Part shown: positions 1 through 64,000 of the stretch, one piece after another | Position numbering within the stretch: position 1 is the first letter of the stretch | How the letters are laid out: each line of letters begins with the position of its first letter | Source: Pseudomonadota bacterium | GTDB lineage: Bacteria; Pseudomonadota; Gammaproteobacteria; Burkholderiales; Rhodocyclaceae | Direction of reading: 5' to 3' | NCBI GenBank assembly: GCA_018241725.1 | Contig: JAFEDI010000046.1 | Span: 62,001-126,000, forward strand | Length of the DNA: 64,000 nucleotides | The notes under the pieces: generated by a model | Told to the model about the DNA's origin: nothing | The model's input: the letters and a program-made list of their open reading frames with translations, nothing else | Databases searched by the model: none | Position numbers and translations under genes: made by a program

Positions 1-74
1 CGCCCGGCACCGGCACCACTTTCCGCATCACGTTGCCCATCCATCGCAAGGTCTCCGCCGGAACGCCCCAATGA
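1..74 (+). CDS. Sensor histidine kinase, C-terminal fragment
   Basis: Only the last 23 codons are in the window, in reading frame 3, ending at TGA 72-74. The peptide begins PGTGTTFRITLPI, which fits the end of an HATPase_c domain (G2 box followed by the last beta strand) of a sensor histidine kinase. The stop overlaps the ATG of the HD-GYP response regulator as ATGA, so the two are translationally coupled and this kinase probably phosphorylates that regulator. The partnership is inference from the overlap. Confidence 0.7.
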   Translation, partial: PGTGTTFRITLPIHRKVSAGTPQ

Positions 75-1366
75 CCCTAACCCCGACAAGCGACAACACC
101 AGTTTCACAATTCTCTGCGTGGATGACGAAGCCAACATCCTGTCAGCGCTGCGCCGCCTGTTCCGCCCTCATGGCTACACCGTGCTGGTGGCCGGCGGCG
201 GCGCAGAGGGCCTTGAAATGCTGGCCAAGGAACGTGTGGACCTGATCATCTCCGACATGCGCATGCCCGAGATGGACGGCGCCACCTTTCTCGCCGAAGC
301 GCGCAAGCGGTACCCCGATACGGTGCGCCTGCTGCTCACTGGCTACGCCGACATGGAATCGACCATCGCCGCCATCAACGCGGGCCAGATCGCCCGCTAC
401 ATTGCCAAGCCATGGAACGACCAGGACGTGATCCTGACGGTACGGGAGGCCCTCGAACGCAAGGCGCTGGAACGGGAGAAGGCCCGCCTCGAAGCGCTGA
501 CGCGCGCCCAGAACGAAGAACTGAAGAACCTCAACGCCAGCCTCGAACAGAAGGTCGAGATCCGCACCGCCGAGCTGAAGACCGCCCACGAGAAGCTCAA
601 GCAGAATTTCCTGACCTCGATCCGGGTGTTCTCCAACCTCATCGAACTACGCGAAGGCCTGATCTCGGGCCACTCGCGCAGGGTTGCCGATCTGGGCCGC
701 AAGCTCGCCAACCGGCTGGGTTTCGCCCCTGCCGAAGCCCAGGACGTGATGGTCGCCGGCCTGCTGCACGACATCGGCAAGATCGGACTGCCTGATGAAC
801 TGCTCGCCAAGCCAGTGTCGCACATGAGCGGCGACGAACTCGGCGTGCTGCGCAAACATCCGGTAACCGGCCAGGCGGCCTTGATGGGCCTGGAAAACCT
901 TCGCCGCGCCGGCACCTTCATCCGCGGCCACCACGAACGCTGGGACGGCCAAGGCTACCCCGACCGCCTGTCCGGCCTGGCGATTCCCTACGGAGCACGG
1001 GTGCTGGCGGTGGCCAACGACTTCGACGGCCTGCAGATCGGCGCCCTGTCGGCGCGCAAGCTGAAGGCCGAAGAGGCCGTCACCTTCATCCAGCAGAACC
1101 GCGGCAAGCGCTATTGCCCGCAGGTGGTGGATGCGCTGATCGCCGAGCTGGGCGCAACCGACGCCGCAGCAGCCATAGGCAACGAGCACTCTCCTTCATC
1201 CCTCAAGCCCGGCATGGTGCTGGCCCGCGACCTTGTGACCCGCGACGGCGTAATGCTGCTGGCCGCAGATTTCGTGCTCGACGAGAATCTGATCCGCCAA
1301 CTGCGCGAGCTGGAAGCCTCGGAGGGCATCCGGCTGGCGATCGCCATCCGCCCCGAGCGCAAGTAG
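71..1366 (+). CDS. Response regulator with HD-GYP c-di-GMP phosphodiesterase domain
   Basis: 431 aa. Receiver domain at about 12-125, with acidic pair D18/D19, phospho-acceptor D62 (ISDMRMPEMDG), T90 and K113. A charged coiled-coil linker (about 125-180) leads to an HD domain: H233-D234 in LLHDIGKIG, H263 in KHP, H287-H288 and a GYP motif at 295-297. HD-GYP proteins of the RpfG type hydrolyse cyclic-di-GMP in the cytoplasm, with activity set by phosphorylation of the receiver. At the usual A-D-x-F-D-A-L segment this protein has A-N-D-F-D-G-L, so the usual metal-binding Asp is Asn316 if that register is right. It overlaps the upstream kinase by 4 bp. Domain identity is seen; activity is inferred. 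Confidence 0.88.
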   Translation: MTLTPTSDNTSFTILCVDDEANILSALRRLFRPHGYTVLVAGGGAEGLEMLAKERVDLIISDMRMPEMDGATFLAEARKRYPDTVRLLLTGYADMESTIAAINAGQIARYIAKPWNDQDVILTVREALERKALEREKARLEALTRAQNEELKNLNASLEQKVEIRTAELKTAHEKLKQNFLTSIRVFSNLIELREGLISGHSRRVADLGRKLANRLGFAPAEAQDVMVAGLLHDIGKIGLPDELLAKPVSHMSGDELGVLRKHPVTGQAALMGLENLRRAGTFIRGHHERWDGQGYPDRLSGLAIPYGARVLAVANDFDGLQIGALSARKLKAEEAVTFIQQNRGKRYCPQVVDALIAELGATDAAAAIGNEHSPSSLKPGMVLARDLVTRDGVMLLAADFVLDENLIRQLRELEASEGIRLAIAIRPERK

Positions 1367-1377
1367 CCCGCAGCACC

Positions 1378-3543
1378 TCAGTCCTCCGCTGGCGGCGGCA
1401 GAAGTGGCAGCACTTCCTCGGGAATGAAGAAGGGGCTGTCAAGCATGTCCGCCAGCGCCTCGCAACTTATTGGCATTGCAAACAGATAGCCCTGGATCAG
1501 GTAGCACCCCCGACGGCACAAGGCGTCCAGCTGGGCTGCCGTCTCCACGCCTTCGGCCACCACCTCCAGCCCCAGGCTGTGAGCCAGGCCGATCACCGCC
1601 TCGACGATCGCCACGCCCTGCCCGTCCTCCAGTTCGCTGACGAAGGAACGGTCGATCTTCAGCGCATCCACCGCCAGCCGGCGCAGATAGGCCAGCGACG
1701 AATAGCCGGTGCCAAAGTCGTCCACCGCGACGCGCACGCCCATGTCACGCAACTGGGCAAGAATGGCCGTGGCATGGTCGAGATCGCGCATCAGAACGGT
1801 CTCGGTCAACTCGAATTCCAACCGGGACGCCGCCACGCCGGTAATTGCCAGCACCTCCCGCACGGTGGGGATCAGCTGGGTATCCATGAAGTTAACGCCG
1901 GACAGGTTGATGCTGATGCGGAAATCCGGGGCCAGCCGGTGCTCCAGGCGTAGCAGGTCGGCGCATACCTTCTCCAGCACGCTGCGGGTCAGCGGTACGA
2001 TCAAGCCGGTTTCTTCAGCCAGGGAGATGAACTCCGGCGGCGGTACCGCTCCCCTGCTGGCGTGAGGCCAGCGCAGCAGTGCCTCGGCCTTGACGACCGC
2101 ACGCCGCCGGATGTCCACGATCGGCTGATAACGCATGCGCATCTCGTCCTCGCCGATGGCACGGCGCAGGTCGGTTTCCAGCGTGAAACGCAGGAAAGCC
2201 GCGACCTTCATGTCTTCGGAGAACAGCGCCAGCGGGTCGCCGCGGCTGCGCTTGGCATGGTTGAGCGCCGTCTCGGCCGCCTTCAGCAAGGCGTCGGCAT
2301 CCGTTGCATGATCCGGCATCACCGCCATGCCGATACGCGCCGACAAAGTGATCTCCTGCCCCGGTACGCGGATCGGCGCCCGCACGACCTCCAGCAGGCG
2401 TTCAGCCGTATCGAGCAGATCGGCCGCCGAGCCCACGTCGTTCACCAGCACGCCGAATTCGTCGGCAGCCAGGCGAGCCACCCGGAAACGGGTCGAATAG
2501 CCTCCCCCCGCTGCCTCAGCCGGCTGGCGGTCCCCCATGTCCTCCCGCAGGCGATGGGCGATCAGCTGCAGCACTTGGTCGCCCCGGTCCGGTCCCAGGC
2601 TGTCGTTAATGCGCGCAAAGCGGTCGATATCCACCACCATCACCGCGCAACGGCTGCCGTAGCGCAGACCACGGGCGGTAGCGCCGAGCAGGCTCTCGCG
2701 GAAATACTCCCGGTTGGGCAGGCCGGTAAGATGATCGAAGTAAGCCAGCTGGCGGATGCGCCGCTGGGCATCGACCTGCTCGGTGATGTCCTGCACGCTG
2801 CCCTCCATGACCAGCCCGCTGGCGCCACGCCCATCGTCACGACGCACCGGCTCGACGGTTTCCTGCACCGTACGTACGCTGCCGTCGGGCCACACGACCC
2901 GGTAAGTCAGCTGGTAGCCGACCCCATCCCGGGCTCCGGCCAGGGCGAGTTGCATGGCAGCGCGGTCGGGACCATAGACGTGTGCGAGGAGCGCCTCCAT
3001 GTCATCGCCGAAGTCGCCCCTTTCGCAGCCAAACAGCCGGTAGAACTGAGCCGAACGCCGGACCCGCCCGCTTCTCACCACCCACTCCCAGCTGCCCAGG
3101 CGGGCAATGCGCTGGGCATTAGACAGGCTCTCCTGGCTGAGGCTCAATTCCTGCATCACTTCAGCGGAGCGCAACACGTAGCGGATGCGGAAACGCAACA
3201 GGGTCCAGTTGATCGGCTTGGAGATGAAATCGGTCGCCCCGGCATCGAAGGCCTGCTCGATCGATTCACTATCGTCCAGGCCCGTCAGCATGATCACGGG
3301 CACCAAGCGCCCCGCCGGCAGCTGGCGCAGACGCCGGCACACGTCGAAACCGCTCAGGCCCGGCATCACCACGTCGAGCAGCACCAGATCGGGCGGAGTC
3401 TCATCGAAGAGGTCCAGCGCCTGCACCCCGTCCTCGGCCTCCGACACCGCAAAGCCCCCTTCCCGCAGGGCCTCCGTTGCCATCATGCGGGTCAGCGGAT
3501 CGTCATCCACCACCAAGATGCGCGCGCGTTCGCTTTCAGTCAT
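1378..3543 (-). CDS. Response regulator with PAS, degenerate GGDEF and EAL domains
   Basis: 721 aa. REC domain at 8-125 with phospho-acceptor D57 (LVLLDVVMPG) and K109. A PAS domain follows at about 145-260. The GGDEF domain (265-435) has active-site AADEF at 359-363, so the first two glycines are lost. The EAL domain (about 450-700) has EAL at 487-489 and the DDFGTGYSSLAYL loop intact. Known family behaviour suggests a phosphodiesterase with a GGDEF domain that may bind GTP as a regulator rather than make c-di-GMP. No membrane segment is seen. It lies 30 bp downstream of the Hpt gene on the same strand, so a phosphorelay feeding this receiver is plausible. Confidence 0.87.
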   Translation of the reverse strand: MTESERARILVVDDDPLTRMMATEALREGGFAVSEAEDGVQALDLFDETPPDLVLLDVVMPGLSGFDVCRRLRQLPAGRLVPVIMLTGLDDSESIEQAFDAGATDFISKPINWTLLRFRIRYVLRSAEVMQELSLSQESLSNAQRIARLGSWEWVVRSGRVRRSAQFYRLFGCERGDFGDDMEALLAHVYGPDRAAMQLALAGARDGVGYQLTYRVVWPDGSVRTVQETVEPVRRDDGRGASGLVMEGSVQDITEQVDAQRRIRQLAYFDHLTGLPNREYFRESLLGATARGLRYGSRCAVMVVDIDRFARINDSLGPDRGDQVLQLIAHRLREDMGDRQPAEAAGGGYSTRFRVARLAADEFGVLVNDVGSAADLLDTAERLLEVVRAPIRVPGQEITLSARIGMAVMPDHATDADALLKAAETALNHAKRSRGDPLALFSEDMKVAAFLRFTLETDLRRAIGEDEMRMRYQPIVDIRRRAVVKAEALLRWPHASRGAVPPPEFISLAEETGLIVPLTRSVLEKVCADLLRLEHRLAPDFRISINLSGVNFMDTQLIPTVREVLAITGVAASRLEFELTETVLMRDLDHATAILAQLRDMGVRVAVDDFGTGYSSLAYLRRLAVDALKIDRSFVSELEDGQGVAIVEAVIGLAHSLGLEVVAEGVETAAQLDALCRRGCYLIQGYLFAMPISCEALADMLDSPFFIPEEVLPLLPPPAED

Positions 3544-3573
3544 CGTCCCTGCCGGCCCTTCTCCGGATCATGT

Positions 3574-4062
3574 TCATCGGGGTGCATCCTCGTCGACCAA
3601 CCCCTCCTTGCGCAGCGCTAACCAACAAGCCTCCCAAGCCTCGGCAATACCTTCCACGTCCTCCGGCCGCGGCGCTTGCCCGGCCTTGATACGTTCGTCC
3701 AGACGCCGGGCGCATGCCGCCAGACGCAAGGCTCCCATCGCATGACAACCGGACTTCATCTTGTGCACCAGCGCACGCACGGCTTCCGCGTCGCCCGTCG
3801 CCAGGCTCGCCCGCAAACCCTGCACGTGACGCTCGGTTTCTCCGACGAACAGCGGCAGCAGACGCTTCAACATAGGCGCAGACCGATTACCGTTCACCCC
3901 GGGTAGCGCCATCAGCATAGCGAGGTCCAACGCCGGCTCACCGTGCGTCCGCGCCTTCGACCTGCGGCCTGCGACCGGACGCCACAGGGAACAGACCCGG
4001 GCGACAGGCCGGAAGAAGGATTTGGCGGGGATTCGATGCATCGAGGAACTCACCGGTGACAA
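3574..4062 (-). CDS. Hpt (histidine phosphotransfer) domain protein
   Basis: 162 aa at maximum length. The C-terminal about 110 residues look like an Hpt four-helix domain: PMLKRLLPLFVGETERHVQGL, then ALVHKMKSGCHAMGALRLA with the likely phospho-His in VHKMKSG. The first about 45 residues are Arg/Ser-rich, do not look like a domain and may be untranslated. The start is therefore uncertain; the recognisable part begins near ALDLAMLMALPG, about 3935. It precedes the REC-PAS-GGDEF-EAL gene by 30 bp, so it probably passes phosphate to that receiver or to the HD-GYP regulator. It could also be the remnant of a hybrid kinase that lost its front part, since no kinase sits directly upstream. Confidence 0.65.
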   Translation of the reverse strand: MSPVSSSMHRIPAKSFFRPVARVCSLWRPVAGRRSKARTHGEPALDLAMLMALPGVNGNRSAPMLKRLLPLFVGETERHVQGLRASLATGDAEAVRALVHKMKSGCHAMGALRLAACARRLDERIKAGQAPRPEDVEGIAEAWEACWLALRKEGLVDEDAPR

Positions 4063-4302
4063 GGCCTACGACAGCTGCGGGGCCCAATACCCCGCCAACG
4101 GCCACCGTTTTACCCAAACATCGTCCCGCCTGATGCCTAACAATACGCACCCGACAGCCAACTCCCGGCGCTTCGGCAGCGGCCCGTGCGAAAATTCACA
4201 AACGGGTGGGCTGTCCGCCGCCCTGCGCCCATCGGCTACAATTGCAACATTTTTCTCCCGGCATTCCGGCGGCACACAGCCCGCCCGTCAAGGTAAGACC
4301 AG

Positions 4303-6027
4303 ATGACTGCACCCACTTCTCCGGCCGACGAAGCCGCCACACCCAGCAATTTCATCCGCAGCCTCATCGACGAGGACCGTCGCCTCGGCAAATGGGACGG
4401 ACGGGTCGAAACCCGCTTTCCGCCGGAGCCGAACGGCTACCTGCACTACGGCCACGCCAAGAGCATCTGCCTGAACTTCGGCCTCGCCGAAGCCTACGGC
4501 GGTGCCTGTCACATGCGCTTCGACGACACAAATCCGACCAAGGAAGAACAGGAATACGTCGACGCGATCATCGAGGCCGTACAGTGGCTGGGCTTCAGCT
4601 GGGGCGAACACCTGTATTTCGCGTCGGACTACTTCGACAAGATGTACGCGATGGCCGAGCACCTGATCACCGTCGGCAAGGCCTATGTGGACTCCCTGTC
4701 CGCCGAGGAAATGCGGGCCTATCGCGGCACCCTGTCGGCCCCCGGCAAGGACAGCCCGTACCGCAACCGCAGCGTCACCGAGAACCTTGAGCTGTTCCAG
4801 CGCATGAAAGCCGGCGAGTTCCCCGACGGCACGCACATCCTGCGCGCCAAGATCGACATGGCCTCGCCCAACATCAACCTGCGCGATCCAGCCATCTACC
4901 GCATCCGCCATGCCACGCACCACCGCACTGGCGACCGCTGGTGCGTGTATCCGATGTACACCTTCGCCCATCCGATCGAAGATGCGCTGGAGGACGTGAC
5001 CCACTCCATCTGCACCCTCGAGTTCGAGGATCAGCGCCCGTTCTACGACTGGCTGCTGGACAGCCTCGCCGAAGGTGGCTTCTTCCCACGGCCCGTACCA
5101 CGCCAGATCGAGTTTGCACGCCTCAACCTCACTTATGTGGTGCTGTCCAAGCGCAAGCTGATCCAGCTGGTTGACGAGCAGCACGTGGCCGGCTGGGACG
5201 ACCCGCGCCTGCCAACCCTTGTCGGCGCACGCCGCCGCGGCTTCACGCCGGAGGGTTTCCGCATGTTCGCCGAGCGCATCGGCGTCTCCAAGTCCGACTC
5301 GTGGATCGACATGAGCGTGCTCGAAGACTGCATGCGCGAGCATCTCAACGAGGCTGCCGAACGCCGCGTCGCAGTGCTCGACCCACTCAAGCTGATCATC
5401 ACCAACTATCCGGAAGGCCAGACCGAGCGCTGCCACGCCCCCAACCACCCGCTGCACCCGGAGCTCGGCAAGCGTGAAATGCCGTTCAGCCGGGAACTGT
5501 GGATCGAGCGTGAAGACTTCATGGAAACCCCGGTCAAGGGCTACCACCGCCTCTACCCGGGCAACATGGCACGCCTGCGCTACGGCTTCGTGGTGAAATG
5601 CACCGGTTGCGAGAAGGACGCCGACGGCAACGTGACCGCCGTGCTGTGCGAATACATGCCCGACTCCAAGTCCGGCACGCCGGGCGCCGACAACTATAAG
5701 GTGAAGGGCAATCTGCACTGGGTGTCGGTGGCCCATGCCTATACGGCTGAAGTGCGCCTCTACGACCGCCTGTTCGCCCATGCCTATCCGGGCGCCCGTC
5801 GGGAAGGCGATGCGGAAGGCCTCGAACGCGACTTCCTCGATGACATCAACCCGAACAGCCTGAAAGTCATCACTGCCCAGCTCGAACCAGCGCTGCGTGC
5901 AGCCAGGCCGGAGGCCCGCCTCCAGTTCGAGCGCCACGGCTATTTCGTGGCCGATCGCATGGACTCCCGCGACGGTGCACCGATCTTCAACCGCACCGTC
6001 ACCCTCAGGGATACCTGGAAGAAGTAG
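4303..6027 (+). CDS. glnS: Glutamine--tRNA ligase
   Basis: 574 aa; charges tRNA-Gln with glutamine using ATP in the cytoplasm. Class I synthetase signatures are visible: PEPNGYLHYGHAKS (HIGH-like box), the long catalytic core with FDDTNPTKEEQEYVD, and VLSKRKL as the KMSKS equivalent, followed by the beta-barrel anticodon-binding region ending in RDTWKK. It is slightly longer than the E. coli enzyme. The ATG is preceded by an AAGG ribosome-binding sequence. A TACAAT hexamer at 4237-4242 is a possible -10 element. A presence of GlnRS means the tRNA-dependent amidation route is not the only route to Gln-tRNA. Confidence 0.96.
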   Translation: MTAPTSPADEAATPSNFIRSLIDEDRRLGKWDGRVETRFPPEPNGYLHYGHAKSICLNFGLAEAYGGACHMRFDDTNPTKEEQEYVDAIIEAVQWLGFSWGEHLYFASDYFDKMYAMAEHLITVGKAYVDSLSAEEMRAYRGTLSAPGKDSPYRNRSVTENLELFQRMKAGEFPDGTHILRAKIDMASPNINLRDPAIYRIRHATHHRTGDRWCVYPMYTFAHPIEDALEDVTHSICTLEFEDQRPFYDWLLDSLAEGGFFPRPVPRQIEFARLNLTYVVLSKRKLIQLVDEQHVAGWDDPRLPTLVGARRRGFTPEGFRMFAERIGVSKSDSWIDMSVLEDCMREHLNEAAERRVAVLDPLKLIITNYPEGQTERCHAPNHPLHPELGKREMPFSRELWIEREDFMETPVKGYHRLYPGNMARLRYGFVVKCTGCEKDADGNVTAVLCEYMPDSKSGTPGADNYKVKGNLHWVSVAHAYTAEVRLYDRLFAHAYPGARREGDAEGLERDFLDDINPNSLKVITAQLEPALRAARPEARLQFERHGYFVADRMDSRDGAPIFNRTVTLRDTWKK

Positions 6028-6063
6028 CAGTAATTACCCGGGTCGGCCACCCGGCCCCTCCGG

Positions 6064-6112
6064 GCACCTTCTTCCCGTGGTACGGCGCAAGCCGGCCACG
6101 GGAAGAAGGTGC
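6064..6112. other. Long perfect hairpin downstream of glnS
   Basis: A 17-bp perfect inverted repeat (6064-6080 and 6096-6112) encloses a smaller 4-bp stem, CGGC/GCCG at 83-86 and 91-94 of the 6000s, capped by GCAA. It sits in the 289-bp gap between glnS and the PAS-GGDEF-EAL gene, where no ORF is convincing. There is no U-tract after either arm, so it is not a standard intrinsic terminator. It may be a processing or stabilising hairpin for the glnS transcript, part of a small RNA, or a REP-like element. Confidence 0.6.
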
Positions 6113-6316
6113 AGTTGCAGCGCCCCAAAAATCCGCCTGAAGCAATGCGTGCGGAATTATCCGCAACGGACATGCTGCCGAGGATGCACTCGTCTCAAGC
6201 AATGGGCACAATAGCCGAGTACAAGTGAATAGCGCTGCAGGTATCCTGAACGAATTCACCGCTGCAGTCGCACCTCAACCGACAGCGCTCCCCCCAAGCC
6301 TCCAGGGCCCGACACG

Positions 6317-8752
6317 ATGCTGAGCAAGCTCTCGATCCGCGTCCGTCTGCTGCTGGTCAGTACCGTGGTGCAGGTGGTCATGCTGACCTTGCTGCTGACC
6401 AACAGCGGACGACTGATCAACGAGGCGACAACCGCCAGCCTGAGCACCCTCATCGCCCAGAACGCCGCCATCCTCAATGTGGTCACAGCCGCCTACGTGC
6501 CCCAGGGGCGTTACCAGGATCTTCAGGATGCCCTCGGCGAACTGCTCGGCAACAACCACGAAGGCCTGGTCTATGTCCGCATCGTCGATAGCACCGGACA
6601 ACTGCGGGTCCGCGCCGGCATGCCTGAGATGGACGCGCTGCCGCCCCCCAACGAAGACAGCGCCGGGAGCCTTGGCAACTATGTCGGACAGACACTGATC
6701 CACGTGCACCGCCCGGTGCTGCTGGAGCACAACCAGGTCGGCTTCGTGCAGTTCGGCGTGTCCATCGCTCCGCTGGTGCAGGCCAAGCAGCGCATCCTTA
6801 ACCAGGGCATTGCCATCGCCAGCGCCGAGGTGCTGATCACCCTGCTGCTGCTCGGTGCCATCGGCTATCTGCTGACCCGCAACCTGGGGCGTCTGCTGCG
6901 TGGCAGCCAGGCCATCGCAGCCGGACGCCTGTCCCACCGCCTGCCAGAACAGGGCAACGACGAGCTGGCGCAACTATGTCGTCACTTCAACCGCATGGCC
7001 GCCGCACTGCAGTCGCGCATCCAGGAACTGGAGAGCACCGCCCGCCAGCTGGCCCTCAGCGAGGAACGCTACGCACTGGCCACGCGAGCCGCCAATGACG
7101 GCCTGTGGGACTGGGACATCGCCAACGACCAGACTTATTTTGCCCCGCGCTTCGCCGAAATCCTCGGCCTGTCGTTCAACGCCTTCACCGAGGAAAAGCG
7201 CTCGATCATCGATTACCTCCATCCGGACGACCGGGAGCCCTTCCGCCTGCGCGTGATTGCCCACCTGAAGCGGGAGTCCGCCCAGCTGATGGCCGAGCAC
7301 CGCATCCGCCATGCAGATGGCGACTACCGCTGGATCCTCATCTGCGGCATGGCCGTGTACGACCCGACCAGCGGACGGGCGATCCGCATGGCGGGCTCGA
7401 TCAGCGACATCAATCTACGCAAGCGCGCTGAAGACCAACTCATCCACGACGCCCTGCACGACGGCCTGACGGGACTCGCCAACCGGGCACTCTTCGTCGA
7501 GCACCTGCAGAACACCCTTCTCCACGCGGACCGGGCCACCGGCAACCTGTTCGCGGTCCTGCATATCAACATCGAGCGTTTCCACGTGGTCAACGACAGT
7601 CTGGGGTATTCGGCCGGCGACGACCTGCTGCGCCTCGTTGCATCCCGGATCTGCGCACTGGCCCGTCCCGGCGACGTGGTCGGACGGGTGGCCGGCGATC
7701 AGTTCGCAGTACTCCTCAACGACATCCCGGACGCCGGCGAAGCGATCCGCTTTTCGGAAAACCTGCAGACCCAACTGGCCGAGAGCGCCGAGCTCAACGG
7801 CCATCGGCTCTACCCCAAGACACGCATCGGCGTTGTACTCGGCAGCGGCGGCTTCCACAGCGCGGAAGACCTGATGCGCGATGCCGACAATGCCATGCAC
7901 CGCTCCCGCAGTAGCGCGGAGGCCTCCATCACGGTTTTCCAGTCGGCCATGCATCAACAGGTCCTCCGCGACCTGCAGATCGAGTCCCAACTACGGGCAG
8001 CCCTGAGCAATCACCAGCTGGTCGCTCACTTCCAGCCCATCGTCGATCTGCGCGACGGCCGCACGACGGGCTTTGAAGCCCTCGTCCGCTGGCCTCAGGC
8101 CAGCGCCAGGCGCATCGGCCCGGACGTCTTCATCCCCGTCGCCGAATCCCTCGGTCTGGTTCACGAACTCGGCATGCAGATGCTCGACCAAAGCTGCGCC
8201 TGCCTGAAGGCCTGGCGCGAGCAGGGCCTCGCCGACGAGAAGCTGTCGATCAGCGTCAACCTTTCGGCCCGCCAGCTCACCCAGGCCGATCTGGCCGACC
8301 AGGTCGTCGCCTGCATCGAGCGCCACGGCCTGCCACCCGCTGCACTCAAGCTGGAGATTACCGAGGGCACCCTGGTCACGCGCAAGGAACTGGCCATGCA
8401 CCAACTCGGCAAGCTGCGGGCCAAGGGCCTGCGCATCCTCATCGACGACTTTGGCACCGGCTATTCTTCCCTGAGCTATCTTCATTCGATTCCCTGCGAC
8501 ACGATCAAGCTGGACGGCTCCTTCGTCCGCGAGATCGAGATCATTCCCCGCCTGCGCACCATCGTCGAAGGCAGCATCCGCCTGGCCCACGAACTGGGCA
8601 TGAGCGTCGTCGCCGAGTGCATCGAAACCCCCAGCCAGGCCGACATGCTCCGGGATCTTGGCTGTGACTACGGCCAAGGCTACCTGTTTGCCGCTGCCGA
8701 GCCTGCCGACAAGATCCGGCAGCGCCTTGAAGCCCAGAGAGGTGGAACGTGA
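6317..8752 (+). CDS. Membrane HAMP-PAS-GGDEF-EAL cyclic-di-GMP protein
   Basis: 811 aa. Transmembrane helix 1 lies at about 11-30 and helix 2 at about 165-187; they enclose a periplasmic sensor of about 135 residues with no family I can name. HAMP follows (190-240), then PAS (250-370), GGDEF (about 375-545) and EAL (about 555-800). The GGDEF active site reads AGDQF (459-463), which is unlikely to be a competent cyclase. The EAL motif (587-589) and DDFGTGYSSLSYL loop are intact, so phosphodiesterase activity is the better guess. Its TGA overlaps the GTG of the next gene (GTGA), so it is coupled to an outer-membrane protein and, beyond it, a periplasmic binding-like protein. That context suggests it reads a periplasmic or surface signal. 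Confidence 0.88.
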   Translation: MLSKLSIRVRLLLVSTVVQVVMLTLLLTNSGRLINEATTASLSTLIAQNAAILNVVTAAYVPQGRYQDLQDALGELLGNNHEGLVYVRIVDSTGQLRVRAGMPEMDALPPPNEDSAGSLGNYVGQTLIHVHRPVLLEHNQVGFVQFGVSIAPLVQAKQRILNQGIAIASAEVLITLLLLGAIGYLLTRNLGRLLRGSQAIAAGRLSHRLPEQGNDELAQLCRHFNRMAAALQSRIQELESTARQLALSEERYALATRAANDGLWDWDIANDQTYFAPRFAEILGLSFNAFTEEKRSIIDYLHPDDREPFRLRVIAHLKRESAQLMAEHRIRHADGDYRWILICGMAVYDPTSGRAIRMAGSISDINLRKRAEDQLIHDALHDGLTGLANRALFVEHLQNTLLHADRATGNLFAVLHINIERFHVVNDSLGYSAGDDLLRLVASRICALARPGDVVGRVAGDQFAVLLNDIPDAGEAIRFSENLQTQLAESAELNGHRLYPKTRIGVVLGSGGFHSAEDLMRDADNAMHRSRSSAEASITVFQSAMHQQVLRDLQIESQLRAALSNHQLVAHFQPIVDLRDGRTTGFEALVRWPQASARRIGPDVFIPVAESLGLVHELGMQMLDQSCACLKAWREQGLADEKLSISVNLSARQLTQADLADQVVACIERHGLPPAALKLEITEGTLVTRKELAMHQLGKLRAKGLRILIDDFGTGYSSLSYLHSIPCDTIKLDGSFVREIEIIPRLRTIVEGSIRLAHELGMSVVAECIETPSQADMLRDLGCDYGQGYLFAAAEPADKIRQRLEAQRGGT

Positions 8753-9948
8753 AGCGCCTGAATACATTGCTTCTTTCTCTTGCCGCGCTGATTGCACAGG
8801 TGGCGCAAGCGGACACGCCATCCCCGCTGAGTTTGTCCGGCTTCGGCACCCTGGGCGCAGCGCGCACTGACAACGCCAACCGGGCTTTCCGCTCCAACAG
8901 CGTCAGCGACTCCGGTGCGGGTGCCGCCTTCGACCTGTCCGTCGACTCCGTGCTCGGAGTACAAGGATCCCTTCAGCTCTGCAACCGCCTCGATCTGACA
9001 GTGCAATCCGTGGTCCGCAAGAGCCCCACGGGCAGCTACGACCCACGCATCACCTGGGCATTCGCGAGCTACCAGGCCACCCCGGAACTACTGCTGCGGA
9101 TCGGCCGCACGCGGCTGCCCTTCTTCATGTATTCCGATTCGCTGAACCTCAACTATGCGAATCCGTGGATCCGGCCACCCGTCGAGGTCTACAGCCTGAA
9201 CCCACTCTCCGACATCGACGGGGCCGATGCGCTGTACCGTCGGCAGTTCGCCGACACAGACGTGGAGCTGCATGCCTATACCGGGAGCAGCGCGATGAAC
9301 ATCCGCGGCGGCTCGGCCAACCTCGACAAGATCCGGGGCCTGAAAGCCTCCTTCAGCCGCCGCGGCCTCACGGCCCAGATCAGCTACGCCCGGGCGGACA
9401 TGTCCCTGCGCTGGTCAGACGCCTATTTCCTCAGCTTGAGGCAGGCCCTCATTGCGACCGGCCACGACGCCATCGTGCCAGAGCTCTCCGGCACCGACGG
9501 CAAGACCAGCTTCATGTCGGCCGCTCTGCAATACGACCAGGACCGCCTGCTGCTGATAGCCGAAATCGCTCGCCGCAATGTGGACCGCTACATTGACACC
9601 GCACTCGGCTGGTATGTCACTGCCGGCTACCGGACGGGAGCCTTCATGCCTTACCTGACCCTGGCCCGCCAGCGGGAAGTCTCTCCGGTCAGCACCGCGG
9701 CCACCGGGGTCGCCGTACTCGATGACGGTCTGGCAGCCTTCAACGCCGGACGCAACAAGGCCCAGCGCAGCATCGGAGCCGGCCTGCGCTGGGACGCCGG
9801 ACGCAATGTCGCAGTGAAAGCCCAGTTCGAGCGCATCCAGCCGGGCCCAGGCGGACTCGGAATCCTCCTCCCCAACCAGCTCACCGACTACCTGAAGCCC
9901 GATGGACCGACCTATGTCCTGAGTCTTGCCGTGGACTTCGTGTTTTGA
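8749..9948 (+). CDS. Porin-like outer-membrane beta-barrel protein
   Basis: 399 aa from a GTG start that overlaps the upstream stop by 4 bp. A signal peptide (MKRLNTLLLSLAALIAQVAQA) ends at about residue 21. The mature part opens LSLSGFGTLGAARTDN and shows alternating-strand composition with many aromatic-capped strands. It ends VLSLAVDFVF, with the C-terminal Phe expected of BAM substrates. The sequence is not close to the general porin at 13554. Family is best described as a porin-like barrel of unknown cargo. Coupling to a c-di-GMP enzyme and a binding-protein-like gene suggests uptake or sensing of a small ligand at the cell surface. Confidence 0.75.
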   Translation: MKRLNTLLLSLAALIAQVAQADTPSPLSLSGFGTLGAARTDNANRAFRSNSVSDSGAGAAFDLSVDSVLGVQGSLQLCNRLDLTVQSVVRKSPTGSYDPRITWAFASYQATPELLLRIGRTRLPFFMYSDSLNLNYANPWIRPPVEVYSLNPLSDIDGADALYRRQFADTDVELHAYTGSSAMNIRGGSANLDKIRGLKASFSRRGLTAQISYARADMSLRWSDAYFLSLRQALIATGHDAIVPELSGTDGKTSFMSAALQYDQDRLLLIAEIARRNVDRYIDTALGWYVTAGYRTGAFMPYLTLARQREVSPVSTAATGVAVLDDGLAAFNAGRNKAQRSIGAGLRWDAGRNVAVKAQFERIQPGPGGLGILLPNQLTDYLKPDGPTYVLSLAVDFVF

Positions 9949-9953
9949 GCCCC

Positions 9954-10376
9954 ATGCATTCGGCCAGAACCCTCCTCCTGCTTTTTTCCGGCCTGTTTGC
10001 GCCGGCCTTCAGCCACGCGGAACTCGTGCTGGTTGCCAGCGTACGCAACCCGGCCATGGAACTCAGCCATGAACGCGCTGAAAACCTCTACCTGGGCTCC
10101 ACCACCACCCTGGCTGACGGCACGCCCGTCAAGCTCATGGACCTGCCCAACGGAGCCTCGCGCGACGACTTCTATCTGAAGCTGACCGGCAAGAATCCGG
10201 CGCAGATCCGCGCTTACTGGTCCCGCCTGGTCTTCACAGGCCGCGCGCTGCCTCCCCGGGAAGCCAACTCGATCGCCGAAGCGCGCCAATGGCTGATTGA
10301 TACACCCAACTTGGTCGGCTACATGGAACGTACCGACGTTCCACCCGGCGCCCGCATCCTGTTGCGCCTTCCCTGA
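9954..10376 (+). CDS. Small periplasmic PstS-like (phosphate-binding-like) protein
   Basis: 140 aa from the ATG at 9954; an in-frame TTG at 9945 overlaps the preceding stop and would add three residues. Signal peptide to about FSHA. The mature 120 residues resemble the half-size substrate-binding-like proteins annotated as phosphate ABC transporter substrate-binding: LVASVRNPAMELSHERAENLY, a GxxTTLADG segment, RDDFYLKLTGKNPAQIRAYW and a final GYMERTDVPPGARILLRL. It is too short for a two-lobed binding protein, and no permease or ATPase gene is near. It is the third member of the cassette starting at 6317, so a signalling role is more likely than transport. The ligand is unknown. Confidence 0.75.
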   Translation: MHSARTLLLLFSGLFAPAFSHAELVLVASVRNPAMELSHERAENLYLGSTTTLADGTPVKLMDLPNGASRDDFYLKLTGKNPAQIRAYWSRLVFTGRALPPREANSIAEARQWLIDTPNLVGYMERTDVPPGARILLRLP

Positions 10377-10394
10377 AGGGGAAGCAAGGTCGGT

Positions 10395-10423
10395 TTGACG
10401 CAACGATCGTCTTCACATATACT
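10395..10423 (+). promoter_or_regulatory. Sigma70-type promoter of rplU-rpmA
   Basis: TTGACG (10395-10400) and TATACT (10418-10423) are separated by 17 bp, about 40 bp upstream of the rplU start codon. This is the cleanest consensus promoter in the window. Confidence 0.8.
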
Positions 10424-10461
10424 TGCGCGTTTCCTGCAAACTCTTTACTCGGAGTACATCC

Positions 10462-10773
10462 ATGTACGCGGTCATAAAAACCGGCGGCAAGCAGTATCGC
10501 GTCGTCGTCGGCGAAAAACTCAAAGTAGAACAGATACCGGCTGACGTGGACTCGCAAATCACTCTCGACCAAGTCTTCATGGTCGGCGAAGGCGAGTCGG
10601 TCAAGATCGGCACCCCTGTTGTGGCTGGCGCCACCGTCACGGCCACCGTGGTTTCCCACGGCCGTCACGACAAGATCAAGATCTTCAAGATGCGTCGTCG
10701 CAAGCACTACCAGAAGCATCAGGGTCACCGTCAGAACTACACCGAGCTGCGCATCGACGCGATCTCGGCCTAA
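10462..10773 (+). CDS. rplU: 50S ribosomal protein L21
   Basis: 103 aa. The start is the ATG opening [14 protein letters not shown], the invariant L21 N-terminus, with GGAG upstream; a longer reading from 10423 is not supported. The C-terminal [22 protein letters not shown] is the basic 23S rRNA-contacting tail. It is followed after 12 bp by rpmA and is driven by the promoter at 10395-10423. Confidence 0.97.
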
Positions 10774-10785
10774 GGAGAATCCGAC

Positions 10786-11052
10786 ATGGCACACAAAAAG
10801 GCTGGCGGCAGTTCACGTAACGGCCGCGACTCAGAAAGCAAACGCCTTGGCGTCAAGCGCTACGGCGGTCAATTCGTTCTCGCCGGCAACATCATCGTTC
10901 GCCAGCGCGGCACCGAATACCACCCGGGCGAAAACGTCGGCATCGGCAAGGATCACACCCTGTTCGCGCTGACCGAAGGCACCGTTCAGTTCACCGTCAA
11001 GGGCGCCACCAAGCGTCGCACCGTGAACATCGTGCCCGCCGCCGCTGAATAA
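10786..11052 (+). CDS. rpmA: 50S ribosomal protein L27
   Basis: 88 aa, opening [20 protein letters not shown], the standard L27 N-terminal arm that reaches the peptidyl-transferase centre. The N-terminus has no extra cleavable leader of the Firmicutes type. It is the second gene of rplU-rpmA and ends 19 bp before a strong terminator. Confidence 0.97.
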
Positions 11053-11071
11053 CTTCAGCTCGCGCACGCTC

Positions 11072-13402
<2,331 letters not shown>

Positions 13403-13423
13403 TCCTTCCTCACCTCCCAGCCC

Positions 13424-13465
13424 AAAAGCAAACGGCCACCAAACGGTGGCCGTTTGCTTTTTGGG
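13424..13465 (+). terminator. Rho-independent terminator after proB
   Basis: 17-bp stem AAAAGCAAACGGCCACC / GGTGGCCGTTTGCTTTT (13424-13440, 13445-13461), loop AAAC, followed by TT. Confidence 0.9.
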
Positions 13466-13500
13466 GCCACTCGCCACATCAACCAGAAACACCCCATATG

Positions 13501-13526
13501 AAAAACGGGCACCCGAAGGTGCCCGT
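13501..13526 (-). terminator. Rho-independent terminator after the porin gene
   Basis: 9-bp stem (13505-13513 and 13518-13526); read on the minus strand the loop is TTCG and a run of five T follows. It lies 28 bp past the porin stop. Confidence 0.85.
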
Positions 13527-13553
13527 CAATTTCCGATTCAGACGAAGTCTGAA

Positions 13554-14732
13554 TTAGAAGGAGTGACGCAGGCCCAGCTGGATGCCCTGAACGGTAGCGC
13601 CAGCCACTTGAGCAGCCGTAGCACCGTTGGCGGAGCCGTTCAGACCAACAGCGTTCACGCCGAAGTCGTAGGAAGCGTTGTTGTCGTTGTTCAGGTGAGC
13701 GTACACAGCCTTCAGCATGGTGCGCTTGGACAGGCTGTACTCGTAGCCGACTTCAAACAGCTTGGCGCCGGTGCTGTTCTGGCTGCTGCCGTTGACCTTC
13801 AGGTCACGAGCAAAGTAAGCCTGAGCCAGGATCTTGCCAGCCGGGGTCACGTTGAAGGTGCCACCAAGGCCCCAGACGTTTTGGCTAACGCCGTTGCCAC
13901 CGAAGTGGTCAGCACGCGCATGATCGAACACAGCACGCACAGTGGCGATACCGAAATCGTACATGCCACCAAGACGGAGGTCAGAGATGTTGGTACCAGC
14001 GTCGTTGCCGATGCTGACAGCGTTGTAGGTCAGACCAGCCAGGATCGGACCGTTGGCGTACTTCAGGCCCAGGTCATAGCCGGTGGTGTTGACACCAGTG
14101 GAGACCACATTGTGGAAAGCCTTGTTCTCGTTGGCCACGTAAGCAGCGGTGGCGTTCAGACCGTAGTAGGTCGGAGAAACGTAGGCAATGGCATTCTTCC
14201 AACGGGTATCGAAGATGGAAGAGCAACCAGCAGAGCGAGCGCAGTTGCCGCCAGCAGCGTAGTCACCAGTGCTGCTGGTGGTGCCAACCAGGTTGTTACC
14301 CAGCTTGCCCAGCAGAGCGGAGTTGGCACCAATGCCGGTAGCGCCGGCGTTGACGTCAAGAGACACGCCCAGAGCGCGGGTCGGGCCGGTCAGGTTGCCC
14401 AGGACCACGGTACCCAGATTGGCGCTGGACAGGCCAACGAAGCTGTCACGGCTGGTGGACAGGCCGCCGTTGTTGTCGAAAGAAACACCGCTTTCATACT
14501 GGAACACGGCGGTCAGGCCGTTGCCCAGGGCTTCAGCGCCCTTGAAACCGATATAGGAAGAGTTGGAGGAAACACGGTTGGTGTTGCCCAGGTCGGTGTT
14601 GCCATTGGTGTTGGAAACACGGACGACGTCGAAGGAGCCGTCGGCGATACCGTAGACGGTAACGTTAGCTTGAGCGAAGGCGCCGGTGGAGGCCAGGCCG
14701 GCAACGGCCAGAGCGATCAGTTTCTTTTGCAT
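13554..14732 (-). CDS. General trimeric porin (Gram-negative porin family)
   Basis: 392 aa. I chose the ATG at 14732 (MQKKLIALAVAGLASTGAFA signal peptide, AGGAGAAAC upstream) over a longer reading from 14762. The mature protein begins QANVTVYGIADGSFDVVRV, the first strand typical of betaproteobacterial 16-strand porins. It contains an R/K-rich constriction region and ends GIQLGLRHSF with C-terminal Phe. Two cysteines (CARSAGC) lie in an extracellular-loop-like segment near residue 170. Codon choice is strongly biased, in keeping with high expression. Function is diffusion of small hydrophilic solutes across the outer membrane. Confidence 0.94.
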   Translation of the reverse strand: MQKKLIALAVAGLASTGAFAQANVTVYGIADGSFDVVRVSNTNGNTDLGNTNRVSSNSSYIGFKGAEALGNGLTAVFQYESGVSFDNNGGLSTSRDSFVGLSSANLGTVVLGNLTGPTRALGVSLDVNAGATGIGANSALLGKLGNNLVGTTSSTGDYAAGGNCARSAGCSSIFDTRWKNAIAYVSPTYYGLNATAAYVANENKAFHNVVSTGVNTTGYDLGLKYANGPILAGLTYNAVSIGNDAGTNISDLRLGGMYDFGIATVRAVFDHARADHFGGNGVSQNVWGLGGTFNVTPAGKILAQAYFARDLKVNGSSQNSTGAKLFEVGYEYSLSKRTMLKAVYAHLNNDNNASYDFGVNAVGLNGSANGATAAQVAGATVQGIQLGLRHSF

Positions 14733-15046
14733 ATGTTTCTCCTCTTGATTGAAGACTGGCACGCACTGCTTGCGCAGGGCCGACCAATTTCACCTCTCTA
14801 ACGAGAAGTTGGCCTGCATTGTCAGCGCTTGGCAAAGCCGAGGGCAAGGACAGCGTTGTTTTTTGGATGCGAAGCCGCATCGGAGTGTTGCAAGTTCGCA
14901 ACACGAAAGACGAGAACCAAACGCGCCATACAAGAGCCGCATTGCAAGGTTTGCAGATGTACGGGTTTTACACAGTGTGCGGCACAGCATTAATATAGGA
15001 AGCTTGCTATATATTATTGGACACCGCCCTCAGCCCCGTTTCCGTC
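14733..15046. promoter_or_regulatory. Divergent control region of porin and marR efflux operon
   Basis: 314 bp without a gene. It holds the porin leader (unassigned promoter, minus strand), a perfect 7-bp inverted repeat GTGTTGC-N6-GCAACAC at 14885-14904 that may bind a regulator, and the marR promoter and operator at 14967-15015. I see no small ORF with a credible start. Confidence 0.5.
14967..15015 (+). promoter_or_regulatory. marR promoter with overlapping palindromic operator
   Basis: TTTACA (14967-14972) and TAATAT (14991-14996), 18 bp apart, form a plausible promoter. The -10 element overlaps a near-perfect 18-bp palindrome, TATAG-G-AAGCTT-G-CTATA (14994-15011), in which only one base pair is asymmetric. 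MarR repressors typically bind such AT-rich palindromes over their own promoter. The site lies about 35 bp before the marR ATG. Confidence 0.6.
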
Positions 15047-15502
15047 ATGGACAAGAACCGAATCCTTCGTGAAGCCGCCGTTACCAGCAACCTGGTGCGC
15101 CTGTCGCGCATCTATCGGCGCGCCGTCAACGACGCCGCCCTCGCCCACGGCTTGTCGGATGCGCGGGTGCTGCCCATCATCCATCTGAGTCGCCTTGGCG
15201 ACGGCGTTCGGCACGGAGTGCTGGCCGAAGACATGGGGATCGAGGGGCCATCGTTGGGCCGCCTGCTCGACCAGCTATGCCTGGCCGGCCTGATCGAGCG
15301 GCGTGGCGACGCGGCCGACAAGCGTGCCAAATTGCTGTACCTCACCGAGCAAGGCCACGCGATGGCCGCCACCGTCGAGAAGCTGATCGAAGACTTGCGC
15401 AGCAAGCTGCTCGCCCGCGTGGCGGACGAAGACCTCGAAGCCGCCCTGCGGGTCTTCGCCGCCTTTGATGCCGCACTGCACCCCGAGACCAGCAATGAAT
15501 AA
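15047..15502 (+). CDS. MarR-family transcriptional regulator
   Basis: 151 aa from the ATG at 15047 (MDKNRILREAAVTSNLVRLSR). Winged-helix features: LAEDMGIEGPSLGRLLDQLCLAGLIERR as helix-turn-helix plus DAADKRAKLLYLTEQG as the wing. These repressors usually release DNA on binding a phenolic or other aromatic ligand. Its end overlaps the FUSC gene by 8 bp, and a palindrome covers its promoter, so it probably represses this whole efflux operon. Confidence 0.9.
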   Translation: MDKNRILREAAVTSNLVRLSRIYRRAVNDAALAHGLSDARVLPIIHLSRLGDGVRHGVLAEDMGIEGPSLGRLLDQLCLAGLIERRGDAADKRAKLLYLTEQGHAMAATVEKLIEDLRSKLLARVADEDLEAALRVFAAFDAALHPETSNE

Positions 15503-17561
15503 GCTGCTGACGGCCCTGCGCTTCGAGCGGAGTGCCCTGCTGTTCTCCTTCAACAGCTTCACGGCCGCCATGCTCGCGCTATACGTGGGCTTCAGCATCG
15601 GCCTGCCGCGGCCTTACTGGGCGATGATGACGGCCTACATCGTCAGTCACCCGCTGGCCGGTGCCGTGCGCTCCAAGGCGATCTTCCGGTTGGGCGGCAC
15701 GCTGGTCGGCTCGACGGTCGCCCTGCTGCTGGTGCCGCCGCTGGTGGATTCACCGGTGCTGTTGTGCCTGGTTATCGCATTGTGGATCGGCGCCTGCCTG
15801 TTCGTTTCCCTGCTCGACCGCACGCCCCGCAGCTACGTGCTGATGCTGGCCGGCTACACGGCCGCGATCATCGCCTTCCCGAGCGTCAATGCACCTGACC
15901 TGATCTTCGACGTAGCCGTCGCACGCTTCGAGGAGATCTCGATCGGTATCGTCTGTGCCACCGTCGTCCATAGCCTCATCTTTCCGCGCCCGGTCGGCGG
16001 CCCGCTGGTCGGCCGCCTCACCAGCTGGCTGGGCAGCGCCGACCAGTGGGCCCTCGACGTGCTCCACGGGCGCAGCGCCGCCGAAACGGACCGGGAGCGC
16101 CGCCAGCTCGCCGCCGCGGAGACGGAGATCCACCTGCTCTCCAAACATCTGCCCTTCGACACGTCCAACCTGCGCGAAATCACCAACGTTGTCCACGCGC
16201 TGCACAGCCGCACGCTGGTCCTGATCCCGATCATCGATGGTCTGAACGACCGCCTCAGCGCGCTACGTGCCGATGGCCACACGCTTTCGCCCGAGGTCGC
16301 CCGCCTGATCGACGCCGTCGCAGCGTGGATCGCGGACGGCGCGGACCGCGACCGTGCCGACCCCTTGCTCACCGAGTTGAAATCCGTCGCTGCCGCCACG
16401 CCCCATGACGCCGACTGGGCCACGCTGCTTTCGGCGAGCCTGCTGACCCGTCTGGTCGAGCTGGTCGAGACGCTGGGCGACAGCCACACCCTGCTCGACC
16501 ACGTGCGCCGCAACAAACCGCTGTCGGCTGCGCTGGCGGAGCAGGTGGGCACGCACGAGCGCCGCCCCCTGCACAAGGACTATGGCATGGCCTTGCTGTC
16601 GGCCGCTGCGGCCAGCATTGCCGTGCTGCTGTGCTGCGCGCTGTGGATCATGAGCGGCTGGCGGGACGGCGCCGCGGCCGCCATGATCGCCGCGGTGGTG
16701 TGCTGCTTCTTCGCGACGATGGACGACCCCAAACCGACCATCGCCAGCTTCGGCATCTTCAATCTGGTGGCTCTGCCGATCGCCGCGGTCTTCCAGTTCA
16801 CCGTGCTGCCCCGCGTCAATGACTTTCCGATGCTTGTCCTGACCCTGGCCCCGATCTTCATTCCGATGGGCATCTACATGGCAGCGCCGCGCACCCTGGT
16901 GCCCGCCATGGCGATGATCACGGGAGTCTGCAATGCCCTGGCGCTGCAGGAAACACTGAATCACCAGGACTTCGCCGATTTCATGAACGTGAACACCGCC
17001 ATGTTCGTCGGCGTCCTCATCGCCCTGTGGGTCACCGGCTTCATGCGCTCGATCAGCGTCGAGACAAGCGCGCGCCGCCTGCTGCGCCACAACTGGCGGG
17101 ATCTCGCCCACCACGCCCGGGCCGGGGCATCAGCCGACCCCGTTGCGCTGGCCGGCCGCCTGCTCGACCGCCTGACCCTGCTCACGCCCAAACTCGCCGC
17201 CGTGTCCCAGAGCGGCGAACTGCGCGGCGTCGACGTACTGCACGACCTGCGCATCGGCATGAACCTGGTCACGCTCCAGAAAGCCAGCCCGAGCTTCGAC
17301 GCCATCACCCGCGATCTGGCCGAGAGGGCACTCGCCGGTGTGGGCGAGCACTATTTGCAGCGCTCCGCCGGCCGGCCGACGGACGCTCCTGCCAGCCTGC
17401 TGGCCGACATCGACCAGGCGCTGCATGCCATCGCCGAACAAGCGCCGTCGACGGCCAAGCTAGCCGGCCTGTCGGCCATGGTCGGCCTGCGCGGCAACCT
17501 GTTTCCCAAAGCCGCGGCCTACCAAACCGGCCCGCTCTCGATGAAAGGACCTTCCGCATGA
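15495..17561 (+). CDS. FUSC-family inner-membrane efflux protein (AaeB-like)
   Basis: 688 aa from MNKLLTALRFERSALLFSF. Two hydrophobic blocks (about 10-170 and 360-520), each with several transmembrane helices, are separated by a large cytoplasmic domain. This is the duplicated fusaric-acid-resistance architecture also seen in E. coli AaeB, the p-hydroxybenzoate exporter. The start overlaps marR by 8 bp and the stop overlaps the DUF1656 gene (ATGA). It is the energised pump component of the system encoded to 20162; the substrate is probably an aromatic acid, by family analogy. Confidence 0.9.
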   Translation: MNKLLTALRFERSALLFSFNSFTAAMLALYVGFSIGLPRPYWAMMTAYIVSHPLAGAVRSKAIFRLGGTLVGSTVALLLVPPLVDSPVLLCLVIALWIGACLFVSLLDRTPRSYVLMLAGYTAAIIAFPSVNAPDLIFDVAVARFEEISIGIVCATVVHSLIFPRPVGGPLVGRLTSWLGSADQWALDVLHGRSAAETDRERRQLAAAETEIHLLSKHLPFDTSNLREITNVVHALHSRTLVLIPIIDGLNDRLSALRADGHTLSPEVARLIDAVAAWIADGADRDRADPLLTELKSVAAATPHDADWATLLSASLLTRLVELVETLGDSHTLLDHVRRNKPLSAALAEQVGTHERRPLHKDYGMALLSAAAASIAVLLCCALWIMSGWRDGAAAAMIAAVVCCFFATMDDPKPTIASFGIFNLVALPIAAVFQFTVLPRVNDFPMLVLTLAPIFIPMGIYMAAPRTLVPAMAMITGVCNALALQETLNHQDFADFMNVNTAMFVGVLIALWVTGFMRSISVETSARRLLRHNWRDLAHHARAGASADPVALAGRLLDRLTLLTPKLAAVSQSGELRGVDVLHDLRIGMNLVTLQKASPSFDAITRDLAERALAGVGEHYLQRSAGRPTDAPASLLADIDQALHAIAEQAPSTAKLAGLSAMVGLRGNLFPKAAAYQTGPLSMKGPSA

Positions 17562-17764
17562 TCGGGGAACTCAACCTCGACGGCGTCCTGGTTTCGTCGA
17601 TCCTCGTGTCGACGCCCCTCGCCTTCGTCTTCTCCTTCCTGCTACGCCGCGTGTTCTCGCTGTTCGGGCTGTACCGCGTCGTGTGGCACCCGGCCCTGTT
17701 CGACGCCGCTGTGTTCATGATCGTCTGGTCCCTCGTCATCCGCCTGCCCATGCCCTCCTTTTGA
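17558..17764 (+). CDS. DUF1656 small membrane protein (AaeX-like)
   Basis: 68 aa: MIGELNLDGVLVSSILVSTP then two hydrophobic helices separated by a short Arg-containing loop (LLRRVFSLFGLYRVVWHP). It begins inside the FUSC stop (ATGA) and precedes the HlyD gene by 17 bp. This small protein is regularly found between FUSC and HlyD genes, as aaeX is in E. coli; its molecular role is unknown. Confidence 0.88.
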   Translation: MIGELNLDGVLVSSILVSTPLAFVFSFLLRRVFSLFGLYRVVWHPALFDAAVFMIVWSLVIRLPMPSF

Positions 17765-17781
17765 TTGAAGGTAATGCTCCC

Positions 17782-18699
17782 GTGAAACCGCTTTATCTCA
17801 AGCTCCTCCGAATCGCCGTCACCCTCGCGGCGGTCGTCCTTGCCCTCTTCGCGTCCCAGCGCCTGTGGGATCACTACCAGGTCGAACCGTGGACCCGCGA
17901 CGGCCGCGTGCGCGCCGACATCGTGCCGGTCACGCCCGACGTCTCCGGCCTCGTCACCCACGTGGCGATCCACGACAACCAGTTCGTCAAGCAGGGCCAG
18001 GAACTCTTCCAGATCGACACCGAGCGCTACCGCCTGGCCGTCAAGCAGGCCGACGCGGCGGTCGCCACCGTACGCGCCAACCTCGAGCAGGCCCGCCGGG
18101 AAGCCCGCCGCAATGCACAGCTGTCCAGCCTGGTAGCACAGGAAACCGTCGAACAGAGCCGCGAAAAGGTCGAACTCGGCGAAGCCCAGCTCGCCCAGGC
18201 CATCGCCAACCGGGATCTCGCCGTCCTCAACCTGGCCCGCACGAAGATCGTCGCGCCGGTGGACGGCTACCTCAGCGACCTGTCCCTGCGCTCGGGCAAC
18301 TACGTGACCGCCGGCAAGCAGGTGCTCGCCGTGCTCGATACCCATTCCTTCCATGTGGACGGCTATTTCGAGGAAACCAAGCTGCAGGGCGTAAAGATCG
18401 GCCAGGCCGCCAGGATCCACATCATGGGCCGCGAGCAGGAACTGCGCGGCCACGTGGAGAGCATCTCCGCCGGTATCGAGGACCGTGACCGCGCCAACGG
18501 CAACAACCTGCTGCCCAATGTGAACCCGGTGTTTACCTGGGTGCGCCTGGCGCAGCGGATTCCGGTGCGTATCGCCCTCGACGAAGTACCGAAGGACCTC
18601 CAGCTGGTCGCCGGCCTGACTGCTACGGTGGCAATCATCGACAAGGACGGCAAGATCGAAAGCGCCGCCCCGGCAAGCAAGGGCGGAGTCGCCAAATGA
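17782..18699 (+). CDS. HlyD-family periplasmic adaptor of efflux pump (AaeA-like)
   Basis: 305 aa from the GTG at 17782 (GAAGG upstream). N-terminal anchor helix (LLRIAVTLAAVVLALFASQ), a biotinyl-lipoyl half (ADIVPVTPDVSGLV), an alpha-helical hairpin of about 90 residues (KQADAAVATV...NLARTKI), then the second lipoyl half APVDGYLSDL and a beta-barrel domain. It bridges the FUSC pump to the outer-membrane factor encoded next, whose start overlaps its stop by 4 bp. Confidence 0.93.
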   Translation: MKPLYLKLLRIAVTLAAVVLALFASQRLWDHYQVEPWTRDGRVRADIVPVTPDVSGLVTHVAIHDNQFVKQGQELFQIDTERYRLAVKQADAAVATVRANLEQARREARRNAQLSSLVAQETVEQSREKVELGEAQLAQAIANRDLAVLNLARTKIVAPVDGYLSDLSLRSGNYVTAGKQVLAVLDTHSFHVDGYFEETKLQGVKIGQAARIHIMGREQELRGHVESISAGIEDRDRANGNNLLPNVNPVFTWVRLAQRIPVRIALDEVPKDLQLVAGLTATVAIIDKDGKIESAAPASKGGVAK

Positions 18700-20162
18700 A
18701 GGCCCTGCACACCCTCGGCGTGGTCGGGCTCACCCTTGGTCTGGGCGCCTGCACCACGGTCGGCCCCGACTACCACCTGCCGGAAAAGGCCGCCATCAAC
18801 CTGCCGGCAGCACAAGGCGCCTTCGTCGGCAGCAGCAACGCCAGCGTCCGCAGCGAGCCGCTGCCCGCCAACTGGTGGAAGCTCTACGACGACGCCACGC
18901 TCAACGGCCTCATCGAGACCGCCTTCGCCGCCAACACCCAGCTGCGTGTAGCCTCGGCCAATCTGGCGCGGGCCCATGCCATCGTCGCCGAGGCCGAGTC
19001 GGCCAGCGAACCGGGGGCACGCCTCAGCGGCGCCGTCGCCCGTGAAAAAGTTGCCGGCCAGGCCTACCTGCTGAAGGAGAGCATTCCGCCGATGAACCTC
19101 GGCATCGGTGGCCTCGCCGCCTCCTATCAGCTCGACCTGTTCGGCCAGTTGCGGCGCCTCACCGAAGCGGCCGAAGCCGACGCCGAAGCCAGCCAGGCCG
19201 CCGTCGACCTGGTGCGCGTCAATATCGCGGCCGACGTGGCCCGCGCCTACGTCGAAGCCTGCTCGGCCGGCTACCAGAAACAAGTCACCGAACGCACCCT
19301 GCAGCAACAGGAAGACAATCTCGGCGTCGCCCGCAAGCTGGCCGACGCAGGGCGCGGCACAATTACCGACGTGACCCGCGCCAGGGCCCAGGTCGAACAG
19401 ATCCGCGCCTCGCTGCCGGTTTACGAGGCCCGCCGCAGCACCGCTCTATACACACTGGCCGTACTCACCGGCCGGCCGCCGGCGGAGTTTCCGAAGGCCG
19501 TCGCAAGCTGCACGCAGCTTCCCAAGCTGAACGCGCCGATCCCGGTCGGCGACGGCACCGCACTGCTCAAGCGCCGCCCCGACATCCGCCAGGCCGAACG
19601 GGCGCTGGCTGGCGCGACGGCGCGCATCGGCGTGGCGACGGCGGCCCTCTACCCCACGGTATCCATCGGCCTGAGCGCGGGTCTCACCGGCCTTCTCCGC
19701 GACCTTGGCCAGCCCGATACCCAACGCTGGGGCATTGGTCCGCTGATCAGCTGGACGATTCCCGGCGGCCTCGAATACGCCCGCATCGAGATCGCCAAGG
19801 CCGGCGCCGAAGCCGCCCTGGCCCACTTCGACGGTGCAGTGCTCGGCGCGCTGCGCGACACGGAAACAGCCCTGGCGGTCTACGCCCGCGAGCTCGACCG
19901 CAATGCCGCGCTGCGCACTGCCCGCAAGGACGCCGCCGAGGCAGCGCGCCAGGTGGAAACCCTGTACCGCGGCGGACGCGCACCCTATATCAACGATCTG
20001 GACGCGCGGCGCAACCTCACCAGCGCCGATGCTGCCCTCGCCGTGTCAGACAGTCAGCTGGCCCTGGACCAGGTCAACCTGTTCCTGGCTCTCGGCGGCG
20101 GCTGGGAGCAGGCATCAAACGACAAGCAAGACCATCCCCCGAAGACCGCCGGGCATTACTGA
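18696..20162 (+). CDS. NodT/OprM-type outer-membrane efflux lipoprotein
   Basis: 488 aa. The lipoprotein signal ends with lipobox LGAC (Cys19), followed by TTVGPDYHLPE. Two OEP repeats form the channel: NWWKLYDDATLNGLIETAF at the start of the first, and typical RRPDIRQAERALAGATARIGVA at the start of the second. It is the trimeric TolC-like exit duct of the tripartite pump. The start overlaps the HlyD stop (ATGA); the operon ends at the terminator at 20181. Confidence 0.94.
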   Translation: MKALHTLGVVGLTLGLGACTTVGPDYHLPEKAAINLPAAQGAFVGSSNASVRSEPLPANWWKLYDDATLNGLIETAFAANTQLRVASANLARAHAIVAEAESASEPGARLSGAVAREKVAGQAYLLKESIPPMNLGIGGLAASYQLDLFGQLRRLTEAAEADAEASQAAVDLVRVNIAADVARAYVEACSAGYQKQVTERTLQQQEDNLGVARKLADAGRGTITDVTRARAQVEQIRASLPVYEARRSTALYTLAVLTGRPPAEFPKAVASCTQLPKLNAPIPVGDGTALLKRRPDIRQAERALAGATARIGVATAALYPTVSIGLSAGLTGLLRDLGQPDTQRWGIGPLISWTIPGGLEYARIEIAKAGAEAALAHFDGAVLGALRDTETALAVYARELDRNAALRTARKDAAEAARQVETLYRGGRAPYINDLDARRNLTSADAALAVSDSQLALDQVNLFLALGGGWEQASNDKQDHPPKTAGHY

Positions 20163-20180
20163 ACGACGGACGCCAGAAAT

Positions 20181-20208
20181 AAAAAACCAGCCCGAAGGCT
20201 GGTTTTTT
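20181..20208. terminator. Bidirectional terminator between efflux operon and cytochrome gene
   Basis: 12-bp stem AAAAAACCAGCC / GGCTGGTTTTTT (20181-20192 and 20197-20208), loop CGAA, with T runs readable on both strands. It serves convergent genes. Confidence 0.9.
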
Positions 20209-20230
20209 ATGCGGCGGCAAGGCCGGCGAC

Positions 20231-20545
20231 TTACTTCTGGCTGAGCACCCAGGACACGAGGGTCTTGGCTTCGGCCGGGGTGACCTGCGGGTTGGGGGGC
20301 ATCGGGACCTGGCCCCAGACGCCGGAGCCACCCTTCTGGACCTTCTCGACCAGCTTGGCCTCGGCGGTCTTGTCGCCCTTGTACTTGGCAGCCACGTCCT
20401 TGTAGGCGGGGCCGACAACCTTCTTGTCCACGGCATGGCAAGCCAGACAGTTCTTGGCCTTGGCCAGATCCAGACCGGCGTCGGCGAAGGCGGCGGAAGT
20501 GCCCATCAGACCGGCGATGGCGGCGACAGCAACGAGTTTCTTCAT
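20231..20545 (-). CDS. Class I c-type cytochrome (c551/c552-like)
   Basis: 104 aa. Sec signal peptide to about A21 (LMGTSAAFA). Heme attachment CLACH at 33-37; the probable axial Met is M82 in VPMPPNP. Size and the GxxGQVPMPPNP segment match the small periplasmic c551 that donates electrons to nitrite reductase or terminal oxidases. The bc1 complex that could reduce it is encoded at 33935-36576. It is alone on its transcript or follows the DUF255 gene by 44 bp. Confidence 0.93.
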   Translation of the reverse strand: MKKLVAVAAIAGLMGTSAAFADAGLDLAKAKNCLACHAVDKKVVGPAYKDVAAKYKGDKTAEAKLVEKVQKGGSGVWGQVPMPPNPQVTPAEAKTLVSWVLSQK

Positions 20546-20589
20546 TGTGATCCTCTCGAGTTGTGTGGCAGAAAAAAGCTGCGCGGAGT

Positions 20590-22650
20590 CTACGCCCCGC
20601 CTTCGGGTTTGCCAATTGCCGCGAGTGCGGCATCAAGCGCCGACCAGACAGCAAACGGTGGCAGACAAGTAACGCCCGAGCACAACCAGGCGTTGACGGC
20701 CTCACCAGCCGGCTTGTCAAGCACCGGCGGCAGATCGGGCACGCCCGGCGGCAACCCCACGCACAGCAGGCCGGGTCGATAGCTTTCCATCACCCGGCGC
20801 AACCACTCGGGCAAAGCCGTAGGAGCCCCCCGCAAGACCAGCAAGGACGGCGGCTGCAGGTGTTCGGCCAACGCGACGCCCAGGCTCGCAAACCCCATCG
20901 GACTGCCCGCCATCGCGGCATGGAAGGCCTGCAGCGTGCGCTCGGCGGCCGCCAGGTAACGCGTCTCTCCGGTCAGGTGACCGAGCCGCCCGAAGACCTG
21001 CGCAGCAATGCCGTTGCCAGACGGCATCGCGTTGTCGTGGCCGCTTTTCGGGCGGTGGATCAGCGCTTCATGATCGTGGCGGGTGAAGAAGAAGCCGCCA
21101 CCCGCCCGGTCCTCGAAGGCGTCCAGCAGCCCGTCGGCCAGGTCTTCGGCGAATTCCAGATCCTCCGGCCGGTAGGCCGCCTGCAGGCTCTCGATCAACG
21201 CGGCGATCAACAGCGCGTGATCATCCAGATAGGCATTCAGATGGGCCCGCCCGTCCTTGTAAGTTGCCAGCAGGCGACCATCCTGCCAGAGGGTCTGACG
21301 GATGAAATCGATGGCCTGGGTCGCCGCTGCCAGCCAGTCTTTACGGCCGAAGATGCGGGCCGCGTGGGCCAGGCCGTGGATCATCAACGCGTTCCAGCTG
21401 ACCAGCAGCTTGTCGTCGCGGCCGGGGCGCACGCGGCCCTCCCGGCGGGCGAACAGCTTGGCCCGCGCCCGCTCCAGCACGGCCTCCGCGTCGGCGAGCG
21501 TCATGCCGAGCTTGTCGGCCACGCCGGTCAGCGGTTTCGCCACGTAGAAGTGCCAGTGCTTCTCCTCGAAATTGGGCGGCCGCGCTACGCCATAGTGCTG
21601 GGACAGCACGCGGAACTCCAGATCGTCGAGGCATTCGCGCACTTCGGCCTTGTCCCATACGTAGAACTTGCCCTCCTCGTGTTCCGAGTCGGCGTCCAGC
21701 GAGGACGCGAAACCACCCTCCGGCAAACGCATCTCACGCAACACCCATTCGGCCATGCGCTCGGCAACCTGGGCGAACAGCGGCTCGCCGGTGAGCGCCC
21801 AGGCATCGGCATACAGCGCGAGCAAGGGCCCGTTGTCGTAGAGCATCTTCTCGAAGTGGGGAATATTCCACCAGCCATCCACGCTGTAGCGGGCGAAGCC
21901 GCCGCCCAGCTGGTCGAAGATGCCGCCTTCGGCCATGCCGCGCAGGGTTTTCAGCGCCATGTCGCGGGCCGCCACGTCGCCTGTCACGGCAAAGCGGCGC
22001 AGCAGGAAATCCAGGTCGGCCGGGTGCGGAAACTTGGGCGAACCGCCAAAGCCGCCATGTTCCTCGTCGAAGGTGGACGCCAGCCCCTCCTGCAGCGCAC
22101 GCAGGGGCGCGCTGCTGAAATCCGACGGATGGGTGCTGCCGGTCGTCTCGCTGCGAACCAGAGCGGCGCGCAGGCCCCGGTTCTGTTCGTCGATGGTCTG
22201 ACGCTGGGTCGTGAAGGCTTCATGGACCCGCTGCAGCAGGTCCGGGAAACCCGGCAGGTTGTAGCGCGGCTCCTTGGGGAAATAGGTGCCGCTGAAGAAG
22301 GGGCTGCCGTCCGGCGTCAAAAACACGGTCAACGGCCATCCCCCGCCACGCCGCGCCAGCATCTGGTGGGCGGCCTGGTAAATCTGGTCAAGGTCGGGGC
22401 GCTCTTCCCGGTCCACCTTGATATTGACGAACAGGCGGTTCATCACCGCCGCCACCTCGGGATCCTCGAAGGACTCGTGGGCCATCACATGGCACCAGTG
22501 GCAGGCCGAGTAGCCGATGGACAGCAGGATCGGCCGGTCTTCCCGGCGGGCCAGGTCGAGGGCTTCCTGGCTCCACGGCCACCAGTCCACCGGATTGTCG
22601 GCGTGCTGCTGAAGATAGGGTGAGGTTTCGTACTGCAGTCGGTTGGGCAT
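20590..22650 (-). CDS. DUF255 thioredoxin-fold protein (YyaL/spermatogenesis-associated 20 type)
   Basis: 686 aa from the ATG at 22650 ([20 protein letters not shown], the family's standard opening); a reading from 22695 is less likely. N-terminal thioredoxin-like domain with CHWC (SACHWCHVM), then [12 protein letters not shown] and a long (alpha/alpha)6-barrel-like region resembling N-acylglucosamine epimerase/cellobiose epimerase folds ([20 protein letters not shown]). Biochemical function of the family is not established. It is upstream of the cytochrome c551 gene on the same strand. Confidence 0.9.
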
Positions 22651-22807
22651 GGGGGCTCCCGCGGGGTTTTGTCGGCTTTGTAGGGCGTCGTGCATTGGAG
22701 CCCCGGTCCAAGCAAAAGTTGTGCAGCATCAAGGAGACATCGGGCAGCCCCAAGTTTCCGCGTCCCCCGCGGGGGGCGGGCCGGGCGCAGTCCGGCCCTG
22801 GGGGCGC

Positions 22808-24547
22808 TCAAAAAGCGATCGCCACCGCAAACTGCAGGCGTACCCGATGGTCCCGCTGGCCGTAGGCGAGATCCAGCGCGATGGGGCCCGCCGGGCTCTT
22901 CCAGCGTGGGCCGAAACCGTAGCCGAAGTTCATCTTGAACAGTTTGCGTTCGTCGTTGGCATTGCCGGCATCGACGAAGGTCGCCACCCCCCAGTCGCCG
23001 GAATACCAATGCACGTACTCGGCGCTGGTCACCGCCAGGTAGCGCCCGCCGACCGTTGCAGTGCCGTCGCGCACGCCCAGGCTCTGGTAGGCGTAGCCGC
23101 GTACGCTCTGGGCGCCGCCGGTACGGAACAGGAAGTCCTGCGGTACACCGTCACGGGACGGGGCCACCGTAACACCGCCCTCCGCCCGCAGGATCAGCAC
23201 GTCGCGCTTGGCGACCGGCACGAAGAGCTGGTAACGCCCATAAAAGCGCGCGAAGTTGCGGTCGGACAGCAGCACCTGGGCGGCGCCGCCGACCTGCAGG
23301 TTGAGCACTTGGCCATCCCGCGGATCGAGAATGTTGTCCACCGCCCGACGGGTCCACGACCAGTTGGCGGCCAGGGCCTTCCGGCTGGACGGCAGGCTGC
23401 CGTCTGGGGTCAGGGTTTCGTGCTGGAAATTGAGGGACAGGCGGTTCTCGATGTTGCCGCGCGGAATGGTGCGCACCACGCCGATGGACTGGCGCTGGGT
23501 CTGCAGCCCGGAGATGTCGGTGTGCTCCACCAGCGCACCGACGCTGTCCAGATAGCCCGTCGGGGACGGCGGCAGGAACACATCCGCGTAGCCGAGCTGG
23601 CGGCGCTGTTCGAGGCGGATGCCGCTGACCAGGTTGTAGGCGCGGTCGAAGAAATGAGCATCCCGATAGGTGGTCTCGACCCGGTAGCCGGTGTTGCTAC
23701 TGGCACCGACACCGAAACCCAGACGGCGCGGCAAGGCCTCGGTGAGCTGAACACGCACCGGCACCGCCTCCGGCGTGGCCGACTCGCGGTCCACATCCAC
23801 CACCACCGAGGCGAAATACGGCGTGTTCTGCAGCGCGGTCTGGAAGCGCAGCAGACGGTCAAGACTGTAAGGCTCGCCCTCCTTCGGCGGCTGGTAGCGT
23901 TCGATCAACGACGGGTCGTAGCTGCTCAGCCCGGTGATGTCGATCCGGCCGAAGCGGAAGACGGGCCCGGAATCCACATCGATAGTCAGCGTCGCGGTGG
24001 CCGTCTCCGGGTCGATCAGCGCATGGCTGGCGGTCATGCTCGCCGCAGCGTAATCGTGGGCACCCAGCGCGTCCATCAGTTGCTGCTTGGCCGTGTCCCA
24101 GTCGGCCTGCCGGAAGGGGCGGCCGACGGGCAGGCCCCAGGCCGCCTTCAAGGCCTCGATCCGTGCCGGGCGCTCGCCTTCGGCGCGGCTCACATCGCCG
24201 CTGAAATGCAGGTTCACCTGGCTGATCACGGTCCGACGCCCAGGCGTCACGACGATGCGGAAGACCTCGCCCGCCTCGACGCTCTCGATGGACGGGGAGA
24301 AATAACCCTCGGTTGCCAGGATCTCGCCAATTTCCTTGCGCGCGCGCCGCAGGATGGCGACCCACCCGCCCTCGTCCAGTCCGCCTTCCGGCCGCTGGTC
24401 AAGGAAGTCTGCATGCCTTTCGAGCAGGGGCCGCAAGTCATCCGGTGCGACCAGCTCGACACGGACGTCGGCAGCCTGCACCCAGGCCGCCGCCCCCAGG
24501 GCGAGGCAGGTGAAGAACAGACGAAGGGCGGATGGACGGCGCAGCAC
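22808..24547 (-). CDS. tamA: TamA-like Omp85-family outer-membrane protein
   Basis: 579 aa. Signal peptide (LFFTCLALGAAAWVQA). Three POTRA-like domains follow to about 245 (VRVELVAPDDLRPLLERH, then FRIVVTPGRRTVISQVNLHF, then FRFGRIDITG). The C-terminal half is a 16-strand barrel containing the Omp85 motif VRGYAYQSLG and ending VRLQFAVAIAF. In E. coli TamA works with inner-membrane-anchored TamB in outer-membrane insertion and phospholipid traffic. Here no tamB is next to it: downstream, after 157 bp, is the DUF255 gene. TamA rather than BamA is favoured by length and POTRA count. Confidence 0.85.
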   Translation of the reverse strand: MLRRPSALRLFFTCLALGAAAWVQAADVRVELVAPDDLRPLLERHADFLDQRPEGGLDEGGWVAILRRARKEIGEILATEGYFSPSIESVEAGEVFRIVVTPGRRTVISQVNLHFSGDVSRAEGERPARIEALKAAWGLPVGRPFRQADWDTAKQQLMDALGAHDYAAASMTASHALIDPETATATLTIDVDSGPVFRFGRIDITGLSSYDPSLIERYQPPKEGEPYSLDRLLRFQTALQNTPYFASVVVDVDRESATPEAVPVRVQLTEALPRRLGFGVGASSNTGYRVETTYRDAHFFDRAYNLVSGIRLEQRRQLGYADVFLPPSPTGYLDSVGALVEHTDISGLQTQRQSIGVVRTIPRGNIENRLSLNFQHETLTPDGSLPSSRKALAANWSWTRRAVDNILDPRDGQVLNLQVGGAAQVLLSDRNFARFYGRYQLFVPVAKRDVLILRAEGGVTVAPSRDGVPQDFLFRTGGAQSVRGYAYQSLGVRDGTATVGGRYLAVTSAEYVHWYSGDWGVATFVDAGNANDERKLFKMNFGYGFGPRWKSPAGPIALDLAYGQRDHRVRLQFAVAIAF

Positions 24548-24603
24548 GGGCGGATTCTAGCAGCCCCTATTCTCCATCCGCGTGCCAAAGACCGTGCCGT
24601 GCG

Positions 24604-27600
24604 CTACCCGTCCCTCAGGCGCAGCAAGCCGGTGTTGCCCCCCGTCGCAGAGGTGTTCACTGTGACGCAGCGCTCATGGACCAGACGTTCCAGCGCATAG
24701 TCGGGCGCAGGAACGAGGAAGGGCAAGATCGCACCGTCCCTCTCCGCGAATGCTCTCCGCCAGCGGGCCGTGTCCTCCGGCGGCAGGTCCGCCAGCACGG
24801 CGACCCACATGCAGGTGAGCACGTCCGCGCACGGCTCGACCCAGCAGCGGAGCGCCTCCGGCAGCGACGACAACCAGGCTGCCGCGGCCTCGTCCTCCGC
24901 CGGCAACAGCAGGCGGCAGTCGGTGGCCAGCGCAGCAGCGAGCTGGTGCAGCCACGCTACGGGATGATCTGCCAGTCCCAGGACGGCGCCACGGGAACGG
25001 AAATGGAGAGTATTGCGCTCCCCCGTCGGACCAGGCAGGGGGAGACTCACGCCAGCCAGCGACGCCTGACGATAGGCGGCGATCCGGTCGCGCAATCCGG
25101 CCTTGATCGACTCGTCGGGTAGGGACAGCACCGGCCCCGCCAGCCAGCTCTCCAGCACATCGAGCCCAGCCCTTGCCGGACGCGCCAGATCCGGCAAGGG
25201 CTGCGGCGCGCCATGCACCAGGCGGCGCAGGCTCAGGGGCCCACCGGCCTTCGGCCCGGTGCCCGACAGGCCCTCTCCGCCGAAGGGCTGCACGCCGACC
25301 ACCGCGCCGATCATGTTGCGGTTCACATACACATTGCCGACCGGCATGCGCCGGACAATTCGCTCGACAAAGGCATCCACCCGCGATTGGATACCCAGCG
25401 TCAGTCCGTAGCCGCTCGCCGCCAGCCTATCGAGCAAGGCATCCAGTTCCCCCGCCGCATACCGCACCACGTGCAGCACGGGGCCGAAGACCTCCCGCGT
25501 CAGCTCGTCCGCCGTATTCAGTTCAATTACAGTCGGCACCACGAAGTACCCTTTCAGGCAGCCATCCGGCAGACTGCGGGTCAGCACCCGGTAGCGGTTG
25601 GCACGCATGGCGTCCACGTAGGCGTCGATCTTCACGCGGGCGTCGGCATCGATCAACGGTCCCACATCGGTGGCGAAGTCGTCGGGGCGGCCAACGCTCA
25701 GCTCGGCCATCGCCCCGTCGAGCAGGTCGAACACACGCTCGGCGATGTCTTCCTGCAGGCACAGCAGGCGCAGCGCTGAGCAGCGCTGGCCGGCGGAGTC
25801 GAAGGCGGAACCGAGCACGTCGGCAACGACCTGCTCAGGCAAGGCCGTCGAATCGACGATCATCGCGTTGAGGCCGCCGGTCTCGGCGATCAGCGGCACA
25901 TCACCCCGGACTGCCAGCACCCGATGGATGGCCGCAGCGACCGCCGTCGAACCGGTGAACATCACGCCGCAGACACGCGGGTCGGCCACCAAGCGCGCAC
26001 CGACGGTTTCGCCCGGCCCGGGCAGGCATTGCAGCATCGGGCGCGGCACGCCGGCTTCGTGCAGCAGCGCCACCGCCCGGTCGGCGATGAGGGACGTCTG
26101 TTCAGCAGGCTTGGCCAGTACCGGGTTACCGGCAGCCAGCGCGGCGGCAATCTGCCCGACGAAGATCGCCAGCGGAAAATTCCATGGACTGATCGCCACC
26201 ACCGGCCCCAAGGGACGGCTGCCAGCCAGATCGCCGGCACGCAGGCGACTGGCGTAATAGCGGCAGAAGTCCGCCGCCTCGCGGACCTCACCTTGGGCGG
26301 CGGCGAAGGTCTTGCCGGCCTCCCGCACGATCAGCGCCACAAGCGCGTGACTGCGCGCTTCGAGCGCCAAAGCCACTCGCTCCAGGCACAGGGCGCGCTG
26401 CTCCGGCGCGTCGACGGCCCAGCCCGACGCGTGTGCGGCTGCCGTCTGCAACGCCGCCTCCACGTCAGCCATGCCGGCCCAGCGCACCATGCCGACCACT
26501 TCATCGAGCTGCGCCGGGTTGTGAATCACCTGTACCTCCGCCGTCTCCCCCTCTCCCGACGCAATGCGCGGCCCTGCATGCGGAGTTTCTTCCCGGCTGC
26601 GCTCGAGAGCGTTGAGGAAGGCCCGACGCACTCCAGCTGCAGCCAGATCGAAGCCCCGGCTGTTGTGCCGATCCACATAAAGGTCGGCGGGCAGCGGGAT
26701 CTGCGGATGAGGGGTGCCGCCACTGGCCAGCACGCTGCGCGACGGGTCGGCCACCAGTTCCGCCAAAGGCACAGACTCGTCCACGACCCGATTCACGAAA
26801 CTGCTGTTGGCGCCGTTTTCGAGCAGACGGCGCACCAGATAAGCCAGCAAGGTGGCATGGCTGCCCACTGGCGCATAAATGCGCACTGGACGACGCAGCA
26901 CCGGATCTTCGGTCTGGGCAAGTTGTTCGAACAGGGTCTCGCCCATGCCGTGCAGGCACTGGAACTCATAATCGCCGAGGCGGAAGGCTCCCCCCATTTC
27001 GAGCACTGCGGCAACCGTATGGGCGTTGTGGGTCGCGAACAGCGGGAATAGCGCATCCGGCGCCGCCAGCAGCGCACGGGCACAGGCCAGGTAGGCCAGG
27101 TCGGTATGGGCCTTGCGTGTATACACCGGGTAGTCGCTCAGGCCGTCCTGCTGGGCCCGCTTGATCTCGGCGTCCCAATAGGCGCCCTTCACCAGACGCA
27201 CCATCAGGCGCCAGTGCTTGCTGCGCGCCAACGCCACCAGCCAGTCGATGACGGCCGGAGCGCGCCTGTGATAGGCCTGCACGACAAAGCCCAACCCCTG
27301 CCAGCCGGCCAACGCAGGGTCGGCAACGAGCGCAGCCAGGACATCGAGGGACAGTTCGAGACGGTCGGACTCCTCCGCATCGATGGTCAGGCCGATGTCC
27401 TGGGCTTTGGCCAGCAGGCACAACTGACGCACCCGAGGTACCAGCTCGCTCATCACGCGGCGGTGCTGGGCCCAGCTGTAGCGGGGATGCAGGGCCGACA
27501 GCTTGATCGAAATTCCGTTGCGCTGCGACACGCCGTGCCAGCGGCCTTGCTCACCCACCGCGTGGATGGCCTGGGCGTAAGCGGTGGCATAGCGGGCCGC

Positions 27601-28263
27601 GTCGTCAGCGGTGACGGCCGCTTCGCCGAGCATGTCGAAGGAATACAGATAACTCGCGGCCGCGCCGCTGGTGGTACGCGTCAGGGCATCCTGGATGGTC
27701 TCCCCGACGACGAACTGCTGACCAACCAGGCGCATCGCCCGCTCCATCGCCTCGCGGAGCAAGGCCCCGCCGCTCCGTTGCAACAAGCCGAGCAAGGCAC
27801 CGGGCATACGCCGCTCGTCATCGGGCGTCAGCAGGCGGCCAGTCAGCGCGAGGCTCCAGGCCGCCGCGTTCACGAACAAGGAAGGACTGTGCCCGAGATG
27901 CCCCCACCAGTCCCGGTGGCACAACTTGTCGCGGATCAGTGCGTCGCGCCCGGCCGCATCGGGAATGCGCAGCAGCGACTCGGCGAGACACATCAACGCC
28001 ACCCCTTCGCTACTGTCGAGGGAGAACTCGTTCATCAGCGCATCGACGCCGGTGGCCCGGCAGCGCGTGCTGCGTACGTTTGCGGCGAGGGATTCGGCGA
28101 GCGCCGAGATGCGCGCGGCCTGTGCTTGGGTAAAGCGGGCGCCGTCGATCAGCGGCGCCAGCGCTTCCGCCTCGGGTCGTCGGGCGGCCTCTTCGATGCG
28201 CCGGCGCAAAGCGGCCAGGTCTGCATCGGAAGACAGGCATGAGGGGTCGAACGGCGCGGTCAT
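24604..28263 (-). CDS. putA: Bifunctional proline dehydrogenase / P5C dehydrogenase PutA
   Basis: 1219 aa. PRODH barrel (about 190-480) with YSFDMLGEAA, VRLVKGAYWDAEIKRAQ and the flavin-site ATHNAHTV. The aldehyde dehydrogenase half (about 570-1040) has the NAD fold VAISPWNFPLAIFVG and catalytic Cys828 in SAGQRCSALR. A further about 150-residue C-terminal domain follows. It oxidises proline to glutamate with electrons passed to quinone and NAD. The N-terminus lacks the ribbon-helix-helix DNA-binding segment of E. coli PutA, so this form is probably not an autorepressor. The spacing to tamA downstream is 56 bp. Confidence 0.94.
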   Translation of the reverse strand: MTAPFDPSCLSSDADLAALRRRIEEAARRPEAEALAPLIDGARFTQAQAARISALAESLAANVRSTRCRATGVDALMNEFSLDSSEGVALMCLAESLLRIPDAAGRDALIRDKLCHRDWWGHLGHSPSLFVNAAAWSLALTGRLLTPDDERRMPGALLGLLQRSGGALLREAMERAMRLVGQQFVVGETIQDALTRTTSGAAASYLYSFDMLGEAAVTADDAARYATAYAQAIHAVGEQGRWHGVSQRNGISIKLSALHPRYSWAQHRRVMSELVPRVRQLCLLAKAQDIGLTIDAEESDRLELSLDVLAALVADPALAGWQGLGFVVQAYHRRAPAVIDWLVALARSKHWRLMVRLVKGAYWDAEIKRAQQDGLSDYPVYTRKAHTDLAYLACARALLAAPDALFPLFATHNAHTVAAVLEMGGAFRLGDYEFQCLHGMGETLFEQLAQTEDPVLRRPVRIYAPVGSHATLLAYLVRRLLENGANSSFVNRVVDESVPLAELVADPSRSVLASGGTPHPQIPLPADLYVDRHNSRGFDLAAAGVRRAFLNALERSREETPHAGPRIASGEGETAEVQVIHNPAQLDEVVGMVRWAGMADVEAALQTAAAHASGWAVDAPEQRALCLERVALALEARSHALVALIVREAGKTFAAAQGEVREAADFCRYYASRLRAGDLAGSRPLGPVVAISPWNFPLAIFVGQIAAALAAGNPVLAKPAEQTSLIADRAVALLHEAGVPRPMLQCLPGPGETVGARLVADPRVCGVMFTGSTAVAAAIHRVLAVRGDVPLIAETGGLNAMIVDSTALPEQVVADVLGSAFDSAGQRCSALRLLCLQEDIAERVFDLLDGAMAELSVGRPDDFATDVGPLIDADARVKIDAYVDAMRANRYRVLTRSLPDGCLKGYFVVPTVIELNTADELTREVFGPVLHVVRYAAGELDALLDRLAASGYGLTLGIQSRVDAFVERIVRRMPVGNVYVNRNMIGAVVGVQPFGGEGLSGTGPKAGGPLSLRRLVHGAPQPLPDLARPARAGLDVLESWLAGPVLSLPDESIKAGLRDRIAAYRQASLAGVSLPLPGPTGERNTLHFRSRGAVLGLADHPVAWLHQLAAALATDCRLLLPAEDEAAAAWLSSLPEALRCWVEPCADVLTCMWVAVLADLPPEDTARWRRAFAERDGAILPFLVPAPDYALERLVHERCVTVNTSATGGNTGLLRLRDG

Positions 28264-28323
28264 GTCATCACCAGGCGAAAGCTGCGTACGCCCGGTTCGA
28301 CCACAGCCGGAGAAAACGATTCA

Positions 28324-28347
28324 ACCGGACCCGCAGGCGGGCCCGGT
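28324..28347 (-). terminator. Possible terminator after fbp
   Basis: 11-bp GC-rich stem (28324-28334 and 28337-28347) with one G-U pair and a 2-nt apex on the minus strand, followed by a short T-rich stretch. Located between fbp and putA. Confidence 0.45.
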
Positions 28348-28366
28348 CTTCAAACAGGAAAGGCGA

Positions 28367-29368
28367 TCAGCCTTCCAGGTGGTAGCGGGTCACCAGTTCC
28401 ACTTCGTTCTTCGAGCCGAGCACCACTGGCACGCGCTGGTGCAGCTTGGTCGGCTGGATGTCGAGGATGCGCTCGCGCCCGGTGGTGGCCGCACCGCCGG
28501 CAGCCTCGACGATCATCGCCATCGGGTTGGCTTCGTACATCAGGCGCAGCTTGCCGCCCTTGTCCTTCATCTTGCTGTCGAGGGGGTACATGAAGATGCC
28601 GCCGCGGGTCAGGATGCGGTGCACGTCGGCCACCATCGAGGCTACCCAGCGGGTGTTGAAATCCTTGCCACGCGGGCCTTCCTTACCCTCGCGCAGTTCG
28701 CGCACGTAGCGCTGCACCGGGGCTTCCCAGAAGCGCTCGTTGGAACCGTTGATGGCGTATTCCTTGGTGTCCTCGGGGATCGTCATGTACGGGTGGGTGT
28801 AGATGAAGCTGCCCATTTCCCGATCGAGGGTGAAACCGTGCACACCGTCGCCGACGGTCAGCACGAGCTGGGTGGACGGGCCGTAGACCGAGTAGCCGGA
28901 CGCCACCTGAGCCGTGCCAGGCTGCATGAAGTCCGCTTCGGTCGGTGCGGCGACGCCTTCCGGACAACGCAGCACGGAGAAGATCGTGCCGACCGAGATA
29001 TTCACATCGATGTTGGACGAGCCGTCGAGCGGATCGAACAACAGCAGGTAGGCGCCCTTCGGGTAGTCGCCGGTAATCGGACGGATCTCCTCGACCTCTT
29101 CCGAGGCCATCGCCGCCAAGTGGCCGCCCCATTCGTTGGCCTGGATCAGGATGTCGTTGGCGATCACGTCCAGCTTCTTCTGGGCCTCGCCCTGCACGTT
29201 GTCGCTGCCGGCCTCACCGAGGACGCCAGCCAGAGCGCCCTTGGACACATTGACGGCGATGGCCTTGACGGCACGTGCGACGACTTCGATCAGCAGGCGC
29301 AGATCGGCGCCCATCAGGCCCTTGCGCTGCTGTTCGATCAAAAACTGGGTAAGCGTGACTCGACGCAT
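28367..29368 (-). CDS. fbp: Fructose-1,6-bisphosphatase class 1
   Basis: 333 aa, the usual class 1 length. Metal-binding and substrate motifs are visible: [20 protein letters not shown] (DPLDGSSN core), [22 protein letters not shown]-type and [20 protein letters not shown] near the C-terminus. It hydrolyses fructose-1,6-bisphosphate to fructose-6-phosphate in gluconeogenesis. It is divergent from the dadA-like gene with a 132-bp spacer. Confidence 0.96.
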
Positions 29369-29500
29369 GACTCGATTCTCCGGAATTGCCTGTGAAAGTA
29401 CGGATTATCGCCCGGATCGATGCCCTCCGTCGTTTATGATTAGCAGCTGGATTGCCCGGGACGGTCGCCCGCCCCTTCCCAAAACTATAAACAAGGCATC

Positions 29501-30772
29501 ATGGAAGTCCTCGTCATCGGCGCCGGCCTGGCTGGCGTCACGAGCGCCTGGTATCTCAGCCAGGCCGGTTGCAAAGTCACCGTCGTGGAGCGCCAGCCCG
29601 GTCCGGGCCTGGAAACCAGCTATGCCAACGGCGGGCAGATCTCGGTCAGCCATCCTGAACCGTGGGCCAACCCCGACGCACCGGCCACGGTGCTGCGCTG
29701 GCTCGGCCGCAAGGACGCCCCGCTGCTGTTCCATCCCAGAGCCGATGCAGCCCAATGGCGCTGGGCCCTGGCCTTCCTTCGTGAATGCCTGCCGGCACGC
29801 ACGGCACGCAACACCGCAGCCATTGCCCACCTGGCCGACTATAGCCGTGACCAGTTGCGGGCCCTGCGTGCCGCCACCGGCATCGAATACGAAGCGGGGA
29901 CCGGCGGCATCCTTCACCTGTTCATGAATGCCAGGGATTTTGAGCACGTCCCGGCCAAACTGCAGATCCTGCTGGACCTCGGCATCCGCGCCCGGCTCCT
30001 CGACCCGGATCAGGCCGTCGCGCTGGAGCCCGGACTTTCCACCATGCGCAATCGACTCGTTGGCGTGCTGCATGGTATCGACGACGAATGCGGCAACGCC
30101 CACCTGTTCTGTCGCGCATTGACTGTGAAGGCCCAGGAAGCGGGCGTCCGCTTCCTCTTCAACACAAAGCTGAACGCCTTCGACGTCCTCGGTCAAGCCA
30201 TCAGCGGTCTTCGCGTGGAGGATGCGGACGGCCGCAGTGGCATGCTTCGAGCCGATGCCTATGTGCTCGCGGCAGGCAGCTACAGCCCCTTGCTGACGCG
30301 CTCACTCGGCGAGCCGCTACCGATCTATCCGGTCAAGGGCTATTCCATCACAGCCCCCATCATCAATGCCGAACGGGCTCCACGCCTGAGCCTGACCGAC
30401 GAGGCGCGACGCGTGGTGTGCTCGCGGCTCGGCAATTTTCTGCGTGTCGCCGGTACCGCCGAACTCAATGGCTACAACCTGGAAGCCGATCCGGCACGCA
30501 GCGCAGCGATCGTACAATGGCTGAACGAACACCTGCCCGGCGTCGCTGATTCCAGCCAAGCCGAGCACTGGTGCGGCCTTCGCCCGACAACGCCGGGCAA
30601 CGTCCCATTGATCGGCCCGGCCCGCACCGGCAGACTGTTCTTCAACACCGGGCACGGTACGCTGGGATGGACACTGGCCTGTGGGTCTGGCCGAGCGATC
30701 GCCGATATTGTGACCGGTCACCAGCCTGAGCCGGACTTTCCCTTCCTCAGCTCCCGCCAACCCCGCCACTGA
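29501..30772 (+). CDS. dadA: D-amino acid dehydrogenase (DadA-type FAD oxidoreductase)
   Basis: 423 aa. FAD-binding Rossmann motif at the N-terminus (VLVIGAGLAGVTSAWYLSQAG), then TSYANGGQISVSHPEPWANP, which is characteristic of DadA. A C-terminal segment CGLRPTTPGNVPLIG and NTGHGTLGWTLACGSG completes the DAO fold. It deaminates D-amino acids with electron transfer to the quinone pool. There is no alanine racemase gene beside it. The ATG is preceded by ACAAGGCATC. Confidence 0.9.
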   Translation: MEVLVIGAGLAGVTSAWYLSQAGCKVTVVERQPGPGLETSYANGGQISVSHPEPWANPDAPATVLRWLGRKDAPLLFHPRADAAQWRWALAFLRECLPARTARNTAAIAHLADYSRDQLRALRAATGIEYEAGTGGILHLFMNARDFEHVPAKLQILLDLGIRARLLDPDQAVALEPGLSTMRNRLVGVLHGIDDECGNAHLFCRALTVKAQEAGVRFLFNTKLNAFDVLGQAISGLRVEDADGRSGMLRADAYVLAAGSYSPLLTRSLGEPLPIYPVKGYSITAPIINAERAPRLSLTDEARRVVCSRLGNFLRVAGTAELNGYNLEADPARSAAIVQWLNEHLPGVADSSQAEHWCGLRPTTPGNVPLIGPARTGRLFFNTGHGTLGWTLACGSGRAIADIVTGHQPEPDFPFLSSRQPRH

Positions 30773-30782
30773 CGCCGGTAAA

Positions 30783-31661
30783 TCAGGCGTCGGCCGACTC
30801 TTCGAACAGGATGCGATAGACGAAGGCCGACAACACGACCTGCTCAGCGTGCGGCATTTCTTCGAACTGGACACCGTGGTGGACCTGGGGCTTTTCCCCT
30901 TCTGCCACAGCGGTGGCATGCACCGAGCGAAGCACAGCCGGGATGGTCAGATACTCCTCGATATCATTGATCACAACCCGGAACTTGATCGCGATCCGGT
31001 CTTCCCTGACCCCCATCGGCGCCTTGGCAACCAGCATCGCGCCTCCGGTGCTCAGATCGAGAATCGTTGCCGCATGGGAACGCCCATCCGTGCCGCTTAC
31101 TGCAGCGATCAGGTTGACCCGCGCCCGCGCACCGCGACGAACGACCAAGCCGCGGACCTGGCCGGGGTAAGTCAGGTGCAGGTGGGGAAAGGGGACATTC
31201 GCGACCTTGAAGATCGTCGTGCCGAAGGCATACACACTCTTGCCGGAGAACATGCGGACCACGAAGGTCTGCCCTTCCCGCATCAACAGCACCTTGCCAT
31301 CCTGGCTGGGCGTGGTCACCAGGACGCTCTTGCCCTTCAGGAAACCGATCAACTTCACGTAATAGCGCTGCGGTCCGGCGTCATTTTGCACCTGCAGTTG
31401 CAGGGTATCGCCGATGTCCAGCTTGATGTCTTCAAAGGCGCACAAATCGTCCGTCGGACGCTCACCGCTATCCGTATTCAGCCGCGTCTCTCGAATATTG
31501 AGCTTACGGAACAGACCGCGCTCCATCAGGGCTTGCTTCTGACTCTCTGTTTCGACGACGACACCGCGAGCCATCAGCAGCTGCTTCTTCTCATCGTAGA
31601 GTGGCCATTCGACCGGCTTGCCAACCTCGATGTCACCAGCCCTGATTCGCATGTAAGACAT
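30783..31661 (-). CDS. PilZ-domain c-di-GMP receptor (YcgR-like)
   Basis: 292 aa from MSYMRIRAGD; ATG at 31652 is an alternative. The N-terminal part (about 90-190) resembles a YcgR-N/flagellar-brake beta domain (IGDTLQLQVQND...GKSVLVTTPS). The C-terminal PilZ domain has RRGARARVNL (RxxxR motif) and the DLSTGGAMLV (D/NxSxxG) motif that bind c-di-GMP. No signal peptide. It likely couples c-di-GMP levels to motility or surface behaviour. It is the only receptor found in a window that encodes three predicted turnover enzymes. Confidence 0.88.
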   Translation of the reverse strand: MSYMRIRAGDIEVGKPVEWPLYDEKKQLLMARGVVVETESQKQALMERGLFRKLNIRETRLNTDSGERPTDDLCAFEDIKLDIGDTLQLQVQNDAGPQRYYVKLIGFLKGKSVLVTTPSQDGKVLLMREGQTFVVRMFSGKSVYAFGTTIFKVANVPFPHLHLTYPGQVRGLVVRRGARARVNLIAAVSGTDGRSHAATILDLSTGGAMLVAKAPMGVREDRIAIKFRVVINDIEEYLTIPAVLRSVHATAVAEGEKPQVHHGVQFEEMPHAEQVVLSAFVYRILFEESADA

Positions 31662-31752
31662 AAGCCACCCACAGTCTGCCCAATGTGAGGCAGATATCGA
31701 CACGCCACACTACGACTTTAGGAATAGCCCGTACCGAAGTCTGCCCGCAACA

Positions 31753-32112
31753 CTATTTTGCGTCCGAAGATGCAGCGATGCGCCGCAGCAAGACCGCTGA
31801 CACATGGGCCAGCCCAGCCGCCTCGATTCGCGTCAGCAGCACGGTGATCCGCTGGACACGGCGCCCTTTGGCGGACCTGTCATCCGACGACGCACTCTGG
31901 GCACACAGCTGGCGCAATTCCTGCAGATCCGCCACAGCCGGCGGCACATAACCGGCATTGCGCAAAATCCGGTTGCCCATCCGCACTTCAACAGGAACCA
32001 GGAGGTCATCATCCAGCACGAGAGGCTGTCCTTCTCCAGGCAAGCCGGACAACTGGCCCTGGGCGATCGCCTCACGGATCCGCTCTTCCGCCAGGCAATC
32101 GAAGATATTCAC
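31753..32112 (-). CDS. DUF1992 (DnaJ homologue C28-like) protein
   Basis: 119 aa from a GTG at 32112 (VNIFDCLAEERIREAIAQG). Diagnostic segments: GQLSGLPGEGQPLVLDDDLL, VPVEVRMGNRILRNAGYVPP. The domain is the one shared with eukaryotic DNAJC28, but no J domain is present here. Function is unknown. The upstream extension to 32286 overlaps the hemerythrin gene and is not supported. Lies 22 bp after hemerythrin. Confidence 0.8.
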   Translation of the reverse strand: MNIFDCLAEERIREAIAQGQLSGLPGEGQPLVLDDDLLVPVEVRMGNRILRNAGYVPPAVADLQELRQLCAQSASSDDRSAKGRRVQRITVLLTRIEAAGLAHVSAVLLRRIAASSDAK

Positions 32113-32134
32113 GGATCGACCCGCGGACTCCGCT

Positions 32135-32626
32135 TCAGGCCGCCTCGGACTCAGCCTCGGTCTTGGCAGGTGGCGTGCAGCAGCTGGAAGATCCGTCGGC
32201 ACAGCCCTCGTCTTTCGGCGGATTGCGGATTTCGCCGGTTTCAGTATCAAAACCGATGGACTCGAGATAAGCGGCGAGCGCCGCATCCATCGACGCCACG
32301 TGATTGTCGAACCACAGCGGCAACTCCTGGATCAACTGCCGCCCGAGGGCCGCATCTCCCCGCTCCAGGCGCTTGCGGACATCACTACAGACCGCCAGCA
32401 CGCGATCATGCTCGGCCTTGTGGCAACCGGGGAAACCGACGATTTCCATCCAGCGGTTTTCCTGGTCAAAATGCTCGATGGTATGCGCGATGAAGACATC
32501 CATCGCCGCCAGCAGTGCTTCGCCGGATATGCCCAGCATGGCATTGTAGGCCTCGACGAATTCCTGGTGGGTCTGATCCATCGGCCCCAGGCCGAGGGCA
32601 AGTTTGTCAGTCCATTCCATGGCTGC
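32135..32626 (-). CDS. Bacteriohemerythrin
   Basis: 163 aa from the ATG at 32626 (MAAMEWTDKL), which has GAGG 9 nt upstream; the TTG six codons earlier is part of that site. All seven di-iron ligands of the family can be placed: H20, H52, E56, H69, H73, H109 and D114. It binds O2 at a non-heme di-iron site and is cytoplasmic. After the four-helix bundle there is a 40-residue tail with CADGSSSCC, unusual for the family. It is flanked by sspB and DUF1992 on the same strand. Confidence 0.92.
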   Translation of the reverse strand, partial: AAMEWTDKLALGLGPMDQTHQEFVEAYNAMLGISGEALLAAMDVFIAHTIEHFDQENRWMEIVGFPGCHKAEHDRVLAVCSDVRKRLERGDAALGRQLIQELPLWFDNHVASMDAALAAYLESIGFDTETGEIRNPPKDEGCADGSSSCCTPPAKTEAESEAA

Positions 32627-32728
32627 CATGATGGAAAACCTCAAAGAGTGAGACGGGGCGCAACTCTAACCCGGACGCTGCGGTCTGGACCTGAGCCAGA
32701 TCAAGCGCCACCGGAGCCCGGCGCATTT

Positions 32729-33160
32729 TTATTTGACGAGCTTGAGGTGGCTGCGGAGGCCCCCCTTGGGCGGCTCGGGTGTGTCGTCCGGTTCTGCCGA
32801 TGCCAACTCGGAAACCTCGGAGTCCAGATCAGCCTCGCCATCGGGCAATCCGGAAACCTCGAAGGCCATCCCGTGCCCGTTCTCGCGGGCATAGATCGCC
32901 GCCACATTCTCGACAGGAATCGAGATGTTCTGGGCGACGCCACCGAAACGGGCCTGGAAGGCGATCAGCTCGTTGCCCATGACCAGGCTCTGCGTCGCAG
33001 TGGGACTGACGTTGAGCACGATCTGACCATCCTGCACGAAGTTGTGCGGCACGATGGTGTGCCTGTCGACGGCGACCGCAAGATAGGGCGTCAGGCCCTG
33101 ATCGGTACACCACTGGAAAATCGCCCGGATCAGGTAAGGCTTGGTGGAGATTTCGCTCAT
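32729..33160 (-). CDS. sspB: ClpXP protease specificity-enhancing factor SspB
   Basis: 143 aa. Conserved body KPYLIRAIFQWCTDQGLTPY, VDRHTIVPHNFV and ARFGGVAQNISIPVENV form the ssrA-tag-binding SspB fold. The acidic linker ends with the short ClpX-binding tail LRSHLKLVK. It delivers ssrA-tagged proteins to ClpXP. It follows sspA by 73 bp, the conserved order. Confidence 0.95.
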   Translation of the reverse strand: MSEISTKPYLIRAIFQWCTDQGLTPYLAVAVDRHTIVPHNFVQDGQIVLNVSPTATQSLVMGNELIAFQARFGGVAQNISIPVENVAAIYARENGHGMAFEVSGLPDGEADLDSEVSELASAEPDDTPEPPKGGLRSHLKLVK

Positions 33161-33233
33161 GACGAAGGCTTTCCGGTGAGTGCCAAGATGAAAAGTCGCA
33201 GTGGGGCCGCCACGCGGCGGCCCTCGTTGGCAA

Positions 33234-33830
33234 TCAGCGCCGCATGACCTTTTCGGACGGGGTCATCGCATCGATGAAGCCCTGGCGGCTGAAGATACGC
33301 TCGGCGTACTTCATGAGCGGCGCCGCGGAACGCGGCAGCTCGATACCGTAGTGGTCCAGACGCCACAGCAGCGGTGCGATTGCCACGTCGAGCATGGAGA
33401 ACTCTTCGCCGAGAAGGAACTTCTGCTTCGTGAACATCGGCGCAAGCTGGGTCAGCTGATCACGCACGTGAGCGCGCTCCTTGTCGGCGCCCTTGGGATT
33501 CTTTTCCAGCGCGTCGATATGCGAGAACAGCTCAAGTTCGAAGGTGTGCAGCAGCTGACGAGCGCGGGCACGCATGATCGGGTCGGGCGGCATCAGCTGG
33601 GGATGCGGAAAGCGCTCGTCGATGTATTCGTTGATGATGTTGGACTCATAGAGCACAAGATCGCGATCCACCAGCACCGGAACCCGGTTATACGGATTGA
33701 TGACCGCGATGTCTTCCGGCTTGTTGAAGAGATCAACGTCAATCACCTGGAAATCCATGCCCTTTTCAAAGAGCACGATACGGCACCGGTGACTGAAAGG
33801 ATCTGTCGTTCCGGAATACAAATTCATCAT
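33234..33830 (-). CDS. sspA: Stringent starvation protein A (GST-fold RNAP-associated)
   Basis: 198 aa from MMNLYSGTTDPFSHRCRIVL. Thioredoxin-fold N-terminal half (NPYNRVPVLVDRDLVLYESNIINEY) and helical C-terminal half as in glutathione transferases. SspA binds RNA polymerase holoenzyme and tunes stress transcription. It lies downstream of petABC, separated by a terminator, a gene order common in beta- and gammaproteobacteria. Confidence 0.95.
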   Translation of the reverse strand: MMNLYSGTTDPFSHRCRIVLFEKGMDFQVIDVDLFNKPEDIAVINPYNRVPVLVDRDLVLYESNIINEYIDERFPHPQLMPPDPIMRARARQLLHTFELELFSHIDALEKNPKGADKERAHVRDQLTQLAPMFTKQKFLLGEEFSMLDVAIAPLLWRLDHYGIELPRSAAPLMKYAERIFSRQGFIDAMTPSEKVMRR

Positions 33831-33850
33831 CGTTGTGTTACCCCACGGAT

Positions 33851-33887
33851 ACAAAAAATCATGCACCACGCGCCAAGCGCGTGGTGC
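33851..33887 (-). terminator. Terminator of the petABC operon
   Basis: 11-bp stem GCACCACGCGC / GCGCGTGGTGC (33863-33873, 33877-33887) with a 3-nt loop; on the minus strand ATGATTTTTTGT follows. Placed between petC and sspA. Confidence 0.85.
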
Positions 33888-33934
33888 GTCTTGCTAAAAG
33901 ACAGCAAGGGACTGCATCGACCGGAACGCGCAGA

Positions 33935-34696
33935 TTAGTGCACGTCTCTCCAGTAGTTCTTCTTCAGAAGATAGGAAAGAACAAAGAGAAGGCCAAGGAA
34001 AGCGATCACGGCCGTACCGATGGACTTGCGCGTCTCCGCCATCGGCTCCCCCATCCAGACCAGGTAAGAGACGAGGTCGGCCACGGCGTGGTCGTACTCT
34101 TCTGCAGTCATCTTGCCCGGCTTGGCCGGCGCCTCGATCTCGATTTCCTTCGACTTGCCGCCATGGCCGTCGTCGTGCTCGTTGATCTTGGCGGTCGGCT
34201 CACCCTGCAGTTCGTACAGCACATGCGGCATGCCGACGTTTTCGAATACCTTGTTGTTCCAGCCGGTCGGGCGCTTGTCGTCGCGGTAGAAACTACGCAG
34301 ATAGGTGTACAACCAGTCAGCACCGCTGCCGAACTCGGACGCGCGCGAACGGGAGATCACGGTGAGGTCCGGAGGTGCAGCACCAAACCAGGCCTTGGCC
34401 TCGTCACGCTGCATCGCGATGCGCATCGGCTCGCCGATCTTGTCGGCCGTGAACATCAGGTTGTCCTTGATCATTTGCTCGGACAAACCAATCTGCTGCA
34501 GGCGGTTGTAGCGCATGTAGCTGGCGCCGTGGCAGTTCAGACAGTAATTGACGAACAGCTTGGCGCCGTTCTGCAGGGCAGCCGGCTCGGTCGAGATCGG
34601 AGCCTTGTCCAGATGCAGTTCAGGGCCGTTGGCCAGAGCCATCAACGGCGTGAACAGAAGAGCTGTCAAAAGTTTTTTCATGGCTTTCATTCTCAT
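33935..34696 (-). CDS. petC: Cytochrome c1 of the bc1 complex
   Basis: 253 aa. Signal peptide (KKLLTALLFTPLMALA). Heme site CLNCH at 52-56 followed by GASYMRYNRL, a family hallmark. C-terminal membrane anchor (TAVIAFLGLLFVLSYLLKKNYW). It accepts electrons from the Rieske centre and reduces soluble cytochrome c. The ATG overlaps the petB stop by 1 bp (TAATG); in-frame ATGs at 34690 and 34681 are alternative starts. Confidence 0.96.
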   Translation of the reverse strand: MRMKAMKKLLTALLFTPLMALANGPELHLDKAPISTEPAALQNGAKLFVNYCLNCHGASYMRYNRLQQIGLSEQMIKDNLMFTADKIGEPMRIAMQRDEAKAWFGAAPPDLTVISRSRASEFGSGADWLYTYLRSFYRDDKRPTGWNNKVFENVGMPHVLYELQGEPTAKINEHDDGHGGKSKEIEIEAPAKPGKMTAEEYDHAVADLVSYLVWMGEPMAETRKSIGTAVIAFLGLLFVLSYLLKKNYWRDVH

Positions 34697-35979
34697 TAAC
34701 CGGTCACGCGTTCAGGCTCGGGCTTGCACTTGTCCATCTTCGACCACCACGGCATGGTGATGAAGAACAGGAAGTAGTACAGGCTGAACAGCTGGGCCAC
34801 GGGAGCGCCCGGGATCACGCCGAAGAAAGCATAGGAAGGCGGCTTGGTACCGAGGAAGCCAAGGATGCCGAAGGCGATGACGAACAGCGTCAGCAAGGAC
34901 TTGTAGATCGGACCACGGTAGCGGATCGACTTCACGGGACTGCGGTCGAGCCACGGCAGGAAGGCCAGGATCACCACGCCAGCGCCCATCGCAACCACAC
35001 CCCAGAACTTGGCGTCGAGGCCAAACAGCGGCCACACCATCGCACGCAGCAGGGAGTAGAACGGGGTGAAGTACCACACCGGCGCAATGTGCGGCGGGGT
35101 CTTCAGCGGGTCAGCCGGGATGAAGTTGTTGTACTCGAGGAAGTAGCCGCCGCCTTCAGGTGCGAAGAACACGATGAAAGAGAAGACGATCAGGAAGCCG
35201 ACCACACCCACGATGTCCTTGACGGTGTAGTAGGGGTGGAAGGGAATGCCGTCCAGCGGGTGGCCATCAGCGCCCTTCTTCTTCTTGATCTCGACGCCAT
35301 CCGGGTTGTTGGAGCCGACTTCGTGCAGTGCGACGATGTGGGCAACGACCAGGCCGATGAGGATCAGCGGCACGGCGATGACGTGGAAGGAGAAGAAGCG
35401 GTTCAGGGTCGCGTCGGACACCACGAAGTCGCCACGGATCACGATGGAAAGATCGGGACCAATGACGGGAATCGCAGAGAACAGGTTCACGATCACCTGT
35501 GCGCCCCAGAAGGACATCTGACCCCAGGGCAACAGGTAGCCCATGAACGCCTCGGCCATCAGAGCCAGGAAGATCAGGGTGCCGAAGACCCAGATCAGTT
35601 CGCGGGGCTTGCGGTAGGAACCGTAGAGCAGGCCGCGGAACATGTGCAGGTACACCACCACGAAGAACGCGGAAGCACCGGTGGAGTGCAAGTAGCGGAT
35701 GATCCAGCCGCCCGGCACATCGCGCATGATGTACTCGACGGACGCGAAGGCCGCCGGGATGCCGGAAGCGTTGAGTGCGGCATCCGGCTTGTAGTGCATG
35801 ACCAGGAAAATGCCGGTCACGATCTGGATCACCAGCACCAGCAGGGCCAGCGAACCAAAGAAGTACCAGAAGTTGAAATTCTTGGGTGCGTAGTACTCGG
35901 TGAGGTGCCCCTTGATGGACGACGTCAGCGGGAAGCGTGCGTCAACCCAGTCCAATACCGCTTGAGCTTTGGTGGTCAT
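34696..35979 (-). CDS. petB: Cytochrome b of the bc1 complex
   Basis: 427 aa, with about eight transmembrane helices. Heme-ligating helices include GGWIIRYLHSTGASAFFVVVY and FFSFHVIAVPLILIGLVVAH. The Qo-site PEGG-type motif is at FAPEGGGYF in this longer loop, and the SAIPVIG segment is also present. It is the quinol-oxidising core, located in the inner membrane. It is followed with 1-bp overlap by petC and preceded after 3 bp by petA. Confidence 0.96.
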   Translation of the reverse strand: MTTKAQAVLDWVDARFPLTSSIKGHLTEYYAPKNFNFWYFFGSLALLVLVIQIVTGIFLVMHYKPDAALNASGIPAAFASVEYIMRDVPGGWIIRYLHSTGASAFFVVVYLHMFRGLLYGSYRKPRELIWVFGTLIFLALMAEAFMGYLLPWGQMSFWGAQVIVNLFSAIPVIGPDLSIVIRGDFVVSDATLNRFFSFHVIAVPLILIGLVVAHIVALHEVGSNNPDGVEIKKKKGADGHPLDGIPFHPYYTVKDIVGVVGFLIVFSFIVFFAPEGGGYFLEYNNFIPADPLKTPPHIAPVWYFTPFYSLLRAMVWPLFGLDAKFWGVVAMGAGVVILAFLPWLDRSPVKSIRYRGPIYKSLLTLFVIAFGILGFLGTKPPSYAFFGVIPGAPVAQLFSLYYFLFFITMPWWSKMDKCKPEPERVTG

Positions 35980-35982
35980 CGT

Positions 35983-36576
35983 TTATGCCTTTCCGTCTTC
36001 GCCGATCAGGATCTTGGTGTCGGCCAGGTACTTGTGCGGCGGAACTTCCAGGTTGTCCGGCGCCGGCTTGTTCTTGAAGACACGACCAGCCAGGTCAAAG
36101 GTGGAACCGTGACACGGGCACAGGAAGCCGCCCGGCCAATCGGCGCTCACGCCACTCTCGGCACCGGTCTTGAACTTGTCTGACGGAGAGCAGCCCAAGT
36201 GAGTACAGATACCGACCGCAACCATGATCTCCGGCTTGATGGAGCGGGTTTCGTTCTTGGCGTACGCAGGTTGCTGCGGCTTGTCGGAGTTCGGGTCGCT
36301 GACAAGCTCATCGGTCTTTTTCAGGGAATCCAGCATTTCCTTGGTGCGGTTGATGATCCACACCGGCTTGCCACGCCACTCGACGGTCATCATCTGACCC
36401 GGCTGCAGCTTGCTGATATCCACTTCAACCGGAGCACCGGCTGCCTTTGCTCGTTCGGACGGAGTCAGGCTACCGACGAACGGAACGGCGACGGCCACTG
36501 CGGCCACGCCCCCCGCAGCCGACGTAGCCAGCAACAACTGGCGTCGCCCACCGTCCATTTTTTGATCCACGCTCAT
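35983..36576 (-). CDS. petA: Rieske iron-sulfur subunit of the bc1 complex
   Basis: 197 aa. The N-terminus has a twin-arginine signal (GRRQLLLATSAAGGVAAVAV), as expected of Rieske proteins exported by Tat; tatABC lies at 50523-52077. [2Fe-2S] ligands are in CTHLGC (124-129) and CPCHGS (153-158). The 2Fe-2S head domain moves between quinol at cytochrome b and cytochrome c1. First gene of petABC. Confidence 0.96.
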   Translation of the reverse strand: MSVDQKMDGGRRQLLLATSAAGGVAAVAVAVPFVGSLTPSERAKAAGAPVEVDISKLQPGQMMTVEWRGKPVWIINRTKEMLDSLKKTDELVSDPNSDKPQQPAYAKNETRSIKPEIMVAVGICTHLGCSPSDKFKTGAESGVSADWPGGFLCPCHGSTFDLAGRVFKNKPAPDNLEVPPHKYLADTKILIGEDGKA

Positions 36577-36632
36577 GGCCCACTAACCTCAATAAAAGAG
36601 ACTTCGAAGATCGCAATACGGAAAACTTGCGG

Positions 36633-36638
36633 AGTATA
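36633..36638 (-). promoter_or_regulatory. Possible -10 element of petABC
   Basis: TATACT on the minus strand, 57 bp upstream of the petA ATG. A good -35 is not present at 17 bp (only a T run), so activator dependence is possible. Confidence 0.4.
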
Positions 36639-36726
36639 GCGAAATCCCTTATCCAAAAAAAGTCCCAATACGCTAAACCCGCGCCAGCATTGGAAAATAT
36701 GGAATTCGTGGGTTCTTTATTGGGGT

Positions 36727-38286
36727 ATGAAAGATCCTTTTCGCACCTATCGAAAGTACGTTTATATTGCAGCGCGCCAGACAATTGGGACACAGCAACG
36801 GCATAATCCGGAACCGCCGCCGACCGCGCCTGTCTTCGCCAACACCTTGAAACGAATTACCTCCCGCCTTGTCCGCAGGCTGGCCCTGCTGCTGCCACTC
36901 ATCCTCATTGGCCACGCCCATGGCGAAGAGCTGCCGGCGGCGCTCGATGCCAGCCTCGCCCGTGCAGGCATCCCGCGCGCCGCAGTTGCGGTGCTCGTGC
37001 AGGATGTGGCCGGCGGCCCCGCGCTGCTGGATCACCGCAGCACCGAGGCCATGAATCCCGCCTCGGTAATGAAACTGGTCACCGCCTTTGCCGCGCTGGA
37101 CCAGCTCGGCCCTGCATTCAGTTGGAGCACCCGCGTATCGAGCGCCGCGAGCGCGAAGCCACAGGGCGGCACCCTGCCCGGTGACCTCTTCGTCACCGGC
37201 GGCGGCGACCCACGCCTGTCACGGGAACGACTGTGGCTACTGCTGCGCGATCTGCGGGCCCAAGGGATCCGGCGCATCGCCGGCGACGTGATTACTGACC
37301 GCTCGTTCTTCAGGCTCCCTCCCCACGACCCGGGAGCTTTCGACCGGCGCCCGCTACGCCCCTACAACGTCGGCCCGGACGCACTGAGCGTGGATTACGG
37401 CGCGGTGAGCGTCCGTTTCAGACCTTCCGCAGACAGCGTCAACGCCACCATTGACCCGCTGCCCACTGGCCTGTCGCTGAACAGCAACATCCGCCGGGTG
37501 GGGAACGGCGACTGCGGCGACCCGACCGCCCAGCTCAACGCAACGACCTCGATAAGCCCCGGCAGCGGCACCCGCTTACACATCGAAGGCAAGCTGCCAC
37601 TCGCCTGCACCGACAATTTCGACTGGAACTTCGCTCCGTTGCCGCCGGACCAGCTCTTCGAAGGTCTGTTTCGCAGCCTGTGGCGCGAACTGGGCGGGGA
37701 ACTGGACGGGCACTTCCGGAACGGACAGACGCCGCCCGATGCGCACCTGCTCGCCGAAAGCCGTTCCGCCAGCCTTCCCGAGGTGCTGCGCGACATGAAC
37801 AAATGGTCGAACAACGTGATCGCGCGGACCCTCCTCGCCACACTCGGTGCAACGGCGGAACCCGGGGAAGACTCGCCCACCGCGGGAGCCCGGCGGGTCG
37901 CACGCAGTCTCGCGGCAAACGGTATCGACACGGACCAATTGGTGATCGAGAACGGTGCGGGCCTGTCGCGCACCGAACGCATCACCGCGCGCAGCCTCGG
38001 ACAATTGCTCGTGGCCGCCTGGCAAAGCCGCACAATGCCGGAACTCATCGCGTCGCTACCGATCGCCGGCATCGACGGCACCGCCAGCAAGCGCCTGGTG
38101 GGCAGCCCGGCGCAGGGCTCGGCCCACGTCAAGACCGGCACGCTGGACGGAGTACGCAGTCTGGCCGGCTACGTGCTGGCCCGCAACGGACACCGCTACG
38201 CCGTGGTACTGCTGATCAACCATCCCAACGCCAGCGCCGGCCGCGACAGCCAGGACGCGATATTGGAATGGGTGGCAAACCGCTGA
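36727..38286 (+). CDS. dacB: D-alanyl-D-alanine carboxypeptidase/endopeptidase (PBP4 type)
   Basis: 519 aa at the longest ATG. Peptidase S13 motifs: SxxK at S113-K116 (NPASVMKLV), SNN (KWSNNVIAR) and KTG (HVKTGTLDGV). A signal peptide (RLALLLPLILIGHAHG) lies at about 51-66, unusually far from this ATG; an in-frame TTG at 36847 would place it normally, so the true start may be there. The periplasmic enzyme trims or cleaves peptidoglycan cross-links. It is divergent from petA and convergent with DUF2237. Confidence 0.9.
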   Translation: MKDPFRTYRKYVYIAARQTIGTQQRHNPEPPPTAPVFANTLKRITSRLVRRLALLLPLILIGHAHGEELPAALDASLARAGIPRAAVAVLVQDVAGGPALLDHRSTEAMNPASVMKLVTAFAALDQLGPAFSWSTRVSSAASAKPQGGTLPGDLFVTGGGDPRLSRERLWLLLRDLRAQGIRRIAGDVITDRSFFRLPPHDPGAFDRRPLRPYNVGPDALSVDYGAVSVRFRPSADSVNATIDPLPTGLSLNSNIRRVGNGDCGDPTAQLNATTSISPGSGTRLHIEGKLPLACTDNFDWNFAPLPPDQLFEGLFRSLWRELGGELDGHFRNGQTPPDAHLLAESRSASLPEVLRDMNKWSNNVIARTLLATLGATAEPGEDSPTAGARRVARSLAANGIDTDQLVIENGAGLSRTERITARSLGQLLVAAWQSRTMPELIASLPIAGIDGTASKRLVGSPAQGSAHVKTGTLDGVRSLAGYVLARNGHRYAVVLLINHPNASAGRDSQDAILEWVANR

Positions 38287-38305
38287 GAATCCGGGATCAC
38301 GTCAA

Positions 38306-38695
38306 TCAACCCTTGTAGGCGTGCTCGCGGAGCGCCTCGAGGGGAATCACGTCGAGGGCGGCAATGTGGGTCGCGGCCAGGACCACTGGGGGCGCATAGC
38401 CGGCCTCCCAAGCCTCCCGCCAGCGTACCGCACACAGACACCAGCGATCGCCCGGCTTGAGGCCGGAGAAGCGAAACTCGGGGCGCGGCGTGTTCAAGTC
38501 GTTGCCGCGCATTGCACTGAAACGCAGGAACTCGGCCGACACCCTTACGCAGACGTGATGGCGACCGAGATCATCTGGACTGGCATCGCAACAGCCGGTA
38601 CGCTCCCAGCCGGTCAGCGGATCGTAGCTGCAGGCCAGCAGCGGCCCACCCAGCACGTTCAGGGCATTGCTGACAGGAAGATCTTCAGTGCTCAA
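38306..38695 (-). CDS. DUF2237 family protein
   Basis: 129 aa if started at the TTG at 38695, which overlaps the galE stop as TTGA. Conserved features: [28 protein letters not shown] split over the first 30 residues, [27 protein letters not shown] and ALREHAYKG at the end. Three Cys-containing motifs might bind metal. Function is unknown. It is translationally coupled to galE. Confidence 0.8.
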
Positions 38696-39711
38696 TCGGG
38701 ATACCCCTGGGGATTGGAACTCTGCCAGCGCCAGGCGTCGGCACACATCTGCTCGATGCCACGGGCCGCCCGCCAGCCAAGTTCGCGCTCGGCAAGACCG
38801 GGTTCCGCATAGCACTTGGCCACATCGCCGGGGCGCCGCGCAGCGATCTCGTAAGCGATCTTGCGACCACTGGCATCTTCAAAAGCCTTCACGACCTCCA
38901 GCACGCTGTAGCCGCGCCCCGTCCCCAAATTGACCGTCAGGACGCCCGGACGTTCCGTCAGGCGCCGTACCGCCGCCACGTGGCCGACTGCCAGATCCAC
39001 GACATGGATGTAGTCCCGCACGCCGGTTCCGTCCGGGGTCGGATAGTCGCCACCGAAAACCCGCAGTTGCGGCAAACGTCCCACAGCCACCTGGCTGACG
39101 TAGGGCATCAGATTGTTGGGCAAGCCGTTCGGATCTTCGCCGATGCGGCCGGATGGATGAGCGCCGACCGGATTGAAATAGCGCAACAAGGCCACCCGCC
39201 ATTCGGGATCCGCCGCCGCCAGATCGGACAGCACGAACTCCATCATCCACTTGGTGCGGCCATAGGGATTGGTCGGACCGGTGGGGAAATCCTCGCGGAT
39301 CGGCACGCTGGCCGGGTCGCCATAGACCGTTGCAGACGAGCTGAAGACCAGGGACTTGACGCCTGCCTCGGCCATCACTTCGGCCAGCGCCACCGTCCCG
39401 GCGATATTGTTCTCGTAGTACAGCAGCGGCTTGGCCACCGACTCACCGACCGCCTTGAGGGCCGCAAAGTGGATTACCGAATCGATGGCGTGGGCACGGA
39501 AGACCTCGCGCATCGCCGCCTTGTCGCGGACATCCACATGATGCACGGCAACCAACGCACGCCCGGCAATCTCTTCAACGCGGCGCAGAGCCTCCGGCTT
39601 GCTGTTGCAGAAATTGTCCACGACGACGACATCGTAGCCGGCGGCCAACAATTCGACGCAGGTATGGGACCCGATGTAACCGGCTCCGCCGGTGACGAGG
39701 ATAGTGGGCAT
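38692..39711 (-). CDS. galE: UDP-glucose 4-epimerase
   Basis: 339 aa. NAD-binding GGAGYIGSH at the N-terminus; catalytic triad S125/S126 region ([10 protein letters not shown]), Y150 and K154 (NPYGRTKW). It interconverts UDP-glucose and UDP-galactose for polysaccharide and LPS precursors. It is followed by DUF2237 with a 4-bp overlap. Confidence 0.95.
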
Positions 39712-39781
39712 GCAGATTTCCGGGTGGCAGATAATGCCAGGATGATACCGCGAGACACGCCCTCACCGGCACCGCCAGGTC

Positions 39782-40981
39782 TCAGATCGCGCCCTGCTCC
39801 CTCAAGACGGCAATGGCCTCATCCACGTAACCCAAGCCGCGCAGGATCTCATCGGTGTGTTCGCCAAGGCCGGGCCCCAGCCATTCCGTCGAGCCGGGTG
39901 TAACAGTCAGGCGCGGCACGACCCCCGGGATGCGCATCGGCGTACCGTCGGGGAGATGCACCGATTCGAACATGCTGCGGGCGATGAACTGCGGATCACG
40001 GAACATGTCCGCCACCGAGAACACCGAACTGGCCGGCACCTCCGCGGCCTCCATCGCCGCCAGCACGACGTCGCCATCGCGCTCCGCCACCCACGCATCG
40101 ATCACCGCGTAGATCTCGGCTGCACGACGGTCGCGGCCGGCGTTGTCGGCGAGGTCCGGCGCTTCCGCCAGATCCTGCCGGCCGATCGCCGACATCAAAC
40201 GCTTGAAGATCGCATCGCCGTTGCCGCCGATGATGATGTGGCGTCCGTCTCGCGTGGTATGAGTATTTGACGGCGTGATGCCCGGCATAATGTTGCCGGT
40301 GCGCTCACGCACGAAACCCGCCACGTCGAACTCCGGCACCATGCTCTCCATCATCGCGAACACAGCTTCGTAGAGCGCCACATCGACCACCTGGCCGGCG
40401 CCACCATTCACCTCCCGATGGCGCAGCGCCATCAACGCGCCGATGGCCGCCCACAGGGCCGCGATGGAATCGCCGATGGAGATGCCGGTACGCACCGGCG
40501 GACGATCCGGAAAGCCGCTGATGTAACGCAGCCCGCCCATCGACTCACCGATCGCTCCGAAGCCCGGGCGATCCTTGTACGGCCCGGTCTGGCCGAAACC
40601 CGACAGGCGCACCATCACCAGGCCGGGGTTGGCCGCCGACAGCACGTCCCAGCCAAGGCCCAGCTTTTCCAGCACCCCGGGACGGAAATTCTCGACGACG
40701 ATGTCCGCCTCCGCCGCCAGCCGGCGCACGATGGCCAGACCTTCCGGATGCTTCAGGTTCGCAGTCAGCGACTTCTTGTTGCGGGCCTGCACCGACCACC
40801 ACAGGGATGTGCCCTCATGGAGCTTGCGCCACTTGCGCAGCGGGTCTCCACCGTCCGGCGCTTCGACCTTGACGACCTCAGCGCCGAATTCGGCAAGGAT
40901 GCGGGTACAGAATGGCCCGGCGATCAGGGTGCCGAGCTCCAGCACCTTGACCCCGGCAAGGGGTTTGACTTCCTGGCTCAT
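39782..40981 (-). CDS. Class III (CaiB/BaiF) CoA-transferase
   Basis: 399 aa. Opens PLAGVKVLELGTLIAGPFCTR, then EVVKVEAPDGGDPLRKWR, NKKSLTANLKHPEG and ENFRPGVLEKLGL, which are family III markers. GFGAIGESMGGLRYISG and the VDVALYEAVFAMM segment also match. These enzymes move CoA between carboxylic acids via a mixed-anhydride Asp intermediate. Substrate cannot be set from sequence; succinate-dependent or formyl-CoA type are both possible. It is 31 bp downstream of recR. Confidence 0.88.
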   Translation of the reverse strand: MSQEVKPLAGVKVLELGTLIAGPFCTRILAEFGAEVVKVEAPDGGDPLRKWRKLHEGTSLWWSVQARNKKSLTANLKHPEGLAIVRRLAAEADIVVENFRPGVLEKLGLGWDVLSAANPGLVMVRLSGFGQTGPYKDRPGFGAIGESMGGLRYISGFPDRPPVRTGISIGDSIAALWAAIGALMALRHREVNGGAGQVVDVALYEAVFAMMESMVPEFDVAGFVRERTGNIMPGITPSNTHTTRDGRHIIIGGNGDAIFKRLMSAIGRQDLAEAPDLADNAGRDRRAAEIYAVIDAWVAERDGDVVLAAMEAAEVPASSVFSVADMFRDPQFIARSMFESVHLPDGTPMRIPGVVPRLTVTPGSTEWLGPGLGEHTDEILRGLGYVDEAIAVLREQGAI

Positions 40982-41012
40982 GGACAGCCTCGCGGCGAAA
41001 GACGGAGAAAGG

Positions 41013-41609
41013 CTAAAGCGAGCGACGCTCGACCAGCGCCTGGGCGATAGTGCCGGTATCCGTGTGCTCCAGCTCGCCGCCGACCGGGATGCCGCGTGCG
41101 ATGCGGCTGACCTTGATGCCTCGGCTGCGCAGGAGTTCGGAGATCATATGGGCGGTCGCCTCGCCCTCGTTGGTGAAGTTGGTGGCGAGGATCACTTCCT
41201 GCACCACACCGTCGCAGGCGCGATGCAGGAACTTCTCGAGCCCCAGCTCACGTGGCCCGATGCCGTCGAGGGGCGACAGGCGCCCCATCAGCACGTAATA
41301 CAGGCCGTGGTAGCTATGCGTCTGCTCCAGCATGGCCAGATCGGCCGGCATCTCGACTACACACAACTGGGTCGCATCCCTTTGGGGATTGGCGCAGCGG
41401 CTGCAAACCTCTTCTTCGCAGAAGGTGTTGCAGCGGGAGCAATGGCGCAGCACTTCGAGCGCGTGCCCGAGGGCTGTCGCCAATCGCGCCGCGCCGCGCT
41501 GATCCCGCTGCAGCAGATGGAAGGCCATCCGCTGGGCCGATTTCGGCCCCACGCCCGGCAGGCAGCGCAGGGCCTCGATCAGGACGTCGAGAGTGGACGG
41601 CGAACTCAT
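41013..41609 (-). CDS. recR: Recombination mediator RecR
   Basis: 198 aa. Helix-hairpin-helix ([21 protein letters not shown]), a four-Cys zinc motif ([16 protein letters not shown]) and a Toprim domain ([16 protein letters not shown]). It works with RecFO in loading RecA at gaps. It is third in the conserved order dnaX-ybaB-recR. Confidence 0.97.
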
Positions 41610-41645
41610 CGAGCAGCCTGCCGACGGGAGCGCGTCATGCGCCGT

Positions 41646-41969
41646 TCAGAACGGCAGCTTGAAGCCGGGGGGCAGGTTCAGCCCGGCAGTGAAGCCGGAC
41701 ATCTTCTCCTGGGTTGTCGTCTCGACCCGGCGCACGGCGTCATTCACCGCCGCGGCGATCAGGTCTTCCAGCATTTCCTTGTCGTCCAGCACGGACGGGT
41801 CGATGCTGACGCGACGCACGTCGTACTTGCAGGTCATCGTGACCTTGACCATGCCGGCGCCGGACTGGCCTTCAACCTCGATGCCGCCGAGGCTGTCCTG
41901 CATCTTCTTCATGTTGTCCTGCATTTGCTGGGCCTGCTTCATCAGGCCGGCGATGCCGCCTTTCATCAT
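41646..41969 (-). CDS. YbaB/EbfC nucleoid-associated protein
   Basis: 107 aa. [20 protein letters not shown] with helical N-terminus, then [22 protein letters not shown], as in YbaB. It is a dimeric DNA-binding protein. It sits between dnaX (21 bp) and recR (36 bp), the standard context. Confidence 0.96.
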
Positions 41970-41990
41970 GGTGATGTACTCCAGATAGGT

Positions 41991-43922
41991 TCAAAGGGGT
42001 TTGACCGAGGCTTCTTCAAGCCTCGCATCGAAACGTTGGATAAGTTCGCGGACGAAGGGGTCCTGCTCGAGGGATGCGACCGCCGCAGCATGCCGTTCAG
42101 CCTTTTCGGCCTGGTTACGCTGGGCTGGCGTTTCGGTGGCGATGGTACCGACCTCGATACCGACACGGATCGGCCTGCCGAGATGCGCGCTCAACGCCTC
42201 CTGCAGGCGCTCCGCGCCACTTCGGTTGATCTGCAGCAGGTGCTGGTGGGACTCGGAAAGGCGCAGCCTGAGGCTGTCGCCCTCGACGCCCAGCAATTCG
42301 CAGTTCTGGGCCAACTGCAGATTTAGCGCGCCCAGCCCCAGCTGGTTCAGTAATCCATGCCAGTCGTCACCGGACGCCGGCAGAGCGCCGGGCATGCCAG
42401 CAGATTCGCTTGCCCTGATCGGCACCGGCTCGACAGGAGGGACCGGCTTGACCCGCTCAACCTGAGCCGAGCGCGGCTCGGAATGGCGGACGGGAGAAAG
42501 CTCATCGGCCTCGGGTGGCAGATCCTCCCACGGCGGAACGCTGCTGCCGTAATCCGATGACGCCTCCCGCGGCGTCGCGACTGCAGGTTCTGCACGTGGC
42601 GGCTCCACTGGCGGTGGAGTCTCGACGGGTTTCGGCGGAGTGCGCACCTCATCGAGGCGGCCTCCTGACGGCTCCGGCATGGTCACAGGAGGCCGAGCAG
42701 TTTGAACGGGCACAACAGCCGGCGCAGGCGCGATACCGGCAACGGCACGCGGCACGGCAGGGCGCTGTGCGGCCTCCGGCAACGGCCGGCCCTGCCCTGC
42801 TCCGCCACCGCCGGCCAGTACGCCACCGAGCGCTGCCGGCTGCTCCGGCCGGAATGCGAACAGGCGCAGCAGCGTCATCGAGAAACCGGTGACATCGTCC
42901 GGCGCCAGCGGCAATTCGTCCCGCCCGTGCACCGCGATCTGGTAAGCCAGCTGCAGGAATTCCGCGTCGAAGGCTTCGATGTAGGGCGCCAGCCGGCTGG
43001 CTTCACTCTCGTCGGCCAGCGCTGCCGGTGCCATCTGGCCCAGCGCGATGCGGTGAATGAGGCCGGCCAGCGACTGCAGCGCAGACTCGAAGGACAGACT
43101 GCGTGCCTCCATGACCTCGACGGTCGCCATCAGCGCCTGCACGTCGTTGCTGCGCAACGCATCAAGGACGGCATACAGGTGATCGTCACCCACTGTACCG
43201 AGCATGTCCTGCACAGCCAGCTCTTCCACCTTGCCGGCACCGTGGGCGATGGCTTGGTCGAGCAAGGACAGGGAGTCCCGCATCGAGCCGTTGGCTGCCT
43301 TTGCGATGTGGCGCAGCGCGCCCAGCTCGAAAGGTACGCCCTCGGCCTCCAGCAAGCGCGTCAGGTGGCCAATGATGTGCCCAGGCGGCATCTGCTTGAG
43401 ATTGAATTGCAGGCAGCGGGACAGCACGGTGACCGGGATCTTCTGTGGATCGGTGGTCGCGATGATGAACTTGACGTGCTCGGGCGGCTCCTCCAGGGTC
43501 TTCAGCATTGCATTGAAGGCATGCCCGGTGAGCATGTGCACTTCGTCGATCATGTAGACCTTGTAGCGCCCCTGAACCGGCGCATAGACCGCCTGCTCGA
43601 GCAGCGCCGCCATGTCGTCCACCCCACGGTTGGACGCCGCATCCATTTCCACGTAGTCGGGGAAGCGGTCCGCGTCGATGGCTGTGCAGGCCGAACACTG
43701 GTTGCACGGCGTCGCCGTCACACCCGTCTCGCAGTTGAGCGCTTTGGCCAGGATCCGCGAGATGGTCGTCTTGCCGACCCCCCGCGTACCGGTGAACAAA
43801 TAGGCGTGATGCAGGCGTCCCGTGGACAGCGCATGGGTCAGCGCACGCACGACATGCTCCTGCCCGACGAGCGTCTCGAAACTGCGCGGGCGCCACTTGC
43901 GGGCAAGTACTTGGTAAGCCAT
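41991..43922 (-). CDS. dnaX: DNA polymerase III subunits gamma and tau
   Basis: 643 aa. AAA+ clamp-loader module with Walker A GTRGVGKTTIS, zinc-binding CETGVTATPCNQCSAC and MIDEVHMLTG/sensor TTDPQKIPVTVLSRC. The region from about 370 to 500 is Pro/Ala-rich linker. The C-terminal tau domain (WHGLLNQLGLGALNLQLAQ) binds the polymerase. I see no A-rich slippery run in the linker on the coding strand, so gamma may not be made by E. coli-type frameshifting. Confidence 0.96.
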   Translation of the reverse strand: MAYQVLARKWRPRSFETLVGQEHVVRALTHALSTGRLHHAYLFTGTRGVGKTTISRILAKALNCETGVTATPCNQCSACTAIDADRFPDYVEMDAASNRGVDDMAALLEQAVYAPVQGRYKVYMIDEVHMLTGHAFNAMLKTLEEPPEHVKFIIATTDPQKIPVTVLSRCLQFNLKQMPPGHIIGHLTRLLEAEGVPFELGALRHIAKAANGSMRDSLSLLDQAIAHGAGKVEELAVQDMLGTVGDDHLYAVLDALRSNDVQALMATVEVMEARSLSFESALQSLAGLIHRIALGQMAPAALADESEASRLAPYIEAFDAEFLQLAYQIAVHGRDELPLAPDDVTGFSMTLLRLFAFRPEQPAALGGVLAGGGGAGQGRPLPEAAQRPAVPRAVAGIAPAPAVVPVQTARPPVTMPEPSGGRLDEVRTPPKPVETPPPVEPPRAEPAVATPREASSDYGSSVPPWEDLPPEADELSPVRHSEPRSAQVERVKPVPPVEPVPIRASESAGMPGALPASGDDWHGLLNQLGLGALNLQLAQNCELLGVEGDSLRLRLSESHQHLLQINRSGAERLQEALSAHLGRPIRVGIEVGTIATETPAQRNQAEKAERHAAAVASLEQDPFVRELIQRFDARLEEASVKPL

Positions 43923-43984
43923 GGCGGGATTCTAGCAGGCCGCCCGTCGGTCAGTCCGACGGATACGGGTAAGGGGATGCAGAA

Positions 43985-44026
43985 ACACAAAAACAAAAAG
44001 GGCGTCCTCTATTGGGACGCCCTTTT
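43985..44026 (-). terminator. Terminator of the 4.5S RNA gene
   Basis: 12-bp stem AAAAGGGCGTCC / GGACGCCCTTTT (43996-44007, 44015-44026) with a 7-nt loop; on the minus strand a long T-rich tract follows (complement of 43982-43999). It also separates ffs from dnaX. Confidence 0.88.
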
Positions 44027-44037
44027 CTGAATTCGGG

Positions 44038-44137
<100 letters not shown>

Positions 44138-44142
44138 GACGC

Positions 44143-44151
44143 ATTCTAACA
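44143..44151 (-). promoter_or_regulatory. Extended -10 promoter of ffs
   Basis: TGTTAGAAT on the minus strand matches TGnTATAAT-type extended -10, six bases before the predicted 5' end of 4.5S RNA. The -35 region is poor. It lies between the cpxA stop and ffs. Confidence 0.6.
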
Positions 44152-44168
44152 GTTTGCTCCCGCCGCGC

Positions 44169-45602
44169 CTAATCCTTTCGGAAATTCAGAGGCAGGCGGA
44201 TATCGACCACCAGCCCGCCGCCGTCCCGGTTGCGGGCACAGATCTCTCCGCCATGAGCCGTCACCGCCCGCCGGGCGATGGCCAGACCGAGCCCGAAGCC
44301 ACCTGCGGAGCTCCCGTTCACAGCCCGGTAAAAGGGCTCGAAGATCGCCTCCAGATCACTGTCCGGCACCCCCGGCCCTCGATCGGCGACCCGCAGTACG
44401 AACTGCCCCTGCTCCACCCAGGCCTCGACATCCACGCCGCTGCCTTCAGCCGTGTATTTCACTGCGTTGCGGATCACGTTCTCGAAGGCACGCTGGATCA
44501 ATTCGCCGCGGACCCGCAGTTCCGCCTCACCCCGCCCGACAAAACGCAGTTCGCGGCCTTTCGACTGGGCTTCAAAACGGGCGTCATCGGCTATCACCGC
44601 GGCGAAGTCCACCAACTCAAGCGCATCTTCCCTGCTGTCGCGGGTGCCCGCATCCAGCCGCGCGATGGTCAGCAACTGACCGACCATTTCGTCAAGCCGC
44701 ACAGCCTCGCGTTCGATACGGTCCAGCGTCACATCGAGCTTGGCGGGGTCCTGTCGCGCCAGCCCGATGGCCACCTGCAAGCGCGCCAGCGGCGAGCGCA
44801 GCTCATGAGAGACATCGTGCAGCAGACGGCGCTGGGCGCCGATCAGGGATTGCAGCTGCTGCGCCATACGATCGAAGTCCTGGCCGAGGTCGGCAATCTC
44901 GTCACGCCGCGCACCCATCAGTGGCTTGACACGGGTCTCCAGCCGGCCTTCGGCAATGGCCCCCAGCGCCCAGCTCAGGTTTCTGATCGGCTTGGACAGA
45001 TACCAGGCCAGCAGCGCACTGAACGCCACACTGGTCAACAGGCCGACTCCCACCGGCATCCACAGACTCGGCTCGGCCGGCCGACCGAAGCCTGGACGAA
45101 ATTCCCGCGGTGGCTCACCCGGCGGTCCTGCAAGACGAGACAGGGGAGGAAGCGGAGGACGCAACTCCGGCCCGCCCGCCGGCACGAACAGCAACCAGCT
45201 GCCACCGCCGGCCGGCAACTCGACCAGACGTGCGGCCCGATGCACCTCGCCCAGCGCAGCCTGCTGCCTGGCGGCGGCCACCGACTCGGGGGTCGTCGTC
45301 CGTCCGAGCAGGTCATCGCCCTTCGCATCCACCACCAGCAGCTGCGGCCAGTGCTCGCGCGACAGCTCGGTCAGCATGGACCGCAAGGCAGCCGGCCCGC
45401 CGTGGCGCAATACGGACTCTGCCACGGCCACCGCCGTCGTCGCCCTCCCGCCCCCCGCGACGAAGGGATCCCGCTCCCGCCGGAGACGCTCGATCTCGCT
45501 CTGATGGTGAAACCACACGGCGGTCCCGACACCAGCTCCGGCCAGCAGCAGCGCCAGCCAGAACGCGAAGAAGAACTTCCAGAACAACCGGCCCAGTCTC
45601 AT
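44169..45602 (-). CDS. cpxA: CpxA-type envelope stress sensor kinase
   Basis: 477 aa from MRLGRLFWKFFFAFWLALLL. Transmembrane helices at about 8-28 and 180-200 flank a periplasmic sensor of about 150 residues. HAMP, then H-box LLHDVSHELRSPLARLQ close to that of E. coli CpxA, and an HATPase with N-box and ATP-lid GGFGLGLAIARRAV. It overlaps the cpxR stop by 4 bp. CpxP/BepA-type genes lie divergently, with matching operator sites, which supports the Cpx assignment over RstB or other OmpR-partner kinases. Confidence 0.85.
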   Translation of the reverse strand: MRLGRLFWKFFFAFWLALLLAGAGVGTAVWFHHQSEIERLRRERDPFVAGGGRATTAVAVAESVLRHGGPAALRSMLTELSREHWPQLLVVDAKGDDLLGRTTTPESVAAARQQAALGEVHRAARLVELPAGGGSWLLFVPAGGPELRPPLPPLSRLAGPPGEPPREFRPGFGRPAEPSLWMPVGVGLLTSVAFSALLAWYLSKPIRNLSWALGAIAEGRLETRVKPLMGARRDEIADLGQDFDRMAQQLQSLIGAQRRLLHDVSHELRSPLARLQVAIGLARQDPAKLDVTLDRIEREAVRLDEMVGQLLTIARLDAGTRDSREDALELVDFAAVIADDARFEAQSKGRELRFVGRGEAELRVRGELIQRAFENVIRNAVKYTAEGSGVDVEAWVEQGQFVLRVADRGPGVPDSDLEAIFEPFYRAVNGSSAGGFGLGLAIARRAVTAHGGEICARNRDGGGLVVDIRLPLNFRKD

Positions 45603-46291
45603 TCGCGCACCAGCTGATAACCCAGGCCCCGCACCGTCTCGATCCACGACCGTCCATCAGGGCGCGTGCCCAGCTTGTGGCGGATGCTGGAAAGGTGCAC
45701 GTCGATGCTACGGTCGAAGCGGGCCAGCGGTCGGCCCAGCCCCTGCTCGGACAGCTCCGCCTTGCTCACCACACGACCGGCGTTGCGGGCGAGCACCTCC
45801 AGCAGGTTGTATTCGGTGCTGGTCAGCTCCAGCGGCGCACCCTGCCACTGAGCACGGCGCATCTGCGGCCACATGCACAGCGCGCCGGCGAGCAGTGGCC
45901 CACCATTGGCGGTCTCGGTGGACGCCGCCGCCTGGGTCCGCCGCAGGATTGCCCGCAGGCGCGCGACGAGTTCCCTCGGTGTGCACGGCTTTGGCACGTA
46001 ATCGTCGGCCCCCAGCTCCAGCCCGACGATGCGGTCCACATCGTCGCCCTTGGCGGTCAGCATCAGCACGGGGACCTTGCTCTGGGCCCGGATTCGGCGC
46101 AGTGCCTCGATTCCGCCCACCCGCGGCATCATCACGTCAAGAACAATAATGTCATATCCACCAGCCAGAGCCGCAGCGACACCGGCCTCCCCGTCATGCA
46201 CGCAATCCGCGGCAAATCCTTCCTGCGCGATGTACTCGCTCAACATGGAAGACAGCTCCACGTCGTCGTCCACCAGCAAAACCTTGCTCAT
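45599..46291 (-). CDS. cpxR: CpxR-type response regulator (OmpR family)
   Basis: 230 aa. Receiver with phospho-Asp in IIVLDVMMPRVGG and ELGADDYVPKPCTPRELVARLRAILRR, nearly as in E. coli CpxR. The C-terminal winged helix contains LELTSTEYNLLEVLARNAGRVVSK with GLGRPLARFDRSIDVHLSSIRHKLG and ends RGLGYQLVRE. It is the first gene of cpxRA. TTTAC repeats upstream (46368-46392) probably let it control itself as well as the protease gene on the other strand. Confidence 0.87.
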   Translation of the reverse strand: MSKVLLVDDDVELSSMLSEYIAQEGFAADCVHDGEAGVAAALAGGYDIIVLDVMMPRVGGIEALRRIRAQSKVPVLMLTAKGDDVDRIVGLELGADDYVPKPCTPRELVARLRAILRRTQAAASTETANGGPLLAGALCMWPQMRRAQWQGAPLELTSTEYNLLEVLARNAGRVVSKAELSEQGLGRPLARFDRSIDVHLSSIRHKLGTRPDGRSWIETVRGLGYQLVRE

Positions 46292-46367
46292 TTCGTACCC
46301 ACCCTCATGACCTCAGCGGAAATGATACGTGCGGACGAAGCCGGGGCCACGCGCGACGGCAGGGGTT

Positions 46368-46392
46368 TTTACCCGCATTTACATCCCTTTAC
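46368..46392. promoter_or_regulatory. Triple CpxR-box-like repeat between cpxR and bepA
   Basis: TTTAC-N5-TTTAC-N5-TTTAC with starts at 46368, 46378 and 46388, an exact 10-bp period. On the minus strand it reads GTAAA-N5-GTAAA, the E. coli CpxR consensus. It lies 77 bp from cpxR and 74 bp from bepA. Confidence 0.75.
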
Positions 46393-46465
46393 ACGTCGCA
46401 AACCGGGATTAACAGCCCACTCCGTGAAGATTTCACTTATCACCAGCAGGATTTCCATCTTTGTC

Positions 46466-47965
46466 ATGAAGAAGCGCTTTCGCCTGACGAACCTCGCCAT
46501 CGCCCTGCTTTTCGGCGCAAGCGCCAGTGCGGCGCAGTTGCCGGATCTGGGCGAAGCATCGGCGGCCATCGTCAGCCCGCAGATGGAACAGACCCTCGGC
46601 GCCCAGAGCATGCAGAGTCTGCATGCCAGCGGTGCCTGGCTCGACGACCCGGAAGTCAATGCCTATCTGGAAAACCTGGGGCGGCGCCTGCTGCAGGGCG
46701 ATCCCGAGACTGCCCGCGAACCCTTCGAGTTCTTCGCCGTCGCATCCAACGAACTCAACGCCTTCGCCCTGCCCGGCGGACATGTGGGCGTCAATACCGC
46801 CCTGATCCTCGCCACGCAAAGCGAAAGCGAGCTGGCCTCGGTAATGGCCCACGAAATCAGCCATGTCTCCCAGCACCACATCGCGCGCCAGATCGCCGGC
46901 CAGGCGGGCAACCAGGCCCTGTCCATCGCAGCGATGCTCGGCGCCCTCATCGCGGCGGGCACCGGCAACGGCCAGGCCGCAATGGCAGCAATGACGGGAG
47001 TCGGTGCGGCCCAGATACAGAGCCAGATCAATTACACGCGCGAGCATGAACAGGAAGCCGACCGCATCGGCTTTCAACTGCTGACGAACGCTGGCTTCGA
47101 CCCGCGCGCCATGGCCAGCTTTTTCGAGCGCCTCCAGCAGGCTACCCGCCTGGCCGACTCCGCCAGCGTCCCCTCCTACCTGCGGACCCACCCACTAACC
47201 CACGAACGTATTGCCGAGGCACAGGACCGGGCATTCGCCAGCACCTACAAGCAGGTGCCGGACAGCCAGGAATACAACCTTGTCCGCGCCCTGCTGCGCA
47301 GCTATGAAGGCCAGCCGCGGGACGCCGTGGCCCGTTTCACCACTGACCTGCAGGAAGGCCGCTACCGGGATCACAACGCCCTCCGCTACGGCCTAGCCGC
47401 TGCCTATCTGCGCGCGCAGGATTTCACCGCCGCCCAGCAGGAGCTCGCCGGGCTGGAACGGGACAGGGTCCATCACCCGATGATCGAGGCGCTCGCCGGC
47501 CAAGTGCTCACCCAGTCTGGACAAGACGGCGTTGCCCGACTGCGCTACGAAGCCGCGCTGAAACGCTATCCCGGCCATCTGCAACTGGTCTACGACTACC
47601 CCCGTCTGCTGATCAAGACCCGTGACTTCGGAGCTGCGCTCCAGTTTGCCGAGGCGCATCTCGTACAGCGCCCGCAGGACCCCGATCTACACCAGATCGC
47701 AGCGGAAGCTGCCGCGGCCCAGGGCCTCAACCAGAAGTCGCATCTCCACCAAGGGGAGTACTACTCCGTCATCGGCAACACCCGCAGCGCCCTCGAACAG
47801 TTCGAACTGGCATTGAAGAGCGCGGATGGCGACCAGCGCGACCAGCTCATCGTGGAAAGCCGGCTCGACGCGCTCCGTGCCAGGCAGAAGGAAGAGCAGC
47901 AAACCAGGGGGATGGCCGCCAAACACGCGGAAAAATTCTCTTTACCGGCATTTACAGGCAGATGA
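46466..47965 (+). CDS. bepA: M48 metalloprotease with TPR repeats (BepA type)
   Basis: 499 aa from MKKRFRLTNLAIALLFGASASA (signal peptide). Zinc site HEISH at 129-133 and third-ligand motif EAD at 197-199. The C-terminal half is built of TPR-like helices (YNLVRALLRSYEGQPRDAVARF, AALQFAEAHLVQRPQDPDLHQI). BepA degrades stalled LptD and helps BAM substrates. A longer reading from 45110 is only the antisense of cpxA. It is preceded by the triple TTTAC site. The last codons overlap the second CpxR-like site. Confidence 0.9.
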   Translation: MKKRFRLTNLAIALLFGASASAAQLPDLGEASAAIVSPQMEQTLGAQSMQSLHASGAWLDDPEVNAYLENLGRRLLQGDPETAREPFEFFAVASNELNAFALPGGHVGVNTALILATQSESELASVMAHEISHVSQHHIARQIAGQAGNQALSIAAMLGALIAAGTGNGQAAMAAMTGVGAAQIQSQINYTREHEQEADRIGFQLLTNAGFDPRAMASFFERLQQATRLADSASVPSYLRTHPLTHERIAEAQDRAFASTYKQVPDSQEYNLVRALLRSYEGQPRDAVARFTTDLQEGRYRDHNALRYGLAAAYLRAQDFTAAQQELAGLERDRVHHPMIEALAGQVLTQSGQDGVARLRYEAALKRYPGHLQLVYDYPRLLIKTRDFGAALQFAEAHLVQRPQDPDLHQIAAEAAAAQGLNQKSHLHQGEYYSVIGNTRSALEQFELALKSADGDQRDQLIVESRLDALRARQKEEQQTRGMAAKHAEKFSLPAFTGR

Positions 47966-47976
47966 CTGCCCTTTAC
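47941..47976. promoter_or_regulatory. CpxR-box-like site upstream of the CpxP/Spy gene
   Basis: TTTAC at 47941 and 47951 (5-bp spacing) and a third at 47972. The first pair lies in the last codons of bepA, 94 bp before the cpxP-like ATG. It has the same spacing and orientation as the site at 46368. Confidence 0.65.
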
Positions 47977-48048
47977 CCGGTTCGCCGCGAGAATTTCAGT
48001 CATCAGGTTGATCCCCCTGATGTACCCCATCAACGTTTGGAGACTGCA

Positions 48049-48588
48049 ATGAAACTGCCTCGAAATCTTCTTTCCGCCCTGCTGGTGAGCATCGGCATCG
48101 CCGCCCTTCCCTTCGCCGTCCAGGCAGGTGGGGCCGGCGGACACTGCAATGGACCAGCTCAACATGGGTTTGGGCCAGGGATGGAGTTCGGCATGCACGG
48201 CGACGGCATTCCCCCGCTCCCATTCCTGCGCGACCTGAACCTGACCGAAGGCCAGCGGGACCAGATCTTCAAGATCTTCCACGAACAGGCCCCAGCGGTC
48301 CGGGAGAAGGCCAAGGAGATCCGCAAGAGCCATGAGGAGCTCCGCGCGCTCACCTTCTCGGCCCAGTACGACGAAGCCAAGGTCAAGGCACTTGCCGAGC
48401 AAGGCGCCAAGGCCGCAGCCGAAATGGCCGAACTCCGCGCAGCGAATCTGAACAAGGTCTATCAGATTCTGACCCCGGAACAGCGCAAGAAGGCGGATGA
48501 GCGCAAGGCCGAATTCGAAGCCCGCGGCTTCCGTCATCCGCAGCTCCCGCCCCCCGCGGACGGCCGCGCTCCGGCACGGCGTGGCTGA
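48049..48588 (+). CDS. CpxP/Spy-family periplasmic stress protein
   Basis: 179 aa from MKLPRNLLSALLVSIGIAAL; signal peptide to about QAG. The two family LTxxQ motifs are at 65-69 (LTEGQ) and 141-145 (LTPEQ), in an all-helical cradle fold. The N-terminal region is rich in Gly, His and Met (HGFGPGMEFGMHGDG), which may bind metal. CpxP tones down CpxA; Spy is an ATP-independent chaperone. The operator and position next to cpxRA suggest CpxR control. A start at 47962 is not supported. Confidence 0.85.
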   Translation: MKLPRNLLSALLVSIGIAALPFAVQAGGAGGHCNGPAQHGFGPGMEFGMHGDGIPPLPFLRDLNLTEGQRDQIFKIFHEQAPAVREKAKEIRKSHEELRALTFSAQYDEAKVKALAEQGAKAAAEMAELRAANLNKVYQILTPEQRKKADERKAEFEARGFRHPQLPPPADGRAPARRG

Positions 48589-48641
48589 GCGATCCGTTCC
48601 CGCACACGTGCCCCGGGTCCGGCAGGCTTTTCGTCCATGAA

Positions 48642-48679
48642 CCAACCAGATCGCCGGAGTGCGATCTGGTTGGCACCTT
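48642..48679 (+). terminator. Terminator after the CpxP/Spy gene
   Basis: 13-bp stem CCAACCAGATCGC / GCGATCTGGTTGG (48642-48654, 48661-48673), loop CGGAGT, then CACCTTTTC. The T run is short. Confidence 0.75.
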
Positions 48680-48732
48680 TTCAGTGGCCACCCGGCCCGA
48701 TGCTGAAACCCACTTTTTTCAACTCATAAGGA

Positions 48733-49203
48733 ATGCACCCGATGCGCGACCTCGATCCAATTGACCGAAACATCCTCGACCACCTGCAACAGGACGGTCG
48801 CATCACCATGACCGATCTGGCCACGCGCATCGGTCTGTCGGCCACGCCCTGTACCGAACGGGTCCGCCGGCTGGAGCGTGAAGGCTTCATCACCGGCTAT
48901 CATGCCCACCTGAACCCCCATGCGCTGGGCCTGAAACTGCTTGTCTTTGTCGAAATCCGCCTCAGCGCGAAATGCGAGGAGATTTTCGACAAGGTCAAAC
49001 AAGAACTGCTGAAGATTCCGTCGGTAATGGAGTGCCACATGGTCTCCGGAGACTTCGATTATCTCGTCAAGGCCCGGCTCGCCGAAATGCACGACTACCG
49101 CAAGCTGTTGAGCAGCATCCTCCACCAACTGCCGCCCCACGCAGACTCCCGCAGCTATGTGGTGATGGAGGAACTGAAGGAAAGCCTTTACGTGGCCCCC
49201 TGA
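48733..49203 (+). CDS. Lrp/AsnC-family transcriptional regulator
   Basis: 156 aa. N-terminal HTH (DRNILDHLQQDGRITMTDLATRIGLSATPCTERVRRLEREG) quoted here by its parts: RITMTDLATRIGLS then CTERVRRLE; the C-terminal RAM domain has MVSGDFDYLVKARL. It closely resembles global Lrp. It may sense leucine or another amino acid. A link to the amino-acid genes putA and dadA is plausible but unproven. The start could also be the ATG at 48742 (MRDLDPID). Confidence 0.93.
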   Translation: MHPMRDLDPIDRNILDHLQQDGRITMTDLATRIGLSATPCTERVRRLEREGFITGYHAHLNPHALGLKLLVFVEIRLSAKCEEIFDKVKQELLKIPSVMECHMVSGDFDYLVKARLAEMHDYRKLLSSILHQLPPHADSRSYVVMEELKESLYVAP

Positions 49204-49248
49204 CGGTCAGGCCACACCAGGAAAGCTGCGCGTAGACGAGGGCCGCCG

Positions 49249-50337
49249 TCAATCCGCTGCCGGAGCAGCCACGCCCTCCAACCCCAACAACTCTTCCATC
49301 CGGTACAGGACGGCCTCATCCTTCACCACGCTGCGCAGCCATTCATGCAGAGGCATGCGCCCCCATCGGACAGCCTTGTCGGCCAAGTAGGCCACCGGAC
49401 TGTGGGGCTCGGTCTGCCGGAAATACGTAGCGATCAGTTCGAGCTGATGAATGGCCTGGAGACGCGAATGGATAGTCTGCACGTGGAACTCCACTCCGGC
49501 CCCACCGCCAGGACTCCATTGCTGAACGGGGACATGAAGGGAGCCAGGCTTGGCTCCGGCCGGCTCTTCCACTGCACCGCTTTCTCCGCCTGCTCCCAGA
49601 TATGGCCTGATACTTCTAGAAAGATCATCCAGGACATCGAGGCTGACACCGAATGACGGGCCGGACTCGCCCATCCGGGCATCGAGAAAGGTACGCAGCC
49701 CCTGCATGCAGGCCGTGAGGCGCTCGATCTCGCCGAGATTATCGACGAGATGCTGCCTCGGCGTGTCACGCATAGCAGCATCGAGGGTAGCCAGCACATC
49801 GCCGGAGCGCCCTCCGTCGGACTCACGTCCCGACTGTTGCGCATCCGCAGCACGACTCCGCGCCCGCTCCCGGCCCAGCAGGCTGAAGACTCCCTTCGGT
49901 GAGTATGACAAGGGAAGCTCCCGCAGCAACCGCGTCGTCTGCGCCAGCCACCAGCTGAACACACCGGCCCGCGACTCCTGATTTCCATCCTCCTCCTGCA
50001 GAGGATGCAGCGCGTCCCAGAAGTGCTCGCACAGACCGAGCAGAAGCTCGTAGCCGTCGGCCAGGCCAGCCAAGCCGTCACGCTTGCAGCGGGCTTCGGC
50101 AAACCAAGCGGCAACGCGCAGATCCTTGGTTCGGTGAGCCAGCAGCTCCGAACTCAGGCGTATGACAGCGGCCCAATCCGCCTCTTTGAGCTCCACCACC
50201 CATTCACCCTGGGCGAGAGTCGGATCGTCGAAACGCCGCGCCTCCTGGAGCGCATCGAACTCCGCAGAGAAGGACAAGTCTTCGCCACATGGGCCATCGG
50301 GGTCGTCAAGCGGGTACAGCAGTTCGGCAAGATTCAT
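49249..50337 (-). CDS. tssA: Type VI secretion protein TssA (ImpA N-terminal family)
   Basis: 362 aa from the ATG at 50337. ImpA-N domain over the first about 110 residues (LLYPLDDPDGPCGEDLSF, FDDPTLAQGEW, KEADWAAVIRLSSELL). The C-terminal part has QLELIATYFRQTEPHSPVAYLADKAVRWGRMPLHEWL, the family end signature quoted by its halves. TssA caps or organises the T6SS sheath baseplate. No other tss gene is within the window, so this is an isolated copy or the edge of a displaced cluster. Confidence 0.88.
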   Translation of the reverse strand: MNLAELLYPLDDPDGPCGEDLSFSAEFDALQEARRFDDPTLAQGEWVVELKEADWAAVIRLSSELLAHRTKDLRVAAWFAEARCKRDGLAGLADGYELLLGLCEHFWDALHPLQEEDGNQESRAGVFSWWLAQTTRLLRELPLSYSPKGVFSLLGRERARSRAADAQQSGRESDGGRSGDVLATLDAAMRDTPRQHLVDNLGEIERLTACMQGLRTFLDARMGESGPSFGVSLDVLDDLSRSIRPYLGAGGESGAVEEPAGAKPGSLHVPVQQWSPGGGAGVEFHVQTIHSRLQAIHQLELIATYFRQTEPHSPVAYLADKAVRWGRMPLHEWLRSVVKDEAVLYRMEELLGLEGVAAPAAD

Positions 50338-50492
50338 CAAGGCCTCCGTCAAGGGATCGGGGAAGGCCCAGATAATGCACAACAAATATTCTTACGTCAT
50401 CACCAAAATCAAACTCGACCGCTTGAGCACTCGTGCTAGGCAGACTCGATGCCCAACGCGCAACGGCAGTGAGCATGGTACGACCCAAACAG

Positions 50493-50517
50493 AAAGGGGC
50501 GCCATATACGCCCCTTT
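50493..50517 (-). terminator. Terminator after tatC
   Basis: 9-bp stem AAAGGGGCG / CGCCCCTTT (50493-50501, 50509-50517) six bp past the tatC stop; the T run on the minus strand is short. Confidence 0.7.
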
Positions 50518-50522
50518 GCTTG

Positions 50523-51260
50523 TCATTCAGCTGCAGCCTCTACACGCCCCTTGCTGACGAAGCGCGCCAGGAATATACCGAGCTCGTACAGCAGGCACAT
50601 CGGGATGGCGAGCATGAGTTGGGAAACGACATCCGGCGGCGTAACGACGGCGGCAACGATGAAGGCCCCCACGATCACGTAGGGGCGCGCCTCCTTGAGC
50701 TTGGCCACATCCACCACGCCCATCTTGGTCAGGATGATGACAAAGATGGGCACCTCGAAAGTGATGCCGAAGGCCAGAAACATGGACATCACAAAGGAAA
50801 GGTACTGCTCTATGTCCGGCGCCGGCGTGATGCTCTTCGGCGCAAAGGTGGCGATGAACTTGAAGACGGTGCCGAAGACGAAGAAGTAACAGAACGCCAT
50901 CCCCGCCACGAAGAGCACCGTACTGCCAATCACCAGCGGCAGGGCCAGACGCTTCTCATGGGCATACAACCCCGGCGCTATGAAAGCCCAGGCCTGATAG
51001 AGCAGGAAGGGCAAGGCAATGACGAAGGCCACCATGAGAGTGACCTTCATCGGGACGAAGAACGGTGTGACGACGCCAGTGGCGATCATGCGGGTGCCTT
51101 CGGGCAGGGCCTGCATCATCGGATGGGCGAGAACGTCGTAGATATCTCCGGCCCAGGGCATCAGGCAGGCGAAGACGACCACCAGCGCAACCACGCAGCG
51201 CAGCAGGCGGTCGCGCAGTTCGATGAGGTGGGAGATGAAACTGTCTTCCTGAACGCTCAT
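50523..51260 (-). CDS. tatC: Sec-independent translocase subunit TatC
   Basis: 245 aa with six transmembrane helices. N-terminal FISHLIELRDRLLR holds the signal-recognising Glu; later FVIALPFLLYQAWAFIAPGLY and FGITFEVPIFVIIL are typical. It recognises the twin-Arg signal. The start overlaps tatB (ATGA). The Rieske protein petA in this window is a likely substrate. Confidence 0.97.
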   Translation of the reverse strand: MSVQEDSFISHLIELRDRLLRCVVALVVVFACLMPWAGDIYDVLAHPMMQALPEGTRMIATGVVTPFFVPMKVTLMVAFVIALPFLLYQAWAFIAPGLYAHEKRLALPLVIGSTVLFVAGMAFCYFFVFGTVFKFIATFAPKSITPAPDIEQYLSFVMSMFLAFGITFEVPIFVIILTKMGVVDVAKLKEARPYVIVGAFIVAAVVTPPDVVSQLMLAIPMCLLYELGIFLARFVSKGRVEAAAE

Positions 51261-51745
51261 GTTGTCTTGGAACTCTTGGATGCAGGTTCAGGACGGTCGA
51301 TTTCGAGGGCCAATTGGCGCTCGTCCAGTTCGGGATCGGGCATCACCATCGTATCGGGCATGGTATCTGCATCCAACGGCCTCGTGACAGACACAGCCGG
51401 CTCTCCGACGGGATCAGCCGAAGCCTTGAAGCTGCTCTCCAGATCGGCAACAGCCGACGAGGCGGACCGCAGGGACGATGCAACGCCGCTTTCGATTCCG
51501 GCGACCTCGCTCCGGACCGTGGATTCGAATTCCATCGCCGACTTGCGGGCTTCTTCCTGCAGGCGCTTGAGTTCGTCGAGCTGCATCTCGCGGTTGATGT
51601 CCGATTTGACGTCGGCCACATAGCGCTGCAGACGCCCGAGGAGGTGTCCGGTCGTTCGCGCCACCTTGGGCAGACGCTCGGGCCCGAGTACCAACAGGGC
51701 TACGATACCGATGACTACGAGTTCAGAAAAACCGATGTCGAACAT
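51257..51745 (-). CDS. tatB: Sec-independent translocase subunit TatB
   Basis: 162 aa. Single N-terminal membrane helix and hinge (MFDIGFSELVVIGIVALLVL then GPERLPKVART), amphipathic helix, then a long acidic tail. It forms the receptor with TatC. It overlaps tatC by 4 bp and is 104 bp from tatA. Confidence 0.95.
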   Translation of the reverse strand: MFDIGFSELVVIGIVALLVLGPERLPKVARTTGHLLGRLQRYVADVKSDINREMQLDELKRLQEEARKSAMEFESTVRSEVAGIESGVASSLRSASSAVADLESSFKASADPVGEPAVSVTRPLDADTMPDTMVMPDPELDERQLALEIDRPEPASKSSKTT

Positions 51746-51797
51746 TCCATCCGCCTAAGGAGAGTGAGCGCTGATCGCGGGCGCAAGGCGCCAGAAA

Positions 51798-51823
51798 CGA
51801 AAAAAGGGGCGTGATGCGCCCCT
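51798..51823 (-). terminator. Intrinsic terminator between tatA and tatB
   Basis: 7-bp stem AGGGGCG / CGCCCCT (51805-51811, 51817-51823); on the minus strand a run of T then CGTTTC follows. Within the tat operon, so it probably attenuates. Confidence 0.75.
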
Positions 51824-51849
51824 CCTCCGCGACTGACGCGGGAACGGGA

Positions 51850-52077
51850 TCAGGACTTGTTCTTTTCCCGCGCTTCCGCGTCGATGGTTTGACCGCCGCC
51901 AGAGGCGATCTTCTGGTTCGCGTCGCCGGCACCCTGGTCGGCATCACGCATGCCTTCCTTGAAGCCTTTGACCGCCCCACCGAGATCCTGCCCGATGTTG
52001 CGCAGCTTCTTGGTGCCGAACACGAGCATCACGATCACCAGAACGATCAGCCAGTGCCAAATGCTGAATGAACCCAT
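51850..52077 (-). CDS. tatA: Sec-independent translocase subunit TatA
   Basis: 75 aa: [20 protein letters not shown] membrane helix, FG hinge, then [20 protein letters not shown] amphipathic helix. TatA multimerises to form the pore. Downstream of hinT by 18 bp and upstream of tatBC past a terminator, which fits TatA being needed in excess. Confidence 0.96.
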
Positions 52078-52095
52078 TCAAAAATCTCCTTGAAA

Positions 52096-52443
52096 CTACC
52101 GTTTAAGCATCGGCCCGACCGGCTCTTGCCCACCAACGATGTGCATGTGCACATGCATGACTTCCTGCCCGCCGACGCGACCGGTATTGATGATGGACCG
52201 GAAGCCGTCGGGACTTCCTTGATCGGCGGCAATCTGATTGGCCAGGACGAGCATCTTGCCGAAAACGGGGATGTCTTCCGGCGTGGCGTGTGCCAACGAC
52301 GTGACATGCTTCTTCGGGATGACCAGCACGTGGACCGGACGCTGAGGCTGAATGTCCTTGAAAGCCAGCACCTCGTCGTCTTCGTAGACCTTTGCCGCAG
52401 GAATTTCGCCCCGGACGATACGGCAGAACAGACAGTCTTGCAT
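52096..52443 (-). CDS. hinT: HIT-family nucleotide hydrolase (HinT)
   Basis: 115 aa from MQDCLFCRIVRGEIPA. Zinc-like CxxC at CLFC; histidine triad HVHMHIVGG. HinT-type enzymes hydrolyse adenosine phosphoramidates. It follows hisE after 13 bp. Conserved between hisE and tatA in this lineage. Confidence 0.93.
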   Translation of the reverse strand: MQDCLFCRIVRGEIPAAKVYEDDEVLAFKDIQPQRPVHVLVIPKKHVTSLAHATPEDIPVFGKMLVLANQIAADQGSPDGFRSIINTGRVGGQEVMHVHMHIVGGQEPVGPMLKR

Positions 52444-52456
52444 CGCGAAAATTCCC

Positions 52457-52783
52457 TTACTTGGCGCTGCGGGCCTTCTTCTCGTCGATACCCGACACGC
52501 CTTCGCGGCGGCGGAACTCTGCGAGCACGTCGTCCACCGACAGCCCATAGTGGGCCAGCAGGACCATGGTGTGGAACCACAGGTCGGTGACTTCCCACAC
52601 CACGTGCAGCAAATCCTTGTCCTTGGCCGCCATGATGGTCTCGGCAGCTTCCTCGGCAACCTTCTTGCAGATGGCGTCGGTGCCCTTGTGGAACAGGCTG
52701 GAAACATAAGAGGAATCGGGGCTGGCTTCCTTGCGCTCCGCAAGGGTTTGCGCCACCCGGTGCAGCACTTCGATGTCGATCAT
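52457..52783 (-). CDS. hisE: Phosphoribosyl-ATP pyrophosphatase
   Basis: 108 aa, MazG-like helical domain: [26 protein letters not shown] and [18 protein letters not shown] hold the metal-binding acidic residues. It removes pyrophosphate from PR-ATP in histidine synthesis (step 2). It is separate from hisI, as in most betaproteobacteria; the two overlap by 4 bp. Confidence 0.95.
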
Positions 52784-53172
52784 TTGTATATGTCCTTCGG
52801 GTCTTTGAGAACCGGTTCGACAGCCTCCCAGCGGCCGTCAGCGAAGTATTTCTGGAAGAAGCAGCTGCGCCGCCCGGTGTGACAGGCAATACCACCGACC
52901 TGCTCGATCTTCAGGAGCACCACGTCGTTGTCACAATCGACGCGGATCTCACGGATCTTCTGCGTGTGGCCGGACTCCTCGCCCTTGTGCCAGAGACGCC
53001 CGCGGGAGCGCGAGAAATACACGGCTTCGCCGAGTTCCGCGGTCTTGGCCAATGCCTCACGGTTCATCCACGCGAACATCAGCACATCACCGGTTTCGGC
53101 GTCCTGGGCGATGGCCGGGATAAGCCCGTCCTTGTCCCAAGCCAGTTCGTCCAGCCAGGCAGAATTGCTCAC
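52780..53172 (-). CDS. hisI: Phosphoribosyl-AMP cyclohydrolase
   Basis: 130 aa. Metal-binding DCDNDVV motif and zinc Cys in [13 protein letters not shown]. Opens the adenine ring of PR-AMP (step 3). It overlaps hisF and hisE by 4 bp each. Confidence 0.95.
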
Positions 53173-53927
53173 AGGCGCACCTCGATACCGCGGGCACGCA
53201 TCAATTCCTTGGCCTCCCGCACGGTGTGATCACCGAAATGGAAGATGCTGGCAGCCAGTACAGCGTCCGCCCGCCCCTTGGTCACACCATCAGCCAGATG
53301 GTCGAGACTGCCGACACCGCCACTGGCGATGACCGGAATGGACACTGCATCGGACACCGCGCGGGTCAGCTCCAGGTCAAAACCGTTCTTGGTGCCGTCC
53401 CGGTCCATGCTGGTAAGCAGGATCTCGCCGGCACCGAGGGACTCGATGCGTCGCGCCCATTCGATGGCGTCGAGGCCAGTGCGGTTGCGCCCGCCATGGG
53501 TGAACACCTCCCACTTGCCCGGTGCCACCTGTTTTGCGTCGATGGCCACCACGATGCACTGGCTACCGACCTTGCCGGACGCATCGGCCACCACCTGCGG
53601 GTTATTCACCGCCGCGGTGTTGATGCTGACCTTGTCGGCGCCGGCATTGAGCAGGCGACGTACGTCATCGACGGTCCGCACACCGCCACCGACGGTGAGC
53701 GGAATGAAGACTTGCTCGGCAACCTGCTCGACCACGTGCAGGATGATGTTGCGGTCGTCGGAACTCGCGGTGATGTCGAGGAAGGTAATTTCGTCGGCAC
53801 CCTGCTCGTCATAGCGGCGGGCGACCTCAACCGGGTCGCCGGCATCGCGCAGTTCGACAAAATTGACGCCCTTGACGACGCGACCAGCGCTGACGTCAAG
53901 GCACGGAATGATGCGTTTGGCCAGCAT
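53169..53927 (-). CDS. hisF: Imidazole glycerol phosphate synthase cyclase subunit
   Basis: 252 aa (beta/alpha)8 barrel. Catalytic D11 in [12 protein letters not shown] and D at VVAIDAK; phosphate-binding IASGGVGS. Works as a complex with HisH (54743-55381) making IGP and AICAR. Confidence 0.97.
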
Positions 53928-53930
53928 GAA

Positions 53931-54677
53931 TCAGTCCGCCGGGCTCAGCTCGTCGGCGCGAGCCTGAGCGGCAGCGAAGTCCAGCGTGCCCTCGTAGATC
54001 GCACGGCCGGTGATGGCACCGGTGATGCCTTCGGACTCGACCGCACACAAGGCTTCCACGTCGGCCAGCGCCGCGATGCCGCCGCTGGCGATGACCGGAA
54101 TGCGCAGAGCCTGGGCCAGCTTGACGGTGGCCTCGATGTTCACGCCGGACAGCATGCCGTCACGGCCGATGTCCGTGTAGATGACGCCTTCGACACCGTA
54201 GTCCTCAAACTTCTTGGCGAGGTCCACGACGTCGTGGCCGGTCAGCTTGGACCAACCATCCACGGCCACCTTGCCGTCCTTGGCATCCAGGCCGACGATG
54301 ATGTGCCCAGGGAAGGCACTGCACGCGTCGTGCAGGAAGCCTGGGTTCTTCACCGCCGCGGTGCCAATGATCACGTAGCTGAGACCGGCATCGAGATAGC
54401 GCTCGATGGTGTCCAGGTCGCGGATGCCGCCACCCAACTGGACCGGGATCTCATCGCCGACTTCCTGCAGGATGGATTTGATCGCCGCTTCATTCTTCGG
54501 CTTACCGGCAAAGGCGCCGTTGAGGTCCACCAGGTGGAGGCGCCGGGCACCTTGGTCGGCCCAGTGGCGGGCCATCGCACGGGGATCTTCGGAGAAGACC
54601 GTGGCAGCGTCCATTTCGCCTTGTTTCAGGCGCACGCAGTGACCGTCCTTGAGGTCAATAGCGGGAATCAGCAGCAT
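53931..54677 (-). CDS. hisA: ProFAR isomerase
   Basis: 248 aa (beta/alpha)8 barrel with D8 ([16 protein letters not shown]) and [13 protein letters not shown]. It isomerises ProFAR to PRFAR (step 4). Three base pairs separate it from hisF. Confidence 0.97.
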
Positions 54678-54742
54678 AAGAGGAAAGACGGTAAGGAGTT
54701 GAAACGGAATGCGGGATGACGAAAAGCCGCGCTTCAGGGATC

Positions 54743-55381
54743 TCAGGGATTCCAGATAACGAAGTTGGACAGCAGTTGCAGGCCCGCGTGCGCGCTCTTT
54801 TCCGGGTGGAATTGAATGGCGAAGATATTAGCCTGCGCTACCGCGCCGGTAAAGGGGATGCCGTAGTCAGTGGTCGCAGCCACGATGGAGGAATCTGCCG
54901 GATCGACGTAATAACTGTGAACATAATAGAAACGGGCGCCGTCCTCGATATTGGCCCACAGAGGATGAGCCTGTTTCTGCCACACCTCGTTCCAGCCCAT
55001 GTGCGGAACCTTCAGGCGCGAACCGTCGGCCGCCACCATTTTGTCGGCGGGGAAACGGCGCACTTCGCCACGGAAAATGCCGAGCCCCGGCACATTGCCT
55101 TCCTCGCTGTGCTCAAAGAGCATCTGCTGGCCGATGCAGATCCCCAGGAAGGGCTTGCTACGGGCCGCTTCGAGCACCGCCGGACGCAGGCCGCGGGCAT
55201 CCAGCTCGCGCATGCAGTCGGGCATCGCGCCCTGCCCCGGGAAAACCACCCGCTCAGCCGACAGCACTTCGGCCGGATCGGCGGTGACGACAACCTCAAC
55301 CCCGTCGGAGACGTGTTCGATGGCCTTGGCCACCGAACGCAGGTTGCCCATGCCGTAATCGATGATCGCGATCTTGCTCAC
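54743..55381 (-). CDS. hisH: Imidazole glycerol phosphate synthase glutaminase subunit
   Basis: 212 aa, class I glutamine amidotransferase. Nucleophile C82 in [12 protein letters not shown]; His-Glu at FHPEKS. It feeds ammonia to HisF. It overlaps hisB by 4 bp and is 65 bp from hisA. Confidence 0.96.
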
Positions 55382-55965
55382 AGGGCCCCCTTCGTCGACG
55401 GCACCACGCCGGCCTGGCGCGGATCAGGCGTAACCGCCATGCGCAGCGCACGGCCGAAAGCCTTGAACACGGTTTCGCACTGATGGTGAGCGTTACGCCC
55501 CTTCAGGTTGTCGATATGCAGGCTGACACCAGCATGATTCACAAAGCCCTGGAAGAACTCGTACACCAGCTGGGTGTCCAGCGCACCGATCACGCCGGCA
55601 GTGAAGGGCACGTCGAACTCCAGGCCCGGACGGCCGGACAGATCGACGACGACCCGCGACAGGGCTTCATCGAGGGGCACGTAGGCATGACCGTAGCGAG
55701 TCAGGCCCTTCTTGTCGCCCAGCGCCTTCGCGAAGGCCTGACCGACGGTGATCCCGACGTCCTCGACGGTGTGATGGCCGTCGATGTGCAGGTCGCCGGT
55801 GGCTTCGATATCCAGATCGAAGCAGCCATGACGGGCGATCTGATCGAGCATGTGGTCGAAGAAACCGATACCGGTATTGAGCTGGCTCTTGCCCGAGCCG
55901 TCCAGGTCGACCCTGACCCGGATCTGCGTCTCAAGGGTATTGCGGGATATTTCGGCTTGCCGCAT
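55378..55965 (-). CDS. hisB: Imidazoleglycerol-phosphate dehydratase
   Basis: 195 aa, monofunctional IGPD with the two HHxxE-type metal motifs ([23 protein letters not shown] and [15 protein letters not shown]). No histidinol-phosphatase domain is fused, so that step needs a separate enzyme not in this window. First gene of hisBHAFIE; the promoter is on the minus strand at about 56014. Confidence 0.96.
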
Positions 55966-56013
55966 TGCGCTTATTTCCAGAAAAACGGTGATGGACTTGG
56001 AACGAATGGGGCC

Positions 56014-56022
56014 ATGATAGCA
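56014..56022 (-). promoter_or_regulatory. Extended -10 promoter of hisB
   Basis: TGCTATCAT on the minus strand (TGnTATAAT-type), 49 bp upstream of the hisB start. A convincing -35 is absent. It lies in the 110-bp divergent spacer with hisC. Confidence 0.55.
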
Positions 56023-56075
56023 TCTAGCGTTTTTACAGTCCCTTGCGGCACTTAGCCGTGCTGCACCGACCTGCC

Positions 56076-57167
<1,092 letters not shown>

Positions 57168-57190
57168 TCTTTCAAGCGTCTGCGCCTACG

Positions 57191-57220
57191 AAAAAGCCGC
57201 ACCCTGGGGTGCGGCTTTTT
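57191..57220. terminator. Bidirectional terminator between hisC and hisD
   Basis: 13-bp stem AAAAAGCCGCACC / GGTGCGGCTTTTT (57191-57203, 57208-57220), loop CTGG, with T runs on both strands. It ends hisC from the left and hisGD from the right. Confidence 0.9.
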
Positions 57221-57242
57221 CACTTCCATCCATGGAGTGGAA

Positions 57243-58559
57243 TCACCCCTTCAGACGCATCTCCGCCGAGCGGGCGTGAGCCTGCAGGCCTTCACCATGG
57301 GCCAGCACCGAAGCGATCTTGCCGAGAGTCTGGGCACCCTGCTCCGAAATATCGATGAGGCTGGTGCGCTTCTGAAAGTCGTACACCCCCAGCGGACTGG
57401 AAAAGCGCGCACTGCGCATCGTCGGCAGTACGTGGTTGGGGCCGGCACAGTAGTCACCGAGGGCCTCGACCGAATAGTGGCCGATGAAGATCGCACCAGC
57501 ATGGCGAATCTGGTCGATCCACTGGTACGGATCGGCCAGCGACAGTTCCAGGTGCTCCGGCGCGATACGGTTGGCAACCTCACAGGCTTCCGCGAGGTCA
57601 CGTACCAGCACCAATGCACCGCGATTGGCCAGCGACGTGGCGATGGTGTCGCGGCGCGGCATTTCCGGCAGCAGGCGGGCGATACTCACCTCAACCTGCG
57701 CGATGAAGTCTTCGTCGGTACACAGCAGGATGGATTGGGCGAGTTCATCGTGCTCGGCCTGCGCGAACAGATCCATTGCCACCCAGTCCGGATTGCCGGT
57801 GCCATCGGAGATGATCAGTACTTCGGAAGGCCCGGCCACCATATCGATGCCAACCGTGCCAAACACACGGCGCTTGGCGCTGGCCACGTAGGCATTGCCC
57901 GGTCCGACGATCTTGTCCACCTGCGGGATGGTCTGCGTGCCATAAGCCAGCGCGGCCACAGCCTGGGCGCCGCCGATGGTGAACACGCGGTCCACGCCGG
58001 TAATCGCCGCGGCAGCCAGCACCAGTTGACTACGCTCGCCACGGGGCGTCGGTACCACCATGATCAGCTCACCCACGCCGGCGACCTTCGCGGGAATCGC
58101 GTTCATCAGCACCGAGCTGGGGTAGGAAGCACGACCACCTGGCACGTAAAGGCCAACACGGTCCAGCGGCGTGACCTTCTGGCCCAGGCGGGTGCCAGCC
58201 ATCCCGTCCGATTCGTCGTTGTAGCGCCAGGATTCAAGCACCTGACGTTCGTGATAGGTCCGCACACGGCTTGCCGCCGCTTCCAGCGCCTGGCGCTGCT
58301 CGGCGCTCAGGCCATCCAATGCAGCCTGGAGTTCGGCCTTCGGCAGCTCAAGCGCCGCCATGTCGTTCACGTCCAGATGATCGAAGCGGCGGGTGTATTC
58401 AACGACCGCTGCATCGCCGTTCTTGCGCACGCTGGTCAGGATGTCGCCGACAGCCTGCTCGATGGCCGCGTCGGTGCTGCCTTCGAAGGCCAGCAGCGCA
58501 TCCAGCGTGGCGATGAAATCGGGTTCGGCGGACGACAGGTGACGGATCTGGGCGCTCAT
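57243..58559 (-). CDS. hisD: Histidinol dehydrogenase
   Basis: 438 aa. [23 protein letters not shown] and the catalytic HE pair at [10 protein letters not shown], plus GPNHVLPT near the end are conserved. It oxidises histidinol to histidine in two NAD-dependent steps with zinc. It overlaps hisG by 4 bp and ends at the terminator shared with hisC. Confidence 0.97.
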
Positions 58560-59200
58560 TTCTTGACGGCTCCTGCAAAGGCCTCCAGCACCGGCTGGAT
58601 CAGCTCGCGCTTGAGCTTGAGCGAGGCCTGATTGACGACGAGGCGGGAGCTGATCGGCATGATGTCCTCCACTTCCACCAGGTTGTTGGCCTTCAGTGTG
58701 CTGCCGGTGGACACCAGGTCAACGATCGCATCAGCCAGGCCGACCAGCGGGGCGAGCTCCATGGAACCGTAGAGCTTGATCAGGTCCACGTGCATGCCCT
58801 TGGCCGCGAAGTGCGCCTTGGCTGCCTTCACGTACTTGGTGGCGACGCGGATGCGCGCGCCGCGCTTGACGGCAGCGGCGTAGTCGAAATCCTTCGGCAC
58901 CGCCACGCACAGCCGACATTTGGCGATATTGAGGTCCAGCGGCTGGTACAGACCGGCGCCACCATGCTCCAGCAACACGTCCTTGCCGGCGATGCCCATG
59001 TCCGCCGCGCCGTACTGAACGTAGGTCGGCGTATCGGTGGCGCGCACGATGACCAGCCGCACATCAGGCCGGTTGGTGCCGATGATGAGCTTGCGCGATG
59101 TCTCCGGGTTGTCGGTCGGCGTGATCCCGGCGGCGGCGAGCAGCGGCAGGGTTTCCTCGAAGATTCGGCCCTTCGAGAGGGCAAGCGTAATGCCGTTCAA
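58556..59200 (-). CDS. hisG: ATP phosphoribosyltransferase, short form
   Basis: 214 aa, so of the HisG_S class that lacks the ACT-type regulatory domain and needs HisZ. Conserved: [49 protein letters not shown] (PRPP-binding). No hisZ is in the window. It starts the pathway from PRPP and ATP and is first of hisGD. Confidence 0.95.
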
Positions 59201-59274
59201 GATGATGCTCTGTGTGCGTAAAGCGCGATTCTATCCGATTCGGGGAGCCCGTCGCTCCCGAAGCGGCGGGACGT

Positions 59275-59302
59275 TTGCGCTGCGTCCCCTTTCTGCTAGC
59301 CT
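59275..59302 (+). promoter_or_regulatory. Possible rnk promoter
   Basis: TTGCGC (59275-59280) and TGCTAGCCT with -10 TAGCCT (59297-59302), spacing 16 bp, about 70 bp before rnk. A small CCGCCG/CGGCGG hairpin follows in the leader (59319-59332). Confidence 0.45.
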
Positions 59303-59372
59303 TTGGCTCGTGGCTGAACCGCCGTCCGGCGGGGTCGGCCATTTTCTTTTGATCGAACCGAAGGAGTAACCA

Positions 59373-59756
59373 GTGAAACCCGAAATCATCGTGTCCACCC
59401 GCGACCTCGAACGCCTCGAAGCCCTGCTCTCCAAGCCGCCCACCCGCAACCGCAGCGATCTCGACGGTCTGCGCGACGAGCTCGAACGGGCCACTGTACT
59501 CGACGACGAAGAGATGCCCGCAGACGTGATCAGCATGAACAGCCGCGCCCGCTTCCGCGAGGAAATGTCCGGACGCGAATACGACCTGACCCTCGCCTGG
59601 CCCCACGATGCGGGCAGCGGCGACGGCAAGGTATCGATCTTCTCCCCGGCCGGCAGTGCCCTGCTGGGATTGTCGGTAGGCCAGATCATCGACTGGCACA
59701 CCCCTGACGGCCACGCCATCCAACTGAAGGTGCTGGCCGTGACGCCGGGCAGCTAG
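59373..59756 (+). CDS. rnk: Regulator of nucleoside diphosphate kinase (Rnk, GreA/B family)
   Basis: 127 aa. IIVSTRDLERLEALL N-terminal half coiled coil shorter than in GreA, then the Gre-like C-terminal domain VSIFSPAGSALLGLSVGQIIDW. Rnk binds RNA polymerase's secondary channel region but lacks the GreA acidic tip. It is reversed between hisG and murA and has its own promoter. Confidence 0.88.
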   Translation: MKPEIIVSTRDLERLEALLSKPPTRNRSDLDGLRDELERATVLDDEEMPADVISMNSRARFREEMSGREYDLTLAWPHDAGSGDGKVSIFSPAGSALLGLSVGQIIDWHTPDGHAIQLKVLAVTPGS

Positions 59757-59770
59757 CCCCGCTTCAGCCA

Positions 59771-59790
59771 TGGGCCGCCGAGGCGGCCCA
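59771..59790. terminator. Hairpin between convergent rnk and murA
   Basis: TGGGCCGCC / GGCGGCCCA with a 2-nt apex, in a 49-bp convergent gap. No T run, so it may only stall polymerase or protect 3' ends. Confidence 0.4.
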
Positions 59791-59805
59791 CCCGTCATAC
59801 GCGGC

Positions 59806-61059
<1,254 letters not shown>

Positions 61060-61070
61060 TCAAAGGGCGA

Positions 61071-61331
61071 TCAGCCCAGTTCCTTCTGCAATTCTGCCCA
61101 TTGGCCGGGCGTAAAGGTCGACAGCTGGAGGGCGTGGATCTCGTTGCCCATCAGCTTGCCCAAGGTGGCATACACCGCCTGGTGCTGGCGCACCCGCGGC
61201 TTGCCTTCGAAAGCCGGGCTGACGACGATGCCCGTGAAATGGGTGCCGTCATCCCCTTCGATCTGCAGGAAATCACATTCGAGACCTGCAGCAATCAGTC
61301 GCTCGATTTCACTCGCCGGAAACATAATCAA
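61071..61331 (-). CDS. BolA-family protein (IbaG-like)
   Basis: 86 aa; the start is either 61331 or the Met two codons later. VRQHQAVYATLG is the BolA helical motif and EGDDGTHFTGIVVSPAFEGK the first sheet. It likely partners a monothiol glutaredoxin in Fe-S handling. Context (mla genes, murA) matches E. coli ibaG. Confidence 0.9.
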   Translation of the reverse strand: MIMFPASEIERLIAAGLECDFLQIEGDDGTHFTGIVVSPAFEGKPRVRQHQAVYATLGKLMGNEIHALQLSTFTPGQWAELQKELG

Positions 61332-61338
61332 TCACTCC

Positions 61339-62094
61339 TCAGGCCCGCAGCTTGTAGCCCCTGGCAAGCATTTGCAGGGTGAGCACCGCGAGCACGACAA
61401 AACAGACAGTCACGACCCCGAGGCTCACCCACGGCGAGACGTCGGAGACTCCGAAAAAGCCATACCTAAACCCATCAATCATGAAGAAAAACGGGTTGAA
61501 ATGCGACACCCCCTGCCAGAAACCCGGCAGCGAATGGATCGAATAGAACACGCCGGACAACATCGTCAGCGGCATGATCAGGAAGTTCTGGAAGGCAGCC
61601 AACTGGTCGAACTTATCAGCCCAGATCCCCGCGATCACGCCGAGGCTTGCAAGAAACGCGCCTCCAACCAGTGCGAAGACGACGATCCACAGCGGCTCGG
61701 CGAAAGGCAGATGTGCAAAGGGCAAGGCCGCCAGCACCACGCCGATCCCGCACAAGCCGCCACGCAACACGGCCGCCAGCACGTAGGCGGAATAAAACTC
61801 CCGATAGGAAATTGGCGGCAATAGCACAAACACGATGTTGCCAGTGATCTTGCTCTGGATCAGCGACGACGAGCTATTGGCGAAGGCGTTCTGCAACACC
61901 GTCATCATTACCAGGCCCGGCACCAGGAAAGCCGTGTAGTTGACGCCCGGAAAAGGCTGAACGTGATCCTCGAGCACGTGGCCGAAGATCAGTAGATAGA
62001 GCACCGCATTGAGCACCGGCGACAGCACCGTCTGGAAACCCACTTTCCAGAAACGCAGGCACTCCTTGTACAACAGGGTCTTGAATCCTTCCAT
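61339..62094 (-). CDS. ABC-2 type transporter permease
   Basis: 251 aa with six hydrophobic helices; starts MEGFKTLLYKECLRFWKVGFQ, with ABC-2 signature GGAFLASLGVIAGIWADKFDQ and PLTMLSGVFYSIHSLP. The same pair as YadH with YadG. Substrate is unknown; the mla context hints at envelope lipid or glycan export. Confidence 0.9.
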   Translation of the reverse strand: MEGFKTLLYKECLRFWKVGFQTVLSPVLNAVLYLLIFGHVLEDHVQPFPGVNYTAFLVPGLVMMTVLQNAFANSSSSLIQSKITGNIVFVLLPPISYREFYSAYVLAAVLRGGLCGIGVVLAALPFAHLPFAEPLWIVVFALVGGAFLASLGVIAGIWADKFDQLAAFQNFLIMPLTMLSGVFYSIHSLPGFWQGVSHFNPFFFMIDGFRYGFFGVSDVSPWVSLGVVTVCFVVLAVLTLQMLARGYKLRA

Positions 62095-62100
62095 GCTGCC

Positions 62101-63003
62101 TCAGTTCTGGTTCATCACGCCGACGAAGACCTGTTCCAGGTCCGGCTTGCCGAGGGCCATGTCGACGATCTCGGCACCGGCGGATTTGAGACCGGCAAGC
62201 AAATGCCCAACCTCGTCAAAATTATCGAAACCCAGCGTCCACTGCAGATTATCCCGAGACAGCACACAGGCCTCCAGGTCAGGCGGAACGATGACCGCCT
62301 TAGCCAGACGCACCTGCAGGGTATGGCTGGCGAAACGCTGCAGCAGGTTGGCCGTTGTGTCCAGCGCAACGATGCGCCCCGCCTTCAGCATGGCGATACG
62401 CCCGCACAGGGATTCGGCCTCTTCGAGGTAATGGGTAGTCAGCACGATGGTGTGGCCATCCTGGTTCAACTTGCGGATGAACTGCCACAAGCCATGGCGC
62501 AACTCCACGTCCACACCGGCGGTTGGCTCGTCCAGGACGATGACCGGCGGACGATGCACCAGCGCTTGAGCCACCAGCGCCCGGCGCTTCATGCCGCCCG
62601 ACAACATACGCATGTTGGAACTGGCTTTTTCGGTGAGATCCAGGTGATGCAGGATCTCGTCGATCCAGTCGTCGTTATTGCGGATACCGAAGTAACCCGA
62701 CTGGATGCGCAGCATCTCGCGCACGTTGAAGAACGGATCGAAGACCAGTTCCTGGGGCACCACGCCGAGGGCCATACGCGCAGCGCGGTAATCGCGGACC
62801 ACGTCATGCCCCATGACCTCCAGCGTGCCGGAGTCCGGCCGCGCCAGCCCCGCCAGGGATGAAATCAGGGTGGTCTTGCCGGCCCCATTGGGGCCGAGCA
62901 AGCCGAAGAACTCGCCCTGGGCCACCTCCAGGTCGACGCCGGCCAAAGCCTGCAGGGAACGGAAACGCTTGGTGACACCGGCAATGCGGATCGCTGGACT
63001 CAT
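62101..63003 (-). CDS. ABC transporter ATP-binding protein (YadG-like)
   Basis: 300 aa. Walker A GPNGAGKTTLISSLAG, signature LSGGMKRRALVAQAL and Walker B VIVLDEPTAGVD. The last about 70 residues are a DUF4162-like tail. It pairs with the permease after 6 bp. Confidence 0.93.
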   Translation of the reverse strand: MSPAIRIAGVTKRFRSLQALAGVDLEVAQGEFFGLLGPNGAGKTTLISSLAGLARPDSGTLEVMGHDVVRDYRAARMALGVVPQELVFDPFFNVREMLRIQSGYFGIRNNDDWIDEILHHLDLTEKASSNMRMLSGGMKRRALVAQALVHRPPVIVLDEPTAGVDVELRHGLWQFIRKLNQDGHTIVLTTHYLEEAESLCGRIAMLKAGRIVALDTTANLLQRFASHTLQVRLAKAVIVPPDLEACVLSRDNLQWTLGFDNFDEVGHLLAGLKSAGAEIVDMALGKPDLEQVFVGVMNQN

Positions 63004-63019
63004 GGAACGAAGGGCAGGC

Positions 63020-63304
63020 TCAGCGAGCCAAGGAAAGGATGGAATCGACGTCGTAGAGGGACGCGAGACTGACCAGCGCCACTGGCGCCCGGTCGATGGA
63101 GATCCGACACCCGGCGGCCCGGGCGGCGCGCTGCCAACTCAGCAGCAGGGCCAGCGCAGCGGAGTCCACCTGCGTGACGCCCGACAGGTCGACGACCCGG
63201 TCGCCACTCGCGATCTGCTCGAGTCCGGCCTCCGCCACCGCCGCAACGGTGGCAATGGTCAGGGGGCCGCTTAGGCTCAGGCGTGCGCCTTCAGCCTGGA
63301 TCAT
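63020..63304 (-). CDS. mlaB: STAS-domain protein MlaB
   Basis: 94 aa, single STAS domain: VVDLSGVTQVDSAALALLLSWQRAA, with Ser after Asp (DSAALAL) as in MlaB. Cytoplasmic partner of the MlaFE ATPase complex in phospholipid transport. The start overlaps the mlaC stop by 4 bp. Confidence 0.88.
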   Translation of the reverse strand: MIQAEGARLSLSGPLTIATVAAVAEAGLEQIASGDRVVDLSGVTQVDSAALALLLSWQRAARAAGCRISIDRAPVALVSLASLYDVDSILSLAR

Positions 63305-63933
63305 TTCTTGGCAGCCACCGCGGGGTCGATCTGCTTGTTCTTGTCCTTCAGGGTCTTGATCAGCCCATCGATGCCGCCGGCGCGCACTTCCTGACCGAAC
63401 TCGTCACGGTAGTTGGTGACGAGGCTCACGCCCGCTACCAGCACGTCGTAGACCTTCCAGCTATCGCCCTGCTTCTCGAGGTTGTAATCGATCTGCACCG
63501 GCTTGGCACCCGCCTGGCGCACCTTGGTACGCACGATCACGTCGGTGTCCTCGGGCTTGGCCTTCAACGGTTCGAAATCGATCTGCTGGTCGCGGTACTT
63601 GGTCAGCGCGTTGGAGTAGGTACGCACCAGCAGCGTCTTGAACTCCTGGGTCAGCGTGCTCTTCTGGTCGGCAGAAGCCTGCTTCCAGTCCTTGCCGACG
63701 GCCAGACGGGTCATGTGGGCAAAGTCGAAGTAAGGCAGCACCTTGGTTTCGACCAGGCTGACAGCCTTGTGGGTGTCGCCGGACTGAATGGCCTTGTCCT
63801 GGCGGACGATGGAAATCACGTCATCGCTGACGCTCTTGACCAGCGCATCGGGCGCCACGGTATTGGCTGCAGCGCTGAATTGGATGCCAAGGCCCAGCAC
63901 CAGCGCGGCAAACAGGGAAGTGAAGCGTTTCAT
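63301..63933 (-). CDS. mlaC: Periplasmic phospholipid shuttle MlaC
   Basis: 210 aa. Signal peptide (FTSLFAALVLGLGIQFSAAA); PYFDFAHMTRLAVGKDWKQASADQK and VRTYSNALTKY, KPVQIDYNLEKQGDSWKVYDVLVAGVSLVTNYRDEF are the Ttg2/MlaC domain, quoted by key parts. It moves phospholipid between outer-membrane MlaA and inner-membrane MlaFEDB. It overlaps the upstream stop by 4 bp (ATGA). Confidence 0.94.
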   Translation of the reverse strand: MKRFTSLFAALVLGLGIQFSAAANTVAPDALVKSVSDDVISIVRQDKAIQSGDTHKAVSLVETKVLPYFDFAHMTRLAVGKDWKQASADQKSTLTQEFKTLLVRTYSNALTKYRDQQIDFEPLKAKPEDTDVIVRTKVRQAGAKPVQIDYNLEKQGDSWKVYDVLVAGVSLVTNYRDEFGQEVRAGGIDGLIKTLKDKNKQIDPAVAAKK

Positions 63934-64000
63934 TGGCTTTCTTTCTTGTCGGGGGAGGGAGATTTATCAGCGGCGTCACCGACCGCACTCTTGTCGGTCG
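63930..64000 (-). CDS. Probable MlaA (VacJ) lipoprotein, C-terminal fragment
   Basis: The last 23 codons only, frame set by the ATGA overlap with mlaC. The tail is hydrophilic and charged (DKSAVGDAADKSPSPDKKES). In betaproteobacterial mla operons mlaA often precedes mlaC; mlaD is the alternative. Assignment is by context only. Confidence 0.5.
   Translation of the reverse strand, partial: TDKSAVGDAADKSPSPDKKESQ

Follow-up and report, generated by a model that had tools for sequence, protein, structure and literature searches.

The window, by which we mean the whole stretch of 64,000 nucleotides that was analysed, carries three consecutive genes for a membrane-bound receptor with c-di-GMP enzyme domains, a porin-like protein and a small protein related to PstS (Table 1). 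The ORF calls for the window confirmed all three genes at the positions given in an earlier note on this DNA, which had also proposed that they form one operon. The stop codon of the enzyme gene and the GTG start of the porin gene share a GTGA overlap, and the small-protein gene begins either with an ATG at 9954, after a 5-bp gap, or with an alternative TTG at 9945. The trio looks like a single operon. A consensus scan of 5900-10800 returned one promoter-like site, against 0.8 expected, and no terminator-like site, against an expectation of 3.1 from shuffles; these counts say little for or against an operon. The proposed placement of the three products in the inner membrane, the outer membrane and the periplasm was supported as well.

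Table 1. Features of the three-gene locus, with positions in the window
Feature	Position	Strand	Remarks
Membrane receptor/enzyme, 811 aa	6317..8752	+	TM1, periplasmic sensor, TM2, HAMP, PAS_3, degenerate GGDEF, EAL; predicted c-di-GMP phosphodiesterase
Periplasmic sensor of the receptor (residues 31-157)	6407..6787	+	between two hydrophobic helices
AGDQF in place of GG[D/E]EF (residues 459-463)	7691..7705	+	
EAL domain	7988..8695	+	all catalytic residues checked are intact
VpvA-type porin, 399 aa	8749..9948	+	N-terminal signal peptide by eye; GTG start
VpvB-type, by its model single-lobe, PstS-like protein ("mini-PBP"), 140 aa	9954..10376	+	N-terminal signal peptide by eye
Sigma-70-like site, 3' of the operon, before rplU	10395..10423	+	consensus match only, chance-level number

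The trio is kept as a block in relatives, where its co-occurrence had been set beforehand as a test of the earlier interpretation. Orthologs of the small protein were present in 18 of 22 genomes of the same genus, 16 of them in whole trios and two in trios cut by contig ends. In the other four genomes (three of them 80-82% and one 100% complete) neither the enzyme (threshold E <= 1e-100) nor the porin (E <= 1e-10) was matched, the porin search having no positive control within it; the same query recovers its own locus in a separate search. The surroundings are constant too, with glnS upstream in all 16 complete trios and rplU downstream in 15, the remaining one being cut by a contig end.

The porin-like protein matched Porin_4 with an E-value of 6.9e-6 and 26.5 bits, below the cut-off of 27. 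It is homologous to the porins of Vibrio vpv-type loci (hhalign 100%, E 6.5e-42; 19 sequences of the window family against four of the Vibrio type, V. cholerae itself not included). Searched as a single sequence, the small protein matched nothing in Pfam or NCBIfam at E <= 1, and its best PDB sequence match (E 0.48) was not significant. The profile of its family matches PstS (PDB hmmsearch, 1.3e-10), and among 27 family members PBP_like_2 was matched in seven and ptsS_2 in nine. It is likewise homologous to its Vibrio-type counterparts, whose genes adjoin the porin gene (hhalign 99.6%, E 1e-23; 20 against 5 sequences). Two decoys run alongside these porin and small-protein comparisons gave 0.1%. 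In public annotation such proteins appear as "phosphate ABC transporter substrate-binding protein". The AF2 model (pLDDT 93) has a one-lobe fold, and its best PDB matches are PstS proteins of which approximately one lobe is covered and about half is missing; TM-scores by target length against the 18 PDB matches with E <= 0.001 lie between 0.27 and 0.39. An SGT-like anion-loop motif was present in 2 of 236 family members. The protein thus departs from PstS solute-binding proteins, which are recognized by two lobes and an SGT loop. Since the model covers about one lobe and the anion-binding loop is absent, an adaptor appears more likely than a flytrap. The earlier description as a PstS-like protein without an ABC partner agrees with the profile match and with the ORF list of 4.5-12.5 kb, in which we saw no ABC genes by eye.

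The earlier note had likened the trio to YfiN-YfiR-YfiB. YfiBNR, the TpbB system, is composed of YfiR, the OmpA-like YfiB and the CHASE8-bearing YfiN, and resembles the window locus in exerting tripartite control over a c-di-GMP enzyme across inner membrane, periplasm and outer membrane. Identity with YfiBNR was rejected, as the three window proteins gave no Pfam match to YfiR, OmpA-like YfiB or CHASE8 at E <= 1. Judged from sequence, the closest known system is VpvABC, which fits better because two of its three partners are homologous.

VpvABC is encoded by the vibrio phase variation operon of V. cholerae and consists of a porin, a periplasmic binding protein and a diguanylate cyclase; in the published model the porin admits, the small protein senses and the enzyme responds (PMC12456836). 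In the window, as in VpvABC, one operon encodes a porin, a small binding protein of the periplasm and a GGDEF-family receptor of the inner membrane, and the proposed logic is the same. The idea that the barrel admits a ligand which the small protein senses is therefore already known, being essentially the VpvABC model. Its other element, a classical ligand binder, is weakened by the one-lobe model and the rarity of the SGT loop. In V. cholerae, VpvA and VpvB reportedly contribute to the level of c-di-GMP (PMC12456836), and in one study deletion of the whole vpvABC operon left smooth-to-rugose switching unchanged (PMC8754643). The operon corresponds to VC2456-VC2454 and lies, by locus number, beside VC2453 (PMC12051071); the Vibrio-type loci used in our comparison likewise adjoin varS. 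The gene order is porin, small protein, cyclase in VpvABC, whereas in the window the receptor gene precedes those of the porin and the small protein. VpvAB pairs without VpvC have been described in Shewanella, Alteromonas, Duganella, Roseateles, Xanthomonas, Janthinobacterium, Thauera and others, and the authors suggested that VpvAB is a conserved sensing unit to which VpvC was linked later (PMC12456836). This porin and small-protein unit is what the window locus has in common with them. The other partners of such units were classified here.

In Pseudomonadota, the small protein had a porin neighbor in 62 of 63 genomes (one locus each), a set composed of the best match from each of 62 genomes plus locus L106, with 18 further chosen paralogs among the 80 regions from the phylum left out; over all samples the linkage was 225/238. 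A receptor stood beside the pair in 47 of the 63 loci: a chemoreceptor in 16, a histidine kinase in 12, a GGDEF protein in 11 and a GGDEF-EAL protein in eight, where the upstream receptor was counted if both flanks carried one, so that two loci scored as GGDEF also have a downstream kinase. The other 16 units had no receptor of the searched classes within 350 bp on the same strand, the classes being called by profiles grown from single seeds of the window or its own genome and any class beyond these counting as none. Loci L223-L302 lean towards c-di-GMP receptors because a Vibrio-type query was used to select them by similarity. A literature search at the level of titles and abstract openings, with most subscription journals outside its coverage, found no description of the pair beside kinases, chemoreceptors or phosphodiesterases.

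Since the pair occurs beside several receptor classes, it looks like an interchangeable sensing unit. These figures also bear on another explanation, namely that the small protein is a dedicated partner of the porin (an assembly factor, plug or gate) and that what the receptor senses is the load of porin or the state of the envelope instead of a carried ligand. The nearly universal porin linkage, set against the lower receptor linkage, argues for this explanation, as do the single lobe and the missing SGT loop, which speak against flytrap binding. However, the same pair recurs beside very different receptors and a contribution of VpvB to c-di-GMP levels has been reported (PMC12456836), so that we consider a pure porin partner rather unlikely, though the strongest of the alternatives. 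Distance correlations over 84 pairs (mirror-tree) were 0.79 for small protein and sensor, 0.77 for small protein and porin and 0.76 for porin and sensor; the first of these does not stand out, and the method cannot separate co-evolution from shared descent. Output class changed 16 times with three classes and 27 times with four, against shuffle means of 57 and 91 (200 shuffles, 175 labelled rows; FastTree, branch support not weighed).

By profile match the receptor has HAMP, PAS_3, GGDEF and EAL domains, and its sensor lies between hydrophobic helices at about residues 9-27 and 164-183. The sensor gave no match in Pfam and none by sequence among the other receptors collected; it forms a sequence family of its own with 18 members, all of them GGDEF-EAL proteins. 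AF2 predicts a small alpha/beta domain with moderate confidence (pLDDT block means 55-89 over residues 31-157). Foldseek with the receptor model returned mainly PAS/LOV domains, and its top match over 366 columns, the WalK-YycH integrative model (9a5d; TM-score 0.43 by query, rmsd 11), is too weak for the sensor fold to be named. The sensor alone did not match the VpvC-type sensor (hhalign 1.2%), and VpvC itself is therefore not a clear homologous partner; a longer stretch gave 95%, with the aligned part made up of the sensor's second half together with TM2, HAMP and linker. VpvC is an active cyclase with an intact GGDEF motif, whereas the window receptor has PAS and EAL domains and an AGDQF motif; GGDQF or AGDQF was found in all 18 window-type orthologs. 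The EAL domain retains the complete catalytic set (E, N, E, DD, K, E, Q), and these residues are kept in 60-63 of 63 linked GGDEF-EAL receptors. A degenerate GGDEF with an intact EAL domain suggests that the receptor breaks c-di-GMP down, in line with the output predicted at the outset. The locus thus apparently differs from VpvABC by a receptor of predicted reversed effect and by a separate sensor family.

HAMP, GGDEF and EAL domains occur together in LapD-type proteins as well, where the EAL domain is degenerate. A LapD-like relay that binds c-di-GMP and uses the pair as its sensor, without active phosphodiesterase, would agree with this architecture and with the degenerate GGDEF; we regard it as improbable, because the catalytic EAL residues are intact in the window, unlike in LapD, and in nearly all of the 63 receptors. 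The weakest explanation, an uptake pair for phosphate or another anion that is co-transcribed with the enzyme for co-regulation only, could appeal to the PstS relationship, the public annotation and the below-cut-off Porin_O_P matches of two outer-membrane proteins in paralogous units of the same genome, but is highly unlikely given that about half of PstS and the anion loop are missing, that no ABC genes were seen by eye beside the trio and that the pair is linked to four receptor classes.

In our opinion the trio is probably a VpvABC-like trans-envelope sensing operon with c-di-GMP breakdown as its output. In such an operon, the porin would pass an extracellular signal to the periplasm or itself report the state of the outer membrane, and the single-lobe PstS-like protein would cooperate with the porin and relay this state to the receptor's periplasmic domain. 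The signal might then run through TM2, HAMP and PAS to the EAL phosphodiesterase, with the GGDEF domain presumably catalytically dead. By analogy with the reported contribution of VpvA and VpvB to c-di-GMP levels, the pair should activate the receptor, which would lower c-di-GMP, a signal that promotes biofilms, and favor motility or dispersal. The same genome encodes a distant paralog of the receptor, which aligns over residues 6-777 with 28% identity and is weakly matched by the profile of the window sensor (E 3.4e-4). The 14.5 kb around this paralog gave neither a porin nor a mini-PBP match, so such a receptor may work without the pair.

Solute-binding protein and receptor systems such as NspS-MbaA and XAC2383-XAC2382 likewise use a binding protein of the periplasm to steer a receptor in the membrane. 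To our knowledge, binding proteins of the NspS-MbaA type are full two-lobe proteins of other families and have no porin partner. Among receptors activated by solute-binding proteins, chemoreceptors, kinases and c-di-GMP enzymes are all known (PMC9602780). The wider proposal, which in our estimate could equally well prove right or wrong, is that the VpvAB-type pair is a general, exchangeable envelope front end, joined many times to chemoreceptors and hybrid histidine kinases as well as to cyclases and phosphodiesterases, that the half-PstS protein is an adaptor reporting porin state to the receptor and no flytrap, and that the window carries a variant whose c-di-GMP output is inverted. VpvABC governs a biofilm phenotype of Vibrio; in the window the homologous pair is connected to an enzyme predicted to break c-di-GMP down, and our survey places it beside chemoreceptors and phosphorelay kinases too. 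If the wider proposal holds, one sensing unit would account for many "phosphate-binding" annotations that are no transporters, and whatever ligand or mechanism is established for one receptor class should carry over to others. Ready comparisons are offered by receptors that share a VpvC-type sensor and carry a cyclase, GGDEF-EAL or kinase output.

The window carries a receptor with HAMP, PAS_3, GGDEF and EAL domains (Pfam), a porin-like protein with a sub-threshold Porin_4 match, and a small protein without a Pfam match. The three-gene cassette proposed in the earlier note was recovered as described, with all three genes present, head to tail, overlapping or 5 bp apart: GTGA is common to the receptor stop codon and the GTG start of the porin gene, and the small-protein gene begins after the 5-bp gap or, alternatively, at an overlapping TTG. 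No terminator-like site turned up in a consensus scan of 5900-10800, against 3.1 expected in shuffled sequence, and a single promoter-like site, ahead of rplU, compares with 0.8 expected, so the scan carries little weight for transcription. Some 2.8 kb ahead of the trio, the minus strand encodes a second c-di-GMP protein (1378-3543; 721 aa, receiver-PAS_3-GGDEF-EAL).

Genes of the trio (window positions) and related units on other contigs (C) of the same genome; L numbers are fetched loci with their own coordinates
Feature	Position	Strand	Remark
Receptor, 811 aa	6317-8752	+	first of three head-to-tail genes (ORF list)
Porin-like protein, 399 aa	8749-9948	+	second of three head-to-tail genes (ORF list)
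Small protein, 140 aa	9954-10376	+	third of three head-to-tail genes (ORF list)
C76: porin, small protein, hybrid histidine kinase			own-genome paralogue unit
C27: hybrid histidine kinase, porin, small protein			own-genome paralogue unit
C42: chemoreceptor then small protein at contig end	L009 8123-10659		receptor ends in PilZ domain (Pfam)
C150: chemoreceptor then small protein at contig end	L010 48-2584		receptor reads as two ORFs
C10: small protein then porin			3.2-kb contig
C142: divergent outer-membrane protein followed by small protein			matches porin profile in a search on its own (2.1e-10); Porin_O_P slightly below cut-off

Close orthologs of the small protein were found in 18 of the 22 other same-genus genomes searched (E <= 3.3e-44). 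All three genes are present at 16 of these 18 loci and the remaining two are interrupted by contig ends, which bears out the co-occurrence that the earlier note set as a check. Searches of the four genomes lacking the small protein (80, 82, 100 and 80% complete) detected neither a receptor (cut-off E <= 1e-100) nor a porin (cut-off E <= 1e-10), so the three genes seem to occur together or not at all. Upstream of the 16 complete trios lies glnS in every case, and downstream rplU in 15; with the two cut loci included, rplU was seen in 17 loci, the gap between small protein and rplU being about 1.0-1.15 kb in 13 (L056-L069) and about 0.1 kb in four, like the window (about 85 bp). Three closer relatives share 76-98% identity with the window proteins; in the other same-genus loci the receptor is 73-82%, the small protein 58-72% and the porin 46-60% identical. 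A small-protein ortholog (6.5e-42) also occurs in one genome from a different genus of the family, where neither glnS nor rplU was found within the 8.5 kb fetched.

The closest known relative is VpvABC of Vibrio cholerae, comprising the porin VpvA, the periplasmic binding protein VpvB and the membrane cyclase VpvC; in the excerpts of the source available, vpvAB without vpvC is reported from many Gamma- and Betaproteobacteria, including Thauera, and a conserved sensing unit that was linked to VpvC later is suggested (PMC12456836). Excerpts of a further study term vpvA and vpvB hypothetical and describe a vpvABC deletion as without effect on smooth-to-rugose switching (PMC8754643), and in part of another VarS is VC2453, which VC2454-VC2456 adjoin by locus number (PMC12051071). 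Vibrio-type loci were assigned by gene position, among fetched loci of which none is titled V. cholerae. At locus L154 and in V. mexicanus and V. profundi, genes for porin, small protein and GGDEF protein adjoin what we take, from our own reading of the sequences, to be varS and acpS-pdxJ-recO-era-rnc; V. aestivus has these neighbors too, but no porin was called there, and they are absent from the V. maerlii and V. mytili loci. A tryptophan at 237 or 238, found in three of six cyclases examined, is possibly W240 of VpvC. Profile alignment by hhalign joined 19 window-family to four Vibrio-type porins (100%, E 6.5e-42) and 20 window-family to five Vibrio-type small proteins (99.6%, E 1e-23), with 0.1% for two decoys. 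BLASTP comparison of the window proteins with single Vibrio-type proteins gave E-values, for a database of four or five sequences, of 3.7e-26 to 1.5e-11 (porin) and 1.7e-19 to 4e-11 (small protein). The earlier guess that the barrel admits a ligand, which the small protein binds before pressing on the sensor, comes close to the VpvABC model published in PMC12456836. For the window trio, we infer the physical contacts, the ligand and the direction of the c-di-GMP effect. New are the predicted inverted enzyme, the separate sensor family and, in wider terms, the range of receptors beside the pair.

The AF2 model of the small protein (71 sequences, pLDDT 93) found PstS proteins as its best PDB matches (E 3e-6, TM 0.63 by query and 0.35 by target), and together with the profile alignment we read the protein as one PstS lobe. 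It lacks the SGT anion loop, an SGT-like motif occurring in two of 236 family members; the signature is instead a conserved stretch, YW.RL.F.G...PP. A flytrap mode is therefore unlikely for a single lobe lacking this loop; a role as adaptor, or with ligand bound at an interface, is more likely.

Of 398 Pseudomonadota genomes searched with a small-protein profile built from 27 sequences, 74 gave a match (E <= 1e-6). Ten with weaker matches only (E 8e-12 or worse), several in PstS-length frames, were set aside, leaving 64 including the window's, and the best locus of each of the other 63 was surveyed. In 62 of these 63 a porin belongs to the same-strand chain. The receptors beside the pair are chemoreceptors (16), histidine kinases (12), GGDEF proteins (11) and GGDEF-EAL proteins (eight), and at the remaining 16 loci none was found. 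Over all samples, which were partly chosen, 225 of 238 small proteins have a porin, and several of the porin-less loci begin or stop at contig ends; by way of scale, the porin profile picks out one of the window's 201 mechanical ORFs (100 aa or longer). In three annotated plasmid records the small protein, each time annotated as a phosphate ABC transporter substrate-binding protein, adjoins a gene named porin (one) or porin-sized unnamed genes (two), and an EAL protein follows in one. On an Alteromonas mediterranea plasmid (L305 4489-9387), the small protein and the next gene, hypothetical and porin-sized, adjoin type IV CRISPR csf genes. Five loci (L093, L103, L147, L160, L266) carry porin and small protein as two tandem units each. 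In five genomes of genus code g72, apparently Vibrio (L161, L173, L178, L205, L206), a histidine kinase of about 900-1100 aa is followed by small protein and porin.

The window's own genome holds seven small-protein matches, the window copy included (Table). The small proteins of L009 and L010 are nearly identical by eye; their chemoreceptors are not. A distant paralog of the window receptor on C42 (L308 5103-7520, minus strand; GGDEF-EAL, 805 aa, 28% identity over residues 6-777) has a sensor weakly matching the window sensor profile (E 3.4e-4), with no porin or small-protein match in the surrounding 14.5 kb.

Sensors were compared among 147 non-chemoreceptor receptors with a sufficiently long N-terminus. 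The family seeded on a VpvC-like cyclase takes in 93 (47 GGDEF, 29 GGDEF-EAL, 17 histidine kinases), the window's family 18, all GGDEF-EAL, and a third family six, all kinases; 30 fall in none of these. The modeled N-terminal 380 residues of the window receptor (pLDDT 80, pTM 0.45) give moderate confidence in its sensor. As far as the tree holds, output classes cluster on the small-protein tree yet have switched repeatedly, since three classes change 16 times, versus 57 in shuffles.

With AGDQF as its GGDEF motif and all catalytic EAL residues intact, the window receptor should be a phosphodiesterase, a prediction from sequence motifs. The 18 window-type receptors read GGDQF (14) or AGDQF (four), and the GGDEF motif is kept in 40 of 47 VpvC-type GGDEF-only receptors. 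Among the 63 GGDEF-EAL receptors that accompany such pairs, the catalytic EAL residues are kept in 60-63 (two true departures, the others gaps) and the A of EAL in 56. As the fourth-position glutamate is missing in nine of 29 VpvC-type GGDEF-EAL receptors (AADIF, GGDKY, SADVF, TDDRF, SADTF, AGDRF, AADTF, SGDRF, GGDDF), phosphodiesterase-leaning output probably arose there too.
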